From NCBI GenBank assembly GCA_946480445.1, contig CAMLJN010000003.1, positions 62,001 through 126,000 of the forward strand: a stretch of 64,000 nucleotides of DNA, in the 5' to 3' direction. Of the stretch, positions 1-64,000 are shown one piece after another. The stretch comes from an uncultured Buttiauxella sp. (lineage in GTDB: Bacteria; Pseudomonadota; Gammaproteobacteria; Enterobacterales; Enterobacteriaceae). Under the pieces are notes generated by a model. That model made no database searches. It was given only the letters and a program-made list of their open reading frames with translations, and was not told the origin of the DNA. The stretch's first letter is position 1, and the number at the start of each line of letters is the position of its first letter. Position numbers and translations under genes: made by a program.

Positions 1-80
1 TACCGACGGTTGCGATGGTTATCATCGCGGCGATCTGGGACCGGGCAGCAGGGCGACAGGTTACTTCAAACGCCCACTAA
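1..80 (+). CDS. brnQ: BrnQ branched-chain amino acid transporter, 3' end only
   Basis: Frame 3 is open from the window edge to a TAA at 78-80. The last residues read DRAAGRQVTSNAH, which is very close to the C-terminus of E. coli BrnQ, the sodium- or proton-coupled inner-membrane carrier for leucine, isoleucine and valine. BrnQ lies directly upstream of proY in E. coli, so the context agrees. Only about 25 residues are visible, so nothing can be said about the intactness of the gene. Confidence 0.85.
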   Translation, partial: PTVAMVIIAAIWDRAAGRQVTSNAH

Positions 81-97
81 AAATTTGTTGGTTGTTT

Positions 98-128
98 AAC
101 CACGGGGCTGCGCTCCGTGGTTTTTTTA
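98..128 (+). terminator. Intrinsic terminator after brnQ
   Basis: The arms AACCACGG and CCGTGGTT form a hairpin followed by a run of seven T. It separates brnQ from proY. Confidence 0.75.
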
Positions 129-150
129 TTGTTGAGAGTGATACAGAACG

Positions 151-1524
151 ATGGAAAACCAGAACAAGCTCAAGCGCGGTTTGAGCACCCGACACATTCG
201 CTTTATGGCGTTGGGGTCGGCTATTGGTACAGGGCTGTTCTACGGCTCGGCTGACGCCATCAAAATGGCAGGGCCAAGCGTACTGCTGGCTTACATTATC
301 GGCGGCGTGGCGGCTTATATCATCATGCGTGCGCTGGGTGAAATGTCGGTGCACAACCCCGCAGCAAGTTCATTTTCCCGTTATGCCCAGGACAACCTGG
401 GGCCGCTGGCAGGCTACATCACCGGCTGGACCTACTGCTTTGAGATTCTGATTGTCGCCATCGCCGATGTGACCGCCTTTGGTATTTATATGGGGGTCTG
501 GTTCCCCGCGGTGCCGCACTGGGTATGGGTACTTAGCGTGGTGCTTATCATCTGCGCCGTGAACCTGATGAGCGTGAAGGTGTTCGGTGAGCTGGAGTTC
601 TGGTTCTCGTTCTTCAAAGTTGCCACCATTATCATCATGATTGTTGCCGGTATCGGCATTATCTTCTGGGGCATCGGTAACGGCGGACAGGCGACGGGTA
701 TCCACAACCTGTGGAGCAACGGCGGCTTCTTCAGCAACGGCTGGCTGGGCATGGTGATGTCGCTGCAAATGGTGATGTTCGCCTACGGCGGGATTGAGAT
801 TATCGGCATCACCGCGGGCGAGGCTAAAGACCCGCAGAAATCCATTCCGCGCGCCATTAACTCCGTTCCGCTGCGTATTCTGGTGTTCTATGTGGGCACC
901 CTGTTTGTGATTATGTCCATCTACCCGTGGAACCAGGTGGGCACCTCCGGCAGCCCGTTTGTACTGACCTTCCAGCACATGGGGATCACCATCGCCGCGG
1001 GCATTCTGAACTTTGTGGTTATCACCGCTTCGCTATCCGCGATTAACAGCGATGTGTTCGGCGTTGGCCGTATGCTACACGGCATGGCCGAGCAGGGCAG
1101 CGCGCCTAAAGTTTTCGCTAAAACCTCACGCAACGGCATTCCTTTCGTCACCGTTCTGGTGATGAGCCTGGCGATGCTGCTGGCGGTTTATCTTAACTAC
1201 ATCATGCCGGAAAATGTTTTCCTGGTGATTGCGTCGCTGGCCACCTTTGCTACCGTTTGGGTGTGGATTATGATTCTGCTGTCGCAAATTGCCTTCCGTC
1301 GCAAGCTGTCAAAAGCAGAGGCAAAAGAGCTGAAGTTCCCGGTGCCGGGCGGCGTGGCAACCACCATCGTCGGTCTGGTGTTCCTGGTATTTATCATTGT
1401 TCTTATCGGCTGGCACCCTGAAACGCGTATTTCGCTTTATGTGGGCTGCTGCTGGATTGTGCTGCTGCTTGCGGGCTGGATCTTTAAACGCCGTCGGATG
1501 CAGGCCGTCTCACAAAATAGTTAA
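151..1524 (+). CDS. proY: Proline-specific amino acid permease ProY
   Basis: An amino acid-polyamine-cation (AAT family) permease of 457 residues, the usual length, with about twelve hydrophobic segments. The N-terminus carries the family motif GSAIGTGLF at residues 22-30 and the sequence aligns throughout with E. coli ProY. It is an inner-membrane secondary transporter thought to import proline; in E. coli and Salmonella the gene is often cryptic, so its substrate is less certain than its family. It follows the brnQ terminator and precedes malZ, as in E. coli. The ATG at 151 is the only start that keeps the full conserved N-terminus. Confidence 0.93.
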
Positions 1525-1529
1525 TATGC

Positions 1530-1556
1530 AAACCCCGCCGTCCGGCGGGGTTTTGT
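1530..1556 (+). terminator. Intrinsic terminator after proY
   Basis: The arms AACCCCGCCG and CGGCGGGGTT with a TC loop form a GC-rich stem that ends in a T-rich tract. Confidence 0.8.
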
Positions 1557-1590
1557 TTTTTAGCGTTAATGCCGCTCTCTCCGCCCCCGC

Positions 1591-1620
1591 TTTCCTCCCC
1601 CAAATTAAATAAGAATGAGG
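1591..1620 (+). promoter_or_regulatory. Candidate MalT boxes upstream of malZ
   Basis: The MalT box consensus is GGGGAKGAGG (K is G or T). The complement of 1591-1600 reads GGGGAGGAAA (8 of 10) and 1611-1620 reads AAGAATGAGG (7 of 10). The two face each other about 60-90 bp before malZ, a MalT-regulon gene in E. coli. The matches are imperfect, so this is inference. Confidence 0.4.
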
Positions 1621-1679
1621 AGTGATACCGCCAAAGGCTGTGGCAAGGTGGCGTCAATTTACAGACTCGGGGACTTATT

Positions 1680-3497
1680 ATGCTGACCGCATGGCACCTT
1701 CCGGTTGCACCTTTTGTACAACCTCGCCAGGAGAAACTCTATATCACCCTTTGGCTTGCCGGAGACGAGCTGCCGGAGCGCGTGGTGTTGCGCTGTGAAA
1801 GAGATAACGAAGAGACGTCAGTCGCCATGACGCGGCAGAAAAATGCGCCTTACGAAGGCGTGGTTGCCTGGCGCGGCGCAATTGACTTGAGCTGTGGGCA
1901 GCCTCGCCGCCGCTACAGCTTTAAACTTCTGTGGCTTGACAGGCAGCGGTGGTTTACCCCGCAGGGCTTCAGTCCGATCCCTCCGGCTCGTCTGGAGCAG
2001 TTTGCTGTTGATGTGCCGGATGAGGGGCCGCAGTGGGTACAGGATCAGGTCTTCTACCAAATCTTCCCGGATCGCTTTGCCCGCAGCCGGTTGCGTAAGG
2101 CCGGGCAGGATCAAATTTATTACCATCATGCCGCAAAGCGAGACATCATCCTGCGCGACTGGGAGGAGCCGCTCAGTGAAGAGGCGGGAGGGTCAACATT
2201 TTACGGCGGTGACCTGGACGGCATCAGCGAAAAGCTGCCGTACCTGAAGCAGCTGGGTATTACCGCGCTCTATCTGAATCCCGTGTTTACCGCGCCGAGC
2301 GTACACAAATATGACACGCAGGATTATCGTCACGTCGACGCGCAGTTTGGGGGCGACCACGCTCTGCTCCGTCTGCGTAAGAATACGCAGCAACAGGGGA
2401 TGCGGCTGGTGCTGGACGGCGTGTTTAACCACAGCGGCGATACGCATCCGTGGTTTGACCGCCACCAGGTGGCGCAGACCGGCGCCTGTAATAACCCGAC
2501 TTCGCCGTGGCGTGATTTTTATAGCTTCTCCGCAGAGGGCCGCGCGCTGGACTGGCTAGGCTATTCCAGCCTGCCGAAGCTCGATTACCGCTCTGAAACG
2601 TTGATTGACGAGATTTATCAGGGCGAGGACAGCATCGTTCGCCACTGGCTGCGCGAGCCGTGGGGAATGGACGGCTGGCGGCTGGACGTGGTGCATATGC
2701 TTGGGGAAGAGGGCGGAGCGAAAAATAATCTGCAACACGTCGGCGGTATCACCAGAGCGGCGAAAGAAACCAGGGCGGATGCCTACGTGCTGGGTGAACA
2801 TTTCGGTGATGCGCGTCAGTGGTTGCAGGCGGATGCGGAAGATGCAGCGATGAACTATCGCGGCTTTACCTTCCCGCTGTGGGGATTTTTAGCCAATACC
2901 GATATCTCTTACGATCCGCAGCAGATCGATGCGCAGACCTGTATGGCGTGGATGGACGAGTACCGGGCAAGTTTGTCCCATCAGCAGCAGCTCCGGATGT
3001 TTAACCAGCTCGACAGCCACGATACGGCGCGTTTCAAGTCGATTCTTGGCAAGGATGTCGCACGCCTGCCGCTGGCGGTTGTCTGGCTGTACTGTTGGCC
3101 GGGCGTGCCCTGCGTTTATTACGGGGATGAAGTCGGGCTGGACGGTTTTAACGATCCCCTTTGCCGCAAGCCGTTCCCGTGGAATGAGCGCGATTGGGAT
3201 CGGGACCTGCTGGCGCTTTATCAGCGGCTGGGCAAGCTGCGGCGTCAGAGCCGGGCGTTACGCCAGGGGGGCTGTCAGGTTGTGTTTGCCCGGGATGATG
3301 TCGTGGTATTTGTGCGCGTTTATCAGAACGAACGCGTGCTGGTGGCGATTAATCGCGGTGAGGCGGGGGCAATCACTCTGCCGTGGAATCCGCTGCTCAG
3401 CGGCAAAGCCTGGACGCAGCTGGAAGGTGAGGCGCGGTTGAATAATCGCGACCTGTCGTTGCCTGGGGTGTCGGTCGCCGTGTGGCGCAGTTTGTAG
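1680..3497 (+). CDS. malZ: Maltodextrin glucosidase MalZ
   Basis: A cytoplasmic GH13 alpha-glucosidase of 605 residues that removes glucose from the reducing end of maltotriose and longer maltodextrins. It has an N-terminal beta domain (about residues 1-110), then the catalytic barrel beginning near [17 protein letters not shown]13 motifs are visible: DGVFNHSG (region I), GWRLDVVH with the nucleophile aspartate (region II), LGEHFG with the acid/base glutamate (region III) and LDSHDTARF (region IV). The length matches E. coli MalZ. It stands alone, with candidate MalT boxes upstream and an inverted-repeat block downstream. Confidence 0.95.
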
Positions 3498-3503
3498 GTT
3501 TTT

Positions 3504-3557
3504 AGGGGGAGGGAATCCCTCCCTCAGTCCTTCTCCTCTCCCTGAGAGAGGAGAAGG
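3504..3557. terminator. Two hairpins between convergent malZ and LysR gene
   Basis: Two inverted repeats lie back to back. The first is GGGAGGGA/TCCCTCCC with a one-base centre. The second has a perfect 12-bp stem, CCTTCTCCTCTC/GAGAGGAGAAGG, with a CCTGA loop at 3529-3557. Neither has a long T-run, so they may be a dispersed palindromic repeat acting as a bidirectional transcription block. Confidence 0.5.
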
Positions 3558-3564
3558 CGTGTCA

Positions 3565-4470
3565 TCAGGGCTGATAAAAAGAGTGCATCAGCTCTCCTTC
3601 AAGGATCTGCTCGCACCACCAGCGCGCGGCCAGACCCGCCCCACGCGTTTGCCAGCCGATGTAGCTCACGTCGGTCTGCCGGTACGAAACCACCTGCTTT
3701 TCCACCAGCATTCCGCTGGATAAATACGGCTGCGCGATGTGACGCGGCAGAAATCCGCAGCCAAGACCGGCGGTGAGCACGGATAGTTTGCTGGGGAAGT
3801 CATAGACCACCATGCGCGGCTGCTCTTCGATGAAGTTGGTGTTAATCGGATGGCAGGATCGCGCCGTGTCGCCAATAATTACCGCTCGGTACTGGCAAAT
3901 CTCTTCGCCGTTTAATGGCTCTGTGGCCTGGGCTAGAGGATGCCCGGGGGAAACGACAAAAACATTATCGAGCGTCCCCAGCATTCTGTAGGCGTATTCG
4001 GCGGAGGTCGGCGGCTCGTTTATCGCCCCCAGAATAATATTCGCCCCGTTATGGGTCAGCTCTTCCCACGCGCCCGCAAGCGTATGGTGTGTGAAATTCA
4101 GCGTAGTTTGTTTACCGAGGGCATAAAACGACTCTATCAGCGGCAGCAGCAGGTGAAACGGGAAAGAGCCATCGAGGGCTATCGTCAGCTCTTTTTCCCA
4201 GCCGTCGGCGGACTCCACCGCCTGCTTCTCCAGATCTCTTGCGGCATTGAGCAGGACGCGACCTTTTTCGAGGACCACTTTGCCGGTATCGGTAAAACGC
4301 GCCCGGTGGCCGGACCGATCCAGCAGCTGGATAGCAAGATCGCTTTCCAGTTTTTGCACCATATAGCTCAGCGCGGCGGGCGTTTTATAGAGAGATTCTG
4401 CTGCCGCGGCAAAACTTCCCTGCTTATCGAGGGCATCGAGAATTAGCAGCACATCCAGATTTACACGCAT
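3565..4470 (-). CDS. LysR-family transcriptional regulator (YhaJ-like)
   Basis: A 301-residue LysR-type regulator. The N-terminal winged helix (about residues 5-64) contains the typical stretch SFAAAAESLYKTPAALSYMV. The rest is a periplasmic-binding-protein-like effector domain. It resembles E. coli YhaJ more than other LysR proteins I recall, but is not necessarily its orthologue. It is divergent from the hydrolase gene at 4659, the usual arrangement for a LysR protein that controls its neighbour, so it probably regulates the three-gene unit 4659-7799 in response to an unknown ligand. Confidence 0.85.
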   Translation of the reverse strand: MRVNLDVLLILDALDKQGSFAAAAESLYKTPAALSYMVQKLESDLAIQLLDRSGHRARFTDTGKVVLEKGRVLLNAARDLEKQAVESADGWEKELTIALDGSFPFHLLLPLIESFYALGKQTTLNFTHHTLAGAWEELTHNGANIILGAINEPPTSAEYAYRMLGTLDNVFVVSPGHPLAQATEPLNGEEICQYRAVIIGDTARSCHPINTNFIEEQPRMVVYDFPSKLSVLTAGLGCGFLPRHIAQPYLSSGMLVEKQVVSYRQTDVSYIGWQTRGAGLAARWWCEQILEGELMHSFYQP

Positions 4471-4658
4471 AGCTTTCTTATTCCGTGTTGCTCTGAGCCA
4501 GCGGACGGCCCGTCAGGTCATAAAGAGTGTATCACCTTAAATATATTTAATAAGTTGTTAGAAATTTCCCGCTATCACGCCGCGCGCGTGGCCGCCAGAA
4601 TAGGCTGGTCATCTGCGCCGGTGCTCTGTTAAGCCAACTGAATATAAAAGGAAATTTT

Positions 4659-5300
4659 ATGTCTATTCGTGAACTGATCGACCCTGCTAACTCCGTCCTG
4701 ATTTTTATCGATCACCAGCCTCAAATGTCTTTTGGCGTAGCCAACATCGACCGCCAGACCCTGAAAAATAACACGGTTGCGCTGGCGAAAGCGGGCAAAA
4801 TATTTAACGTGCCGACCCTTTTTACCTCTGTGGAAACCAAAAGCTTCAGCGGCTATATCTGGCCTGAACTGCTGGCTGTGCATCCGGAAGTGAAGCCGAT
4901 TGAACGGACTTCTATGAACTCCTGGGAAGATAAAGCCTTCGTGGAAGCTGTTAAGGCTACCGGCCGTAAAAAACTGATCATTTCTGCGCTGTGGACTGAA
5001 GTCTGCCTTACGTTCCCGGCGTTGATGGCGCTGGAGGAAGGCTTTGAGGTTTATGTGGTCACAGATACGTCCGGCGGAACGTCCGTTGACGCACACGAAC
5101 GCTCCATTGACCGTATGGTGCAGGCTGGGGCGGTGCCGGTGACCTGGCAGCAGGTTTTACTTGAGTACCAGCGCGACTGGGCCCGCAAAGAAACCTACGA
5201 CGCGGTGATGGACCTGGTCCGCGAGCACAGCGGCGCATATGGCATGGGCGTGGACTACGCTTACACCATGGTTCACGGCGCGCCTGAACGCAAAGCCTGA
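4659..5300 (+). CDS. Isochorismatase-family cysteine hydrolase (YcaC-like)
   Basis: A 213-residue protein of the isochorismatase-like hydrolase superfamily. The fold markers are IFIDHQ near residue 18 (catalytic aspartate), KKLII near 111 (lysine) and WTEVC near 122 (nucleophile cysteine). The closest family I recognise is YcaC, an octameric hydrolase of unknown substrate. The start has a good AAGGAAA ribosome site. It is first in a co-directional run with the ABM gene 64 bp downstream and the amidohydrolase, and is divergent from a LysR regulator. Substrate unknown. Confidence 0.85.
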   Translation: MSIRELIDPANSVLIFIDHQPQMSFGVANIDRQTLKNNTVALAKAGKIFNVPTLFTSVETKSFSGYIWPELLAVHPEVKPIERTSMNSWEDKAFVEAVKATGRKKLIISALWTEVCLTFPALMALEEGFEVYVVTDTSGGTSVDAHERSIDRMVQAGAVPVTWQQVLLEYQRDWARKETYDAVMDLVREHSGAYGMGVDYAYTMVHGAPERKA

Positions 5301-5364
5301 CAGCCATTCTTCAGGGCGAGCGCGATCTTGCCCTGAGTTCATCTTCCACACTCAGGAATTCAGT

Positions 5365-5907
5365 ATGCCTGACAACAACACCGTCACGCTGGTGATTACC
5401 CATTCGATTAAGCCCGGCATGGAGGCCACCTACGAGCGCTGGCTGGAGAAAATCATGCCTGCGGCGGCCCAGTTTCCCGGTCATCGTGGTGTGCATGTCA
5501 TCCGTCCTTCTCCCGGCAATGACACCTATAACGTGGTGATTCGTTTCGATACGCTCGACAACCTCCAGGCCTGGACGAACTCGCCGCAGCGAAAAACGCT
5601 GGTGGAGGAGGTTAAGCCCGCGCTTTCGCAGGACGACCGGCTGGAAGTGCGCACCGAAAACGCCTTCTGGTTTACCCCGGTCAGCCAGAAGGTGAAGCGG
5701 CCCGCGCAGTGGAAGCAGTTTCTTATCACGCTGGCGGTTATTTTCCCCAGTACCAACCTTGTTCCGCGTATCACCGGCATGCTGTTTCCCTCGCTGCACG
5801 GCTCTTTGCTGCTGCACCTGATTAACGATGCGTTGGTTGTCGCGCTGGTGGTCTGGCTGTGGATGCCCGTTATGACCCGTTTGTTTGCCGGCTGGTTGAA
5901 GAAGTAG
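5365..5907 (+). CDS. ABM-domain protein with C-terminal membrane segments
   Basis: A 180-residue protein. Residues about 6-95 form an antibiotic-biosynthesis-monooxygenase (dimeric alpha/beta barrel) domain: a beta strand TLVITHSIKPG, a helix YERWLEKIMPAA, then HRGVHVIRPSP. The C-terminal part holds two hydrophobic segments, around QFLITLAVIFP and the stretch before VVWLWMP, so the protein is probably anchored in the inner membrane. Such domains oxidise small aromatic compounds or act as structural relatives. I chose the ATG at 5365 over the upstream in-frame start at 5239, which lies inside the preceding gene. It is followed after 23 bp by the amidohydrolase. Confidence 0.75.
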   Translation: MPDNNTVTLVITHSIKPGMEATYERWLEKIMPAAAQFPGHRGVHVIRPSPGNDTYNVVIRFDTLDNLQAWTNSPQRKTLVEEVKPALSQDDRLEVRTENAFWFTPVSQKVKRPAQWKQFLITLAVIFPSTNLVPRITGMLFPSLHGSLLLHLINDALVVALVVWLWMPVMTRLFAGWLKK

Positions 5908-5930
5908 CCGCGCGTACAGGAGAAGTTCTT

Positions 5931-7799
5931 ATGTCCCAGAATGCTTCATTAATTCTTACTAACGGCGTATTTCATACGCTGGATAGCGAGACGCCAGAAG
6001 CTGAGGCCGTGGCGATAAAAGACGGTAAGGTCCTTGCTGTCGGCAGCACGCCGTATGTCATGACCTTTGCGGATGACGCCACGCAGCGGGTCGATCTGCA
6101 GGGCCATACCGTGATCCCCGGCCTTAACGACTCCCATCTGCATTTAATTCGCGGCGGGCTGAATTATAATCTTGAACTGCGCTGGGAAGGCGTGCCCTCG
6201 CTTGCCGACGCGCTCAGGATGCTCAAAGAGCAGGCGTTGCGCACGCCAACGCCGCAGTGGGTGCGCGTTGTTGGCGGCTGGACGGAATTTCAGTTTGCCG
6301 AGCGCCGCATGCCGACTCTCGAAGAACTTAACGAAGCCGCGCCGGATACCCCCGTGTTTGTGTTGCACCTTTACGATCGCGCCTTACTCAACCGCGCAGC
6401 GCTGCAAGCCGTAGGCTACAGCAAAGAGACGCCGAATCCTCCGGGCGGGGAGATCGTCCGCGATCGCAACGGCAATCCGACCGGTATGCTGGTGGCAAAA
6501 CCCAATGCGATGATCCTCTACTCAACGCTGGCAAAAGGGCCAAAGCTTCCGCTTGAGATGCAGGTCAACTCCACGCGCCAGTTTATGCGCGAGCTGAATC
6601 GCCTCGGGGTGACCAGCGCCATTGATGCGGGCGGCGGCTTCCAGAATTACCCGGAAGATTATCAGATTATTGACCAGCTCCACGCCGATAAGCAGATGAC
6701 GGTGCGTATCGCCTACAACCTCTTTACTCAGCGGCCGCAGCACGAACTGGAAGATTTTGAAAAGTGGACGGATATGCTCACGCCGGGGCAGGGATCTGAT
6801 TTTTACCGTGCCAACGGCGCGGGGGAAATGCTTGTCTTCTCGGCGGCGGATTTTGAAGATTTTCTTCAGCCGCGCCCGGATTTGCCGGACGGCATGGAGC
6901 AGGAGCTGGAGCGCGTGGTGCGCCATTTGGTTGAGCACCGCTGGCCGTTCCGCCTGCACGCTACCTATAACGAATCTATCAGTCGTATGCTGGACGTTTT
7001 TGAGAAGGTGAACCGCGACATTCCCTTTAACGGTCTGCACTGGCTGTTTGACCACGCGGAAACTATATCAGAGAAGAATATCGAGCGAGTGAAAGCGCTG
7101 GGCGGCGGGATCGCGGTGCAGCATCGTATGGCATTCCAGGGCGAATATTACGCTGAGCGTTACGGTATTGAAGCGGTAAAACAAACGCCTCCGGTAGCGA
7201 AAATGCTGGCTGCGGGCGTGCCTGTCGGGCTAGGGACGGATGCGACCCGAGTGGCGAGCTACAACCCGTGGACGGCGCTCTACTGGCTGGTTTCCGGGCG
7301 TACCGTCGGCGGGATGCAGATGTATGACGATAATAACCGCCTGTCGCGGGAGGTGGCGCTGGAATTATGGACGGCGGGCAGCGCGTGGTTTTCCAGCGAG
7401 CAGGGAAAAAAAGGGCGTATTCAGGCCGGGCAGCTGGCCGATCTGGCCGTGCTTTCGCAGGATTACTTCAGCGTACCGGAGGAGGCCATCAAAGGGATTG
7501 AGTCGGTGATGACCCTGGTGGATGGCAAAGTTGTTTATGCCACAGGCGCGTTTACCCCTTTGGCCCCGCCTGCGATTCCGGTGGTGCCTGACTGGTCACC
7601 GGTGACTAAAGTGCCCGGCCATTATCGCTCGGCGCCGCCAGAGGCGGCAAAAGTGGGCATGATGGCGCAGGTACACCAGTGCTGCGGAAGCTGCGGCGTT
7701 CACGGCCATCAGCACGACGTCGCACGGAAATCGTCTATTCCCGTTGCCGATGAAGGGGCGTTCTGGGGCGTGATGGGCTGTTCCTGTTTTGCTTTTTAA
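5931..7799 (+). CDS. Amidohydrolase (YtcJ/NfdA-type) with Cys/His-rich tail
   Basis: A metal-dependent hydrolase of the amidohydrolase-3 family, 622 residues. The family sequence IPGLNDSHLHL near residue 65 supplies the HxH metal ligands. A second His region lies around LHATYNE and HWLFDHAET, and GLGTDATR near residue 435 holds the conserved aspartate. The start ATG at 5931 has an AGGAGAA site. The last 45 residues are unusual: they contain HQCCGSCGVHGHQH and end in GCSCFAF, a cysteine/histidine-rich tail that I do not know from other family members and that could bind a metal. It probably hydrolyses a C-N bond in a small molecule together with the two genes upstream. Confidence 0.85.
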   Translation: MSQNASLILTNGVFHTLDSETPEAEAVAIKDGKVLAVGSTPYVMTFADDATQRVDLQGHTVIPGLNDSHLHLIRGGLNYNLELRWEGVPSLADALRMLKEQALRTPTPQWVRVVGGWTEFQFAERRMPTLEELNEAAPDTPVFVLHLYDRALLNRAALQAVGYSKETPNPPGGEIVRDRNGNPTGMLVAKPNAMILYSTLAKGPKLPLEMQVNSTRQFMRELNRLGVTSAIDAGGGFQNYPEDYQIIDQLHADKQMTVRIAYNLFTQRPQHELEDFEKWTDMLTPGQGSDFYRANGAGEMLVFSAADFEDFLQPRPDLPDGMEQELERVVRHLVEHRWPFRLHATYNESISRMLDVFEKVNRDIPFNGLHWLFDHAETISEKNIERVKALGGGIAVQHRMAFQGEYYAERYGIEAVKQTPPVAKMLAAGVPVGLGTDATRVASYNPWTALYWLVSGRTVGGMQMYDDNNRLSREVALELWTAGSAWFSSEQGKKGRIQAGQLADLAVLSQDYFSVPEEAIKGIESVMTLVDGKVVYATGAFTPLAPPAIPVVPDWSPVTKVPGHYRSAPPEAAKVGMMAQVHQCCGSCGVHGHQHDVARKSSIPVADEGAFWGVMGCSCFAF

Positions 7800-7887
7800 C
7801 GCAGGAAACAGGGAGCGTCGTTAGCTGTTATCCCTTATGCCTTCACTCCAGTACTCGCCTGAAAGAAAGGCATAAAAAAGGCTGATA

Positions 7888-7998
7888 ACAAACCCTATCT
7901 TCAAGCAGCGATTTCTAAATAAAAATAAGGAAAATCAATTTATTGATTTTCGGCTGCTAACCACAAAGAAGGAAAAACCATGCTTTTTCCTTCTTTGT
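7888..7998 (+). repeat. Dispersed structured repeat, copy A
   Basis: This 111-bp stretch is repeated at 35077-35194 with a nearly identical core. Parts in order: ACAAACCCT; an outer arm AGCAGC pairing with GCTGCT; inside it a 22-bp palindrome at 7930-7951 (arms GAAAATCAAT/ATTGATTTTC); then a perfect 15-bp stem ACAAAGAAGGAAAAA pairing with its complement around a CCATGC loop. It lies between the convergent amidohydrolase and peroxiredoxin genes, just before the peroxiredoxin terminator. I do not recognise it as REP or ERIC. Confidence 0.8.
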
Positions 7999-8005
7999 CT
8001 GCATT

Positions 8006-8035
8006 AAAAAAGGCCGCTTGCGCGGCCTTTTTTAT
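8006..8035. terminator. Bidirectional terminator between amidohydrolase and peroxiredoxin
   Basis: The arms AAAAAAGGCCGC and GCGGCCTTTTTT with a TTGC loop give A and T runs on both sides, so it can stop transcription from either direction. Confidence 0.85.
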
Positions 8036-8046
8036 GCTTTTAGCGA

Positions 8047-8649
8047 TTACAGCTTAGCAACGTTTTCGCTCAGGTATTTAGCAACGCCGTCCGGAGACGC
8101 GTTCATGCCTTCTTTACCTTTTTCCCACTGAGCCGGGCACACTTCGCCGTGCTCTTCGTGGAACTGCAGCGCGTCAACCATGCGCAGCATTTCGTCGATA
8201 TTACGGCCCAGCGGCAGGTCGTTAACAACCTGGTGACGCACGATACCGGCTTTGTCGATCAGGAAGGAGCCGCGCAGTGCCACGCCGGCTTCCGGATGTT
8301 CGATGCCGTAAGCTTTCTGGATTTCACGCTTAACGTCAGCAACCATCGCATATTTCACTTCGCCGATGCCGCCGTTTTCAACAGGGGTTTTACGCCATGC
8401 GTTGTGAACGAACTCGGAGTCAAAAGATACACCAACGACTTCTACGCCACGTTTCTGGAATTCTTCGTAACGCTTGTCGAACGCGATCAGTTCAGACGGG
8501 CAAACAAAGGTGAAATCCATAGGCCAGAAGAACACAACGGTTGGTTTACCATTGGTGTGTGCTTTGAAGTTGAAGTTTTCAACGATTTCGCCACTGCCAA
8601 GGACGGCAGCTGCGGTAAAATCAGGGGCTGGACGAGTAACCAGGACCAT
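8047..8649 (-). CDS. 2-Cys peroxiredoxin (AhpC/Prx1 type)
   Basis: A typical 2-Cys peroxiredoxin of 200 residues that reduces hydrogen peroxide and organic peroxides in the cytoplasm. The peroxidatic cysteine lies in FTFVCPSEL near residue 50 and the resolving cysteine in GEVCPAQW near residue 170. I place the start at 8649 (MVLVTRPAPDF) because it has a strong CAGGAG site, while the upstream in-frame ATG at 8727 has none and adds unconserved residues. No AhpF partner is adjacent. OxyR-like half-sites lie about 100 bp upstream. E. coli K-12 has no gene of this kind here. Confidence 0.9.
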   Translation of the reverse strand: MVLVTRPAPDFTAAAVLGSGEIVENFNFKAHTNGKPTVVFFWPMDFTFVCPSELIAFDKRYEEFQKRGVEVVGVSFDSEFVHNAWRKTPVENGGIGEVKYAMVADVKREIQKAYGIEHPEAGVALRGSFLIDKAGIVRHQVVNDLPLGRNIDEMLRMVDALQFHEEHGEVCPAQWEKGKEGMNASPDGVAKYLSENVAKL

Positions 8650-8749
8650 ATGTACTCCTGTTAATTTTGTTAAAGTGAAGGTTAACGCAACGGGGGGAGT
8701 ATAGGGGCAGCGTTCCATGCAACTCAAGCGCCCCGCGCCGATTAATCAG

Positions 8750-8764
8750 ATAGGAATTACCTAT
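8750..8764. promoter_or_regulatory. Candidate OxyR half-site pair upstream of peroxiredoxin
   Basis: ATAG at 8750-8753 and CTAT at 8761-8764 are separated by exactly 7 bp, the spacing of an OxyR dimer site. A CGAT seven bases before could be a degenerate third quarter; the fourth is not visible. The placement upstream of a peroxiredoxin makes it plausible. Confidence 0.4.
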
Positions 8765-8801
8765 CAAAAATCGTCAATTTGCAGAGCAGTCATCCAAAAT
8801 A

Positions 8802-8821
8802 GCCCTTTTTCGGAAAAGGGC
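8802..8821 (-). terminator. Hairpin downstream of acpH
   Basis: The sequence GCCCTTTTT CGG AAAAGGGC forms a stem. On the minus strand it is followed by TATTTT, as expected for a modest terminator of acpH. Confidence 0.45.
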
Positions 8822-8849
8822 AAGAAGTTAATGCCTGCTCTGCGATCGT

Positions 8850-9431
8850 TTACAGATTTTTTTGTTCGGCCAACGCCATCATCCGCGGATAAAACTGCCA
8901 GAACAGCACTTCAAGCTGCTCGTAATGGGCGTCCAGGTCTGCCCAGGAGTCTCGCAAAGCCTCGAGTTTTGGTCTACGCGAGGCCATGCCGTTGAGTACG
9001 TTGGCAATAAAAGCCATCTCTCCGTAACGCTCAAGCCAGCGCTCTTCCCAGAGATAGTTATTCAGATTGATAAAACGGGGCGGCGTGTCGGGCAGATGTG
9101 GCACAATGCTTGACCGTGCATGGGCGACAAAGTCCGTCAGCTCGCTCCCGGGATTGAGCTTTGACCAGTGGCGGGAAAGAAAATGGTCCCACATCACATC
9201 AAGGGTTATCGGGGACACGCGGCGTGTTTCCGGGCGAAACCACTGTTTTGCGGTGCTGACTTCGGCCAGCCCGTCGGTCAACACGTCCACGCGGCGGTGC
9301 ATATGGATACCCGCGACGATGTCGGGTGCGTAGCTTCCCTGTGGATTACCGCGAACAAAATCAGCCAGCAGATTGCCGAGCAGCGAACTTTGGGCAAGGC
9401 TTGCAAGATGCAAATGGGCAAGAAAATTCAT
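8850..9431 (-). CDS. acpH: Acyl carrier protein phosphodiesterase AcpH
   Basis: A 193-residue protein, the same length as E. coli AcpH (YajB). It removes the 4'-phosphopantetheine group from holo-acyl carrier protein in the cytoplasm. It is an HD-type metal hydrolase. The N-terminus [20 protein letters not shown] near residue 20 and a GIHMHRRVD stretch near residue 41 are family signatures. It is divergent from queA, as in E. coli. Confidence 0.93.
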
Positions 9432-9535
9432 AGATTACTTTGTCCGTATTAAGCTTTATGGCGGCTTACTGGTTGCAGGGAAAGCCCCCTGGCACTAGAC
9501 TGTACCGCCACTTTTTAAGTCTGAGTTTTGAAGCC

Positions 9536-10606
9536 ATGCGTGTTGCCGATTTTTCCTTTGAACTGCCTGAATCCCTGATCGCTCATTATCCGCAGGCGCA
9601 GCGTAGCGCGTGCCGTTTGCTGTCTCTTGATGGGCCAACGGGCGAGTTAACGCATGGCACTTTCACCGATCTGCTCGATAAGCTCAACCCGGGCGATCTG
9701 CTGGTCTTTAATAATACCCGCGTTATCCCCGCCCGTCTGTTTGGCCGTAAAGCCAGCGGCGGCAAGATTGAGGTGCTGGTGGAGCGCATGCTGGATGATA
9801 AGCGCATTCTCGCACACATCCGCGCTTCTAAAGCGCCTAAGCCGGGCGCTGAGCTGCTGCTGGGCGATGATGAAAGCGTACACGCCACAATGGTTGCGCG
9901 CCATGATGCGCTCTTTGAAGTCGAGTTTACCGACGAGCGCAGCGTGCTGGATATTCTCAACAGCATTGGCCACATGCCGCTGCCGCCGTATATCGATCGC
10001 CCTGACGAAGACGCGGATCGCGAACTTTATCAGACAGTCTATAGCCAGAAGCCGGGCGCGGTAGCCGCTCCAACGGCGGGCCTGCATTTTGACGAGCCGT
10101 TGCTTGAAGCGCTGCGCAATAAAGGCATTGAGCAGGCGTTCGTGACGCTGCACGTAGGGGCAGGGACATTCCAGCCGGTGCGCGTGGACAGCATTGAAGA
10201 CCACATCATGCACTCCGAATACGCGGAAGTGCCGCAGGAGGTTGTCGATGCGGTGCTGGCCTGCAAAGCTCGCGGCAATCGCGTTATTGCCGTTGGCACC
10301 ACCAGCGTTCGCTCGCTGGAAAGCGCCGCTCAGGCCGCGCAAAATGCCCTGATTGAGCCGTTCTTTGGCGACACGCAAATCTTCATCTATCCGGGCTATC
10401 AGTACAAAGTGATCGATGCGCTGGTGACCAACTTCCACCTGCCGGAATCGACGCTTATCATGCTGGTTTCCGCTTTTGCCGGTTACAAACACACCATGCG
10501 TGCCTACCAGGCCGCTGTAAATTCCGAATATCGCTTTTTTAGTTACGGGGATGCGATGTACATAACGTACAATCCGCAGGCGATAAACGAGCGCCCTGGC
10601 GCTTAA
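9536..10606 (+). CDS. queA: S-adenosylmethionine:tRNA ribosyltransferase-isomerase QueA
   Basis: Transfers and isomerises the ribosyl moiety of S-adenosylmethionine onto preQ1 at tRNA position 34 to give epoxyqueuosine, the step after Tgt. The chosen start at 9536 ([11 protein letters not shown]) gives 356 residues, the length of E. coli QueA; the longer reading from 9440 adds unconserved residues overlapping the acpH promoter. Family stretches seen are [23 protein letters not shown] and [11 protein letters not shown]. It is followed by tgt, consistent with a joint pathway. Confidence 0.96.
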
Positions 10607-10620
10607 CGCAATGATTGCGC

Positions 10621-10648
10621 GCCGCCGGATAACCCGACGGCGTTTTTG
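10621..10648 (+). terminator. Hairpin between queA and tgt
   Basis: The arms GCCGCCGG and CCGACGGC pair with one mismatch around an ATAAC loop and are followed by GTTTTTG. It may partly uncouple queA from tgt. Confidence 0.5.
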
Positions 10649-10654
10649 TCTTAA

Positions 10655-11815
<1,161 letters not shown>

Positions 11816-11836
11816 TTTAATAATGAGGGAATTTTA

Positions 11837-12169
11837 ATGAGCTTTTTCATTTCTGATGCGGTAGCTGCAACAGGTGCTCCAGCGCAGGGTAGCCCGTACT
11901 CTTTGATCCTGATGCTGGTGGTCTTTGGCCTGATCTTCTATTTCATGATCCTGCGTCCGCAGCAAAAACGTACGAAAGAACATAAGAAATTGATGGACTC
12001 CATCGCCAAAGGTGATGAAGTGCTGACTACCGGTGGTCTGGTTGGTCGCGTAGTGAAAGTAGCTGATACCGGCTATATCTCAATCGCACTGAACGACACC
12101 ACTGAAGTGGTTATCAAACGTGATTTCGTAGCTGCCGTTCTGCCGAAAGGCACCATGAAGGCGCTGTAA
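11837..12169 (+). CDS. yajC: Sec translocon accessory protein YajC
   Basis: A 110-residue single-span inner-membrane protein. It has a short N-terminus, one hydrophobic segment (about residues 19-40, ending [12 protein letters not shown], the family signature) and a basic cytoplasmic domain. It forms a subcomplex with SecD and SecF next to SecYEG and also binds AcrB in E. coli. It lies 21 bp after tgt and 26 bp before secD. Confidence 0.96.
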
Positions 12170-12195
12170 TTTTCGTTTTCCCTAAGGGAACTACC

Positions 12196-14043
12196 GTGTT
12201 AAACCGCTATCCTTTGTGGAAGTACATCATGCTGGTCGTCGTGATTCTCGTCGGCCTGCTATACGCACTTCCCAACCTATATGGTGAGGATCCGGCAGTT
12301 CAGCTCACTGGCGCGCGCGGCGTCGCCGCCAGTGAGCAAACGCTGATCCAGGTCCAGAACACCTTAAAAGAAGAAAACATCACGCCTAAGTCTGTGGCGC
12401 TGGAAGAGGGTGCGATCCTTGCACGCTTTGACTCCACCGATACGCAGCTGCGCGCGCGTGAAGCTTTGATGAGCGTGCTGGGCGATAAATACGTCGTGGC
12501 ACTTAACCTTGCTCCGGCCACCCCTCGCTGGTTATCTGCTCTGTCCGCTGAGCCGATGAAGCTCGGCCTTGACCTGCGCGGCGGCGTTCACTTCCTGATG
12601 GAAGTCGACATGGACACCGCGCTTGGCAAACTCCAGGAACAAACCATTGAAGGCCTGCGCAGCGACCTGCGTGAAAAAGGCATTGCCTACACCAACGTGC
12701 GTAAAGCTGATAACTATGGTGTCGACGTTGTCTTTCGTGACAGCGCTGCTCGCGATGCGGCTTCCTCTTACTTAGCGCCACGCCACCGCGATCTGGTTCT
12801 TTCTAACCAGGGCAGCAACGTGCTGCGTGCGGTGATGTCAGATGCTCGCCTCAGTGAAGCGCGCGAATATGCGGTGCAGCAGAACATCAATATTCTGCGT
12901 AACCGTGTGAACCAGCTGGGCGTTGCCGAACCGCTGGTACAGCGTCAGGGTGCCGATCGTATCGTGGTTGAACTGCCTGGTATTCAGGACACCGCGCGTG
13001 CGAAAGAAATTCTCGGGGCTACCGCGACGCTGGAATTCCGCCTGGTGAACACCAACGTTGACCAGTCCGCTGCGGCTTCCGGTCGCGTGCCGGGTGATTC
13101 TGAAGTGAAGCAAACCCGTGAAGGCCAGCCGATTGTCATCTACAAACGCGTGATCCTGACCGGCGACCATATCACCGACTCCACTTCCAGCACCGATGAG
13201 TACAACCAGCCGCAGGTTAATATTTCCCTGGACGGCGCGGGCGGTAACATCATGTCTAACTTCACCAAGGACAACATCGGTAAACCGATGGCGACCCTGT
13301 TCGTGGAGTATAAAGACAGCGGGAAGAAAGATGCTAACGGTCGCTCGGTGCTGGTGAAGCAGGAAGAAGTGATCAACGTGGCGAACATTCAGTCGCGTCT
13401 GGGTAACAGCTTCCGTATCACCGGGATCAACAATCCGAACGAAGCCCGCCAGCTCTCATTACTGCTGCGTGCCGGTGCGCTGATTGCACCCATTCAGATT
13501 GTAGAAGAGCGCACTATCGGCCCAACCCTTGGGATGGAAAACATCAAGCAGGGTCTGGAAGCCTGTCTGGCCGGTCTGGCGGTGTCCATTATCTTCATGC
13601 TCTTCTTCTATAAGAAGTTTGGCTTGATTGCGACCTCCGCACTGCTGGTTAACCTGGTGCTGATTGTCGGGGTGATGTCACTGCTGCCAGGGGCGACCCT
13701 GACCATGCCGGGGATTGCGGGGATCGTGCTAACCCTTGCCGTGGCAGTCGATGCTAACGTACTGATTAACGAACGTATTAAGGAAGAGCTTAGTAACGGA
13801 CGTTCGGTGCAGCAGGCTATCCACGAAGGCTACCAGGGCGCATTCAGCTCCATCTTCGATGCCAACATCACGACGCTTATCAAGGTCATCATCCTGTATG
13901 CCGTTGGCACCGGGGCTATTAAAGGCTTTGCGATCACGACCGGTATTGGTGTGGCGACGTCCATGTTTACCGCTATCGTCGGTACCCGTGCCATCGTAAA
14001 CCTGGTGTACGGCGGCAAACGCATCACCAAGCTGTCTATCTGA
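12196..14043 (+). CDS. secD: Protein translocase subunit SecD
   Basis: Inner-membrane RND-type subunit of 615 residues that uses the proton motive force to pull exported proteins out of SecYEG on the periplasmic side. It starts with GTG at 12196 after an AAGGGAA site. There is one N-terminal membrane span, a large periplasmic region including [15 protein letters not shown] (about residue 125), then five spans at the C-terminus with the conserved [15 protein letters not shown]. It is co-transcribed with yajC and secF (10 bp gap). Confidence 0.97.
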
Positions 14044-14053
14044 GGAGTGCGTT

Positions 14054-15025
14054 GTGGCACAGGAATATACTGTTGAACAATTAAACCACGGCCGTAGAGT
14101 CTATGACTTTATGCGCTGGGATTACTGGGCGTTCGGTATCTCCGGCCTGCTGTTGATCCTTTCCATCATCATTATCGGGGTGAAAGGCTTCAACTGGGGT
14201 CTGGACTTTACCGGCGGTACGGTCATCGAAATTTCGCTGGAAAAACCGGCTGATTTGGATCAGATGCGTGAAGCCCTGGAAAAGGCGGGCTTTGCTGAGC
14301 CGCTGGTGCAGAACTTCGGCAGCAGCCGTGACATTATGGTGCGTATGCCGCCTGCACAGGGTGAAACCGGCGGGCAGACGCTGGGCAGCAAAGTTGTCAG
14401 CGTCATCAACGAGGCGACAAGCCAGCATGCTGCGGTAAAACGCATTGAGTTCGTCGGGCCAAGCGTCGGTGCCGATCTGGCGCAGAACGGGGCGATGGCG
14501 CTGCTGGTCGCGCTGATTTCCATCCTGGTGTACGTCGGGTTCCGCTTTGAGTGGCGTCTGGCAGCCGGTGTGGTTATCGCTCTGGCGCACGACGTGGTGA
14601 TCACCATGGGCGTGTTGTCGCTGTTCCACATTGAGGTCGACTTAACCATTGTCGCTTCCCTGATGTCGGTTATCGGCTACTCGCTCAACGATAGCATCGT
14701 GGTGTCGGACCGTATCCGTGAGAACTTCCGCAAGATTCGTCGCGGTACGCCTTACGAGATCTTTAACGTGTCCCTGACCCAGACGCTGCACAGGACCTTG
14801 ATCACCTCCGGTACCACCTTAGTGGTGATCCTGATGCTGTATCTGTTCGGTGGCGCAATGCTCAAAGGCTTCTCGCTGACCATGCTTATCGGTGTTTCCA
14901 TTGGTACAGCTTCTTCTATCTACGTAGCGTCCGCACTGGCGCTGAAGCTTGGCATGAAGCGCGAGCACATGCTGCAGCAGAAAGTAGAGAAAGAGGGCGC
15001 GGACCAGCCGTCCATTCTGCCTTGA
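14054..15025 (+). CDS. secF: Protein translocase subunit SecF
   Basis: Partner of SecD, 323 residues with six membrane spans. It starts with GTG at 14054 after [18 protein letters not shown] near residue 45 is the D1-type motif, and [20 protein letters not shown] near residue 215 is the counterpart of the SecD proton-path sequence. It is the last gene of the run and is followed by a strong terminator. Confidence 0.97.
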
Positions 15026-15050
15026 TCGTCTGACGTTCTTGCCGAATGTT

Positions 15051-15082
15051 AAAACCGCAGCCTCCGGGCTGCGGTTTTTTTT
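15051..15082 (+). terminator. Intrinsic terminator of the yajC-secD-secF operon
   Basis: The arms AAAACCGCAGCC and GGCTGCGGTTTT with a TCCG loop run on into more T residues. Confidence 0.9.
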
Positions 15083-15096
15083 CGGTCGGGGAAAGT

Positions 15097-15120
15097 CTCC
15101 TGACAGTATGCTGTCAGGAG
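15097..15120. promoter_or_regulatory. Perfect 10-bp inverted repeat upstream of VOC gene
   Basis: The arms CTCCTGACAG and CTGTCAGGAG are separated by TATG. A diverged relative with TATG near its centre occurs at 15558-15580 in front of the WYL regulator gene. I infer an operator, possibly for that regulator. There is no T-run, so it is unlikely to be a terminator. Confidence 0.5.
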
Positions 15121-15144
15121 GAGGGGAATACACTTTTTTGCACA

Positions 15145-15154
15145 CCCCCCCCCC
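15145..15154 (+). repeat. Run of ten C residues in front of the VOC start codon
   Basis: A homopolymer of ten C lies immediately before the TGGAGA ribosome site and 13 bp before the ATG at 15168. Its length could vary by slippage. Confidence 0.8.
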
Positions 15155-15167
15155 TGGAGAACACAAC

Positions 15168-15533
15168 ATGAATAGCATCATCAACTGGTTTGAAATCCCC
15201 GCCCACGATTTGGATCGTGCCGTAGCTTTTTACGAGCACGCACTTGAACTCTCTTTCTACCGCGAGACCGTTTCTGGCATTGAGATGGCCCTCTTCCCCC
15301 ATGAGAAACCTGCCACCGGCGGAGCTTTAGTCAAGGCTGATATGTTTACCCCTTCTGATAAAGGCGCGGTGGTTTATCTCTACACGCCGGATTTAAACGC
15401 TGCGCTTGAAAGGGTTGTAAAAGCCGGTGGAAAAACCGTATTTGGTCCGGAGGTGCTGCCCGATGACATTGGCAGTATTGCTTTGATTATCGACAGCGAA
15501 GGGAACCGCGTAGGCCTGCACCAGCCCGCCTGA
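15168..15533 (+). CDS. VOC-superfamily (glyoxalase-like) protein
   Basis: A 121-residue protein with the paired beta-alpha-beta-beta-beta modules of the vicinal oxygen chelate superfamily. It opens NWFEIPAHDLDRAVAFYEH and ends DSEGNRVGLHQ, where the glutamate and histidine type metal ligands usually lie. Members include glyoxalases, dioxygenases and antibiotic-binding proteins; the substrate here is unknown. I chose the start at 15168 because it has a GGAGA site and the conserved N-terminus; the longer frame runs back through the secF terminator. It is followed by a WYL regulator in the same direction, which may respond to the same compound. Confidence 0.85.
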   Translation: MNSIINWFEIPAHDLDRAVAFYEHALELSFYRETVSGIEMALFPHEKPATGGALVKADMFTPSDKGAVVYLYTPDLNAALERVVKAGGKTVFGPEVLPDDIGSIALIIDSEGNRVGLHQPA

Positions 15534-15557
15534 GTCAGCATTGGTTTGACGAAATGC

Positions 15558-15580
15558 GCCTGCCGGTTATGCTGGCAGGC
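15558..15580. promoter_or_regulatory. Inverted repeat upstream of WYL regulator
   Basis: The arms GCCTGCC and GGCAGGC are separated by nine bases that include TTATG. The centre resembles the perfect repeat at 15097-15120. It may be an autoregulatory operator. Confidence 0.35.
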
Positions 15581-15605
15581 ATCACTTCTGAGAGTATGAG
15601 TCTCT

Positions 15606-16325
15606 ATGAGCCGAAGAGCGGATCGCCTATTCCAGATTGTACAAATCCTGCGCAGCCGCCGGGTATCGACGGCCGCCCTGCTGGCCGAACGTCTTGAGGT
15701 TTCGGAGCGCACGATCTACCGGGATATTCGCGATCTCTCCCTTTCCGGCGTGCCCATTGAGGGGGAGGCGGGCTGCGGCTACCGTCTGCTTCCGGGCTAT
15801 GATTTGCCTCCGCTCATGTTCACGCCCGGTGAGGTTGAAGCCGTCATTGCGGCAATTCGCTTAGTGAAAACCTGGAGCGGGGAATCGCTGGCCCAGGCGG
15901 CAGGTACCGCGCAGGAGAAGCTGTTGGGGATCCTGACGTCGCAGCGAAGAAGAGTAGCGGAGCAGTGCCGTATTCTCTCCCCGGATTTCAATAAGTACCC
16001 GCAGGTGAAAACCTGGTTTGATGTTTTCCATGCCGCCATTGGCAAGCTGGAAGTCATTCATGTGAGCTATAAGGATGAAAAAGGCCGACTTTCACACAGA
16101 GAGCTGCATCCTCTGGGACTGACTTTCTGGGGAGAGGTTTGGCTGCTGGTGGCCTGGTGCACCGTACGTGAGGATTACCGCAGTTTTCGCTTAGATCGCT
16201 GTTTGTCCGTAACGGCAACGGGGAAACATTTTACTGAGCGTGCAGACCGTTCGCTGGCGCATTTCATCAGCCTGCAACAACAATCTGGTTGTCTGCCGGA
16301 CATAAAAAAGCCGATCGGCGAGTAA
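15606..16325 (+). CDS. YafY-family HTH/WYL transcriptional regulator
   Basis: A 239-residue regulator. Residues 1-60 form a winged helix of the HTH-11 type (RRVSTAALLAERLEVSERTIYRD), and the C-terminal half (about 135-225) is a WYL ligand-binding domain with FWGEVWLLVAWC. Such proteins usually control an adjacent gene, here the VOC gene. The stop codon lies inside the shared terminator with tsx. E. coli K-12 does not have this gene here. Confidence 0.85.
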   Translation: MSRRADRLFQIVQILRSRRVSTAALLAERLEVSERTIYRDIRDLSLSGVPIEGEAGCGYRLLPGYDLPPLMFTPGEVEAVIAAIRLVKTWSGESLAQAAGTAQEKLLGILTSQRRRVAEQCRILSPDFNKYPQVKTWFDVFHAAIGKLEVIHVSYKDEKGRLSHRELHPLGLTFWGEVWLLVAWCTVREDYRSFRLDRCLSVTATGKHFTERADRSLAHFISLQQQSGCLPDIKKPIGE

Positions 16326-16340
16326 CCGATCGGCTTTTCT
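16303..16340. terminator. Bidirectional terminator between WYL regulator and tsx
   Basis: The arms AAAAGCCGATCGG and CCGATCGGCTTTT surround CGAGTAA. It serves the convergent tsx gene and includes the end of the regulator gene. Confidence 0.85.
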
Positions 16341-16359
16341 TCATCAGTTCAGCAGGCTA

Positions 16360-17244
16360 TCAGAAGTTATAACCGACAACCAGGTAGCCACCCCAGCCGG
16401 TGGAACGTACATTAAAGTCGCCGTTACCGAAGTTCAGGCTGGCGTCGTCGTTCCACTGGCCGCCGTTGTGCCAGTAACGAGCAACAACGGAGTAATGCCA
16501 GTGATCGTAGTTCAGCGCAAGGATATGGCTGGATGCGATAGAGTTATTGCTACGCGCTTTACGGCCATTCAGATCGCGGAAGTCGTCATTGCCCAGGTCT
16601 GAACCCCAGTCAAAGTTGGTAAAGCCAATGTAGCTCAGGTTGCCGCCCCACAGATCGGTGATCGGCACGAAGTATTTCACTTTGAAACGGTAGCCGTCCC
16701 ACTCGTTTTCGTTTGCCGCGCCATAGTTCTGCCACTGGTATTTTGCATACACGTTCATGGACAGGCTCATTGGCAGACCCGTGTCGATATCGGTCCCCAG
16801 ACCCATATACCAGGTGCTCTGACGACCGGACTTGTTGCGGCCCATATCGTAGATGTAGTTGTTAGCAACGTACCATTCTTTGAACGGGCCGAAGCTCAGG
16901 TCCGCACCGGTCAGCTTATCAATTGAGAAACGCGGTTCGATTTCCATAAACAGTGGAGAACCATGGTTCCAGATACCTTTTGCATCTGTGTTACCGCCGA
17001 AGAAGACCGGGGCATCCATGTAGCCGTAAAAATCAAACCAGTCTTTCTTCGCGAAAGCTTCATATTCCAGATAGGTATCGTTGCGGATCTGCGGCCCGAA
17101 GCGGGTGTGGTAGCTGCCCACAACGTTTACGCTCTGATGCCACCAGTCGGAAAGGTATTCGCTGCTTTTTGCGTCGTCCGCCTGGGCGGTGAAAGAGCCT
17201 GAAAGCGCCAGGAGTGTACCGGCCGCCAAAATAATTTTTTTCAT
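16360..17244 (-). CDS. tsx: Nucleoside-specific outer-membrane channel Tsx
   Basis: A 294-residue outer-membrane beta-barrel that admits nucleosides and deoxynucleosides and is a phage (T6) and colicin K receptor in E. coli. It has a clear signal peptide, [22 protein letters not shown], with cleavage near residue 22, many alternating aromatic strands and a C-terminal aromatic residue in VVGYNF. Its upstream region holds a good CRP site, consistent with CRP/CytR/DeoR control of tsx in E. coli. Confidence 0.96.
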
Positions 17245-17665
17245 ATTTTATGCCACTGTTTTACATGATTCCCGAGAGGGAAGGAGGTGAGTGCTCACCC
17301 TGGGCCAGCAACCATTAAAATGGTTTCTAATTGGCGTGCCTATTATAGAAATCCCTGCTCACAAAAATATGTTTCATTTCACATTCTCAACATGTACGTA
17401 AGCGATTGCGTTCACGATTACACACATTAAAAAACGGCGCGATTGTACCTGTATCGTCAAATTAAGCAAACGAGCGGCAGATTGTTACAAATAAATGTGA
17501 AGAAGATCACTATATAGCAGCAAGGCAGGGGCTTGCGGGGTCAAGGTAAACAGCAGGGGAGGTTGTAACAAAATCATTTCAGCGCGCGCACGGGGTGTTC
17601 CCCCTACCCCTTAGGGCGGGGGGCAGACCACACGCTGTGCTGAACGAGTGCCCTGGATTAGAAGC
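17245..17665 (-). promoter_or_regulatory. tsx upstream region with CRP site
   Basis: No gene is seen in this 421-bp gap. At 17496-17511 the sequence TGTGA-AGAAGA-TCACT is a good CRP site (the family consensus is TGTGA-N6-TCACA). A weaker TTTCACA half lies near 17381. CytR and DeoR sites known from E. coli tsx probably lie here but I cannot place them securely. The last 100 bp, after GGGTGTTCCCCC, hold nothing I recognise. Confidence 0.55.
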
Positions 17666-18217
17666 TTACTGCGAGGGAGGGGTAATACCTGGCTGAATAT
17701 CATGAATCCGCACAAAGCCTAACTGCTGTGGCGTAATGCCTGACAGACGCAGCGGAATGCTCACTTCGCTCGGCACAAGAATACTTGCCGGGGCATCAAC
17801 CTGCTGCGTCTGGACGTTAACTTCCCGGTAGCTGTCCGTCGTACCCTGAATCTGGCCCCACTCAACTTTGCCGCTGAAGGCCGGGAGCGGTTCGCTGGAT
17901 TCACCTTTAATCGTCAGCGTCGCTCGCGTGCCGTTTGCTTCTGCCGAGACCTGGCTCAGGGACATTTGCAGGTTGCCTATCTGGCTGTTGAGGCGAGCAG
18001 GCGTATTCGAACCTGGCAGCAGATACACCCCAGCGGTGGATTTGGCATTGAGCGCGTTTTGCTGGGTCAGCTTGACCGTTTGATTGCTAAGCTTCATCAT
18101 CTCTTGGTTGAGTGAACCCACCTCATGACGCATTTCGCGCACCTGGGTTTGCTGCGCGCAGGCGGTGAGGCTCAGTAAACTGCCTGCCAGGATAATTCTT
18201 AGGTAAGTCTTTGACAT
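17666..18217 (-). CDS. yajI: Lipoprotein YajI (DUF3251)
   Basis: A 183-residue lipoprotein with lipobox LTAC (cysteine near residue 20), a predicted coiled segment at about 27-57 (LNQEMMKLSNQTVKLTQQ) and a beta-rich C-terminal domain. It aligns with E. coli YajI and occupies the same place between tsx and nrdR. Function unknown. Confidence 0.88.
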   Translation of the reverse strand: MSKTYLRIILAGSLLSLTACAQQTQVREMRHEVGSLNQEMMKLSNQTVKLTQQNALNAKSTAGVYLLPGSNTPARLNSQIGNLQMSLSQVSAEANGTRATLTIKGESSEPLPAFSGKVEWGQIQGTTDSYREVNVQTQQVDAPASILVPSEVSIPLRLSGITPQQLGFVRIHDIQPGITPPSQ

Positions 18218-18303
18218 CGCTTATCATTCCTTATTCATCGATCCTGCGTTAAGCGTAGTGCTTTGCGCTGAAAAAGTCATATTTCCTGCCCGTGACGGCG
18301 TGA

Positions 18304-18815
<512 letters not shown>

Positions 18816-18816
<1 letters not shown>

Positions 18817-19931
18817 TGCCGATGTCGCTTGACGAAAAATTTATGGCTCGCGCGCTCCAGCTGGCAAAGCTTGGGCGTTTCACCACGCATCCCAACCCTA
18901 ACGTAGGCTGTGTGATTGCCAAAGACGGCGAAATCGTCGGCGAAGGCTTCCACTTTCGTGCAGGCGAGCCTCACGCGGAGGTCCATGCGCTGCGCATGGC
19001 GGGGGAGAAAGCTCGTGGCGCAACAGCCTATGTCACGCTTGAGCCGTGCAGCCACCATGGCCGCACGCCGCCTTGCTGTGAGGCTCTGATTACTGCCGGT
19101 GTCACGCGTGTCGTCGCTGCTATGCAGGATCCTAATCCGCAGGTCGCCGGGCGAGGTTTATATGCCCTGCAACAGGCCGGGATTGAAGTCAGCCACGGGC
19201 TGATGATGAATGAGGCCGAAGCGCTCAACCCAGGCTTCCTCAAGCGTATGCGCACCGGTTTCCCCTTTATCCAGCTTAAGCTTGGCGCATCGCTGGACGG
19301 CCGCACCGCGATGGCCAGCGGCGAAAGCCAGTGGATCACCTCGCCGGAGTCGCGGCGCGATGTGCAGCGCCTGCGCGCGCAAAGTGCCGCTATTCTTAGC
19401 AGTAGCGCAACGGTGCTGGCAGACAATCCGTCGCTGACCGTGCGCTGGCAAGAGCTGGGCCAGGCAACCCGGGACAGTTATGCCGAAGAACATTTACGCC
19501 AGCCGACACGCATTATTATCGACAGCCAGAACCGCGTCACGCCGCAGCATAAAATTGTCGCCCAGCCGGGGGCAACCTGGCTTGCCCGCTGTGCAGCCGA
19601 CGAGCAGAGCTGGCCGGAAGGCGTGGAGCAGTTCATTGTCCCCCAGCACAACGGGCACCTGGATCTGGTGGTGATGATGATGCTGCTGGGCAAACGCCAG
19701 GTGAACTCCGTGTGGGTAGAGGCGGGCGCCACGCTTGGCGGTGCGCTGCTGCAGGCAGGCCTGGTCGATGAACTGATTCTGTATGTCGCGCCGAAGCTGC
19801 TGGGCAATGAAGCGCGTGGCCTGTGCCAGCTGCCTGGTCTTGACAAATTAGCCGATGCGCCTGAGTTTGCTTTCAGCAAAGTGCGCCAGGTTGGCCCGGA
19901 TTTGTGCCTGCATTTGACGCCGCGTTATTAG
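18816..19931 (+). CDS. ribD: Bifunctional pyrimidine deaminase/reductase RibD
   Basis: Catalyses the second and third steps of riboflavin synthesis. The N-terminal deaminase domain (residues about 1-145) has the zinc motif HAEVHAL and the later PCSHHGRTPPCC. The C-terminal reductase domain starts near residue 148 (PFIQLKLGASLDGRTA). It has 371 residues from the ATG at 18816, placed five bases after AGGA; a second ATG at 18822 would give 369 and is an equally possible start. Confidence 0.96.
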
Positions 19932-20016
19932 GACCGTCAAAACGTAAGCAGTCACGAAAAGATTATGATAAAATCCGCCCCCCTGCGGGGCTAAACAGAA
20001 CCCGTAAAGGAAGAAT

Positions 20017-20487
20017 ATGAACATTATTGAAGCCGCCGTTGCTACTCCAGACGCTCGCGTCGCCATCACCATCGCGCGTTTTAACAACTTCATCAATGAC
20101 AGCCTGCTGGAAGGTGCGATCGACGCCCTGAAACGCATAGGTCAGGTTAAAGATGAAAACATCACCGTTGTTTGGGTGCCGGGTGCTTACGAGCTGCCGC
20201 TGGCCGCAGACGCCCTGGCGAAAACCGGTCGTTACGACGCGGTGATCGCGCTGGGTACGGTTATTCGTGGTGGCACAGCTCACTTTGAATATGTTGCCGG
20301 CGGGGCCAGTAACGGTCTGGCAAGCGTGGCTCAGGAAACGGGCATCCCCGTTGCCTTTGGCGTGCTGACGACCGAAAGTATTGAACAAGCCATCGAACGC
20401 GCTGGCACAAAAGCCGGTAACAAAGGTGCAGAAGCTGCACTGACCGCGCTTGAAATGATTAATGTATTGAAAGCCATCAAGGCCTGA
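20017..20487 (+). CDS. ribE: 6,7-dimethyl-8-ribityllumazine synthase
   Basis: A 156-residue lumazine synthase (RibE in E. coli K-12, RibH in others), the penultimate step of riboflavin synthesis. It forms a 60-subunit capsid in E. coli. Recognisable stretches are [26 protein letters not shown] and [14 protein letters not shown]. It is preceded by AAAGGAAG and lies between ribD and nusB. Confidence 0.97.
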
Positions 20488-20507
20488 TTTTTTGTAAGGG
20501 GAAATCT

Positions 20508-20927
20508 GTGAAACCTGCTGCTCGTCGCCGTGCCCGTGAGTGTGCCGTTCAGGCGCTTTACTCCTGGCAGTTATCTCGCAACGACATCGCCGATGTCGAA
20601 TACCAGTTCCTGGCGGAACAGGACGTCAAAGACGTTGACGTTAACTACTTCCGCGAACTGCTGAGCGGGGTGGCTACTAACAGCGCGTATCTGGATGGGC
20701 TGATGAAGCCTTACCTGTCACGTCAGCTCGAAGAGCTGGGTCAGGTAGAAAAAGCGGTTCTGCGTATCGCACTGTTTGAACTGTCAAAACGTGATGACGT
20801 GCCGTACAAAGTGGCGATTAACGAAGCCATCGATCTGGCGAAAACCTTCGGTGCTGAAGACAGCCACAAGTTCGTTAACGGTGTGCTCGATAAAGCCGCT
20901 CCGCAAATCCGTCCTCACAGAAAATAA
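20508..20927 (+). CDS. nusB: Transcription antitermination factor NusB
   Basis: A 139-residue all-helical protein that binds BoxA RNA with NusE (S10) for rRNA antitermination and phage lambda N action. It starts with GTG at 20508 after AAGGGGAAA. The family motif [14 protein letters not shown] is at residues 8-21 and [18 protein letters not shown] lies near residue 100. It is 20 bp downstream of ribE. Confidence 0.97.
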
Positions 20928-20986
20928 TCTCCATCTGGCCGGTTTATCCGGCCACCTTCTATCTCTTCAATGCAGAGGCATAACGC

Positions 20987-21964
20987 ATGGCATGCGGTGA
21001 GTTTTCCCTTATTGCCCGTTATTTTGATCGCGTAAGAAGTTCCCGTCGTGATGTTGAAACCGGTATTGGCGACGACTGTGCGCTGCTCACCGTCGCGGAC
21101 AAGCAGCTGCTGGCTATCAGCACCGATACGCTTGTCTCAGGTATTCACTTCCTTCCGGACATCGACCCGCGCGATCTGGGCTACAAAGCACTGGCTGTAA
21201 ACCTCAGCGATTTGGCCGCCATGGGCGCCGATCCCTGCTGGCTGACGCTGGCTATTACCCTCCCTGAAGTTGATGAAAGCTGGCTTGCCGCGTTCAGCGA
21301 CAGCCTGTTTGAACAGCTTGATTACTACGATATGCAGCTGATTGGCGGCGACACCACGCGCGGCCCGCTTTCTATGACGCTGGGTATTCACGGCATGGTG
21401 CCCGCAGGGCGCGCGCTTAAGCGTAGCGGCGCCCGTCCCGGCGACTGGATTTATGTTACCGGCACGCCTGGCGACAGCGCCGCGGGTCTGGCTATTTTGC
21501 AGGACCGGCTGAAGGTGCCGAACGCCCGGCAGGCGGAGTATCTGGTAAAACGCCATCTGCGGCCAAAGCCACGCGTTTTGCAAGGCCAGGCCCTGCGCGA
21601 TCTGGCGAGCAGCGCCATTGACCTGTCGGACGGCTTGATTTCCGATCTCGGCCATATCCTCACAGCCAGCGACTGCGGTGCCAGGATAAACCTTGATGCC
21701 CTGCCGTATTCCGAGGCGCTGCGTGAAAACGTCGAGCCTGAGCAGGCTCTGCGCTGGGCGCTTTCCGGAGGCGAAGATTACGAGCTATGCTTTACTGTGC
21801 CCGAGCTTAACCGTGGTGCGCTGGACGTTGCCATTGGCAATCTGGGCGTGCCCTTTACCTGTATCGGTCAGATTGGTCCCGCCTCAGAAGGCATTCAGTT
21901 CCTCATTGAGGGCACACCCGTTACCGTGGATTTAAAAGGATATGACCACTTTGCGTCGCTCTAA
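20987..21964 (+). CDS. thiL: Thiamine-monophosphate kinase ThiL
   Basis: A 325-residue kinase that phosphorylates thiamine monophosphate to the active diphosphate. It has the PurM/ThiL fold with GIGDDCALL near residue 27, the metal-binding [13 protein letters not shown] near residue 72 and GGDTTRG near residue 122. Its last 23 bases overlap pgpA, so the two are probably translationally coupled. Confidence 0.96.
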
Positions 21965-22457
21965 AGACGTGGCGAAAAGCCGCCTGAACTTGCTTAATCC
22001 CTGGCATCTGTTGGCGACCGGATTTGGCAGTGGCTTAAGCCCCATTATGCCCGGAACGGCAGGATCGCTTGCCGCGATCCCGTTCTGGTACCTGATGACG
22101 TTTTTGCCCTGGCAGCTTTATTCGCTGGTGGTGATGCTCGGGATCTGTATCGGCGTTTATCTCTGCCACCAGACCGCGCGCGATATGGGCGTTCACGATC
22201 ACGGCAGTATCGTGTGGGACGAGTTTATCGGCATGTGGATCACGTTGATGGCGCTGCCGACCAACGACTGGCAATGGGTAGCCGCAGGTTTTGTTATCTT
22301 CCGTATTCTGGATATCTGGAAGCCCTGGCCGATCCGCTGGTTTGATCGCAATGTCCACGGTGGCATGGGCATCATGGTCGATGATATCGTCGCCGGCGTG
22401 TTTTCTGCCGGGATTATTTATCTGCTGGGTCATCAGTGGCCAATCGGGCTGATTTAG
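21942..22457 (+). CDS. pgpA: Phosphatidylglycerophosphatase A
   Basis: A 171-residue inner-membrane phosphatase that converts phosphatidylglycerophosphate to phosphatidylglycerol. The family motif [10 protein letters not shown] is near residue 90, and several hydrophobic segments are present. It overlaps thiL by 23 bp and ends the nrdR-ribD-ribE-nusB-thiL-pgpA run. A weak CT/GA-rich hairpin at about 22470-22512 separates it from convergent yajO. Confidence 0.95.
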
Positions 22458-22511
22458 ACAATTTTGCCGCTCGCCCCGCCCTCTTTGTGACAGGGAGAGG
22501 GAAGGGAGGGG

Positions 22512-23486
22512 CTATTTAAACCCTACCACCGGGTGCGGCTGATACGGCGTTTCCAGCTCGGCAATTTCTTCCGGTTCAAGCGTTAAATCTACAGCTTCCA
22601 GTAAATCATCCATTTGCTGTTCGCGAGATGTGCCGATAATCGGCGCGGCAACGCCTGGTTTGCTAAGCAGCCACGCCAGCGCCACCTGCGCGCGCGAAAC
22701 GCCCCGGTCTGCCGCAACGTTTGCCAGCCGTTCAGCAATCACCGCGTCATTATCAGCGCTTGTATCATAGAGCTGTTTGCCCACCTCATCGGAGACCGAG
22801 CGTGCCGTGGTGTCTCCCCATGGGCGGGTTAACTTACCGCGAGCTAGCGGGCTCCAGGGAAGGACCGCCACACCCTGCTTGTCGCACAGCGGCAGCATGC
22901 TTAACTCTTCTTCGCGATAGATCAGATTGTAGTGATTCTGCATGGTGACAAAACGCGCCCAGCCATTTTTATCCTGCAAAGCCAGGGCCCGGGCAAACTG
23001 CTCGCTGTGCATCGACGACGCGCCTATGTAGCGAGCTTTACCGGCTTTTACCACATCATTGAGGGCTTCGAGGGTTTCCTCGACAGGTGTGTTGTAATCC
23101 CAGCGGTGAATTTGTAGCAGGTCAACGTAATCGGTGTCCAGGCGGGTGAGGCTGTCATCAATTGAACGCAGGATCTGCGCGCGGGAAAGGCCTTCTGGCA
23201 GGTTGCCAACCTGATAATAAACTTTGGTGGCGATAACAACCTCTTCGCGACGGGCGAAATCTTTAAGTGCGCGGCCGACAATCTCTTCGCTGCTACCGTC
23301 CGAGTAGACGTTGGCGGTATCGAAGAAATTAATGCCGTTATCCAGCGCGTGCTTGATGATTGGGCGGCTGCTTTCTTCCGGGAGGGTCCAGGCATGTGCC
23401 CCGCGATCCGGCTCGCCGAAGGTCATACAGCCGAGACAAAGGCGGGATACCTGAAGGTCTGTTTGACCTAATTTGTTGTATTTCAT
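22512..23486 (-). CDS. yajO: Aldo/keto reductase-family protein YajO
   Basis: A 324-residue aldo/keto reductase. E. coli YajO is linked to conversion of ribulose 5-phosphate to deoxyxylulose 5-phosphate. The active-site region is NFFDTANVYSDGSSE (Tyr near residue 61) and IHRWDYN lies near residue 143. The start at 23486 (MKYNKLGQTDLQVS) matches the family; the frame runs 12 codons further without a ribosome site. It ends the xseB-ispA-dxs-yajO run. Confidence 0.94.
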   Translation of the reverse strand: MKYNKLGQTDLQVSRLCLGCMTFGEPDRGAHAWTLPEESSRPIIKHALDNGINFFDTANVYSDGSSEEIVGRALKDFARREEVVIATKVYYQVGNLPEGLSRAQILRSIDDSLTRLDTDYVDLLQIHRWDYNTPVEETLEALNDVVKAGKARYIGASSMHSEQFARALALQDKNGWARFVTMQNHYNLIYREEELSMLPLCDKQGVAVLPWSPLARGKLTRPWGDTTARSVSDEVGKQLYDTSADNDAVIAERLANVAADRGVSRAQVALAWLLSKPGVAAPIIGTSREQQMDDLLEAVDLTLEPEEIAELETPYQPHPVVGFK

Positions 23487-23543
23487 GGCGCCACACCTGC
23501 TATGTAGGGATTTCCTAAGCATAGCAGGTGTGGCGTTGGCGGA

Positions 23544-25406
23544 TTATTTAAGCCAGTCGCGGATTTTCGCTTCCATGCCTGCGGCATCAAGCCCGATGGC
23601 AGCTCGCGCTTCTTCCTGCGTGCCCTGAGGAATAAAGAAATCCGGCAGGCCAAGATTGAGCACCGGCACGGCTTTACGGTGTGCCATCAACACTTCGTTT
23701 ACGCCACTGCCCGCGCCGCCCATGATGGCGTTCTCTTCGATGGTCACCAGGGATTCGTGGCTTTGCGCAAGCTCCAGTATCAGGGTTTCATCCAGTGGCT
23801 TCACAAAGCGCATATCCACCAGAGTGGCATTCAACGATTCAGCCACGGTTGCCGCGTCTTCCAGCAGGGTACCGAAGTTCAGCAGGGCAATTTTTTCGCC
23901 CTGGCGTTTTTTCACGCCTTTACCTATGGCCAGGCACTCCAGGGGCTGGAGTTCGACGCCGGTGCCATTGCCGCGAGGATAACGAACCGCGCTTGGCCCC
24001 GCATTGTAGTGATAGCCCGTGTGCAGCATCTGGCGGCATTCATTCTCATCGCTCGGCGTCATGATGACCATGTCCGGCACGCAGCGCAGGAAGGAGAGAT
24101 CGAAGGCCCCCTGGTGGGTCTGCCCGTCAGCGCCAACGATGCCCGCGCGGTCGATGGCAAACAGCACCGGTAGCTTCTGGATCGCCACGTCATGAATAAC
24201 CTGATCGTAAGCGCGTTGAAGGAACGTCGAGTAAATAGCAACCACGGGTTTATAGCCGCCGATCGCAAGGCCTGCGGCGAAGGTCACCGCGTGCTGCTCG
24301 GCAATGGCCACGTCGAAATACTGCCGTGGATACTGGCGGGAAAACTCGACCATGCCAGAGCCTTCACGCATGGCAGGGGTCACGGCCATCAGTTTGTCGT
24401 CGTGGGCGGCAGTTTCGCACAGCCAGTTGCCGAATATTTTGGAATAGCTGGGTAGGCCACCCGCGCTTTTTGGCAGAGTACCGCTTAGCGGATCGAATTT
24501 TGGCACCGCATGGAAACTGATAGGATCTTTTTCCGCAGGCGCGTAGCCACGGCCTTTTTTGGTCATGACGTGCAGGAACTGCGGGCCGCTAAGGTCGCGC
24601 ATATTCTTCAGCGTATTAACCAGGCCCACGACGTCGTGCCCGTCAACGGGGCCGATATAGTTAAATCCCAGCTCTTCAAACAGCGTGCCCGGCACCACCA
24701 TGCCTTTAATATGTTCTTCGGTACGTTTGAGCAGCTCTTTAATAGGTGGTACGCCGGAGAAGACTTTTTTACCGCCTTCGCGCAGGCTTGAATAGAGCTT
24801 GCCGGAAAGCAGCTGAGCCAGATGATTATTGAGTGCACCGACGTTTTCAGAGATCGACATTTCATTGTCGTTGAGCACCACCAGCATATCCGGGCGAATA
24901 TCACCCGCATGATTCATGGCTTCAAAGGCCATACCGGCCGTGATGGCTCCATCGCCAATAACGCAGACCGTACGCCTGTCTTTGCCTTCTTTTCCCGCCG
25001 CTACGGCGATGCCGATGCCGGCGCTGATGGAGGTCGACGAATGGCCGACGCTCAGCACGTCGTATTCACTCTCCGCACGCCATGGGAAAGGATGCAGGCC
25101 GCCTTTCTGGCGGATAGTGCCAATTTTATCGCGACGGCCGGTCAGGATTTTATGCGGATAGGCCTGGTGGCCCACATCCCAGATTAGGCGGTCGAAAGGC
25201 GTGTTGTAGACATAGTGCAGCGCCACGGTCAGTTCTACCGTGCCAAGCCCGGAGGCAAAGTGCCCGCTGGAGCGACTCACGCTGTCGAGCAGGTAACGAC
25301 GCAGTTCGTCACACAGCTTCGGCAAGCTCTCTTTGGGCAGCAGGCGCAGCTCCGGGGTAGAGTCTACCAGCGCCAGGGTCGGGTATTTGGCAATATCAAA
25401 GCTCAT
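23544..25406 (-). CDS. dxs: 1-deoxy-D-xylulose-5-phosphate synthase
   Basis: A 620-residue thiamine-diphosphate enzyme that condenses pyruvate and glyceraldehyde 3-phosphate, the first and rate-limiting step of the MEP isoprenoid pathway. The ThDP-binding motif [18 protein letters not shown] lies near residue 152, and the transketolase-type pyrimidine domain has [15 protein letters not shown] near residue 365. It is followed by yajO and preceded by ispA, whose product uses isoprenoid precursors. Confidence 0.98.
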
Positions 25407-25436
25407 TAAATTAGAAACTCGTCGTGGTGTTATAAA

Positions 25437-26336
25437 TTATTTATCACGTTGGATGATATAGCTCGCTAACGCTTCCAGCGTCGTGGTATCTAACGACTGG
25501 TGAGCCAGGCCTTCCAGCGCACGGAGAGACTCCTGATAGAGATCCCACGCCTTGGCTTTGGCCTTTTCCAGCCCAAGCAGCGCCGGATAAGTGCTTTTAC
25601 CCAGCTGCTGATCGGCGCCCTGACGCTTACCCAGCGTCGCGGTATCACCAATTACGTCGAGAATATCGTCCTGCACCTGGAAGGCGAGGCCGATACATTC
25701 GGCATAGCGATCGAGCAGCGGCAGAGCATTTTTCCCGGCAGCCCCTGCGCTTAATGCGCCAAGACGTACGGCGGAGCGAATCAGTGCTCCGGTTTTATGA
25801 CGATGAATCCTTTCGAGTTCTTCAAGCGTGACCTGTTTGCCCTCGGCCTCCATATCCAGTGCCTGACCGCCACACATACCAGCCACGCCGCTGGCGTAAG
25901 CCAGCTCTTTGACCATCGCCAGGCGATCTTCGATCGTCACACCGGGCATTGGGGCATCACTGAGTATAGAAAATGCCAGCGTTTGCAGGGCGTCTCCGGC
26001 AAGAATTGCACTGGCCTCGCCAAATTTAATGTGGCAAGTCGGCTGTCCACGGCGCAGATCGTCATCGTCCATGGCGGGCAGATCGTCGTGGATCAGTGAA
26101 TAGGCATGAATGCACTCCACGGCAGCGGCAGGGGCATCCAGTGCCACTTCATCTACGCCAAACATATTTCCGGTGGCATAGACCAGAAAAGGGCGCAGGC
26201 GTTTACCGCCTAATAGTGCGCCATAGTGCATCGCCTCCACCAGAGGAGTGTTCTGAAACGGCAGCGGCGATAAAAAGCGCAGCAGGGCGGCGTTGGCTCG
26301 CCCGGCATGAGCCTCTAGTTCCTGATGTAAATCCAT
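25437..26336 (-). CDS. ispA: Farnesyl diphosphate synthase IspA
   Basis: A 299-residue prenyltransferase that makes geranyl and farnesyl diphosphate. The two aspartate-rich motifs are visible: DDLPAMDDDDLRRG near residue 84 and FQVQDDILD near residue 220. It begins 2 bp after the xseB stop, so it is translationally linked to xseB, and lies 30 bp before dxs. Confidence 0.97.
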   Translation of the reverse strand: MDLHQELEAHAGRANAALLRFLSPLPFQNTPLVEAMHYGALLGGKRLRPFLVYATGNMFGVDEVALDAPAAAVECIHAYSLIHDDLPAMDDDDLRRGQPTCHIKFGEASAILAGDALQTLAFSILSDAPMPGVTIEDRLAMVKELAYASGVAGMCGGQALDMEAEGKQVTLEELERIHRHKTGALIRSAVRLGALSAGAAGKNALPLLDRYAECIGLAFQVQDDILDVIGDTATLGKRQGADQQLGKSTYPALLGLEKAKAKAWDLYQESLRALEGLAHQSLDTTTLEALASYIIQRDK

Positions 26337-26338
26337 TT

Positions 26339-26581
26339 TTACTCGGCGTCCGGCGTGAAAGGCGTAAGGGGCGCGTCTTCGTTTTCGCTCAGCAGGATCT
26401 GCACGCGTTGTTCAGCCTGCTGGAGTTTCACCTGGCCCTGGCGGGCCAGCTGCACACCGCGTTCAAATTCATTTAACGCGTCTTCCAGCGGCAGCTCGCC
26501 GCCTTCCAGGCGGGTGACAATTTGCTCGAGTTCCACAAGCGCGGTTTCAAAGCTGGCAGGGACTGCGGTTTTTTTTGGCAT
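26339..26581 (-). CDS. xseB: Exodeoxyribonuclease VII small subunit
   Basis: An 80-residue helical subunit of exonuclease VII, which degrades single-stranded DNA with XseA. The start at 26581 ([15 protein letters not shown]) gives the length of E. coli XseB; the upstream in-frame ATG at 26620 is not conserved. The family signature [16 protein letters not shown] lies near residue 34. First gene of the xseB-ispA-dxs-yajO run, divergent from thiI. Confidence 0.95.
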
Positions 26582-26795
26582 AGTGAATATCTGACTCTGA
26601 TAATTGTGCAACGTCGCCATGGTAGCGGACTTAATCGGATTAGCAAGTAAGCAAGTATGGGCATGTCGGTTACCAGGCGTTAGTGATATACTTTTGCGCC
26701 TCGGATGCAGCTGCGTACTCGCTTTTGCAAGTCTTTAAGTCTTCCAGCCCGCATGATTCGACTCATGCCCGGCTCACCAACAAATCATGAGCGCC

Positions 26796-28244
26796 ATGAA
26801 GTTTATCATTAAATTGTTCCCGGAAATCACCATCAAGAGTCAATCTGTGCGCATACGCTTTATTAAGATGCTCACCGGCAACATTCGTAACGTTTTAAAG
26901 CACTATGATGAAGATCTGGCGGTCGTCCGCCACTGGGACAATATCGAGGTTCGCGCCAAAGATGAAGGCCAGCGTATCGCCATCCGTGAAGCGCTAACGC
27001 GTATTCCCGGTATCCACCACATTCTTGAAGTCGAAGATGTGCCCTTTACCGATATGCACAACATCTTTGAGCAGGCGCTGGAGCTTTATCGCGACCAGCT
27101 GGAAGGCAAAACCTTCTGCGTGCGTGTAAAGCGTCGGGGTAAGCATGAGTTTAGTTCTATTGAGGTAGAACGCTATGTTGGCGGCGGCCTTAACCAGCAT
27201 ATTGAAAGCGCGCGCGTGAAACTGACCCACCCGGAAGTGACGGTCAATCTGGAAATTGAAAACGATCGTCTGCTGCTGGTGAAAGGCCGCTATGAAGGTA
27301 TCGGCGGTTTCCCGATCGGCACTCAGGAAGACGTGCTGTCGCTGATCTCCGGCGGTTTTGACTCCGGCGTTTCCAGCTATATGCTGATGCGTCGCGGCTG
27401 CCGTGTGCACTACTGCTTCTTTAATCTCGGCGGTGCCGCGCATGAAATCGGCGTTAAGCAGGTAGCCCACTATCTGTGGAATCGTTTTGGCAGCTCCCAC
27501 CGCGTACGCTTCGTTGCCATCAACTTTGAGCCGGTAGTGGGTGAAATCCTCGAGAAGGTTGAAGACGGGCAGATGGGCGTGGTGCTCAAACGTATGTTTG
27601 TGCGTGCGGCGTCTAAAGTTGCCGAACGTTACGGCGTGCAGGCGCTGGTTACTGGTGAAGCGCTGGGCCAGGTCTCCAGCCAGACGCTGACCAACCTGCG
27701 CCTTATCGACAACGTGTCTGATACGCTGATCCTGCGCCCGCTTATTTCCCACGATAAAGAACACATTATCGATCTGGCCCGTGAAATTGGTACTGCGGAC
27801 TTCGCCCGTACCATGCCGGAATACTGCGGGGTGATTTCAAAAAGCCCGACCGTGAAGGCGGTGAAGGCGAAGATCGAGGCGGAAGAGGCCAATTTCGATT
27901 TCTCGATTCTCGATAAAGTGGTGGAAGAAGCCACCAATATTGATATTCGCGATATTGCGACGCAGAGCAAAGAAGTTGTCACCGAGGTAGAAACGGTCGG
28001 CGCGTTCGGTCCAAACGATGTGCTGCTGGATATCCGTTCTATTGATGAACAGGACGAGAAGCCGTTCAAACAGGAAGGCGTGGAAGTGGCTTCGCTGCCG
28101 TTCTACAAGCTGAGCACGAAGTTTGGCGATCTCGACCAGAGCAAAACCTATCTGCTGTGGTGTGAACGCGGCGTAATGAGCCGCCTGCAGGCGCTGTATC
28201 TGCGTGAGCAAGGGTTTAATAACGTGAAGGTTTATCGCGCTTAA
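26796..28244 (+). CDS. thiI: tRNA 4-thiouridine synthase / thiazole sulfur carrier ThiI
   Basis: A 482-residue enzyme that makes 4-thiouridine at tRNA position 8 and supplies sulfur for the thiazole of thiamine. It has a THUMP RNA-binding domain (about residues 60-165), a PP-loop ATPase domain with [15 protein letters not shown] near residue 180 and a C-terminal rhodanese domain with the active cysteine in [10 protein letters not shown] near residue 456. I chose ATG 26796 over the in-frame ATG at 26787 because it matches the conserved [10 protein letters not shown] terminus. Confidence 0.95.
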
Positions 28245-28325
28245 GGTTTACATATCCTCTCACGGGTACGTATATGTCGGTGATAGGGTTGTAAAGATAA
28301 TCCAATATTATTGAGTGCTCTGCAG

Positions 28326-28368
28326 CTCAGCCCCCTTTGCCACCGTCCTGATGGTAACGAGGGCTGAG
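28326..28368. terminator. Hairpin downstream of thiI
   Basis: The arms CTCAGCCC and GGGCTGAG enclose an inner ACCGTC/GATGGT stem. There is no T-run on either side, so termination is uncertain. It lies between convergent thiI and the lipoprotein gene. Confidence 0.4.
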
Positions 28369-28415
28369 TGAAAAATTCAGCTATCCGACCAGGCAAAATT
28401 GTCAACGCTCCATCG

Positions 28416-29186
28416 CTATTTCAAAGACAGAAGCTTTTCGTAATCCGGTTCGATATGGCGCACATCTTCACTACTGCCATCCGGGTAGGTGGCCCTGATC
28501 TTCCCCGGCGGTGGATTAGGGCTTTCAAGCGTGACTACTTTATTCATATGGATAACGGGCTCTATCATTATTTTTTGCGTATCCCGGAGTCTGTAACGTC
28601 TGCTCCATTTTTGATGTTTAGTTTCACCACCAAATAATTCCAGGGAAGTTTCTTTAAATAAGTGGTTTATAAAGATCTCTGGGAAAAAATCATATTGAAT
28701 ATGAAGATCACCGCTGGCATCTTTAGCCTTTCCGGTACCGTAGCCGTCGCTAAGCCCGTAATCATCAAAATCAAAGATGTAATTAGTCGCGATAGTCTCC
28801 TTTCCTTTTACCAGGGGATGGTCATCCATAATTTTAAAACTGACCCGGAGGGAATTAAGCTGCCACTGACATGACCCACCGCCATCAATTGCGATGCGGG
28901 TTTGCCAGAGATTGCTGTTGCCCTGCTGGCTAAGAGGTTGCTCAAAATTGTTATAGCCGGGAATATCATGGGGTTCACTACTGGAGTTATAGCGAACGGT
29001 TTTACACTGATGTGAACGGTATACAACCTCCATGGGAAGCAGGGTGATGTCCGCCGGAACGCTGAAAGCTATTGTCACCCATTTCGCGTCCGGAGGAGGT
29101 GTTAAGGAACGGTCAGTGCGGTCACCGCAGCCGTAAAGGAAGATGACGAGTGGCAGTAACGCCGCAGGTTTATTTTTATAATTCAA
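28416..29186 (-). CDS. Lipoprotein, probable immunity protein to the adjacent lipase toxin
   Basis: I place the start at the TTG at 29186, because a strong GGAGG lies six bases before it and it gives a compact lipoprotein signal, MNYKNKPAALLPLVIFLYGC, with the acylated cysteine at residue 20. The product has 256 residues. An ATG at 29225 in frame would put charged residues before the signal and has no ribosome site. The gene overlaps the end of the lipase gene by 11 bp. Periplasmic lipoproteins of this kind neutralise type VI secretion phospholipases in known pairs (Tli proteins). The role here is inferred from position and signal; the rest of the sequence is not recognised. Confidence 0.7.
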   Translation of the reverse strand: MNYKNKPAALLPLVIFLYGCGDRTDRSLTPPPDAKWVTIAFSVPADITLLPMEVVYRSHQCKTVRYNSSSEPHDIPGYNNFEQPLSQQGNSNLWQTRIAIDGGGSCQWQLNSLRVSFKIMDDHPLVKGKETIATNYIFDFDDYGLSDGYGTGKAKDASGDLHIQYDFFPEIFINHLFKETSLELFGGETKHQKWSRRYRLRDTQKIMIEPVIHMNKVVTLESPNPPPGKIRATYPDGSSEDVRHIEPDYEKLLSLK

Positions 29187-31233
29187 CTTCTTCCTCCGTA
29201 ACGGCCGCAAAGCGAAGCAGTGCATTTCTGCCGGTTTCTTTTGCCTGAGTCCGGCTCAGCGCGGCCGGTAGCATATTCTGGAGCGCGAGAAACCGCTCGT
29301 TTCGCTGAACTTCATCCTGATTGCAGTGACCTGCCCCCCTTCCATTTTTAACCACCAGTCTGAAACGCTCACGCGCTTCCTTTCTGCTCATTCTAAGGCT
29401 CGGGTTCGCCAGTTCCAGGAGCTGGTTATGAATGTAGGGTAGGTAACGGTGTGCCATGGAATGACTCAAAGGGTTAGTGGGAAGGCCATTCAGATCGGGG
29501 TTGGTGTTTTTAGGAAAGGTTTTTTCCAGCTCGGTGCTTTCCAGGCATTGGATAAATTTTGCCTGGTGTTCCCCGGTTGCTTTCAGGCATTCATCGTTGA
29601 GCGAAGGTACGAGATAAAGTTTTGCATTTGTGGGGATTCGGTAAGACACAATGCCTGGCGCCGGGTTAGTGCGGCCACCACCGCCTATCCACGGCATATT
29701 TTGCTTGCGGTAATGCACCACATACTGCTGGGCCTGTAAAAAAATCACTGTATTACCATGATGCCAGTACGGATCTTTCTTAAGTTGAATTCCCAGCTGC
29801 AGTTCCAACTGTTTTTGCCAGAGTGATACGGACAGACCTGATATGGATACCGCCAGCCAGTTAAACCCAAGCTTAGTCCCCAGCGGCCCCAGCTTCTGAT
29901 AGAGAAGATTATCCATATCCGCTTCCAGCGGAACCTGCGGCACGGTGTCGTTATCATTAATATGGCGGTAGTGGGTAACACTGTGCAGAAACTGAACCGC
30001 CGAGCGGGTGAAAGTCCTTGGCATCCCGTAGGTATAAAGTACGGGATGCGCATCCTTCATTTCAGCGGCATAGAGCAATGCAAGAGCTCCCCCCAGGCTA
30101 TGGCCGCAGATAAAAAGTCTTTTTGAACCAATGGCTAATAAGTTCTTAACAGTCTTAAATTCCTTATCAAACTTCAGCTTTGCCAGTTGATAAGCCTCCA
30201 GAAATCCACCGTGAACATTGCCTGTACCCGCCTGCTCCGGCAGGCATTTCTTCGGTCCAAAAGAAGCATCTGTCAGGGCATTTAAAAGGCTATCCGTTCC
30301 GCACCAGGCAACCAGCACATGGGCACCACATTCCACTGTAAACAGGCGGGTGTCGCCTTCAGGATCTATCCCTTGTCCGGTATTGAGATAGACAGGATCC
30401 AGATAGCGTTCCCGGAAAGGTACATCGACGGCCAGCGAGTGAAAATAGGACGGGTATTCGGCAAACTGCGGGATAGTGGAGAGATCCTGGCATTTATGCC
30501 GGAAAAAATTCGCAATGGTGCTGTTCTTAACCTCAGTTGAATAGACAAGGTTCGCCATAATGCCGAGGTTAAGACCGTTGGCAAGGTCATAGTCTTTTGT
30601 ATCGTGTAGCGCCAGCACCCACGCCCTGAACGGGCAGATTTCAATCACATGTCTTAGATCCAGTTCTTCCCGCCCGATTTCAGTTCCTTTCAGGGAGCGC
30701 TCTGGTGGAAAGTGAAACTCAGGTGGTTCCGGTCCATCCCAACCTTCAATGTGTGGCAACTGGTCGCAGAGTTCTCCAATGGTCACGTAGTGATGCGTAT
30801 AACCAGCCGCTTCGGTTTTTTTCTGTACGTCCGAGCGCCAGTTTTTGTCTCGCATTTCCCTGTGTAAAGCGTTATTGCTTACGGGCTGACTGTTCGGATT
30901 ACGCTGAACGCCGAGTGGCCGTTTTTCCATTTCATCAGCCAGTTGCTGCCCATTAACCTTTACGCTGACAGTCACCCAGTAAAGCTGCTCGAATCTGACC
31001 AGTCCCTGATCGTTGGTAATCCCCGCGGGTGGATGAGGTGGTGGCGTGGGATTTGAGTGCTCTTTCAACGGCTGGTACTCCAGCTTTACGTTCAGTCCCG
31101 AGACGGGGTTATTGTTCTCGTCCACAAACTGAAGCTCCAGCCAGTAGCTTTTCTGCGGGCCGCAGTAGGCTACTGGAGATTTTGAATTAATGCTGGTATA
31201 GGCGGTATAACATCCCTTGTTTTTCAGTGACAT
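29176..31233 (-). CDS. Class 3 lipase-domain protein, candidate type VI secretion effector
   Basis: A 685-residue protein without a signal peptide. Residues about 25-95 look like an Ig/transthyretin-like module (PVSGLNVKLEYQ). The lipase domain spans about 200-510: GHSLGG at 377-382 with Ser379 as nucleophile, the aspartate in NDNDTVPQVP near 429, and a candidate histidine in WHHGNT near 502. This triad layout fits class 3 lipases, including Tle2-like phospholipases such as Vibrio TseL. No VgrG, Hcp or PAAR gene is in the window, so delivery would need a type VI system elsewhere. It is inserted between thiI and yajL, which are neighbours in E. coli, and its composition is more AT-rich than the flanks. 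Confidence 0.75.
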   Translation of the reverse strand: MSLKNKGCYTAYTSINSKSPVAYCGPQKSYWLELQFVDENNNPVSGLNVKLEYQPLKEHSNPTPPPHPPAGITNDQGLVRFEQLYWVTVSVKVNGQQLADEMEKRPLGVQRNPNSQPVSNNALHREMRDKNWRSDVQKKTEAAGYTHHYVTIGELCDQLPHIEGWDGPEPPEFHFPPERSLKGTEIGREELDLRHVIEICPFRAWVLALHDTKDYDLANGLNLGIMANLVYSTEVKNSTIANFFRHKCQDLSTIPQFAEYPSYFHSLAVDVPFRERYLDPVYLNTGQGIDPEGDTRLFTVECGAHVLVAWCGTDSLLNALTDASFGPKKCLPEQAGTGNVHGGFLEAYQLAKLKFDKEFKTVKNLLAIGSKRLFICGHSLGGALALLYAAEMKDAHPVLYTYGMPRTFTRSAVQFLHSVTHYRHINDNDTVPQVPLEADMDNLLYQKLGPLGTKLGFNWLAVSISGLSVSLWQKQLELQLGIQLKKDPYWHHGNTVIFLQAQQYVVHYRKQNMPWIGGGGRTNPAPGIVSYRIPTNAKLYLVPSLNDECLKATGEHQAKFIQCLESTELEKTFPKNTNPDLNGLPTNPLSHSMAHRYLPYIHNQLLELANPSLRMSRKEARERFRLVVKNGRGAGHCNQDEVQRNERFLALQNMLPAALSRTQAKETGRNALLRFAAVTEEEVEL

Positions 31234-31392
31234 GAAACATAATTCCCTTTATATAACATGGTTAAATATTTGCCATAATACCTCACCCAGTATTTCACCG
31301 TCTCTACCGATGCTAACTAAATGTAATATTTGTGAAAGGCAGCCTGTATCCAGGCGTTATTAATCCTTAAGTGAAGAGTTGACAGGAATACT

Positions 31393-31986
31393 TCAGTAAT
31401 CCCGGTAGCTATAAATTCCTGCGGCCATCACCAGCTGCTGTGACACTTCATGGGCTTTCTCGCGCCCGACCAGCAAATCAATCATCTTCAAAGCAAAATC
31501 AATCGCTGTGCCCGGCCCCTGGCTGGTCAGCAAATTAACCCTTGGGTCCCAGACCACGCGTTTATCCTGCCACTGATCTTCCGGGATGGTTTCTTTCAGC
31601 CCCGGATAACCGGTCATATTGCCAATCGGGAAAATACCATGAGGGACTAAAACGGTGCCCGCCGCGGCACATATTGCGGCCACAATGCGTCCGGAAAGAT
31701 GGAACTGGCGCACGGTTTCAACCAGCAGCGGGCTGTCGCGGAAGCATTCTGCGCCCTTGAGCCCGCCGGGTAAGACGATGATGTCGAACTCCCCGTCGGC
31801 AACCTCGACCAGCGGCGCATCGGCGAGCAGTTTTACCCCGCGTGAGCAGGTGACGGCCAGTTCGCCGCTGCTTGCAACGCTTGCCGTAGTGACCTTAATG
31901 CCGCCACGCACCAGTAAATCAATGGTGGTCACGGCCTCCATTTCTTCAGTCCCAGGTGCCAGACAGACCAGAGCTTGAGCGCTCAT
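31393..31986 (-). CDS. yajL: DJ-1 family protein YajL
   Basis: A 197-residue DJ-1/PfpI-family protein, the E. coli counterpart of human DJ-1, reported as a chaperone and protein deglycase. The reactive cysteine lies in [11 protein letters not shown] near residue 107. Its first 41 bases overlap the end of panE, so the genes are coupled. Confidence 0.94.
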
Positions 31987-32860
31987 ATTCGTTCTCCTTA
32001 CGCTTTATCAGCTCATACAGGCGGTTATTGACCGGCAGCGTCAGGCCATGAGCCCGTGCGCGCTGTAGCAAATAGCCGGTGATATAGTCAATTTCGGTGT
32101 GGCGCTGAACGCGCACATCCTGCAACATGGACGAAATGTTCGTCGCGGTGCTGTCGATCACCTGTTCGACATAGTCGAGCAGGCTTTCAGGCGAGGTATG
32201 GTGCCCTTCACGCTGCATCACCATCGCGACCTCGTTACAAATGCTGACCACCTCGTCACGGTGGTGCTTTAGCTCGCCATTCCGGCAGTTGTAGAGCGCC
32301 GTTAGCGGGTTGATAACGCAGTTTACCGCAAGCTTATTCCAGCTGGCAGGAATGATAAAATTGTGCCAGGCGACGTCAGGCAGAGCCTGATGCAGGGCAT
32401 CGGCAAGGCCACTGAAATTGCTCCCGGCGGCATTACCCGGCCCGATATGCGTAGTGCCTCCGGCGGCATGCACAATCATGTTGCCGTCACGCTTTGCCGC
32501 ATGGGTAGTCACACCCAGCAGTAAAGGCTGGCGCAACGAGGTTAACTCTTCCTGGGTGCCCATACCGTTATGCAGCAGCAGGATGGGGCTGGACGCTGGT
32601 AATGACGCTGACAGCGTTTTAACGGCCCCGGAAACTTGCCAGGCCTTCAGCGTGACCAGCAGCAGATCGCTCTCGGCGAGAAATGCAGGATCGTTGGCCG
32701 TAAGGGATGTATTAAACGTACTGCCATCGGTTTCGACCAGGTTGACGTGGCAAAAAGGTTGCGGCACCCGCAGCCAGCCCTGGACCTCATGTCCTTGTTT
32801 ATAAAGTGACGCCAGCCACAGTTGGCCTAGCGCACCGCAGCCCAGTACGGTGATTTTCAT
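31946..32860 (-). CDS. panE: 2-dehydropantoate 2-reductase PanE
   Basis: A 304-residue NADPH-dependent ketopantoate reductase of pantothenate synthesis. The Rossmann motif [15 protein letters not shown] is at the N-terminus, and the active-site lysine lies in [17 protein letters not shown] near residue 176. It is divergent from yajQ and overlaps yajL. Confidence 0.96.
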
Positions 32861-32999
32861 TGTGCCTCCCGATCCGTCAACTGCACGGATGTTTTTGCGT
32901 ATTCTCTATTATATAGGGCTCTCTCCTGCTTTAACGGGTTGTTTTGCTCGGCCCAGCGGGTATTATGCAACGCAACAAAAAAGAGAGGGAGAAGAAAAC

Positions 33000-33491
33000 A
33001 TGCCATCTTTTGACATCGTGTCTGAAATAGATATTCAGGAAGTACGTAACGCTATCGAAAATGCGGAACGTGAAGTTGCAACTCGTTTTGACTTCCGCAA
33101 CGTACCGGCCACTTTTGAACTGAATGAGAAAAATCAGTCCATTAAGGTGGCCAGCGAGTCTGACTTCCAGGTTAACCAGCTGCTGGATATTCTTCGTGCC
33201 AAACTGCTTAAGCGCGGCATTGAAGGTGCATCTATAGATGTGCCGGAAGAATTTGTGCACAGCGGTAAAACCTGGAGCGTGGAAGCTAAGCTCAAGCAGG
33301 GGATTGAATCTGCCATTGCCAAGAAAATTGTGAAGCTGATTAAAGACAGCAAAATCAAGGTTCAGGTACAGATTCAGGGTGAAGAACTGCGCGTAACGGG
33401 CAAGTCCCGCGACGATCTGCAGGGCGCGATGGCGCTGGTGCGTGGTGGCGATCTGGGGCAGCCGTTCCAGTTTAAAAACTTCCGCGACTAA
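33000..33491 (+). CDS. yajQ: Nucleotide-binding protein YajQ
   Basis: A 163-residue protein with two ferredoxin-like folds. It binds nucleotides (cyclic-di-GMP in some relatives, tRNA/GTP in others) and affects phage Phi6 transcription. The start ATG at 33000 follows GAGGGAGAAG and gives the conserved [11 protein letters not shown] terminus. It stands alone before a long terminator hairpin. Confidence 0.95.
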
Positions 33492-33500
33492 CTTCCCATC

Positions 33501-33540
33501 AGTCTGGCCCTCTTCCTTTCAGAAAGAGGGCCAGACTGAT
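33501..33540. terminator. Hairpin between convergent yajQ and yajR
   Basis: A 14-bp stem, AGTCTGGCCCTCTT with its near-complement, surrounds CCTTTC. There is no T-run, but the stem is long and sits between convergent genes. Confidence 0.6.
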
Positions 33541-33571
33541 GTCTCCCCGGCCTTTCAGGCCGCAGGGGAAA

Positions 33572-34933
33572 CTATCCTTTTACCAGCTGTTCCACTTCAA
33601 AACGATTCGTCAGCTTGCTGTCGATTTTCACGTAAGCGCTGCGCTCCTGAGCAATAATGTTAGCCTCACTCACGCCAGGATGTTCCAGCAACCGGGCCTG
33701 TAGCTCAACGTCTTTTGCTGCGTCGTCCGGCAATTCAATTCTCAGGCTGGTCACATAGGGCGGCTCGGTCATCGTCGAGCTAACCAGCAGCCATACCATC
33801 GCCAGCAGCGCGCCCGTTAAAAATACCGTCTGTGAATCAAACAATCCGTCGATCCAGCCGCCCAGCGAGCCGCCGATCGCCACGCCCAGAAACTGGCTGG
33901 TCGAGTAAATCCCCATTGCGGTACCCTTATAGCCCGCCGGGGATTCCTTGCTGATGAGCGACGGCAGAATCGCTTCCATCAGGTTAAAGGCGAGGAAGAA
34001 CAGCTGCACGCCCAGCACCAGCTCCCAGAAATGCGCGCCGGATCCCCAGAGCACGATTTCGGCGATAAGCAGCAGGGCGACACAGCCGACGAATACCCTC
34101 TTCATGCGCCGTTTCACCTCGGCGTAAATGATAAACGGTACGACGGAGACGAATGAAATAAGCATGGTGCACAGGTAGACTTTCCAGTGCTCTGCGGCAG
34201 GAAAGCCTGCCTGTTCCAGCTGACCGGGCAGGGCGACAAAGGTGGACATCAGCATGATGTGCAGGCACATGATGCCGAAGTTCAGCTTCAGCAATTTCGG
34301 CTCAACGATGACCTTTTTGAAGCAACCTTTCACCATGCCGGATTCACGATTCAGCACATGGCTTTCAGTATGGGGCACTACCCAAAGGGTAATGAGGATC
34401 CCGACGCTGGCCAGCAGCGCGATCATCCAGAACAGCGCGTTCAGGCCCAGGGCGTGGGTAATAATCGGGCCGAGCACCATCGCAATCGCGAAGGTTACGC
34501 CGAAGCTGACGCCGATAAACGCCATCGCTTTGGTGCGATTTTGCTCGCGGGTCAGATCGGAAAGCAGCGCCATCACCGCGGCGGCAATGGCGCCAGAGCC
34601 TTGCAACGCACGGCCCAGGATTATGCCCCAGATAGAATCCGAGAGGGCGGCAATCACGCTGCCGAGCACAAAGATCAGCAGCCCGCCGACGATCAGCGGT
34701 TTACGCCCTATACGGTCGGAAAGCAGGCCAAAGGGGATCTGAAAAACAGCCTGCGCCAGGCCGTAAATCCCAATAGCAAGGCCGATCAGTGCCTCGCTTG
34801 CGCCCTGCAGGGCCATGCCATAAGTGGTAAGAACCGGCAGCACCATAAACATGCCGAGCATGCGCAGTGAAAATACCGAGCCTAAACCCCACGTCGCACG
34901 CAGCTCGACGGGCGTCATTTTGTAATCGTTCAT
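33572..34933 (-). CDS. yajR: Major facilitator transporter YajR
   Basis: A 453-residue inner-membrane MFS transporter with twelve spans and a C-terminal cytoplasmic ferredoxin-like YAM domain (about residues 385-453). The family motif A, LLSDRIGRKPLI, lies near residue 70 and the drug:H+ antiporter-like motif C region reads ALQGSGAIAAAVMALLSD. I start at 34933 (MNDYKMTPVEL) after a GAGGTGG site. The substrate is unknown. Confidence 0.94.
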   Translation of the reverse strand: MNDYKMTPVELRATWGLGSVFSLRMLGMFMVLPVLTTYGMALQGASEALIGLAIGIYGLAQAVFQIPFGLLSDRIGRKPLIVGGLLIFVLGSVIAALSDSIWGIILGRALQGSGAIAAAVMALLSDLTREQNRTKAMAFIGVSFGVTFAIAMVLGPIITHALGLNALFWMIALLASVGILITLWVVPHTESHVLNRESGMVKGCFKKVIVEPKLLKLNFGIMCLHIMLMSTFVALPGQLEQAGFPAAEHWKVYLCTMLISFVSVVPFIIYAEVKRRMKRVFVGCVALLLIAEIVLWGSGAHFWELVLGVQLFFLAFNLMEAILPSLISKESPAGYKGTAMGIYSTSQFLGVAIGGSLGGWIDGLFDSQTVFLTGALLAMVWLLVSSTMTEPPYVTSLRIELPDDAAKDVELQARLLEHPGVSEANIIAQERSAYVKIDSKLTNRFEVEQLVKG

Positions 34934-35041
34934 TACCACCTCAGATGAAAAACCGGACATAGTGTAGTGCGTGGGCAGGGGAGGGTAAATATCTAGTTAT
35001 TTAACAGATATTACAGTACGGAATGATTGATGAGAGTAATA

Positions 35042-35066
35042 AAAAAGGGCGCTGACTGCGCCCTTT
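35042..35066. terminator. Terminator-like hairpin on the yajR side of repeat copy B
   Basis: AAAAAGGGCGC and GCGCCCTTT pair around a short loop. A near-identical hairpin lies at 35204-35226 on the other side of the repeat. Confidence 0.65.
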
Positions 35067-35076
35067 CAGACAGATG

Positions 35077-35194
35077 ACAAACCCTGTCCTTATGAAGGAC
35101 AAGCAGAGCTCACCAAATAGAAAATGAAAATCAATTTATTGATTTTCGGCAGCTCGCCACAAAGAAGGAAAAACCACGCTTTTTTCTTCTTTGT
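35077..35194 (+). repeat. Dispersed structured repeat, copy B
   Basis: The second copy of the element at 7888-7998. It begins ACAAACCCT, has an extra TGTCCTT/AAGGACA hairpin, an outer stem GAGCT/AGCTC in place of the copy A arms, the same 22-bp palindrome (35126-35147) and the long stem at 35159-35194. In the long stem one arm has A where copy A has G, leaving a G-U pair in RNA. It lies between cyoE and yajR, flanked on both sides by similar terminator hairpins. Confidence 0.8.
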
Positions 35195-35203
35195 CAGAAA
35201 CGA

Positions 35204-35226
35204 AAAGGGCGCTAACTGCGCCCTTT
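35204..35226 (-). terminator. Terminator of the cyo operon
   Basis: AAAAGGGCGC TAACT GCGCCCTTTT, 16 bp after the cyoE stop in transcription order, with a run of U on the minus strand. Confidence 0.8.
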
Positions 35227-35241
35227 TATACGGTTTGTTGC

Positions 35242-36129
35242 TTACCAGATGTAGGTCAGCAGATTGTGCGAATTGGGCACCATAAAATCGACGGACATCA
35301 TCACGGAAAGCGAGGTAATGGCGACGATGGAGAAGACGAACAGCTTGCGCGCCCAGACTTTATCATCCACCACTTTGTAACCCCGCAGTGCCATGCCCAG
35401 CCACCAGACGCTGACCGCGGCTGCGACCACCAGATACTTATAGCCGGCGTAACCGCCTAGCGACAGCATCAGGGTAGCGACAGCAAACGCGATGATATAC
35501 AGCGTGATATGGTTTTTGGCGACGGAAATCCCTTTGACCACCGGCAACACCGGAATGTTGGCGGCCTGGTAATCTTTAAAGCGGAAGATAGCAATCGCAT
35601 AGGAGTGCGGCATCTGCCACAGGCTAAAGATAGCCAGCAGGATAAGGGCACCGGCGTCAAACTCGTTGGTCACCGCACAGTAGCCAATCACCGGCGGTGC
35701 GGCACCGGAGAGGCTGCCAATCAGCGTGCCGTAAACGGATTTGCGCTTCATATACAGGCTATACACGCCGACATAAACCACAAAGCCCATCACGCCAAGC
35801 CAGCAGGCTAACGGATTCGCACCAAACCACAGCAGCATAAAGCCAGCAATACCCAATAAGGTGGCGTATACCAGCGACATTTTCGGTGAAATCAGGCCCT
35901 TAACGAGCACCCGATTTTTCGTCCTCTCCATCTTGCGATCGATATCACGGTCGATGAAGTTGTTGTAGACACAACCTGACGCCACCACCAGCGATACCCC
36001 CACAAGGGTGGAGATAAACAGGGGATAATCAATACTGCCCTTCGAGGCCAGTAAAAATCCCCCAATGACAGAAATTAAATTACCGAAAATAATTCCTGGT
36101 TTCGTTACTTGCAGGTATTGCTTAATCAT
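35242..36129 (-). CDS. cyoE: Protoheme IX farnesyltransferase CyoE
   Basis: A 295-residue inner-membrane UbiA-family prenyltransferase that converts heme B to heme O for the cytochrome bo oxidase. The aspartate-rich motif [18 protein letters not shown] lies near residue 57. I start at 36129 ([12 protein letters not shown]), which matches E. coli; an upstream in-frame ATG at 36174 lies in cyoD. It is the last gene of cyoABCDE. Confidence 0.96.
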
Positions 36130-36140
36130 ACAGGCCGCTC

Positions 36141-36469
36141 TTAGTGAACCATCATGTTCTGGTTGAGGTTCCACATAATCCAGATCGAGCCGACCACCAG
36201 AATGGCAATGATCAGCACCGTAAAGGCGAAGGCCACCAGATTCCAGCGCTCACTCGATGAGGTGTTCAGATGTAGGAAGCACACGAGGTGCACCAGGATC
36301 TGCACGACTGCGGTAACCAGCACCACGCCGAGGATAGTGGCGTGGGAGGCGGTTCCCGTCATCACCATCCAGAACGGGATGGCCGTCAGGATGATAGACA
36401 GGATAAAACCAGTCATATAGGTTTTTACGCTACCGTGGTGGGCGCCGCCGTGTTCAGTTGAATGACTCA

Positions 36470-36470
<1 letters not shown>
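36141..36470 (-). CDS. cyoD: Cytochrome bo oxidase subunit IV CyoD
   Basis: A 109-residue three-span inner-membrane subunit that assists assembly of the oxidase. The start at 36470 ([12 protein letters not shown]) overlaps the cyoC stop by one base, giving translational coupling. The length equals that of E. coli CyoD. Confidence 0.95.
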
Positions 36471-40030
<3,560 letters not shown>

Positions 40031-40507
40031 TTAACGACCTCAATTCCAGGGAGCTCTATTGTCGTTTAAAGTGTGCCGGCATTTTACGGGAAGGTTACAT
40101 TACTGTAAACATGAATGGCATAGTGTCAGTGGGGTGTTACCGGGTTCTGCCGCCAATGTCACACGAAATGCAACAAACTTGTAAAATCGCACAGCCGACG
40201 CCTTCTCCTGTGAGTTATAACAAAAACCTGCGTCGAAGGAAGCAGGTAGGGTCAATTGGTATAACCGTTCATTTAAATAAACATTAAATTAACAATTGTG
40301 CATCAATTGATGCACCAACTATTTGCATATTTATTTCACTCCGCGCTGAATCGTTAAAGTCATAAGACGGGATCGCTCCCTGCTAATAATTTAAAAAAAC
40401 AGTGTTAGCCCGGAATGAATAATTCCGGGCTAACCTCTTTTGCTGATATTTTAGGCGTAATAATCACGCTGCTGAATAAATAAGGCCCGATGGCTAATAT
40501 TCGCAGG
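40031..40507 (-). promoter_or_regulatory. cyoA-ampG intergenic region with PdhR-like site and palindrome
   Basis: No gene is seen in this 477-bp gap. At 40253-40268 the sequence AATTGGTATAACCGT fits the PdhR consensus (ATTGGT-N3-ACCAAT) in its left half and partly in the right, about 225 bp before cyoA. At 40298-40315 there is a perfect 18-bp palindrome, GTGCATCAATTGATGCAC, which I cannot assign to a known regulator. The ampG terminator lies at its other end. ArcA and Fnr sites are expected but I cannot place them. Confidence 0.5.
40393..40434 (-). terminator. Intrinsic terminator of ampG
   Basis: The arms GTTAGCCCGGAAT and ATTCCGGGCTAAC form a 13-bp stem, followed on the minus strand by a run of seven U. 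Confidence 0.85.
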
Positions 40508-41983
40508 TTACAGCATAGCTGCTTTTCGCAAAGCCAGATAATCGAGCAGCCCGCCAAACACGATGCCGCCGATGGCAAACAGGGCGCCCCATTCCAGAAG
40601 CTTAAGATTGAAAGCCCAGTCTGTCAGGCCCAGCGAGTTAGTAATCAGAATCACCAGCCAGACGGCAAGCATCGCGCAGCCTACTGTTAGCGCACGTAGT
40701 GCAAACCGGTAGGCGGTAGCGAAGTCGCTACGGGGCATAAAGCGCCCGGTTTGTTGGGTGTATTCGAGCGTGGATTTACAAACCAGCAGCAGCAAAATGC
40801 CCGGCACTGCAGCAACGACCGAGAACAGATAGAAGGTCGGCCAGCCGTGGGCCTCAACAAACCAGCCGGCGATCGGCCCGACGTAGACCCGGCCAACGGC
40901 TGAGAGGGCGGAAAGCAGGGCGAACTGGGTTGCGGAGAATGACTTGTTGCACAGCGTCATCAGCAGCGCGACAAAAGCGGCCGTGCCCATGCCGCCGCAG
41001 AGGTTTTCAAAGAAAACCGCCGTCGCCATGCTGAACATATGCTTGTCGGTGATGGAAAGCAGCCAGTAACCCGCGTTGGAGATGCCCTGTAAGACTCCGA
41101 AGATCAGGAGCGCCCGGAACAGCGTGAGGCGCTGCATCAGTACCCCACCGTAAAGCGCGCCGAGTATGGTGGCAAAAAGCCCGAGCGTTTTATTGACGAC
41201 GCCTACTTCACCGGCATCAAAGCCTACGCCGCGAATAAGGAAGGTTGTTGTCAGGCTCATGGCGAATGCATCACCCAGCTTATACATCACGATCAGCAGC
41301 AGAATCAGCCAGGCGTTATTGCGGCCAAAAAAGTCACGCAGGGGTTCGGCAACGGCCTGTTCAAGGCTGCGTGGAACGGGAATCGCATCCGTGGGTTCCG
41401 GCGCGAGAAGGGTGGCGATAATGCAGGGGATCAGTAATGCCGCCATGAGCCAGTAGGTTGCCTGCCAGCCCAGATAGCGGTCGGCCAGCCACAGCGCTAA
41501 CCCGCCAGATACCAGCATTGCCAGGCGATAGCCCAGCACGCTGATGGCGGCACCCGTTCCACGCTCCTCGGCGTTGAGCACATCCGTTTTCCACGCGTCA
41601 AAGACAATATCCTGTGACGCGGAGCAAAAGGCGATGATCACCGCCAGCGCGGCCATCCAGCGAAGCTGTGTGCCCGGTTCGAGAAAGCCCATCGCCGCAA
41701 TGGAAATGAGCAGCAGGATTTGTGTGATCAGCAGCCAGCCCCGGCGACGCCCAAGTATCGGTGGCGTGTACCTGTCCATAACAGGTGACCAGAGAAACTT
41801 AAAGACGTAGGCCTGGCCAACGAGGGAGAAAAAGCCGATGGTTTTCAGATCGATATTCTCGACCGTCATCCAGGCCTGCAATGTCCCGGACGTTAAGGCA
41901 AGGGGAAGCCCTGAGGCGAAACCAAGTATCAGAAGAATGGCTGATTTTGGCTGCTGGAAGATACGTAAATACTGATTGGACAT
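40508..41983 (-). CDS. ampG: Muropeptide permease AmpG
   Basis: A 491-residue MFS permease that imports anhydro-muropeptides from the periplasm for cell-wall recycling and, in species with inducible AmpC, is needed for induction. It has many hydrophobic segments and the same length as E. coli AmpG. ASGLPLALTSGTLQAWM near residue 22 and WSPVMDRYTPPILGRRRGW near residue 66 are family regions. It is transcribed after yajG in the same direction, 46 bp apart. Confidence 0.96.
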   Translation of the reverse strand: MSNQYLRIFQQPKSAILLILGFASGLPLALTSGTLQAWMTVENIDLKTIGFFSLVGQAYVFKFLWSPVMDRYTPPILGRRRGWLLITQILLLISIAAMGFLEPGTQLRWMAALAVIIAFCSASQDIVFDAWKTDVLNAEERGTGAAISVLGYRLAMLVSGGLALWLADRYLGWQATYWLMAALLIPCIIATLLAPEPTDAIPVPRSLEQAVAEPLRDFFGRNNAWLILLLIVMYKLGDAFAMSLTTTFLIRGVGFDAGEVGVVNKTLGLFATILGALYGGVLMQRLTLFRALLIFGVLQGISNAGYWLLSITDKHMFSMATAVFFENLCGGMGTAAFVALLMTLCNKSFSATQFALLSALSAVGRVYVGPIAGWFVEAHGWPTFYLFSVVAAVPGILLLLVCKSTLEYTQQTGRFMPRSDFATAYRFALRALTVGCAMLAVWLVILITNSLGLTDWAFNLKLLEWGALFAIGGIVFGGLLDYLALRKAAML

Positions 41984-42029
41984 GCTTTGCTCTAAGGATC
42001 AGCCCGCAGGTGCGGGCTGAGGGGGGAAA

Positions 42030-42608
42030 TTAACGAGCGTTCTGCTTAATAAAGTCGTGAACGCTGGTGTCCTGGGCCATATCTGCAATGGTATCGGTCA
42101 GCACGGAGTTAACCGCATTGGCGATATTTTTGTTGGTGGCCTGGAACGCCCCTTCGACGTTGTAGCTGGAACGGTAGTTTTTCGTCATTTTGTTGCCGTT
42201 GCTCGCGGTGGCGATAATCGAAATATCCGCTTTGGTGGCAATGTTGTAGCGGACGTTACCCTGAGAGACATCGGCATACAGCTGGTTGACGATTATCTGC
42301 AGAGCCACCGGGCTGCTTGGGCCAATCATATAACCGCGGGCAGTCATCTGTTTTTCCAGCACTTCCTGTAACAGGAAACGCAGATCGCGTGATGGCGTCA
42401 GCGTTACCAGCTGGTTATCACGGGTCACTTTGGCCAGCGCCTGGTCGGTACGCTGATCGGCACCGTTGATGCTAACGGTTACGCCCATCAGGCTCGGGTC
42501 CTGCTGCGGCAGAGCAATGGTTGGCGACACTTCAATGGTGGTTGGGGGGGTAGCACAGCTGGCCAGCATAAAAACGGCGACCAGCGGGAAGAAGATTTTT
42601 TTTAACAT
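42030..42608 (-). CDS. yajG: Lipoprotein YajG
   Basis: A 192-residue lipoprotein with lipobox LASC (Cys18). It belongs to the YajG family of unknown function and is probably attached to the outer membrane. It lies directly upstream of ampG, as in E. coli, where yajG-ampG form an operon divergent from bolA. Confidence 0.93.
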   Translation of the reverse strand: MLKKIFFPLVAVFMLASCATPPTTIEVSPTIALPQQDPSLMGVTVSINGADQRTDQALAKVTRDNQLVTLTPSRDLRFLLQEVLEKQMTARGYMIGPSSPVALQIIVNQLYADVSQGNVRYNIATKADISIIATASNGNKMTKNYRSSYNVEGAFQATNKNIANAVNSVLTDTIADMAQDTSVHDFIKQNAR

Positions 42609-42910
42609 GTTCGCTATCTCAATGTACTCAAAAGGGCGGGCAGAAAAAACACGTCATCATAACACTGCGGTTGCCCAGTGGAAGTGCTTAACGCACGGAA
42701 TTTCATCGCGTTGCGCTTTTTATGCGCGCTCGCAAGCTATCAGACCCTTTTCTGGCAGAATAGTGCCGTAATAGTATTAAGCTACAGAGGGTTGGCGCAG
42801 CAAAGCTGACGAAAGCTAAATAATTGTTGAAATTACGTTATTAAAACGGTTAAAAGCGGCTAACATTTAAAGGGATGAGTAGCATCCGGGCGTTGTTGAG
42901 GAGAAAGTTC
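42609..42910 (+). promoter_or_regulatory. yajG-bolA divergent promoter region with gearbox-like -10
   Basis: A 302-bp gap with no gene. At 42857-42865 the sequence CGGCTAACA, about 46 bp before bolA, resembles the sigma-S gearbox -10 element of E. coli bolA (CGGCTAGTA as I recall it). The rest holds AT-rich promoter-like sequence. Confidence 0.45.
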
Positions 42911-43228
42911 ATGATGATACGCGAGCAAATAGAAACAAAACTAAGGGCAGCGTTCGAACCTGTGTTCCTGGAAGTCGTGGATGAGAGCTATCGACACAAT
43001 GTTCCGGCTGGTTCAGAAAGCCATTTTAAGGTGGTTTTAGTCAGCGATCGCTTCGTGGGCGAGCGTTTTTTAAATCGCCATCGTTTGATTTACGGCACGC
43101 TGAGTGAAGAGCTTGCCAGCACCGTTCACGCGCTGGCCTTGCACACTTACACCATTAAGGAGTGGGAGGGATTACAGGACACTGTTTTCGCTTCTCCGCC
43201 TTGCCGGGGGGCAGGCTCAATCGCCTGA
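42911..43228 (+). CDS. bolA: Transcriptional regulator / Fe-S partner BolA
   Basis: A 105-residue BolA-family protein that binds monothiol glutaredoxin and DNA and affects cell shape in stationary phase. The start is the first of two adjacent ATG codons (42911, MMIRE) as in E. coli. The invariant histidine lies in [15 protein letters not shown] near residue 77. It is followed by a terminator and stands as a single gene. Confidence 0.96.
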
Positions 43229-43587
43229 ATTTAAGCGTTTCAGGTTTGCAACTCAGGGCGCTTTTCCTTTATGTTGCTCTCTGTTTTACTGTGTTTCTCA
43301 AAACGGCCTGCGGGCCGTTTTGTTTTGCCCTGAATAGCCACTCCCTTTTGAGGGATCAGGCAATCAATACTTACGAAGTGTGAAAAAGGCCGCAGCGACG
43401 AAGTGTCGCCGTTCTCGACTCACCCTGGTGATGCCGCTATAATGCTGCGTCTTATTTTTCGGAATGTCTTCGGGACGATTCTGACGACAGGGAATGTGAT
43501 TCTGATACAGAAGGCATCCCGGTTCTGTGAAGCAATATTGACGGCTTCCGGAGTTGACCGAGCACTGTGATTTTTTGAGGTAACAAG
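43229..43587 (+). other. bolA-tig intergenic region
   Basis: The 359-bp gap holds the bolA terminator at 43300-43326 (AAAACGGCC TGC GGGCCGTTTT followed by GTTTT) and, near tig, a run of promoter-like sequence. I see no small gene in it. Confidence 0.6.
43300..43326 (+). terminator. Intrinsic terminator of bolA
   Basis: AAAACGGCC and GGCCGTTTT pair around TGCG and are followed by GTTTT. Confidence 0.8.
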
Positions 43588-44886
43588 ATGCAAGTTTCAG
43601 TTGAAACCACTCAGGGCCTTGGCCGCCGTCTCACGATTACTATCGCTGCAGATAGCATCGAAACCGCTGTAAAAAGCGAGCTGGTCAACGTGGCAAAGAA
43701 AGTCCGTATTGACGGTTTCCGTAAAGGAAAAGTACCGATGACTGTTGTCGCTCAACGTTATGGCGCTTCCGTTCGCCAGGACGTACTGGGCGAGCTGATG
43801 AGCCGCAACTTTATTGATGCGATCATCAAAGAAAAAATCAATCCAGCCGGCGCACCTAACTATGTGCCAGGCGAATACAAGCTGGGCGAAGACTTCACTT
43901 ACTCCGTTGAGTTCGAAGTGTACCCGGAAGTTGAACTGCAGGGTCTGGAAGCAATCGAAGTTGAAAAACCGGTTGTTGAAGTGACTGATGAAGACGTTGA
44001 CGCCATGTTGGACACCCTGCGTAAGCAGCAGGCAACCTGGAAAGAAACGGATGCAGCGGCAACGGCGGAAGACCGCGTAACCATCGACTTCACCGTTTCT
44101 GTTGACGGCGAAGTTTTCGAAGGTGGTAAAGCGTCTGACTTCGTACTGGCGATGGGCCAGGGTCGTATGATCCCTGGTTTTGAAGACGGCGTTGTAGGCC
44201 ACAAAGCGGGCGAAGAGTTCGCTATCGAAGTGACCTTCCCGGAAGATTACCACGCTGAAAACCTGAAAGGTAAAGTGGCTAAGTTCGATATCGTTCTGAA
44301 GAAAGTTGAAGAGCGTGAACTGCCAGAATTTACCGAAGAATTCATCAAGCGTTTCGGCGTTGAAGATGGTTCTGTTGCCGGTCTGCGTACCGAAGTACGT
44401 AAAAACATGGATCGTGAGCTGAAAGGCGCAGTGCGTAACCGCATCAAGTCTCAGGCAATCGACGGTCTGGTTAACGCTAACAACATCGACGTGCCTGCGG
44501 CACTGATCGACGGCGAAATCGACGTGCTGCGTCGTCAGGCTGCACAGCGTTTCGGTGGCAACGAGAAACAGGCTCTGGAACTGCCACGCGAACTGTTCGA
44601 AGAGCAAGCTAAGCGCCGCGTTGTGGTTGGCCTGCTGCTGGGCGAAGTGATTCGTACCCACGAACTGAAAGCCGACGAAGCTCGCGTTAGCGCGCTGATC
44701 GAAGAAATGGCTTCCGCCTACGAAGATCCGAAAGAAGTTGTTGAGTTCTACAGCAAAAACAAAGAGCTGATGGACAACATGCGCAATGTTGCCCTGGAAG
44801 AGCAGGCTGTTGAAGCCGTGCTGGAAAAAGCGAAGGTTTCTGAAAAAGCGACTTCCTTTAGTGAGTTGATGAACCAGCAAGCATAA
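43588..44886 (+). CDS. tig: Trigger factor
   Basis: A 432-residue ribosome-bound chaperone and peptidyl-prolyl isomerase that greets nascent chains at the exit tunnel. The ribosome-binding signature GFRKGKVP is at residues 44-51, the FKBP-type domain spans about 150-240 ([14 protein letters not shown]), and the C-terminal helical arms follow. It opens the quality-control run tig-clpP-clpX-lon. Confidence 0.98.
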
Positions 44887-44926
44887 GCACTATTTGAGGC
44901 ATTAACGCCAAAATTTTGCTGCATCA

Positions 44927-44957
44927 AGCCCGTCACCCGCAGGTGGCGGGCTTTTTT
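44927..44957 (+). terminator. Intrinsic terminator of tig
   Basis: AGCCCGTCACC and GGTGGCGGGCT pair around CGCA, with one mismatch, and are followed by seven T. Confidence 0.9.
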
Positions 44958-45031
44958 TATCTGGCCATGTGCATTTTTACTACGTATTAAACGCAGTTTC
45001 AGGGTTAGCGTATCAAGAAAAGGTTGTTATG

Positions 45032-45060
45032 CTTGAAACAGGATACAGCCATCCCCATAA
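45032..45060 (+). promoter_or_regulatory. Sigma-32 heat-shock promoter of clpP-clpX
   Basis: CTTGAAA at 45032-45038 and CCCCATAA at 45053-45060, 14 bp apart, match the sigma-32 consensus (CTTGAAA and CCCCATNT) very well. This lies within the 315-bp tig-clpP gap, about 140 bp before clpP. The rest of the gap holds the tig terminator and no further gene. Confidence 0.8.
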
Positions 45061-45201
45061 CGTAGGGCATGGCTAAAAAATGACTCTGGCTGATAATCCG
45101 TCTATGAGAGGTATCAGGCGCAAGGGGCGTAGTCTTCCCTTCGCGTCTCAAGTAGAATCAGTACAGTAGGTTAGAAGGCTTAATTACTCCAGGAGACGGA
45201 A

Positions 45202-45825
45202 ATGTCATACAGTGGCGAAAGAGATCAATTAGCACCCCATATGGCCCTGGTGCCGATGGTTGTTGAACAGACATCGCGTGGCGAGCGTTCATACGATATC
45301 TATTCCCGTCTGCTCAAGGAACGTGTCATCTTCATGACCGGCCAGGTCGAAGACCATATGGCTAACCTGATCGTGGCGCAGATGCTGTTCCTGGAAGCGG
45401 AAAATCCGGAAAAAGACATCTATCTCTACATTAACTCACCGGGTGGCGTAATTACGGCTGGGATGTCGATTTACGATACCATGCAGTTTATTAAACCGGA
45501 CGTCAGCACCATTTGTATGGGACAGGCCTGCTCGATGGGCGCTTTCCTGCTGACGGCGGGCGCGAAAGGGAAACGTTTCTGTCTGCCTAACTCGCGAGTG
45601 ATGATTCACCAACCGCTGGGCGGCTATCAGGGGCAGGCGACGGACATCGAAATCCATGCCCGCGAAATTCTGAAAGTAAAAGCTCGTATGAATGAACTTA
45701 TGGCGCACCATACCGGCAAATCTCTGGAAGAAATTGAAAGAGACACCGAGCGTGACCGTTTCCTCGCTGCCAGCGAAGCGGTAGAGTATGGCTTAGTTGA
45801 CTCGATCCTGACTCACCGTAACTAA
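45202..45825 (+). CDS. clpP: ATP-dependent Clp protease proteolytic subunit
   Basis: A 207-residue serine protease that forms a double heptameric chamber and degrades substrates fed by ClpX or ClpA. The catalytic triad is Ser111 (QACSMGAF), His136 (MIHQPLGG) and Asp185 near DTERDRF. The short propeptide ends before ALVPMVVEQ. It is followed by clpX, with a 131-bp gap. Confidence 0.98.
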
Positions 45826-45956
45826 TGCCTGAAAAGAACGGGCTTATACTATAGTAAAGTAGAAGCTCGTTGAGCGCTTACGATTGGCTGTGCCGCATTA
45901 ATGGCACTTGCGTCGTCCTTAACGGTGCAAAGAAACAGATAAGAGGTTTTGACTTT

Positions 45957-47234
45957 ATGACAGATAAGCGCAAAGACGGTTCAGGCAAACTGCTGTACTG
46001 CTCTTTTTGCGGCAAAAGCCAGCATGAAGTGCGCAAACTGATTGCCGGGCCGTCAGTGTATATCTGCGATGAGTGTGTCGACTTATGTAACGACATCATT
46101 CGCGAAGAGATCAAAGAAGTAGCCCCGCATCGCGAACGCAGTGCGTTGCCTACTCCACACGAAATTCGCCACCATTTTGATGATTATGTGATTGGTCAGG
46201 AACAGGCGAAAAAGGTCCTGGCCGTGGCGGTATATAACCACTACAAACGCCTGCGCAACGGTGACAGCACCAATAACGGTATCGAACTGGGTAAAAGTAA
46301 TATTTTGCTCATCGGGCCGACCGGTAGCGGGAAAACCCTGCTGGCGGAAACCCTGGCGCGTTTACTGGATGTTCCTTTCACCATGGCGGATGCCACTACG
46401 CTGACCGAAGCGGGCTACGTGGGTGAAGATGTGGAAAACATCATCCAGAAACTGCTGCAGAAATGCGACTACGACGTGCAGAAAGCACAGCGCGGTATCG
46501 TTTATATTGATGAGATTGACAAAATCTCCCGCAAATCTGACAACCCGTCTATCACCCGCGACGTATCCGGTGAAGGCGTACAGCAGGCGCTGCTGAAACT
46601 GATTGAAGGGACGGTTGCCGCTGTTCCGCCGCAGGGCGGTCGCAAGCATCCGCAGCAAGAGTTCCTGCAGGTCGATACCAGCAAGATTCTGTTTATCTGC
46701 GGCGGCGCATTTGCAGGCCTCGACAAAGTGATCGCCAACCGTGTGGAAACCGGGTCGGGTATTGGCTTTGGCGCAACGGTAAAAGGCAAGTCTGAGAAGG
46801 CGAGTGAAGGCCAGCTGCTGGGCCAGGTTGAGCCAGAAGATCTGATCAAATTTGGTCTGATCCCTGAGTTCATTGGCCGTCTGCCGGTTGTCGCTACGCT
46901 TAACGAGCTGAGCGAAGAAGCCCTGATCCAAATCCTGAAAGAGCCGAAAAACGCCCTGACTAAGCAGTATCAGGCGCTGTTCAATCTCGAAGGCGTGGAC
47001 CTGGAGTTCCGCGATGAAGCGCTGGATGCCATCGCGAAGAAAGCCATGGCGCGTAAAACAGGTGCTCGTGGGCTGCGTTCTATCGTTGAAGGCGCGCTGC
47101 TCGATACCATGTACGACCTGCCTTCCATGGAAGATGTCGAGAAGGTGGTGATCGATGAGTCCGTCATCGGTGGCCAGAGCAAGCCGTTATTAATTTACGG
47201 TAAGCCGGAAGCACAGCAGGCATCCGGTGAATAA
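45957..47234 (+). CDS. clpX: ATP-dependent Clp protease unfoldase ClpX
   Basis: A 425-residue AAA+ unfoldase. The N-terminal zinc-binding domain has Cys15, Cys18, Cys37 and Cys40; Walker A is GPTGSGKT near residue 119; Walker B is IVYIDEIDK near 181; the ClpP-docking IGF loop lies in GSGIGFGA near 268. The start at 45957 ([11 protein letters not shown]) matches the family; the frame is open further upstream without conservation. Confidence 0.98.
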
Positions 47235-47261
47235 TTCGCCAAAATAACCAGTCAGTTAATC

Positions 47262-47289
47262 AAAAAAGGGGGATTTTTATCCCCCTTTT
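47262..47289 (+). terminator. Intrinsic terminator of clpX
   Basis: AAAAAAGGGGGAT and ATCCCCCTTTTA pair around TTTT. Confidence 0.85.
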
Positions 47290-47310
47290 ATTTTTCCTTC
47301 ATTCGCGCCA

Positions 47311-47338
47311 TTGAATGTGCGGGAAACATCCCAATATA
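47311..47338 (+). promoter_or_regulatory. Sigma-32 promoter of lon
   Basis: TTGAAT at 47311 and CCCAATATA ending at 47338 correspond to the E. coli lon heat-shock promoter. The transcription start should lie about 70 bp before the lon ATG. Confidence 0.7.
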
Positions 47339-47418
47339 CTGACTTACTTGTTGGTGATGCCATGAGAGCGGAGGCGTCGCCCCATCACCTGGCGGAAATT
47401 AAACTAAGAGAGAGCTCT

Positions 47419-49773
47419 ATGAATCCTGAGCGTTCTGAACGCATTGAAATCCCCGTATTGCCATTGCGCGATGTGGTGGTTTATCCGCACATGGTTATTC
47501 CACTGTTTGTCGGCCGTGAAAAATCCATTCGCTGCCTGGAAGCGGCCATGGACAACGATAAAAAAATCATGCTTGTGGCGCAAAAAGAGGCTTCAACGGA
47601 TGAGCCGGGCGTCAATGACCTGTTCGCCGTTGGGACCGTTGCTTCCATTTTGCAGATGTTAAAGCTGCCGGATGGCACGGTAAAAGTGCTGGTGGAAGGT
47701 TTACAGCGTGCGCGTATTACCACGTTGTCTGACAATGGCGATCATTTCGCAGCCCAGGCCGAATACCTCGACTCGCCGGATATTGAAGAGCGCGAGCAGG
47801 AAGTCCTGGTACGCACAGCCATCAATCAGTTTGAAGGCTACATCAAGCTGAACAAAAAAATCCCGCCGGAAGTGCTGACGTCGCTGAACAGCATCGACGA
47901 TCCTGCTCGTCTGGCGGATACCATTGCCGCGCATATGCCGCTGAAACTGGCTGATAAACAGTCCGTGCTTGAGATGTCCGATATCAACGAACGTCTTGAA
48001 TATCTGATGGCGATGATGGAATCAGAAATCGATCTGCTGCAGGTTGAGAAGCGTATTCGCAACCGCGTGAAAAAGCAGATGGAGAAGAGCCAGCGCGAGT
48101 ACTATCTGAACGAGCAAATGAAAGCGATTCAGAAAGAACTTGGCGAAATGGACGATACGCCGGATGAAAATGAAGCGCTGAAACGCAAAATCGACGCGGC
48201 AAAAATGCCGAAAGAGGCGCGTGAAAAAACCGAAGCGGAACTGCAAAAGCTGAAGATGATGTCGCCAATGTCCGCGGAAGCTACCGTGGTACGTGGTTAT
48301 ATCGACTGGATGGTGCAGGTGCCGTGGAACGCGCGCAGCAAGGTGAAAAAAGACCTGCGACAGGCTCAGGAAGTTCTGGATACCGATCACTACGGTCTGG
48401 AACGCGTGAAAGACCGTATCCTGGAATACCTCGCAGTGCAAAGCCGTGTGAACAAGCTGAAAGGGCCAATTCTGTGCCTGGTAGGGCCTCCTGGCGTGGG
48501 TAAAACCTCTCTGGGCCAGTCCATCGCGCGGGCGACCGGTCGTAAATATATCCGTATGGCGCTGGGCGGCGTGCGTGATGAAGCTGAAATTCGCGGGCAC
48601 CGTCGTACCTATATCGGTTCGATGCCGGGCAAGCTGATTCAGAAAATGGCGAAAGTGGGCGTTAAAAACCCGCTGTTCCTGCTCGATGAGATCGACAAAA
48701 TGTCCTCTGACATGCGCGGCGATCCGGCTTCTGCTCTGCTGGAAGTGCTTGATCCTGAACAGAACGTGGCGTTTAACGATCACTATCTGGAAGTGGATTA
48801 CGATCTCAGTGACGTTATGTTTGTGGCGACCTCTAACTCCATGAACATTCCGGCTCCGCTGCTGGACCGTATGGAGGTTATTCGTCTGTCGGGCTACACC
48901 GAAGACGAGAAACTGAACATCGCTAAACAGCACCTGCTGCCGAAACAGATCGAACGTAACGCCCTGAAGAAGAGCGAGCTGACGGTAGACGACAGTGCCA
49001 TTACCGGCATTATTCGTTATTACACCCGCGAGGCTGGCGTACGTAGTCTGGAGCGTGAAATTTCCAAACTGTGTCGCAAAGCGGTTAAACAGCTGCTGCT
49101 GGATAAAACGCTCAAGCATATCGACATCAACGGCGACAACCTGAAGGACTTCCTTGGGGTTCAGCGCTTCGACTACGGCCGCGCCGACAGTGAAAACCGT
49201 GTGGGGCAGGTTACCGGCCTTGCGTGGACGGAAGTGGGCGGCGACCTGCTGACCATTGAAACCGCCTGTGTACCGGGTAAAGGCAAGCTGACCTACACCG
49301 GTTCTCTCGGGGAAGTGATGCAGGAGTCTATCCAGGCTGCGCTCACCGTGGTGCGCGCCCGTGCCGAGAAACTGGGCATTAACGGTGACTTCTACGAAAA
49401 ACGTGATATTCACGTTCACGTCCCGGAAGGCGCTACGCCGAAAGATGGCCCGAGCGCGGGTATCGCGATGTGTACCGCGCTGGTGTCCTGTCTGACAGGG
49501 AATCCGGTGCGTGCTGATGTGGCGATGACGGGTGAAATTACGTTGCGTGGTCAGGTGCTGCCGATCGGTGGGTTGAAAGAAAAACTGCTGGCGGCTCACC
49601 GTGGCGGTATTAAAACGGTACTGATTCCGGACGAAAATAAACGCGATCTGGAAGAGATTCCTGACAATGTTATCGCCGATCTGGATATCCATCCGGTCAA
49701 ACGTATTGAGGAAGTTCTGGCTCTCGCCTTGCAGAACGAACCGTACGGCATGCAGGTTGTGACGCAGAAATAG
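47419..49773 (+). CDS. lon: ATP-dependent protease Lon
   Basis: A 784-residue AAA+ serine protease that removes misfolded proteins and regulators such as SulA and RcsA and many antitoxins. The start at 47419 ([12 protein letters not shown]) gives the E. coli length; the frame extends 36 codons upstream across the promoter. Walker A is GPPGVGKT near residue 356. The protease domain has the catalytic serine in KDGPSAGIA near 679 and lysine in [10 protein letters not shown] near 722. Confidence 0.98.
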
Positions 49774-49805
49774 TGACCTGACGCAAAGAGAGTCGATAAA
49801 ATCAG

Positions 49806-49842
49806 AGCTGGCAGGTGATTTGTCACTTGCCAGCTTTTTTTT
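49806..49842 (+). terminator. Intrinsic terminator of lon
   Basis: AGCTGGCAGGTGA and TCACTTGCCAGCT pair around TTTG and are followed by eight T. Confidence 0.85.
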
Positions 49843-49983
49843 GTCTCGCTAAGTTAGACAACGGCTGAAGATATACACGCACAACGGATGTTGTGCGTGC
49901 GTGACAGGCCTGATATAACTGCTGCGCGGTCGTGCTTTGATGGATACGGGTACGATATAAATAATAATGAGAGGAAGAGAACA

Positions 49984-50256
49984 GTGAACAAATCTCAACT
50001 GATAGACAAAATTGCCGCAGGTGCTGATATTTCTAAAGCTGCGGCTGGACGTGCGTTAGATGCTGTCATCGCTTCTGTTACTGAATCTCTGCAGTCCGGG
50101 GAAGATGTGGCACTGGTAGGCTTTGGGACCTTTGCTGTGAAAGAGCGTGCTGCCCGTACAGGCCGTAACCCTCAGACCGGTAAAGAGATCACCATCGCTG
50201 CAGCGAAAGTCCCGGGATTCCGTGCGGGTAAAGCGCTGAAAGACGCGGTAAACTAA
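49984..50256 (+). CDS. hupB: DNA-binding protein HU-beta
   Basis: A 90-residue histone-like protein that bends and compacts DNA. It starts with GTG at 49984 after AGAGGAAGAG. The beta-arm region, [27 protein letters not shown], follows the family signature. It stands between lon and ppiD, as in E. coli. Confidence 0.97.
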
Positions 50257-50339
50257 GTTTCGGTCAGTTAATACTGTCTGACCGTTAGATTTCGGGGGCC
50301 GGTAGGCCAGGCGTTCGAAATCGTAAAGCTTTGTCAGGG

Positions 50340-50364
50340 GCGCATCTTCAGATGTGCCTTTTTT
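50340..50364 (+). terminator. Intrinsic terminator of hupB
   Basis: GGCGCATCT and GATGTGCC pair around TCA (one G-T pair) and are followed by six T. Confidence 0.7.
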
Positions 50365-50526
50365 GTTTCTGGCGTCCTAATTTTACTCATGCCTGATGAT
50401 TTGAGGCGGGTTTCTTGTCACAATACAGGCTTGCGCGCAGCGGTACAGCAGTATGTGTTATCAGGGATGCCATTTAGCGACTGCGCAGGGTTTACCATTC
50501 ACACTACAGTGGAGTGTTGTTACACC

Positions 50527-52401
50527 ATGATGGACAATTTACGTACGGCGGCTAATCACGTCGTACTCAAGATAATCTTCGGTATCATTATCGTGTCATT
50601 CATTTTGACTGGCGTGGGTGGTTACCTGAGTGGCGGCGGAGCCAATTACGCCGCAAAAGTGAATGGCCAGGAGATTGGTCGTGGACAGTTCGAAAATGCG
50701 GTAGCCAGCGAGCGTAACCGTCAGCAGCAGCAGCTGGGCGATCGGTTCTCTGCTCTGGCTTCAAGCGAGGGCTATATGCAGCAAATGCGCCAGCAGGTGC
50801 TCGCACGCATGATCGACGAAGCCCTGATGGACCAGTACGCTAAACATCTGGGGCTGGGCATCAGCGACGAACAAATCAGACAGGCTATTTTTAAAGAGCC
50901 TGCTTTCCAGAATAACGGCAAATTCGATAACGCTCGTTACAACGCCATTATTAACAACATGGGCATGACGGCGGATCAGTACGCGCAGGCCCTGCGTAAC
51001 CAGCTGACCACGCAGCAGCTGATTAGCGCGGTTGTTGGCACTGACTTTATGCTGACTGGCGAAACCGATGAGCTGGCGGCGCTGGTTTCTCAGGAGCGTC
51101 TGGTGCGTGAAGCGACCATCGACGTGAAGGCGCTGGCGGCGAAACAGGAGGTTTCCGAGCAGGAGATCGCCAACAGCTACGAGCAAAACAAAAACGGCTA
51201 CGTTGCACCTGAGCAGTTCAAAGTCAGCTATATCAAGCTTGATGCGGCCTCGATGCAGAAAGCGGTAACGGACGAAGATATCCAGTCCTACTACGACCAG
51301 CACCAGGACGAATTCACTCAGCCGCAGCGTAATCGCTACAGCGTGATTCAGACGAAAACGGAAGCGGAAGCCAAAGCCGTTCTTGATGAGCTGAACAAAG
51401 GCGGCGACTTTGCTGCGCTGGCGAAAGCAAAATCAGCCGACATCATCTCTGCCCGCAACGGCGGTGATATGGGCTGGCTGGAAGCTGCAACCACTCCTGA
51501 CGAGCTGAAAAACGCCGCTCTGAAAGAGAAAGGCCAGCTCTCGGGCGTGATCAAGTCTTCCGTGGGCTTCCTTGTGGCGCGCCTGGATGACGTGCAGCCT
51601 GCGCAAACTAAACCGCTGAGCGAAGTCCGCGACGCGATTGCCAGCAAAGTGAAGCAGGATAAAGCCATTGATGCTTACTATGCGCTGCAACAGAAAGTCA
51701 GCGACGCGGCCAGTAACGACAACGAATCTCTGGCGGGAGCGGAGCAGGTTGCCGGGGTGAAGGCTGTTGAAACGGGCTGGTTCGGCCAGGACAACCTGCC
51801 TGCTGAGCTAAACTTTAAACCCGTTGCCGATGTGATTTTCAATGGCGGTCTGGTCGGGCAGAACGGCACGCCGGGCAGCAACTCTGACATCATCACCGTG
51901 GATGGCGACCGCGCGTTTGTTCTGCGTGTAACAGAGCACAAACCGGAGGCGATTAAGCCGCTGGCGGAAGTTCGCGATCAGGTTATCGCCCAGGTTAAAC
52001 AGCGTAAAGCTGAGCAGCAGGCAAAACTCCAGGCGGATAAACTGCTCGCCGAGCTGAAGCTGGGTAAAGGCGATGCGGCGATGAAAGCGGCTGGCCTGAG
52101 CTTTGGTGAGGTGAAAACCCTGACGCGTATGGGTCAGGATCCGATTAGCCAGGCGGCTTTCTCCCTGCCGTTACCGGCTAAAGATAAGCCTGGTTACGGC
52201 GTGGCTAACGACATGCAGGGCAACGTCGTCCTGCTGGCGCTGGATGAAGTGAAAGCGGGCACGATGCCTGCCGAGCAGAAGAAAGCTATGGTGCAGGGGA
52301 TTACCCAGAACAACGCCCAAATCGCGTTTGAAGCGCTGATGACCAGTCTGCGTAAAGACGCGAAGATCAAAATGGGTGACGTTGTCGACCAGCAGCAGTA
52401 A
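50527..52401 (+). CDS. ppiD: Periplasmic folding chaperone PpiD
   Basis: A 624-residue inner-membrane-anchored SurA-like chaperone near SecYEG. It has one N-terminal span (about residues 16-34), a periplasmic chaperone region and one parvulin-type domain at about 266-355 (QPQRNRYSVIQTKTE, then NGGDMGWLE). The start at 50527 (MMDNLRTAANHVVLK) matches E. coli; the open frame begins earlier. Its terminator hairpin is the attachment site of the element at 52447-63364. Confidence 0.97.
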   Translation: MMDNLRTAANHVVLKIIFGIIIVSFILTGVGGYLSGGGANYAAKVNGQEIGRGQFENAVASERNRQQQQLGDRFSALASSEGYMQQMRQQVLARMIDEALMDQYAKHLGLGISDEQIRQAIFKEPAFQNNGKFDNARYNAIINNMGMTADQYAQALRNQLTTQQLISAVVGTDFMLTGETDELAALVSQERLVREATIDVKALAAKQEVSEQEIANSYEQNKNGYVAPEQFKVSYIKLDAASMQKAVTDEDIQSYYDQHQDEFTQPQRNRYSVIQTKTEAEAKAVLDELNKGGDFAALAKAKSADIISARNGGDMGWLEAATTPDELKNAALKEKGQLSGVIKSSVGFLVARLDDVQPAQTKPLSEVRDAIASKVKQDKAIDAYYALQQKVSDAASNDNESLAGAEQVAGVKAVETGWFGQDNLPAELNFKPVADVIFNGGLVGQNGTPGSNSDIITVDGDRAFVLRVTEHKPEAIKPLAEVRDQVIAQVKQRKAEQQAKLQADKLLAELKLGKGDAAMKAAGLSFGEVKTLTRMGQDPISQAAFSLPLPAKDKPGYGVANDMQGNVVLLALDEVKAGTMPAEQKKAMVQGITQNNAQIAFEALMTSLRKDAKIKMGDVVDQQQ

Positions 52402-52446
52402 TTCTCAGCGTTTCTCGCAATAAGTTGCAACGTAGTGCAACACCTA

Positions 52447-52468
52447 AAGGCCGCTTTCGCGGCCTTTT
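52447..52468. repeat. attL: 22-bp core repeat, also the ppiD terminator hairpin
   Basis: These 22 bases, AAGGCCGC to GCGGCCTTTT, recur exactly at 63343-63364. The hairpin AAAGGCCGC TTTC GCGGCCTTTTT is the terminator of ppiD. Crossing at this core leaves a complete hairpin at each end, so insertion does not damage ppiD or its termination. Confidence 0.8.
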
Positions 52469-52543
52469 TATTTGGTTTAACTATTTGTTTAATATGGCTT
52501 TTATGTTTTTGATGTCCTCGTTTTGACCACACCTCAATGGCTG

Positions 52544-52554
52544 AGTGTCCACAT
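52544..52554. other. Candidate integrase arm site, left
   Basis: AGTGTCCACAT occurs here and again at 63233-63243, each about 100 bp inside its attachment repeat. The complement contains TGTGGAC, which I recall as part of P2-type integrase arm sites. Inference. Confidence 0.45.
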
Positions 52555-52698
52555 AAGGGCAATTGCCAGCCAGGAAAGAAGCCTCAAAATCCACTGCCTC
52601 GCCATGCTGGTTGGCGCTCTGTATAGTTGGCGTATGCGTTATGCCACACGGGGTATCACTAATCCCGTAAGGCTCCGGGAACCAAGGGAGGCAATGGA

Positions 52699-53148
52699 AT
52701 GATTACGCTGGACGATATGCAGACTGCACTTTTAAAGGCGCGAAGGGATAAGGCTGAGGTGCAGGCAAAAATGCGAAAGGAGGCGGCTGAACTGGTCGAG
52801 ACCTACCGGAAATCACTGACCACGGATGTGGACAAAAGCGCGGCGCTCGTCAGTACTGGCGTTTTACGTGGAGAACATTTTACTAAATGCCCGGTAACGT
52901 TGATTGAAATTGACGCTGAAAGAAGCCTCAACTTTTCCCTGTCTACGGTACTCGATAGCCGCCCGAACGCAGAGTTCATCGTATCCGTATCAATCTCGTT
53001 GCGGGAAAAGGATGAATTTGTGAGCGTCCGTATTGAACGTGAAGACGTGCCGCTTCTGGTACTGAAAGAAGGAACTGAGGGGCGTTTTCTTGAAGCCGTC
53101 GAAGCCATCAAGGCGGCGGTGCTGGAAAAGATTGAGCGCCTTGTCTGA
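52699..53148 (+). CDS. Hypothetical protein at the left end of the element
   Basis: A 149-residue protein of unknown function. It opens with a charged helical segment (residues about 1-42, with KARRDKAEVQAKMRKEAAEL), then a beta-rich part and a C-terminal helix. No signal peptide or membrane segment is visible. The ATG follows GGGAGGCA. It runs opposite to the neighbouring element genes, has its own terminator at 53234-53258, and sits beside attL, a position where P4-like satellites often carry accessory, including anti-phage, genes. No function can be assigned. Confidence 0.7.
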   Translation: MITLDDMQTALLKARRDKAEVQAKMRKEAAELVETYRKSLTTDVDKSAALVSTGVLRGEHFTKCPVTLIEIDAERSLNFSLSTVLDSRPNAEFIVSVSISLREKDEFVSVRIEREDVPLLVLKEGTEGRFLEAVEAIKAAVLEKIERLV

Positions 53149-53233
53149 GCCGCTTTCGTCCCGTACACTAACTGACGTTAGTTTATGAGAATCGCGCCAC
53201 ACAAGGACAGTACCCAGTCCCGCGATGTAGCAG

Positions 53234-53258
53234 CCCCGGCCACCGCGCCGGGGTTTTT
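53234..53258 (+). terminator. Intrinsic terminator of the left-end gene
   Basis: CCCCGGC and GCCGGGG pair around CACCGC and are followed by five T. Confidence 0.85.
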
Positions 53259-53266
53259 CTTTTTCG

Positions 53267-53527
53267 CTATACGTTCCGCTTTGTCTCCAGTGCCGCTACC
53301 AGATCCATGCAACTGTCCAGCAGCTTTTCAAGCAGGTCGATATCTCTGGCGTGACGCAGCGACACGGCTTTGATTCGCACAGGGGCACCATCAATACCCG
53401 GATGCATGGCAACCTGCGCCACAGTTCGCCGGAACACGCCCAGCACGATACGGCGCACCCTGATAACCGTTCCACCGTCACCGCCCCTTAGATCCAGTTC
53501 AATATTTTCATGTCCCAGCAGTCCCAT
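53267..53527 (-). CDS. Small hypothetical element protein
   Basis: An 86-residue protein starting MGLLGHENIELDL at 53527, after a purine-rich GGAGTGCGGGAG site. The frame is open for another 108 codons upstream, but those residues are low-complexity and basic and have no conserved look, so I prefer the short form. Many charged residues, no membrane segment. It lies downstream of delta, where P4 carries psu and the cos region, but I see no similarity to Psu. Confidence 0.5.
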   Translation of the reverse strand: MGLLGHENIELDLRGGDGGTVIRVRRIVLGVFRRTVAQVAMHPGIDGAPVRIKAVSLRHARDIDLLEKLLDSCMDLVAALETKRNV

Positions 53528-54150
53528 CTCCCGCACTCCTTTACGCCTTATCCGGCAACACTTCGATGTTAACACTGGTAACTGGTGAGTGACCACCTTC
53601 CAGCGCTCACAGAACGCGCTGTAAGAGGCTTGAAGCCGTAAGTTGCTCCAGATGCCGGCCTTTCTCTTTAAACGCCGTAGCGCGTTTCTGGTGCGGCGAG
53701 GCTGCGACGAAAGAAACGGAGGAAGTGACGGAAACGGCGCTACACCGCACCCGCCTGCCGTTTTCGTTTCGTAATTGATTTCAGTTTTTCCGGTGGTACA
53801 AACCATACCGCCAGACCGCGCCGCCACTGGTGTTGTGGGGGCAAAACACAAACTGAAATCTGTGAAAAGAATTTCAGTATTTTTCAGTTTTCAGGTTTTT
53901 GAGTGATGAACGCTTGTTTCTCAAATAACTGAAAGATAAGGGAATTATTTGTTTTACGTGAGTTTGTTGCCTGAGAAATGCTGTCCGTAACAAAAAGAGA
54001 GGGCGGAAATATTTCTAATAATATCAAGCTATTGGATTGAGTCTGGCGCTAATCAAAAACTGAAATCTGCGTGAACGAACTGAAGATAGTTAAAGCGGAG
54101 TTGGTTAAAATATGCGCGGCGTAATCGTCGCGCACGAATGTAAGGATTTG
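53528..54150. other. Non-coding region with ACTGAAA repeats, candidate origin or cis-replication region
   Basis: This 623-bp stretch has no convincing gene. From 53860 on it is AT-rich. The heptamer ACTGAAA or its complement TTTCAGT occurs at 53779, 53852, 53872, 53882, 53928 and 54059. The longer ACTGAAATCTG is exact at 53852-53862 and 54059-54069. P4 needs two separate iteron regions (ori1 and crr) for alpha-dependent replication; this could be one of them. Confidence 0.4.
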
Positions 54151-54648
54151 TCAGTTTTTTGGCAGCATTGTGGCGTTACCGGATGCTTTTGCCAGCCCCT
54201 TAAGCTGCTCCGGTGTCATTACACTAAGCAGGTGCCGCAAACCATCGTTAACCTTCAGTGCGCTCATGGTAATTGTATGTGAGTAGTGCATCTGGCTGCT
54301 GTAATTCAGGCCACATGACATACAGTTGTGATAGACGGTATAAATTTCCTTGTGGATGCGGTTGGTTTTTTTAATGTTTGCTTTTTCCCCACATTCGGGG
54401 CAGGGAAGACAGGCAAAGCCAATGCCACGGCCTGAAATTTTGGTGGCTTTCACATTGACATATTCAATGGGCTTGAGTCCTTCCTTTTGACCTGTCCGCG
54501 CATATCGCCAGCTAAAGACAAATGAAGCCCGGCAGTAATCATTAGTACAGGTAAAAGCCGCTGCTGCATTGCCGTTCCCGTCATGCTCCATACTGTACAT
54601 CTTTGACTTTGCATCACACTCGATGCATTTCAGTTCGATTGTTCTCAT
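54151..54648 (-). CDS. Ogr/Delta-family zinc-finger activator (two fingers)
   Basis: A 165-residue protein with two Ogr-like domains in tandem, like P4 Delta (166 residues). Finger one has C8, C11, C34 and C39 (CIEC and CTNDYC); finger two has C83, C86, C109 and C112 (CPEC and CMSC). P2 Ogr has a C-x2-C and C-x4-C pattern; finger two here ends in C-x2-C. P4 Delta activates late promoters of satellite and P2-type helper. The start at 54648 (MRTIELKC) removes an unconserved 21-residue extension. Confidence 0.85.
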   Translation of the reverse strand: MRTIELKCIECDAKSKMYSMEHDGNGNAAAAFTCTNDYCRASFVFSWRYARTGQKEGLKPIEYVNVKATKISGRGIGFACLPCPECGEKANIKKTNRIHKEIYTVYHNCMSCGLNYSSQMHYSHTITMSALKVNDGLRHLLSVMTPEQLKGLAKASGNATMLPKN

Positions 54649-54710
54649 TCTGCCATCATGCCTGTGCTGTGCTTTAGTTCGGGTTAAGCATGATAACCGA
54701 AAATACTGCA

Positions 54711-54732
54711 AAGGTAATTAAGTGATTACCTT
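54711..54732. promoter_or_regulatory. Inverted repeat upstream of delta
   Basis: AAGGTAAT and ATTACCTT, perfect 8-bp arms six bases apart, about 63 bp before the delta start. It may be an operator; it does not match the TGT-N12-ACA pattern I expect for Ogr/Delta activation. Confidence 0.3.
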
Positions 54733-54751
54733 GGGCGGGACTGAAAAAAGT

Positions 54752-55198
54752 TTACGTATAACGTTTAACATGTCTGACAACCAGGTCATACAGCTCTGCC
54801 GCTATGTTTACCGCAATCCTTTCGGGCAAACGTTCAAAGTCAGCCGTATCACGCGCGGCCATGCAAGTCATCTTAGTGTCCCGCAGTTCCTGAGCCGCAC
54901 GACTGAACATATCCAGAATATGAGAACGCAATGCATCCCCTTTTTGACCAGAAAATATTTCATCCAGTTCATGATGATAAGACAGGTAATCCCAGTGAAC
55001 ATTGGCTCTTTTTCCTCTCCAGTGCAGCCTGATACAGGGTTCCTGCTGCTGCTCACAGATGCTGAACCACTCATCTATGATTCTGGCACGGGTTGCCTGG
55101 GATTGGGTTGATTTGGTTTGGCAATATTTTTGTTTCACGTTAAGTTCCTCATGATAGCTGGCCTGCCAGAAAAGAAGCCTTTCAAAAGCATTGCTCAT
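54752..55198 (-). CDS. Hypothetical protein upstream of delta
   Basis: A 148-residue protein starting MSNAFERLLFW at 55198. It appears mostly alpha-helical and charged, with no signal or membrane segment. It occupies the place of sid in P4 (upstream of delta), but it is shorter than Sid (244) and I see no clear similarity, so I do not call it Sid. The frame runs 48 codons further upstream, through the repeat cluster, so the shorter start is preferred. Confidence 0.65.
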   Translation of the reverse strand: MSNAFERLLFWQASYHEELNVKQKYCQTKSTQSQATRARIIDEWFSICEQQQEPCIRLHWRGKRANVHWDYLSYHHELDEIFSGQKGDALRSHILDMFSRAAQELRDTKMTCMAARDTADFERLPERIAVNIAAELYDLVVRHVKRYT

Positions 55199-55279
55199 GT
55201 TGCATTTTTGTTGATTTCGCGGCGCAAAAGCCTCTAAAAATTTGCGCTCTAAATTCTCCGGGAAAAAAACGCAAAATAA

Positions 55280-55488
55280 CTGTACTTTCTGTACCAACTG
55301 TACCAAACGCAGGAAACACAGGGTCTGTAGCTGGTATAGCAAAATTTCTCACATCTGTACCACATGCCATAACCGCACCATTCCCCCTTGACTAATGGTA
55401 TAGTTGGTACAGTTCTGGTATAGATAATAAAAATAACTGTACCGGTATAATGCCATGATAAACATGATAATTATTCCCAATGGTACAG
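55280..55488. repeat. Array of TGGTAYAG iterons, candidate P4-type origin
   Basis: The octamer TGGTAYAG (Y is C or T) or its complement is exact eight times: minus strand at 55289, 55298 and 55355, plus strand at 55332, 55396, 55405, 55416 and 55481. Degenerate copies lie at 55280 and 55438. Some copies are spaced 9 bp apart. They lie just downstream of the primase gene, in AT-rich DNA. P4 alpha binds repeated octamers of a different sequence at its origin; the function here is inferred. Confidence 0.6.
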
Positions 55489-55614
55489 AAGGTAGAGTTT
55501 TATATTATTTTTCCGCTAACATTAAATGCCTGCAACCTTATGTTGCATTTTTGTTTCATCACCTGCAATAGCCAACGGCTTCTTTTCTGGCTGGCGTCTT
55601 TTTTCATCACGCAC

Positions 55615-55639
55615 AAAAAAGCCCCGTCAAGTGCGGGGC
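55615..55639 (-). terminator. Intrinsic terminator of the primase operon
   Basis: GCCCCG TCAAGTG CGGGGC followed on the minus strand by six U, 20 bp after the alpha stop. Confidence 0.8.
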
Positions 55640-55658
55640 GTTATTCCGTAAATCGGCA

Positions 55659-57980
55659 TCATATATCATCGCCGGGAAGGTAACGGAATTCCTCCCCGAA
55701 TACGCTCTCCACGTCACTGTTAAGTAAGGCCGAGAACTGAACGCGCATCCTGTACCATCCATACGCATCTTCGGTAGCTGGCAGGTCGTAAAAAATGCCT
55801 CCACGGTCTGACCTTCCGCAACGTTCCAGCCCGATAGCAGAAAGTAACCTGCCAATCATTCGCCGCGCGGCCGGGGCGCTTATTTCTGCGCCGCTATCAC
55901 GACGAGCAGCGATAAAACGCTCCACTTCTTCGCTGGCAGACAGCCGCGCCACACCACGAAACGGCCTGTCGCTGTACAGTTCGTTGTATACATAGCTTTC
56001 AGCCGGAGGCAGGTTGCTGATAATTTCCTTCACCAGTCCCGCCGTCATGGGGGCGCGGCGTGGATCAAAGCGTGATATGTCCACCTGTTGCAGGTATGCC
56101 ATCAGGTACGATGCGCCGTCAGCGTTGATCCAGTTGTGCAGGCGGTCAAAGTAGTTTTTCTCCTGCGCGTGCTCCGGCGCTGGCTCCAGCACCAGATAAC
56201 GGCGCTCCCTGACGCTGGCGCGTAGCACCTGCTCGCTGTTACTGGCGAAAATCAGGCGGGAGAAGTTCGGCATTGGCTCCGGGTCAATCCCCTTGCGCTC
56301 AAGGTTGATGGTGTCCTCACTGATTATTCCCTTGAGGCGGTCAGCCTCCCGGCTGTTGTTCACGGTGACTTCATCCGCAAACACCATCAGCTTGTTGGCC
56401 ATCGTGGCGTTGAATTTCCCGGCAATCTGCCCGGCTCCGTTCACCTGTACGCCATACTGCCCCATGATTTGCAGCAGGGGCTTGACCATCGAGCCTTTAC
56501 CCGTGCCGGGGATAGCCTTGAGCACAATCGCCACGGACGGCTTTTCGTCCGGCTTCTGCACCAGATGCGCCAGCCATCCCACGAGGTATTCATACGCCGC
56601 CTGATTGCCGCTGCAAATGACCTTCTCCAGATGCTCAAGATACGGCGTTACGTCGCCGTGGCGCGGCATCACGCCCCAGCCTGTAAACAGGTTGTACACG
56701 TCAGACGGACATTTCTCAGGGCGCGGGTAGAATCCCACACCCCCCGGCTTGTATGCCTTGCCCGGCCACTGGAGCCACGCCGCGCCGGGGCTGCGTTTCG
56801 CAATCTGTTTTTCGTGCAGGAAGTAGTTACGGAATTGCGAAAGCTCCTCAAAAACGTGACTGCGGCCATTGACCTGACAGGGTTTGAGGCTCACCACGCG
56901 ATGCTTGCCCCCGATAGTGACGTGGGTGTATCTGAGGTTAAGCCTCTCCAGTACGGTCACGTCTTCATCGGACAGTACAACGCTGTCACCAAGGGAACGG
57001 CGCTGCTCGTAAAGCTGGCTGGCGTTCATCTGGTAAAGGCAGGCCGAAAATGCCAGCCGCGCCGCCTCAACGCCGTGATGTTTGCGGTAATCATCCCAGT
57101 CCATTTTGATTTCACCCGGTGGCAGGGCAAGCCAGCCATCGACGGCCAGCGCTGCCTTTTCGCCGTGGATTTTCCCGCTGTTGACTTTTGGCTTGCCGCG
57201 CTCGTCCAGTTCGCCGGGATAGTGCCAGTCGTTATCCGCAACAATAACAATCTTCGCCAGCGGCCAGCGCTCCCGCACCGCCTGCGCAACGGTTTTCAGG
57301 TTGCCATCATCCAGCGCGGCAATGAGTACGCCGTCATGCAGCATTCCTGCGCTGATAGTGGTTGCAACGCCCGTACCAATCAGGATGCATTCAGGCTTAT
57401 CCGGAAGCGGTGACGCAGCCCAGAACGCGCCTTTTTTCGCACTACCGGCCATGATTTTTTTGCTTCCGTCCGGGCTGATAAACTGAGCGCCCTGCACGGT
57501 GCCGTGAATATCGGTAAGCGTCACCAGAATGTTGCCATCTGGCAGGACGGGCATCATTACGTCAGTCAGCCCCTTACGGGTCAGATAAGGCGACGTGCCC
57601 GGTGTCGCATCCTTCATCAGGCCGGACACTTTGGCCGCGGCGTCCTGTTTTGGGGCTTCTTTTCTGGCGGGCGTGGGGTTATCCGGCGATGAACGGGTAT
57701 CAAATGAGCACGCCTTACGAATACGGGAAGTGGCTTCCACGGTATCCCAGCCCATCACCTTTTTAATCAGGTCAAGCCCGTCACCGTGACCGCAGTTATT
57801 GCAGAACCACGTTCCGCGCCCGTTCTTATTATCAAACCGGAATCGGTCTGTGCCGCCACAGTGCGGACACGGGCCATGCTTGCCGTTATCTGGAACGGCG
57901 ATACTGAACCGTGGCAGGATATTTTCCCACTGGCCGTTAGCCTGCTTGATTAATTCTGATACAGTGGTATTATTTTTCAT
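55659..57980 (-). CDS. P4-type primase/helicase (alpha)
   Basis: A 773-residue protein, close to P4 alpha (777). The N-terminal zinc-binding primase module has CPHCGGTDRFRFDNK near 38-52 and CNNCGHGDG near 60-68. A TOPRIM-like region lies about 190-320 (CILIGTGVATTISAG, KIVIVADND). The C-terminal superfamily 3 helicase domain has Walker A in IPGTGKGSMVK near residue 490. In P4 this single protein primes, unwinds and binds the origin. The start ATG at 57980 is 24 bp after a hairpin terminator, unusual inside an operon and possibly a control point. Confidence 0.92.
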   Translation of the reverse strand: MKNNTTVSELIKQANGQWENILPRFSIAVPDNGKHGPCPHCGGTDRFRFDNKNGRGTWFCNNCGHGDGLDLIKKVMGWDTVEATSRIRKACSFDTRSSPDNPTPARKEAPKQDAAAKVSGLMKDATPGTSPYLTRKGLTDVMMPVLPDGNILVTLTDIHGTVQGAQFISPDGSKKIMAGSAKKGAFWAASPLPDKPECILIGTGVATTISAGMLHDGVLIAALDDGNLKTVAQAVRERWPLAKIVIVADNDWHYPGELDERGKPKVNSGKIHGEKAALAVDGWLALPPGEIKMDWDDYRKHHGVEAARLAFSACLYQMNASQLYEQRRSLGDSVVLSDEDVTVLERLNLRYTHVTIGGKHRVVSLKPCQVNGRSHVFEELSQFRNYFLHEKQIAKRSPGAAWLQWPGKAYKPGGVGFYPRPEKCPSDVYNLFTGWGVMPRHGDVTPYLEHLEKVICSGNQAAYEYLVGWLAHLVQKPDEKPSVAIVLKAIPGTGKGSMVKPLLQIMGQYGVQVNGAGQIAGKFNATMANKLMVFADEVTVNNSREADRLKGIISEDTINLERKGIDPEPMPNFSRLIFASNSEQVLRASVRERRYLVLEPAPEHAQEKNYFDRLHNWINADGASYLMAYLQQVDISRFDPRRAPMTAGLVKEIISNLPPAESYVYNELYSDRPFRGVARLSASEEVERFIAARRDSGAEISAPAARRMIGRLLSAIGLERCGRSDRGGIFYDLPATEDAYGWYRMRVQFSALLNSDVESVFGEEFRYLPGDDI

Positions 57981-58003
57981 GTTAAATCTTTTTTCCTGTA
58001 TTT

Positions 58004-58034
58004 AAAGCGCCGCCCCATCAGCGGCGCTTTTTTT
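58004..58034. terminator. Strong hairpin terminator directly upstream of alpha
   Basis: AAAGCGCCGC and GCGGCGCTTT pair around CCCATCA. A T-run follows on the plus strand and a shorter one on the minus strand. It lies in the leader between the 28-residue gene and alpha. Confidence 0.7.
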
Positions 58035-58039
58035 ATCCA

Positions 58040-58126
58040 TTATTCAGCGATGAAATTTGTACTGGCCTGTTTAATAAGCGCCGCCGTAATATGCAGTGCG
58101 GTTACAGACGCAATGATTTTCATCAT
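58040..58126 (-). CDS. Very small protein (28 residues) before alpha
   Basis: An ATG-TAA frame, beginning MMKIIASVTALH and ending QASTNFIAE. The ATG overlaps the stop of the gene upstream (ATGA), and GGGGAAG lies ahead, so it is well placed for coupled translation. The first 18 residues are hydrophobic with a lysine, like a small membrane or leader peptide. Being followed by the hairpin at 58004-58034, it could be a leader peptide that modulates alpha transcription. Function unknown. Confidence 0.45.
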   Translation of the reverse strand: MMKIIASVTALHITAALIKQASTNFIAE

Positions 58127-58419
58127 TCTTCCCCGTCCTGACTGTTTTTCTTTATTTCACACATCACATCATCAAGGTCGTCGCTGATATAACTCAGCAT
58201 TTCAGTCAGCCAGAAAAGCGCCTCAACGGTGGGCGGCGTTTTCCTTAAAAAATCGTTGGCGAACCAGACTGTACGCCGCGCACGCTCCAGCTTTTGCTCC
58301 CTTTCTTCGCTGAGAACAATATTAGGCTGTGCGGTTAAATGCTCTGTCCGTGGCCTGTTACGATGTTCATCGGTTAATAAAATGACTTTTTCATCCGGGG
58401 TATTTTTTTCATCTGTCAT
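58123..58419 (-). CDS. Small hypothetical protein upstream of alpha (98 residues)
   Basis: Starts MTDEKNTPDEKVIL at 58419 after AGAAGGC, and ends at the stop at 58123. It is acidic and helical (EEREQKLERARRTVWFANDFL, then EALFWLTEMLSYISDDLDD). It lies in the same frame as the upstream Ash-like reading frame, so it may be made either from its own start or as the tail of a longer protein. I favour its own start because the composition changes sharply at this methionine. Confidence 0.5.
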   Translation of the reverse strand: MTDEKNTPDEKVILLTDEHRNRPRTEHLTAQPNIVLSEEREQKLERARRTVWFANDFLRKTPPTVEALFWLTEMLSYISDDLDDVMCEIKKNSQDGEE

Positions 58420-59133
58420 AGAAATGCCTTCTTTCGCATAAGGAAATTTTAGAAATGAATTAACTGCCCCTGAATCAGGGCGCGAAAGTATAGGCAGGTG
58501 AATAACCGTTCCCGGTATTATCACTCTCGTCAGCAGACGGACGGCAGGGAATACGCCCGGCAAAAGCGGCAACGTATTCCCGCGCAATAAGGCGGCGGGC
58601 AGTGTGGTAATCAGGGGCTGTAACCTGTCGGCGGTGTGGCTTGTCGCGCAGATCGCAACGGCGAACGGCCAGAAAAAGCCAGGTATATTGCGGGTAAGTC
58701 GGGTTGAGGGTCGTAGCCATAAGGCAACCTCCATCGGATAGCGGTATTTGCTATCGCCGGAGTTCTCACGCTCACAAATGGCGATAGCCCAGACGGGGGT
58801 GAGAATACCGGCGCGATCCGAAACCGGCCACCCTTTCGGGTGCCCCGCCTGAGCTACCATTGACGCGATGATATGATGTGCCGTGACGTACAGCGCAGCA
58901 AGGGATTCTGCACGTCTGGCGGCACACCACACCAAAAATCGGTATGCTGTGGCATGTGTTGCGACATAAAAAAAGACGCTCAGGGCGTCGATTGTCGCCG
59001 GATGCTTACACGGGTTCTCACGCCCGGTTGCCCATTGAGGGGCAACGCAGGAAATATACCCCGCGCCGAAGGAAAAGCGCAAGGGATTTATAACCGAACT
59101 CCCGCGCTTGAATATGCTGTTGTACCCTGACAT
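58123..59133 (-). CDS. Ash-family phage protein reading frame
   Basis: A 336-codon open frame starting MSGYNSIFKRGSSV at 59133 after GGAGGAAG. Residues about 60-130 contain the Ash family pattern (ASMVAQAGHPKGWPVSDRAGILTPVWAIAI). Beyond about residue 140 the sequence is overlapped by the Icd-like gene and then by the 98-residue protein, which shares the frame and the stop. I consider the N-terminal part real; whether translation runs to 58123 is doubtful. P4 and related satellites carry ash in this region, upstream of alpha. Confidence 0.5.
   Translation of the reverse strand: MSGYNSIFKRGSSVINPLRFSFGAGYISCVAPQWATGRENPCKHPATIDALSVFFYVATHATAYRFLVWCAARRAESLAALYVTAHHIIASMVAQAGHPKGWPVSDRAGILTPVWAIAICERENSGDSKYRYPMEVALWLRPSTRLTRNIPGFFWPFAVAICATSHTADRLQPLITTLPAALLRGNTLPLLPGVFPAVRLLTRVIIPGTVIHLPILSRPDSGAVNSFLKFPYAKEGISMTDEKNTPDEKVILLTDEHRNRPRTEHLTAQPNIVLSEEREQKLERARRTVWFANDFLRKTPPTVEALFWLTEMLSYISDDLDDVMCEIKKNSQDGEE
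58475..58720 (-). CDS. Icd-like host cell division inhibitor family protein
   Basis: An 81-residue protein, MATTLNPTYPQYTWLFLAVRRC, of the Icd-like type annotated in many P1- and P4-type elements. The stretch RQVTAPDYHTARRLIAREYVAAFAGRIP follows the family pattern. It overlaps the Ash-like frame entirely in another register. The role in cell division is by family name only and is unproved here. Confidence 0.6.
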   Translation of the reverse strand: MATTLNPTYPQYTWLFLAVRRCDLRDKPHRRQVTAPDYHTARRLIAREYVAAFAGRIPCRPSADESDNTGNGYSPAYTFAP

Positions 59134-59143
59134 GCTTCCTCCG

Positions 59144-59232
59144 TTGACAAGACGACATGACTTATCCTTTAGAGTGAACGGGTAAAGGACTCACCCGGAT
59201 GGCACAGCCCCCACGGACAGGGGGCTTTTTTT
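59144..59232 (+). ncRNA. Candidate small RNA opposite to the operon
   Basis: A perfect TTGACA at 59144-59149, a poor -10 (TTTAGA, 18 bp later), a CGGGT/ACCCG hairpin at 59180-59197 and a terminator with AGCCCCC/GGGGGCT and seven T ending at 59232. It would be about 60 nt and lie in the gap between the Ash-like gene and the 108-residue gene, antisense to their transcript. P4 immunity uses a short RNA (CI) from the same operon region but of the sense strand. Confidence 0.3.
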
Positions 59233-59557
59233 ATGCCTGCGAAAGTGGATCGCGCACCTTCACCACACGAATCTCCCGCAACCCCCGCTTCTCTGCCGTT
59301 CTGACGGCCGCATCACGTGCGGCAAGGATATGGCCATCTCTGACGTAATAAATGGATCTGACGCGATTCCCGCGCCGTGTGACGGATTTCATTTCAACCC
59401 GGAATAACCGATACACTACGGGCGGCTTACTTTCCGGCTCTGGCTGCTCCCTGAACACGTCCGGCATAGCCGGACGCGATACACCGTCTGAATCAGCAGG
59501 CCGGATTAATTCGGTATAAACAGGGGGGCGAATCAGGCCAGCAAGTAACGTGTTCAT
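59231..59557 (-). CDS. Hypothetical protein behind the capsid gene (108 residues)
   Basis: Starts MNTLLAGLIRPPVY at 59557, overlapping the capsid stop by one base (TGATG), so it is coupled to the capsid gene. The C-terminal part is basic (KSVTRRGNRVRSIYYVRDGHILAARDAAVRTAEKRG). No signal or membrane segment. Not recognised; its coupling suggests a role linked to capsid or DNA handling, but this is inference. Confidence 0.65.
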   Translation of the reverse strand: MNTLLAGLIRPPVYTELIRPADSDGVSRPAMPDVFREQPEPESKPPVVYRLFRVEMKSVTRRGNRVRSIYYVRDGHILAARDAAVRTAEKRGLREIRVVKVRDPLSQA

Positions 59558-60549
59558 CAGACAAAGCTCACGGCGGATTCATCGACGGCGGCGTACAGCT
59601 CCGGGTTCCCCAGCGCGTAGCCCTCATTACGCAGATAAGCGTGCGTGTATTCCTTCCTGTCCTCGTCAAAGTCGGCGCGGAAGTAGCGGGTATTCTCCTG
59701 CGTGTAGATTTGCAGGTTTTTCAGGGTGGTGACTGCCAGACGCTTACCGGGCATAAACGGCGGGATAAAGGCAAATCGCCCGGCCACGGAGCTAGTCGCC
59801 ATCTGTGCGGCGTTCACATCGGCGGGGCGGTCTGCGGCATTAAAGAGTTTAAGGCGCTGGTTAGCGGCCAGTTCAGCGCCTACCAGCACCACAAGGCGCG
59901 GGTCTTCCCGGTACGGCTCCGCGATAAGTTCAGTAATAAGGTGGTTTGCCAGTGCGTCGATGTTCTTCCAGTCTCCGGACTCGCCGATTTTCAGCGGCTT
60001 GCTGATAACCTGCTGCCCGCCGCTGAAATCGCTGGCGAGCGCGTGCCAGCCGATATTCACGTCCTCACCTTTTTTGTTCGCTTCCGGGTCAGTGCTCTCC
60101 GCAATGGCCTTGCCGTTAAAGCCAATACGCAGCATATCCAGCGCGTAAGCCTGCGCGAAAAACTCCCCCATTCTTTCTTCAAACAATCCCTGATGGCCGA
60201 TACTGGCGAGCGCGGACATTTCAGCCCATGTGATACTTGCGCTTGAGTCCGTTTCAGTGAGGGTAAACTCCGTGCCATTCACCGCCATGTGCTTACGGAA
60301 CCGCCCGCCGTAAACGCGCCCGGTGTGCAGGGAACTGTTACCGATATCGATGGCCTGACCATCCGGGGAGATGACGTCCAGCGCGGTGATTTCCCCCATC
60401 ATCCAGGCGGATTCGAGCACGGCCAGACGAATGATGTTTTCCCGTTCGCTGGACATACTGAACGAGCGGCTACCGGGTAAATACCGGGCGGACTGCGTAA
60501 AACGTTTATGAAATTCTTCCGCTGCCTTTGGCTTATTAATAATAATCAT
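59557..60549 (-). CDS. P2-family major capsid protein (gpN-like)
   Basis: A 330-residue protein similar to P2 gpN (357) over its whole length. Matching stretches are LDMLRIGFNGKAIAES, GDWKNIDALANHLI, EDPRLVVLVGAELAANQ and LKNLQIYTQENTRYF, against the corresponding P2 regions. gpN forms the T=7 capsid of P2 and, with Sid, the T=4 capsid of P4. It overlaps the upstream gene by four bases (ATGA). No portal, terminase or scaffold of recognisable P2 type accompanies it, which is unusual for a satellite. Confidence 0.85.
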   Translation of the reverse strand: MIIINKPKAAEEFHKRFTQSARYLPGSRSFSMSSERENIIRLAVLESAWMMGEITALDVISPDGQAIDIGNSSLHTGRVYGGRFRKHMAVNGTEFTLTETDSSASITWAEMSALASIGHQGLFEERMGEFFAQAYALDMLRIGFNGKAIAESTDPEANKKGEDVNIGWHALASDFSGGQQVISKPLKIGESGDWKNIDALANHLITELIAEPYREDPRLVVLVGAELAANQRLKLFNAADRPADVNAAQMATSSVAGRFAFIPPFMPGKRLAVTTLKNLQIYTQENTRYFRADFDEDRKEYTHAYLRNEGYALGNPELYAAVDESAVSFV

Positions 60550-61568
60550 TTGTCATTTTCCTTTTCGGTATTCTGGCAGTCGTTGCCATATTTTTTATGG
60601 AAGCCGGGCAAATCGTTTGGCACAGGCACAGTCATTCCCTTCCACTCTTTCAGTTGTTCTTCTGACATAAGCGTATTGAGGGATGCCTGCAATGAAACTT
60701 TGGTTGCTTCACGGCTTTCCCTCATAAACCAGCCAAACTCCGCAATATATTTCGCGTAGTCGTCGGCGCTGATAATTGCCCGTAGCAGGTCGTTATCGGC
60801 GTGATAATAATGACGGTAGGCCTGTGATTTAATTACGCCACCGTTGTTGATTTCATATTTATCCGTTGGTGGTGTGCATTTCCTGATAATATCCTCTGCC
60901 GCAAGACGCAGTGAGCGAATGGCATTGCAGGTATCAGCGGCCGCGATAAATAAAAATTCATCCCGGCGGGTGAATATTTCAGGGATAGGATAAGCCCGTG
61001 GCATAAGACTGTTATCCGCACGGGGGAAGAAACGATTGATATCTACTGCATCGCCAAAGCCTCTGGCCTCCTGATAAAGCAGTCCGGTAAGTCCGCGCAT
61101 ATCGTTTACACGCTTCTCCTGCTGTGACTTATAAGCCATCGCTCTGTCTGCATTATCCTCTGCATTACTTACCGATGTTTTATTTCGACTGCGGGAATCA
61201 GATACGGATTTTGCAGGCTGTTTTAATGCCATCAAAGCATGTTCGGCTCTGCTGGCTTCTCGTGCGCAGCGGTCATATTCCTCAACCTCTCGGTTATAAA
61301 TTACGGCGCAGCGCTCCAGTAACAGATTAATTTCTTCCGGTGAGGTATCAGGCTGCGGAAGACTGACGCTGGTCAGTGCCTTTAATTTATCCGACAGCGG
61401 GCGCATCTGCCCCAGCAGGAATATTTCAGACAGACGCTCCATGCATCCGGCATCATTTTTATCCTCAGTGAATTTCGCTGTGGTGTAAGACAGAATAATA
61501 CGCATATTCATATCGTGAATCGGTGGCAGGGATAGGTGCATCCCTTCCGGTAAATTCGGAATGGTCAT
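60546..61568 (-). CDS. Unknown 340-residue protein coupled to the capsid gene
   Basis: Starts MTIPNLPEGMHLSL at 61568 after AAGGAAAT. It is largely alpha-helical and charged, with a long probable coiled segment at about 85-165 (VEEYDRCAREASRAEHAL, then a Ser/Asn-rich linker, then MAYKSQQEKRVNDM). It lies where P2 places gpO (scaffold/protease) before gpN, but I see no serine protease motif. It could be a scaffold, size-determination or capsid-modifying factor; this is speculation from position. Confidence 0.7.
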   Translation of the reverse strand: MTIPNLPEGMHLSLPPIHDMNMRIILSYTTAKFTEDKNDAGCMERLSEIFLLGQMRPLSDKLKALTSVSLPQPDTSPEEINLLLERCAVIYNREVEEYDRCAREASRAEHALMALKQPAKSVSDSRSRNKTSVSNAEDNADRAMAYKSQQEKRVNDMRGLTGLLYQEARGFGDAVDINRFFPRADNSLMPRAYPIPEIFTRRDEFLFIAAADTCNAIRSLRLAAEDIIRKCTPPTDKYEINNGGVIKSQAYRHYYHADNDLLRAIISADDYAKYIAEFGWFMRESREATKVSLQASLNTLMSEEQLKEWKGMTVPVPNDLPGFHKKYGNDCQNTEKENDK

Positions 61569-61599
61569 TTATATTTCCTTAATTAATGATGGTGGTTGA

Positions 61600-61863
61600 T
61601 TATTTAACTTTCTGGCTCAGGGCTTCCTGAGCTTCTTCATAGGCAGATAAAAGTAAGTAAACCATATTTACACGGCGCTCCCTGCCTGCTTTCTCTTTCA
61701 TAAGTACAAGCTGATTATTGTCTGCCTGCTGGCGAACGGCTCTTTCAGTTTGTCCGGTCTGTGCTGCGTAATCCGTAAGTGAAAGCGAAGGTTGTGGAAG
61801 ATAAAACACTATCGGGCAGTCCGGCAGTTTTATGCCTGCGCCTTTTTTTATCATCGTAGCCAT
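61600..61863 (-). CDS. Cox/Apl-like excisionase and regulator
   Basis: An 87-residue protein with a predicted winged-helix or MerR-like motif (LTDYAAQTGQTERAVRQQADNNQL, then KAGRERRVNMVYL), similar in layout to P2 Cox. It is divergent from the C repressor gene with 99 bp between them. In P2-type phages Cox directs excision and represses the C promoter. It is first in the leftward operon, 31 bp before the 340-residue gene. The start at 61863 follows AAAAGGA. Confidence 0.7.
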   Translation of the reverse strand: MATMIKKGAGIKLPDCPIVFYLPQPSLSLTDYAAQTGQTERAVRQQADNNQLVLMKEKAGRERRVNMVYLLLSAYEEAQEALSQKVK

Positions 61864-61962
61864 GCGTTTATCCTTTTTCTGTCCTGACAGATTCCAGTAG
61901 ACTGTATGCGTATTTGTATAGTCATCGTTCAGTTACCCGATAATAGTAATTAAGGAGTTACC
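61864..61962. promoter_or_regulatory. C/cox control region
   Basis: AGTTACC occurs twice, at 61931-61937 and 61956-61962, 25 bp apart, flanking a possible -10 GATAAT at 61939-61944 for C. P2 C repressor binds short direct repeats about two turns apart, so these are candidate operators. A perfect 14-bp palindrome, TCTGTC-CT-GACAGA at 61878-61891, lies before the Cox-like gene. Confidence 0.4.
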
Positions 61963-62232
61963 TTGTCAAACGCGATAGAGCAAAAACTGAAAAAAATCCG
62001 CCTGGCCGAAGGTATGACGCAAAAGCAACTTTCTGAACTCACAGGGCTTTCACTTGGGACAATAAAAAATTATGAAGCAGGGCAAAACACCGTTGGGTTG
62101 TATGTGGTTCAGGCCATCCTTGTGCAGAAGCCATTCCGTAAATACACAATGTGGGTGATTCACGATACGCCGGATGCCGAACCCGTGCAGGTTGCGCCAG
62201 TGACTGACCCCACGCGCAAACGTGCGGGATAA
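61963..62232 (+). CDS. P2 C-type repressor
   Basis: An 89-residue helix-turn-helix protein similar to P2 C (99). MSNAIEQKLKKIRLAEG, TQKQLSELTGLSLGTIKNYEAG (HTH about 18-40) and FRKYTMWVIHD near 58 match the P2 sequence pattern. It starts with TTG at 61963, with AAGGAG five bases before it. It lies 27 bp before the integrase, so the two are co-transcribed and C also controls integrase. This is P2-type immunity, not the RNA-based immunity of P4. Confidence 0.88.
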   Translation: MSNAIEQKLKKIRLAEGMTQKQLSELTGLSLGTIKNYEAGQNTVGLYVVQAILVQKPFRKYTMWVIHDTPDAEPVQVAPVTDPTRKRAG

Positions 62233-62259
62233 ACGGAGGCGGGATAACCTGAGAAAGAC

Positions 62260-63234
62260 ATGACAGTAACAAAGCTGGATAGCGGCAAATACCGGGTAGA
62301 CGTGCGGCCACAGGGCAGGAACGGGAAGCGATACCGGAAAACATTCACCACAAAGGACGAGGCGGTAAGGTATGAGAAATTCATGCTGGCAACCGCACAT
62401 AACAAAGGGTGGGTGGAAAAGCCCACGGACAGAAGACCCCTTGCCGAACTCATAGAACTCTGGTGGAAGCATCACGGTAGCCAGTTACCTTCCGGGCACA
62501 GTATGCACCTCAAGTTACGGAACATTGACGAACTGATGGGACACCCCCGCGCCTGTGATATTGGCCGCAAATTGTTTGCAGACTATCAGGCCATGCGGAT
62601 GCAGTCCGGCATAAAGCCGGAAACCATCAACAAAGCCCGCTGGCTGCTGAACGGCGTTTTCACTGTCCTGATAAATACGGGCAATTACCACGCAGAAAAC
62701 CCGATGAAGGGCGTTAAGCCCGTGCGCGTGCCCGTCCGTGAAATGGGCTTTTTATCGCGTGAAGATGTGCAGCGGCTGCTTGCCGCGCTGGACGGCGATG
62801 ATTTACGTGCGGTCAAATTGTGTCTGGCTACCGGAGGCCGCTGGGGAGAGGTTAAGCGCCTGACCCGGACGGCAGTGATTCCCCACAAGGTGACGTACAT
62901 CATAACCAAAAATAACCGGAGCAGAACCATTCCGATCTCGGAGGAACTCTGGAAAGAAATCACTGTGGGGGATTCGATGCAACTGTTTCCGGGGGCGCGT
63001 TACGACAGGGTGAGGGAAACTCTCGATACGCTGTTTCCGTGGTTGCCGGAAGGGCAGGCGCTGCACGTGCTGCGCCACACTTTTGCCAGCCATTTTATGA
63101 TGGGTGGAGGGAACATCCTCACCTTACAGCGCATCCTCGGGCATTCAAATATTACGCAGACGATGATTTACGCACACTTCTCACCTGACCACCTTCTGGA
63201 CGCTGTAAAGCTGAATCCGCTGCAACTGACTTAG
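62260..63234 (+). CDS. int: P2-type tyrosine integrase
   Basis: A 324-residue tyrosine recombinase, closely similar to P2 Int. The N-terminal arm-binding domain is MTVTKLDSGKYRVDVRPQGR; catalytic residues are Arg194 (TGGRWGEVK), Lys217, His269 and Arg272 (LHVLRHTFASH), His295 (LGHSNITQ) and Tyr304 (MIYAHFS). It lies next to attR and reads toward it. It inserted the element into the ppiD terminator. Confidence 0.95.
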   Translation: MTVTKLDSGKYRVDVRPQGRNGKRYRKTFTTKDEAVRYEKFMLATAHNKGWVEKPTDRRPLAELIELWWKHHGSQLPSGHSMHLKLRNIDELMGHPRACDIGRKLFADYQAMRMQSGIKPETINKARWLLNGVFTVLINTGNYHAENPMKGVKPVRVPVREMGFLSREDVQRLLAALDGDDLRAVKLCLATGGRWGEVKRLTRTAVIPHKVTYIITKNNRSRTIPISEELWKEITVGDSMQLFPGARYDRVRETLDTLFPWLPEGQALHVLRHTFASHFMMGGGNILTLQRILGHSNITQTMIYAHFSPDHLLDAVKLNPLQLT

Positions 63235-63243
63235 TGTCCACAT
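63233..63243. other. Candidate integrase arm site, right
   Basis: AGTGTCCACAT, an exact copy of 52544-52554, overlapping the integrase stop codon and 100 bp before attR. Confidence 0.45.
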
Positions 63244-63342
63244 TTTGCCCCTTTTATTCAGATTCATGTAGCCTTATACAGGCTTAAAATGCTTTTAACG
63301 TAATGATATTAAACGTAAGTAACTGATTAATTACCATGAATG

Positions 63343-63364
63343 AAGGCCGCTTTCGCGGCCTTTT
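63343..63364. repeat. attR: second copy of the 22-bp core
   Basis: Exact copy of 52447-52468. It forms the same GGCCGC/GCGGCC hairpin with a T tract, so both junctions keep a terminator. The next bases, CCACATTTG, belong to the host side before ybaV. Confidence 0.8.
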
Positions 63365-63445
63365 CCACATTTGAACATTGTTGATTGTGCGCTTTTTTCT
63401 CTGCGGGTAGGGTGGCTTTGCTGTCAAACACATGGAGGAAACAGC

Positions 63446-63832
63446 ATGAAATCAGGCATGAAAGCCCTTTATCTCACCTTCGCACTCATCGCGGCAAGCG
63501 GTTGCTTGCCAGCACACGCAGCGCAGGCAAATGAGCGGAGTCCAGCTGCGTCCCAGCTGTCGACAACGGCTGAAAAAGCTGCTGCGCGGGCATCCGGGGG
63601 GAAAGCCGCAGCGAATAGTCCAGCTGATGAGGCGGAAAGCGTAGTGAGCATTAATACCGGCAGTGCTGAAGATCTCGCCCGGATCCTTAACGGCGTGGGT
63701 TTAAAAAAAGCGCAGTCCATCGTGAGCTACCGTGAAGAGTTCGGCCCCTTTAAAGAGCTGGATCAGCTGCAGGAGGTGCCTGGCATTGGCGAGGCGCTGG
63801 TGGAACGTAACCGGCAGCACATAAAACTTTGA
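63446..63832 (+). CDS. ybaV: Helix-hairpin-helix protein YbaV (ComEA-like)
   Basis: A 128-residue exported protein. It has a signal peptide (MKSGMKALYLTFALIAASGCLPAHA) and a low-complexity Ala/Ser linker, then a ComEA-type helix-hairpin-helix DNA-binding domain (SINTGSAEDLARILNGVGLKK, later VPGIGEALVERN). The start at 63446 follows GGAGGAA. It resembles E. coli YbaV, whose role is unproved; ComEA proteins bind DNA in the periplasm. Confidence 0.9.
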   Translation: MKSGMKALYLTFALIAASGCLPAHAAQANERSPAASQLSTTAEKAAARASGGKAAANSPADEAESVVSINTGSAEDLARILNGVGLKKAQSIVSYREEFGPFKELDQLQEVPGIGEALVERNRQHIKL

Positions 63833-63882
63833 TGAAGCGTGCGGCAGGATTCGCGTAGTAAAAAATATTTGCTACGCTGAAT

Positions 63883-63898
63883 GACAGGTCGTACCAGT
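63883..63898. promoter_or_regulatory. Candidate FadR operator upstream of fadM
   Basis: GACAGGTCGTACCAGT; its complement reads ACTGGTACGACCTGTC, which fits the FadR consensus (TGGTNCGACC core). fadM is FadR-repressed in E. coli. Confidence 0.6.
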
Positions 63899-63951
63899 CG
63901 GTGCGACCTGATCATCTTACCTGCTTATTAAAATGAAAAGGTCATCGCGCT

Positions 63952-64000
63952 ATGCAAACACAAATCAAAGTTCGTGGTTACCACATGGATGTTTACCAGC
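63952..64000 (+). CDS. fadM: Long-chain acyl-CoA thioesterase FadM, 5' end
   Basis: Only the first 16 codons are in the window, reading MQTQIKVRGYHMDVYQ, almost identical to the start of E. coli FadM (YbaW), a hotdog-fold thioesterase that hydrolyses long-chain acyl-CoA during beta-oxidation of unsaturated fatty acids. It lies downstream of ybaV, as in E. coli, with a FadR-like site before it. Confidence 0.88.
   Translation, partial: MQTQIKVRGYHMDVYQ

Follow-up and report, generated by a model that had tools for sequence, protein, structure and literature searches.

A Buttiauxella element that appears to be a mobile, P4-related phage satellite encoding its own capsid shell

Introduction

Among known phage satellites, some remodel the capsid of their helper, as P4 and some SaPIs do, and others encode a whole head, as do the capsid-forming PICIs (cfPICIs). 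The latter carry, besides a capsid protein, genes for a protease, a portal, connectors, and both terminase subunits, as outlined in PMC10690885. Capsid homologs are likewise borne by satellites of other families, SaPIbov5 (Ccm) and PmCI172, where they are linked to small capsids (PMC6893505, PMC6092414); the passages of these papers that deal with them mention no dedicated partner or protease gene. Searches of open-licence papers, judged by titles and abstract openings, yielded no P4-like satellite with a capsid gene of its own.

Here, we analyze an element in a 64,000-nucleotide stretch of DNA from an uncultured Buttiauxella sp. (contig CAMLJN010000003.1), referred to below as the window. With P4 and P4-like satellites the element shares an alpha-type primase, a Delta/Ogr activator, Ash together with the C4 RNA, a length of ~11 kb, and a cos site in common with a P2-related (here probable) helper; with cfPICIs it shares a satellite-encoded capsid protein. 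We consider it somewhat probable that it is a mobile P4-related phage satellite encoding its own capsid shell, for which we infer particles and a mechanism.

Results

The element is 10.9 kb long, integrated between ppiD and ybaV, and bounded by perfect 22-bp direct repeats (att) that fall exactly on the ends given in the original prediction (Table 1). Family matches place alpha, Delta, and Ash genes with a P2-type integrase, C repressor, Cox-like protein, and capsid protein inside this one unit, as had been proposed. In all five sister genomes of the genus, ppiD and ybaV are adjacent and the site is empty; in another genus the same insertion site is occupied by the element. Lengths given by the repeats, measurable in 4 of the 9 loci tried, range from 10.1 to 11.0 kb. 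The capsid gene and the gene for its partner, described below, are under purifying selection (dN/dS, 0.17 and 0.23), and since the dS of the host gene ppiD is 1.25, these low ratios argue for recent movement of the element.

Table 1. Features of the Buttiauxella element (positions within the window)
Feature	Positions	Strand	Evidence
Attachment-site repeat, left	52447..52468	.	22-bp perfect direct repeat; empty site in 5/5 sister genomes
149-aa cargo gene, phrog_5091	52699..53148	+	E 1.2e-19; no function assigned
cos region, ESSI-2 type	53705..53891	-	Conserved in satellites, ESSI-2 genome ends, and resident prophage
15-base cohesive-end core	53740..53754	-	Identical to both ends of ESSI-2 record
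Delta/Ogr-type activator	54151..54711	-	Ogr_Delta 1.2e-8 (one stretch); phrog_603 (two stretches); probably two zinc fingers
196-aa protein	54752..55342	-	No family above curated cutoff, no PHROG; two weak PADLOC matches, E 0.0065 and 0.0084
Alpha-type primase/helicase, 773 aa	55659..57980	-	Primase zinc ribbon E 1.1e-15; PHROG match
Possible epsilon (helper derepression) gene, 87 aa	58123..58386	-	PF25738 E 4.3e-5, 23.6 bits, cutoff 27
Ash domain (Icd-like region)	58702..59031	-	Phage_ASH 4.6e-17, residues 35-144 of ORF 58123-59133
C4 antisense RNA (P4 immunity RNA)	58777..58864	-	Rfam RF01695, 67.6 bits, cutoff 45
isrK-type RNA	58969..59046	-	Rfam RF01394, 51.0 bits, cutoff 50
108-aa protein	59231..59557	-	No family; present in 2/9 satellite loci (window, I. 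alba)
Major capsid protein, P2 family	59557..60549	-	Phage_cap_P2 PF05125 E 3.6e-68; tree; dN/dS 0.17
340-aa capsid partner, predicted all-helical; proposed scaffold/size-determining protein	60546..61568	-	No family; adjoins capsid gene in 9/9 loci; dN/dS 0.23; models
Cox-like excisionase/regulator	61600..61863	-	phrog_575 E 4.4e-7; best match phrog_11533 (unknown) 5.4e-9
Divergent C/cox promoter region, possible operators	61864..61962	.	Two 20-nt repeats, 70% alike, spacing 25; weak
P2-type C repressor	61963..62232	+	36% identical to P2 C; phrog_147 7.1e-20
P2-type integrase	62260..63234	+	47% identical to P2 Int; PF00589, PF24624
Attachment-site repeat, right	63343..63364	.	22-bp perfect direct repeat

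PMC8628076 describes P4-like satellites by alpha, delta, psu, sid, alpA, epsilon, and an integrase, allowing for one or two to be absent. Alpha and delta are both present in the window element, as is the integrase, but the latter is of P2 type. Across nine loci the integrase is P2 type in two (window and I. alba) and P4 type in five, with none found in two, and the int-C-cox swap is seen in two members. The alpha genes of these two nearest copies are mostly 93 to 100% identical over their first ~315 nt and without ungapped identity over the remainder, a replicase swap inside the gene. The Pfam Psu model, which detects P4 Psu, has no match among the 10 window proteins searched with it, and tblastn found no psu match in the nine loci. 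P4 Sid likewise gave no tblastn match in the nine loci, a weak test in that P4 Delta was missed too despite an Ogr/Delta gene in each locus; Pfam gives no match even to P4 Sid itself. The window gene matching the Cox-like phrog_575 has no Pfam AlpA match, and the AlpA-like gene of the G029 copy, at 20.1 bits, falls just under the cutoff of 21. The epsilon candidate also lies under its family cutoff, and tblastn with P4 epsilon gave no match. A scan of the element for the late-promoter motif returned 2 sites against 2.4 expected, no excess. The implied loss of the RNA-based immunity of P4 is contradicted by the C4 antisense RNA: it is present, and RNA immunity is therefore not replaced.

Queries with P2 Q, P, M, L, FI, T, J, D, K, and A and with the ESSI-2 terminases, portal, tail, and endolysin gave no match at E 1e-4 to terminase, portal, tail, or lysis proteins in the window locus. 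Neither the nine satellite loci nor 10 later ones (one being a contig already represented among the nine) had terminase, portal, tail-structure, or lysis gene matches. These results, together with the helper cos site, support well the helper dependence originally suggested; terminase, portal, or tail genes inside the unit of relatives had been named as evidence against it, and none was found. In the L083 locus there is one tail-fiber-assembly match, outside the unit and before its integrase.

The capsid protein, which had been called P2 type, does belong to the P2 family (PF05125) but is nearer to those of ESSI-2-like phages (48 to 53% identical) than to that of P2 (25%). In the tree, the satellite capsids form one clade near the ESSI-2-like phages with support of 100/100, and all 11 capsid proteins have the Phe that precedes the P2 cleavage point. 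The partner gene adjoins the capsid gene in all nine loci, overlapping it by 4 bases in the window, and the distances of the two proteins correlate (0.81; permutation p 0.006); capsid and partner diverge together, not independently. The possibility that capsid and integration genes vary independently as random mosaic scars, raised in the original prediction, thus has a split outcome: the integration cassette does vary independently, capsid and partner do not. Three of the nine members also encode a 173-aa gpO-like protein in which the protease residues are kept and the scaffold half is absent; gpO is missing from the other six, the window's included, which we count against a self-made shell.

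The partner is a new helical protein of 284 to 340 aa across the satellites, its gene followed by that of the capsid protein. Neither this gene nor the cos site figured in the original prediction. Structure models of the window and L083 partners (pLDDT 65.9 and 72.2) gave no fold match at E 0.001, the former in PDB or BFVD and the latter in PDB, and the best-ranking rows were long-helix proteins of unrelated kinds. Psu (4dvd) ranked 12th for the window model, at E 0.89, and fell outside the best 50 rows for the L083 model. Homology to Sid, Psu, or the gpO scaffold is not supported: hhalign found no relation to Sid, Psu, or the ESSI-2 scaffold, and no fold matched at E 0.001. Two queries found the partner gene in no deposited phage. 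Its position and its codivergence with the capsid lead us to propose that it may be a scaffold or size-determining protein.

The element is not a one-off chimera, the same module being present in P4-related satellites of several Enterobacteriaceae. A partner-gene match was found in 5 of 394 genomes of the order (the window's own included), and in all five the gene adjoins a capsid gene, alpha, and Ogr/Delta; an earlier single-sequence search had found it in 2 of 60 relatives, own genome included. Copies were also found in I. alba, Salmonella, IMG/VR, and E. coli; the partners of L010, L100, L101, and L102 had no additional relatives in IMG/VR. Of the 5426 complete E. coli genomes, 449 (largely clonal) match the partner-capsid gene pair; the L083 subtype had no match in complete E. 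coli genomes. Five E. coli copies were inspected, and all had satellite genes around the capsid gene and no phage; one was damaged.

The cos site indicates that the helper is probably an ESSI-2-like phage. A helper cos site, as expected of a small-capsid satellite of a P2-related helper, is present in the window; P2 and P4 cos queries gave no convincing match in the element, and the ESSI-2 cos was found instead. The 15-base cohesive-end core of ESSI-2 is exact in 23 satellite loci with a match and in four E. coli loci, and the two loci without it (L103 and L112) end before the cos region. In the host genome the 15-mer occurs twice, in the satellite and in an ESSI-2-like prophage, the latter with TerL, portal, and Ogr proteins 87, 79, and 89% identical to those of ESSI-2. 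Among 50,697 phage records the cos region matches 11, which represent six phages, each ESSI-2-like judging by its name or its capsid. The element, at 10.1 to 11.0 kb versus 28.8 to 30.9 kb for ESSI-2-like phages, is near the P4:P2 size ratio. Counted against such a helper are the E. coli genomes, only 27 and 45 of which (of 5426) have ESSI-2-like terminase and portal DNA, versus 449 with the gene pair, and the scarcity of ESSI-2-like TerL in the five other satellite genomes: G314 alone has one (67%, partial), the TerL of G029 and that of I. alba reach only 43%, and G157 and G277 have none. The suggestion that satellite and helper share a repressor is not supported: the C protein of the window element had a match in P2 C and none in the 305-aa CI-type repressor of ESSI-2.

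Discussion

Our combined results suggest, tentatively and at close to even likelihood, a third packaging strategy, in which a satellite makes its own small shell with a new scaffold or size-determining protein (in some members also a protease-only gpO) and borrows portal, terminase, and tail from ESSI-2-like phages; one old capsid capture would have spread through the Enterobacteriaceae, including a common E. coli lineage. When an ESSI-2-like helper is active, the element would excise and replicate with alpha, and the Delta/Ogr proteins would activate late genes. The helical 340-aa partner would serve as a dedicated scaffold, functionally analogous to Sid and to the gpO scaffold half, on which the capsid protein encoded by the satellite would assemble into a small shell with about one-third of the helper's capacity. 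The helper would supply the portal, the terminase that cuts the shared cos, head completion, and the tail. Trimming of the capsid protein at the conserved Phe might fall to the protease-only gpO in the satellites that have one and to helper gpO in members such as the window's.

Such a shell need not be made of satellite protein alone. Ccm of SaPIbov5 is a capsid homolog that enters small capsids for which the helper capsid protein is still needed (PMC6893505), and satellite and helper capsid proteins might likewise coassemble here into mixed small capsids with the 340-aa protein as an accessory, the more so as they are ~50% alike, whereas the figure given for Ccm in PMC6893505 is 23%. We regard this as rather unlikely, since the protease in 3 of 9 members and the dedicated, codiverging partner in all nine suit a self-sufficient shell. 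It is quite improbable, in our view, that capsid and partner serve interference with or immunity against the helper (capsid poisoning) while the satellite travels in helper capsids: the element is about one-third the size of the helper, as a small shell predicts, and the protease half is kept in some members. Evidence from other satellites is nevertheless compatible with interference, in that the capsid homolog of the PICI EcCICFT073 is dispensable for transfer (PMC6092414), which also counts against a self-made shell, and some satellites leave helper capsid size unchanged and package several copies (PMC11389934). The remaining alternative, a decayed P2-like prophage or a random mosaic scar with P4 genes nearby, would fit the mixed P2 and P4 gene types, the swap inside alpha, and the one damaged E. 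coli copy among five, but is very improbable and was rejected given an architecture that recurs at different sites across several hosts, the perfect att repeats, the purifying selection, the single capsid clade, and nine loci without terminase, portal, tail-structure, or lysis matches.

If the element packages itself in its own shell, a P4-related family equipped with no more than a shell and its new partner would close the gap between satellites that remodel a capsid and those that encode a whole head. The helper of such a family could be read from the cos site, capsid size would have a new determining system, and there would be an explanation for the capsid gene seen in 449 of the 5426 complete E. 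coli genomes. Our findings also suggest that surveys of P4-like satellites requiring sid and psu may overlook such elements.

Compared with P4 and P4-like satellites, the members described here lack psu and a detectable sid, have their own capsid protein and a new partner, in some cases with a protease-only gpO, and carry an ESSI-2-type cos in place of that of P2; the window copy has, in addition, a P2-type int-C-cox cassette. Among the head genes of cfPICIs, the window holds only that for the capsid protein, with no portal or terminase match. The ESSI-2-like phages (Seongnamvirus and Quadragintavirus; Peduoviridae) have a capsid protein ~50% identical, the same cos core, and a related Ogr, but they are full phages of 28 to 31 kb with terminase, portal, and tail, and ESSI-2 has a CI-type repressor. 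We infer that the element lies between P4 and the capsid-forming PICIs.

Structure and distribution of the element

The element is bounded at both ends by a perfect 22-bp direct repeat, and because the flanking genes, which we take from their proteins to be ppiD and ybaV, adjoin each other in all five sister genomes of the genus, it is an insertion. The gene for a 340-aa protein, here called the partner, overlaps the capsid gene by 4 bases. At a threshold of E 1e-4, the element gave no match to the terminase, portal, tail-structure, or lysis proteins of P2 and ESSI-2 or to P4 Psu; P4 Sid gave no match at that threshold either, a weak test since P4 Delta and epsilon were likewise matchless in all nine satellite loci with partner and capsid genes. 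Judged by eye, an 81-aa ORF within the Ash ORF is similar to the C-terminal region of the relatives' Ash proteins, which suggests a frame change.

Features of the window element and of the satellite loci compared with it
Feature	Coordinates	Direction	Remarks
Element	window 52447-63364
P2-type integrase, C repressor		rightward	right end of element
Cox-like gene, 340-aa partner, capsid protein, 108-aa protein		leftward	start of leftward series
Ash region with C4 RNA and possible epsilon gene, alpha primase, 196-aa protein, Delta, cos region		leftward	end of leftward series
149-aa cargo gene			beyond cos region, left part of element
81-aa ORF	window 58475-58720		other frame inside Ash ORF
Alpha, window and Intestinirhabdus alba (L009)	window 55659-57980; L009:13581-16259		abrupt break after ~315 bases
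Variable cargo after cos site	L107:16121-17974; L136:14167-15615; L010:17970-18998
Tail-fibre-assembly gene, IMG/VR contig	L083:5933-6310		42% to ESSI-2; just outside satellite

Among 394 genomes sampled from the order, the partner profile matched five, the window's own included, and in all five the partner gene adjoined alpha, the capsid gene, and a gene of Ogr/Delta type. Further copies lie in Salmonella OX345456, IMG/VR contigs, and E. coli, where the Salmonella gene pair had matches in 449 of 5426 complete genomes, in 441 of them over 80% or more. Five of these copies were inspected: four had the complete gene set beside tRNA-Arg and dsd genes, and the remaining one (L144, NZ_CP196491.1) carried IS1 where the partner gene and the first part of the capsid gene would be expected. 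Capsid DNA was identical in three of the four complete copies, so the E. coli matches are probably largely clonal. Insertion sites varied by host (ppiD, a tRNA, and tRNA-Arg). Among the nine loci, two integrases were P2-type and five P4-type, and none was found within the stretches available for L101 and L103; the latter (OX345456.1), deposited as a Salmonella plasmid of 6989 bases, resembles a fragment of a satellite with a capsid gene. The cargo beyond the cos site also varied, comprising an sce7726/sce7725 pair, a 482-aa protein, and a protein that by eye resembles a GHKL-type ATPase. The tail-fibre-assembly gene in L083 perhaps belongs to a neighbouring prophage.

Gene exchange

In I. alba, the element occupies the same insertion site as in the window. 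Protein identity between the two copies was 99.7% for the integrase, 100% for Cox, 95% for the capsid, and 92% for the partner; dS for the host ppiD genes was 1.25. The dN/dS ratios were 0.03 (int), 0.17 (capsid gene), and 0.23 (partner), with larger values in the 108-aa gene (0.52) and in the Ash ORF (0.70). The alpha genes were 93 to 100% identical over their first ~315 bases (in blocks of 60) and lost identity beyond, with a DUF5906 body in the window and a DUF927 body in I. alba; one primase N-terminus thus precedes two replicase bodies, a swap within the gene. This common start with unlike bodies indicates that the element kept its capsid module and replaced its replicase. Delta, far more diverged (dS 1.7), also seems to have been exchanged.

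Probable helper phage and regulation

An identical stretch of 15 bases stands at the start and at the end of the ESSI-2 record; it occurs once in the window and in none of 100 shuffles. This 15-mer was present in 23 satellite loci, several of them near-identical, and in four more E. coli loci; the satellite loci without it, L103 and L112, both stop short of the cos region. The 4.47-Mb host genome contains it exactly twice, in the satellite and in contig C22, which ends in an ESSI-2-like baseplate gene. The other phage genes lie mostly on contig C25 (TerL 87%, portal 79%, and Ogr 89% to ESSI-2; loci L011, L012, and L013 cover C25 and the end of C22). From this gene content, the genome probably carries, over two contigs, a near-complete ESSI-2-like prophage with the satellite's cos core. 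Other P2-related genes of prophage origin, together with a P2 remnant (Int 77%, a portal piece, and Ogr 67%), lie on contigs C1 (L014) and C4 (L015) of the same genome. The conserved stretch around the cos core spans ~150 bases, and the cos region matched 11 of 50,697 phage records, which belong to ESSI-2, three ESSI2-named Escherichia phages, one Salmonella phage, and one Yersinia phage; the names of the last two recur among the nearest capsid relatives.

A tight satellite-helper pairing is disfavoured by the sparse distribution of TerL: among five other satellite genomes, an ESSI-2-like TerL occurred only in G314 (67%, partial), those of G029 and I. alba were 43% identical to ESSI-2, and none was found in G157 and G277. 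ESSI-2-like terminase and portal DNA likewise matched just 27 and 45 of the 5426 E. coli genomes. ESSI-2 prophages are described as scarce in E. coli (PMC6969025).

The window element combines C4 RNA immunity with a P2-type C/Cox switch ahead of the capsid-replication operon, a double control seen, among the nine loci, in the two int-C-cox members. The original prediction held that a common repressor type could couple satellite induction to the helper; the window repressor is unlike that of the indicated helper, which leaves this idea without support. The element would more probably sense its helper through Ogr/Delta.

Capsid, partner, and packaging

The nine satellite capsid proteins formed one clade (support 100/100, stem 1.08), beside the capsids of ESSI-2-like phages. 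The tree comprised 52 sequences, among them 42 IMG/VR capsids (two from satellites) hand-picked from 80 loci, the other 38 being omitted. The Phe closing the stretch of 31 residues that is cleaved off P2 gpN was invariant in all 11 aligned capsids. Partner and capsid distances were correlated (Spearman 0.81, Mantel p 0.006, 36 pairs). For the partner, NCBIfam gave no match (window copy), Pfam none above the cut-off (six copies), and PHROG none that was convincing (five copies; the best hit, at 0.0024, was to an unrelated family); two queries found no relative among the 50,697 phage records. Models of the window and L083 partners (mean pLDDT 65.9 and 72.2) consisted of helices throughout, several of them long, and neither gave a significant fold match.

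In three of the nine members (L010, L101, and L102), a 173-aa gpO-like protein directly follows the capsid gene; gpO gave no match in the other six, the window's included. The L010 copy aligns to residues 1 to 143 of the 274-aa ESSI-2 scaffold, and all three share a similar end motif and conserve the positions that correspond to the P2 protease residues Asp19, His48, and Ser107. These shorter proteins are as expected if scaffolding is done by another protein. Ser107 of the P2 protease is named in PMC7552001.

We infer, with somewhat better than even confidence, that the satellite capsid protein, scaffolded by the partner, would form a separate small shell and that the helper would give portal, terminase, and tail. 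Satellites measured 10.1 to 11.0 kb (the four of nine elements with repeats found) and ESSI-2-like phages 28.8 to 30.9 kb, a ratio near that of P4 to P2 (11.6 to 33.6 kb). Our confidence in this reading was slightly lowered because the L083 partner model was again without a fold match. Mixed capsids of the Ccm kind are the foremost alternative, which we consider less probable. The EcCICFT073 capsid homologue, reported as dispensable (PMC6092414), is a warning precedent for the reading of a separate shell.

Comparison with known satellites

An open-literature search found no prior description of such a satellite, and one may exist outside it. The definition of P4-like satellites in PMC8628076 has seven components; psu and alpA were lacking from the window element and sid and epsilon were not demonstrated, so we keep it out of that class in the sense of that source. 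It also differs from cfPICIs and is not one of them, because portal and terminases were not found. Its likeness to P4 lies in the replication gene and RNA immunity, and the variable cargo after the cos site of these satellites resembles the P4 defence hotspot.
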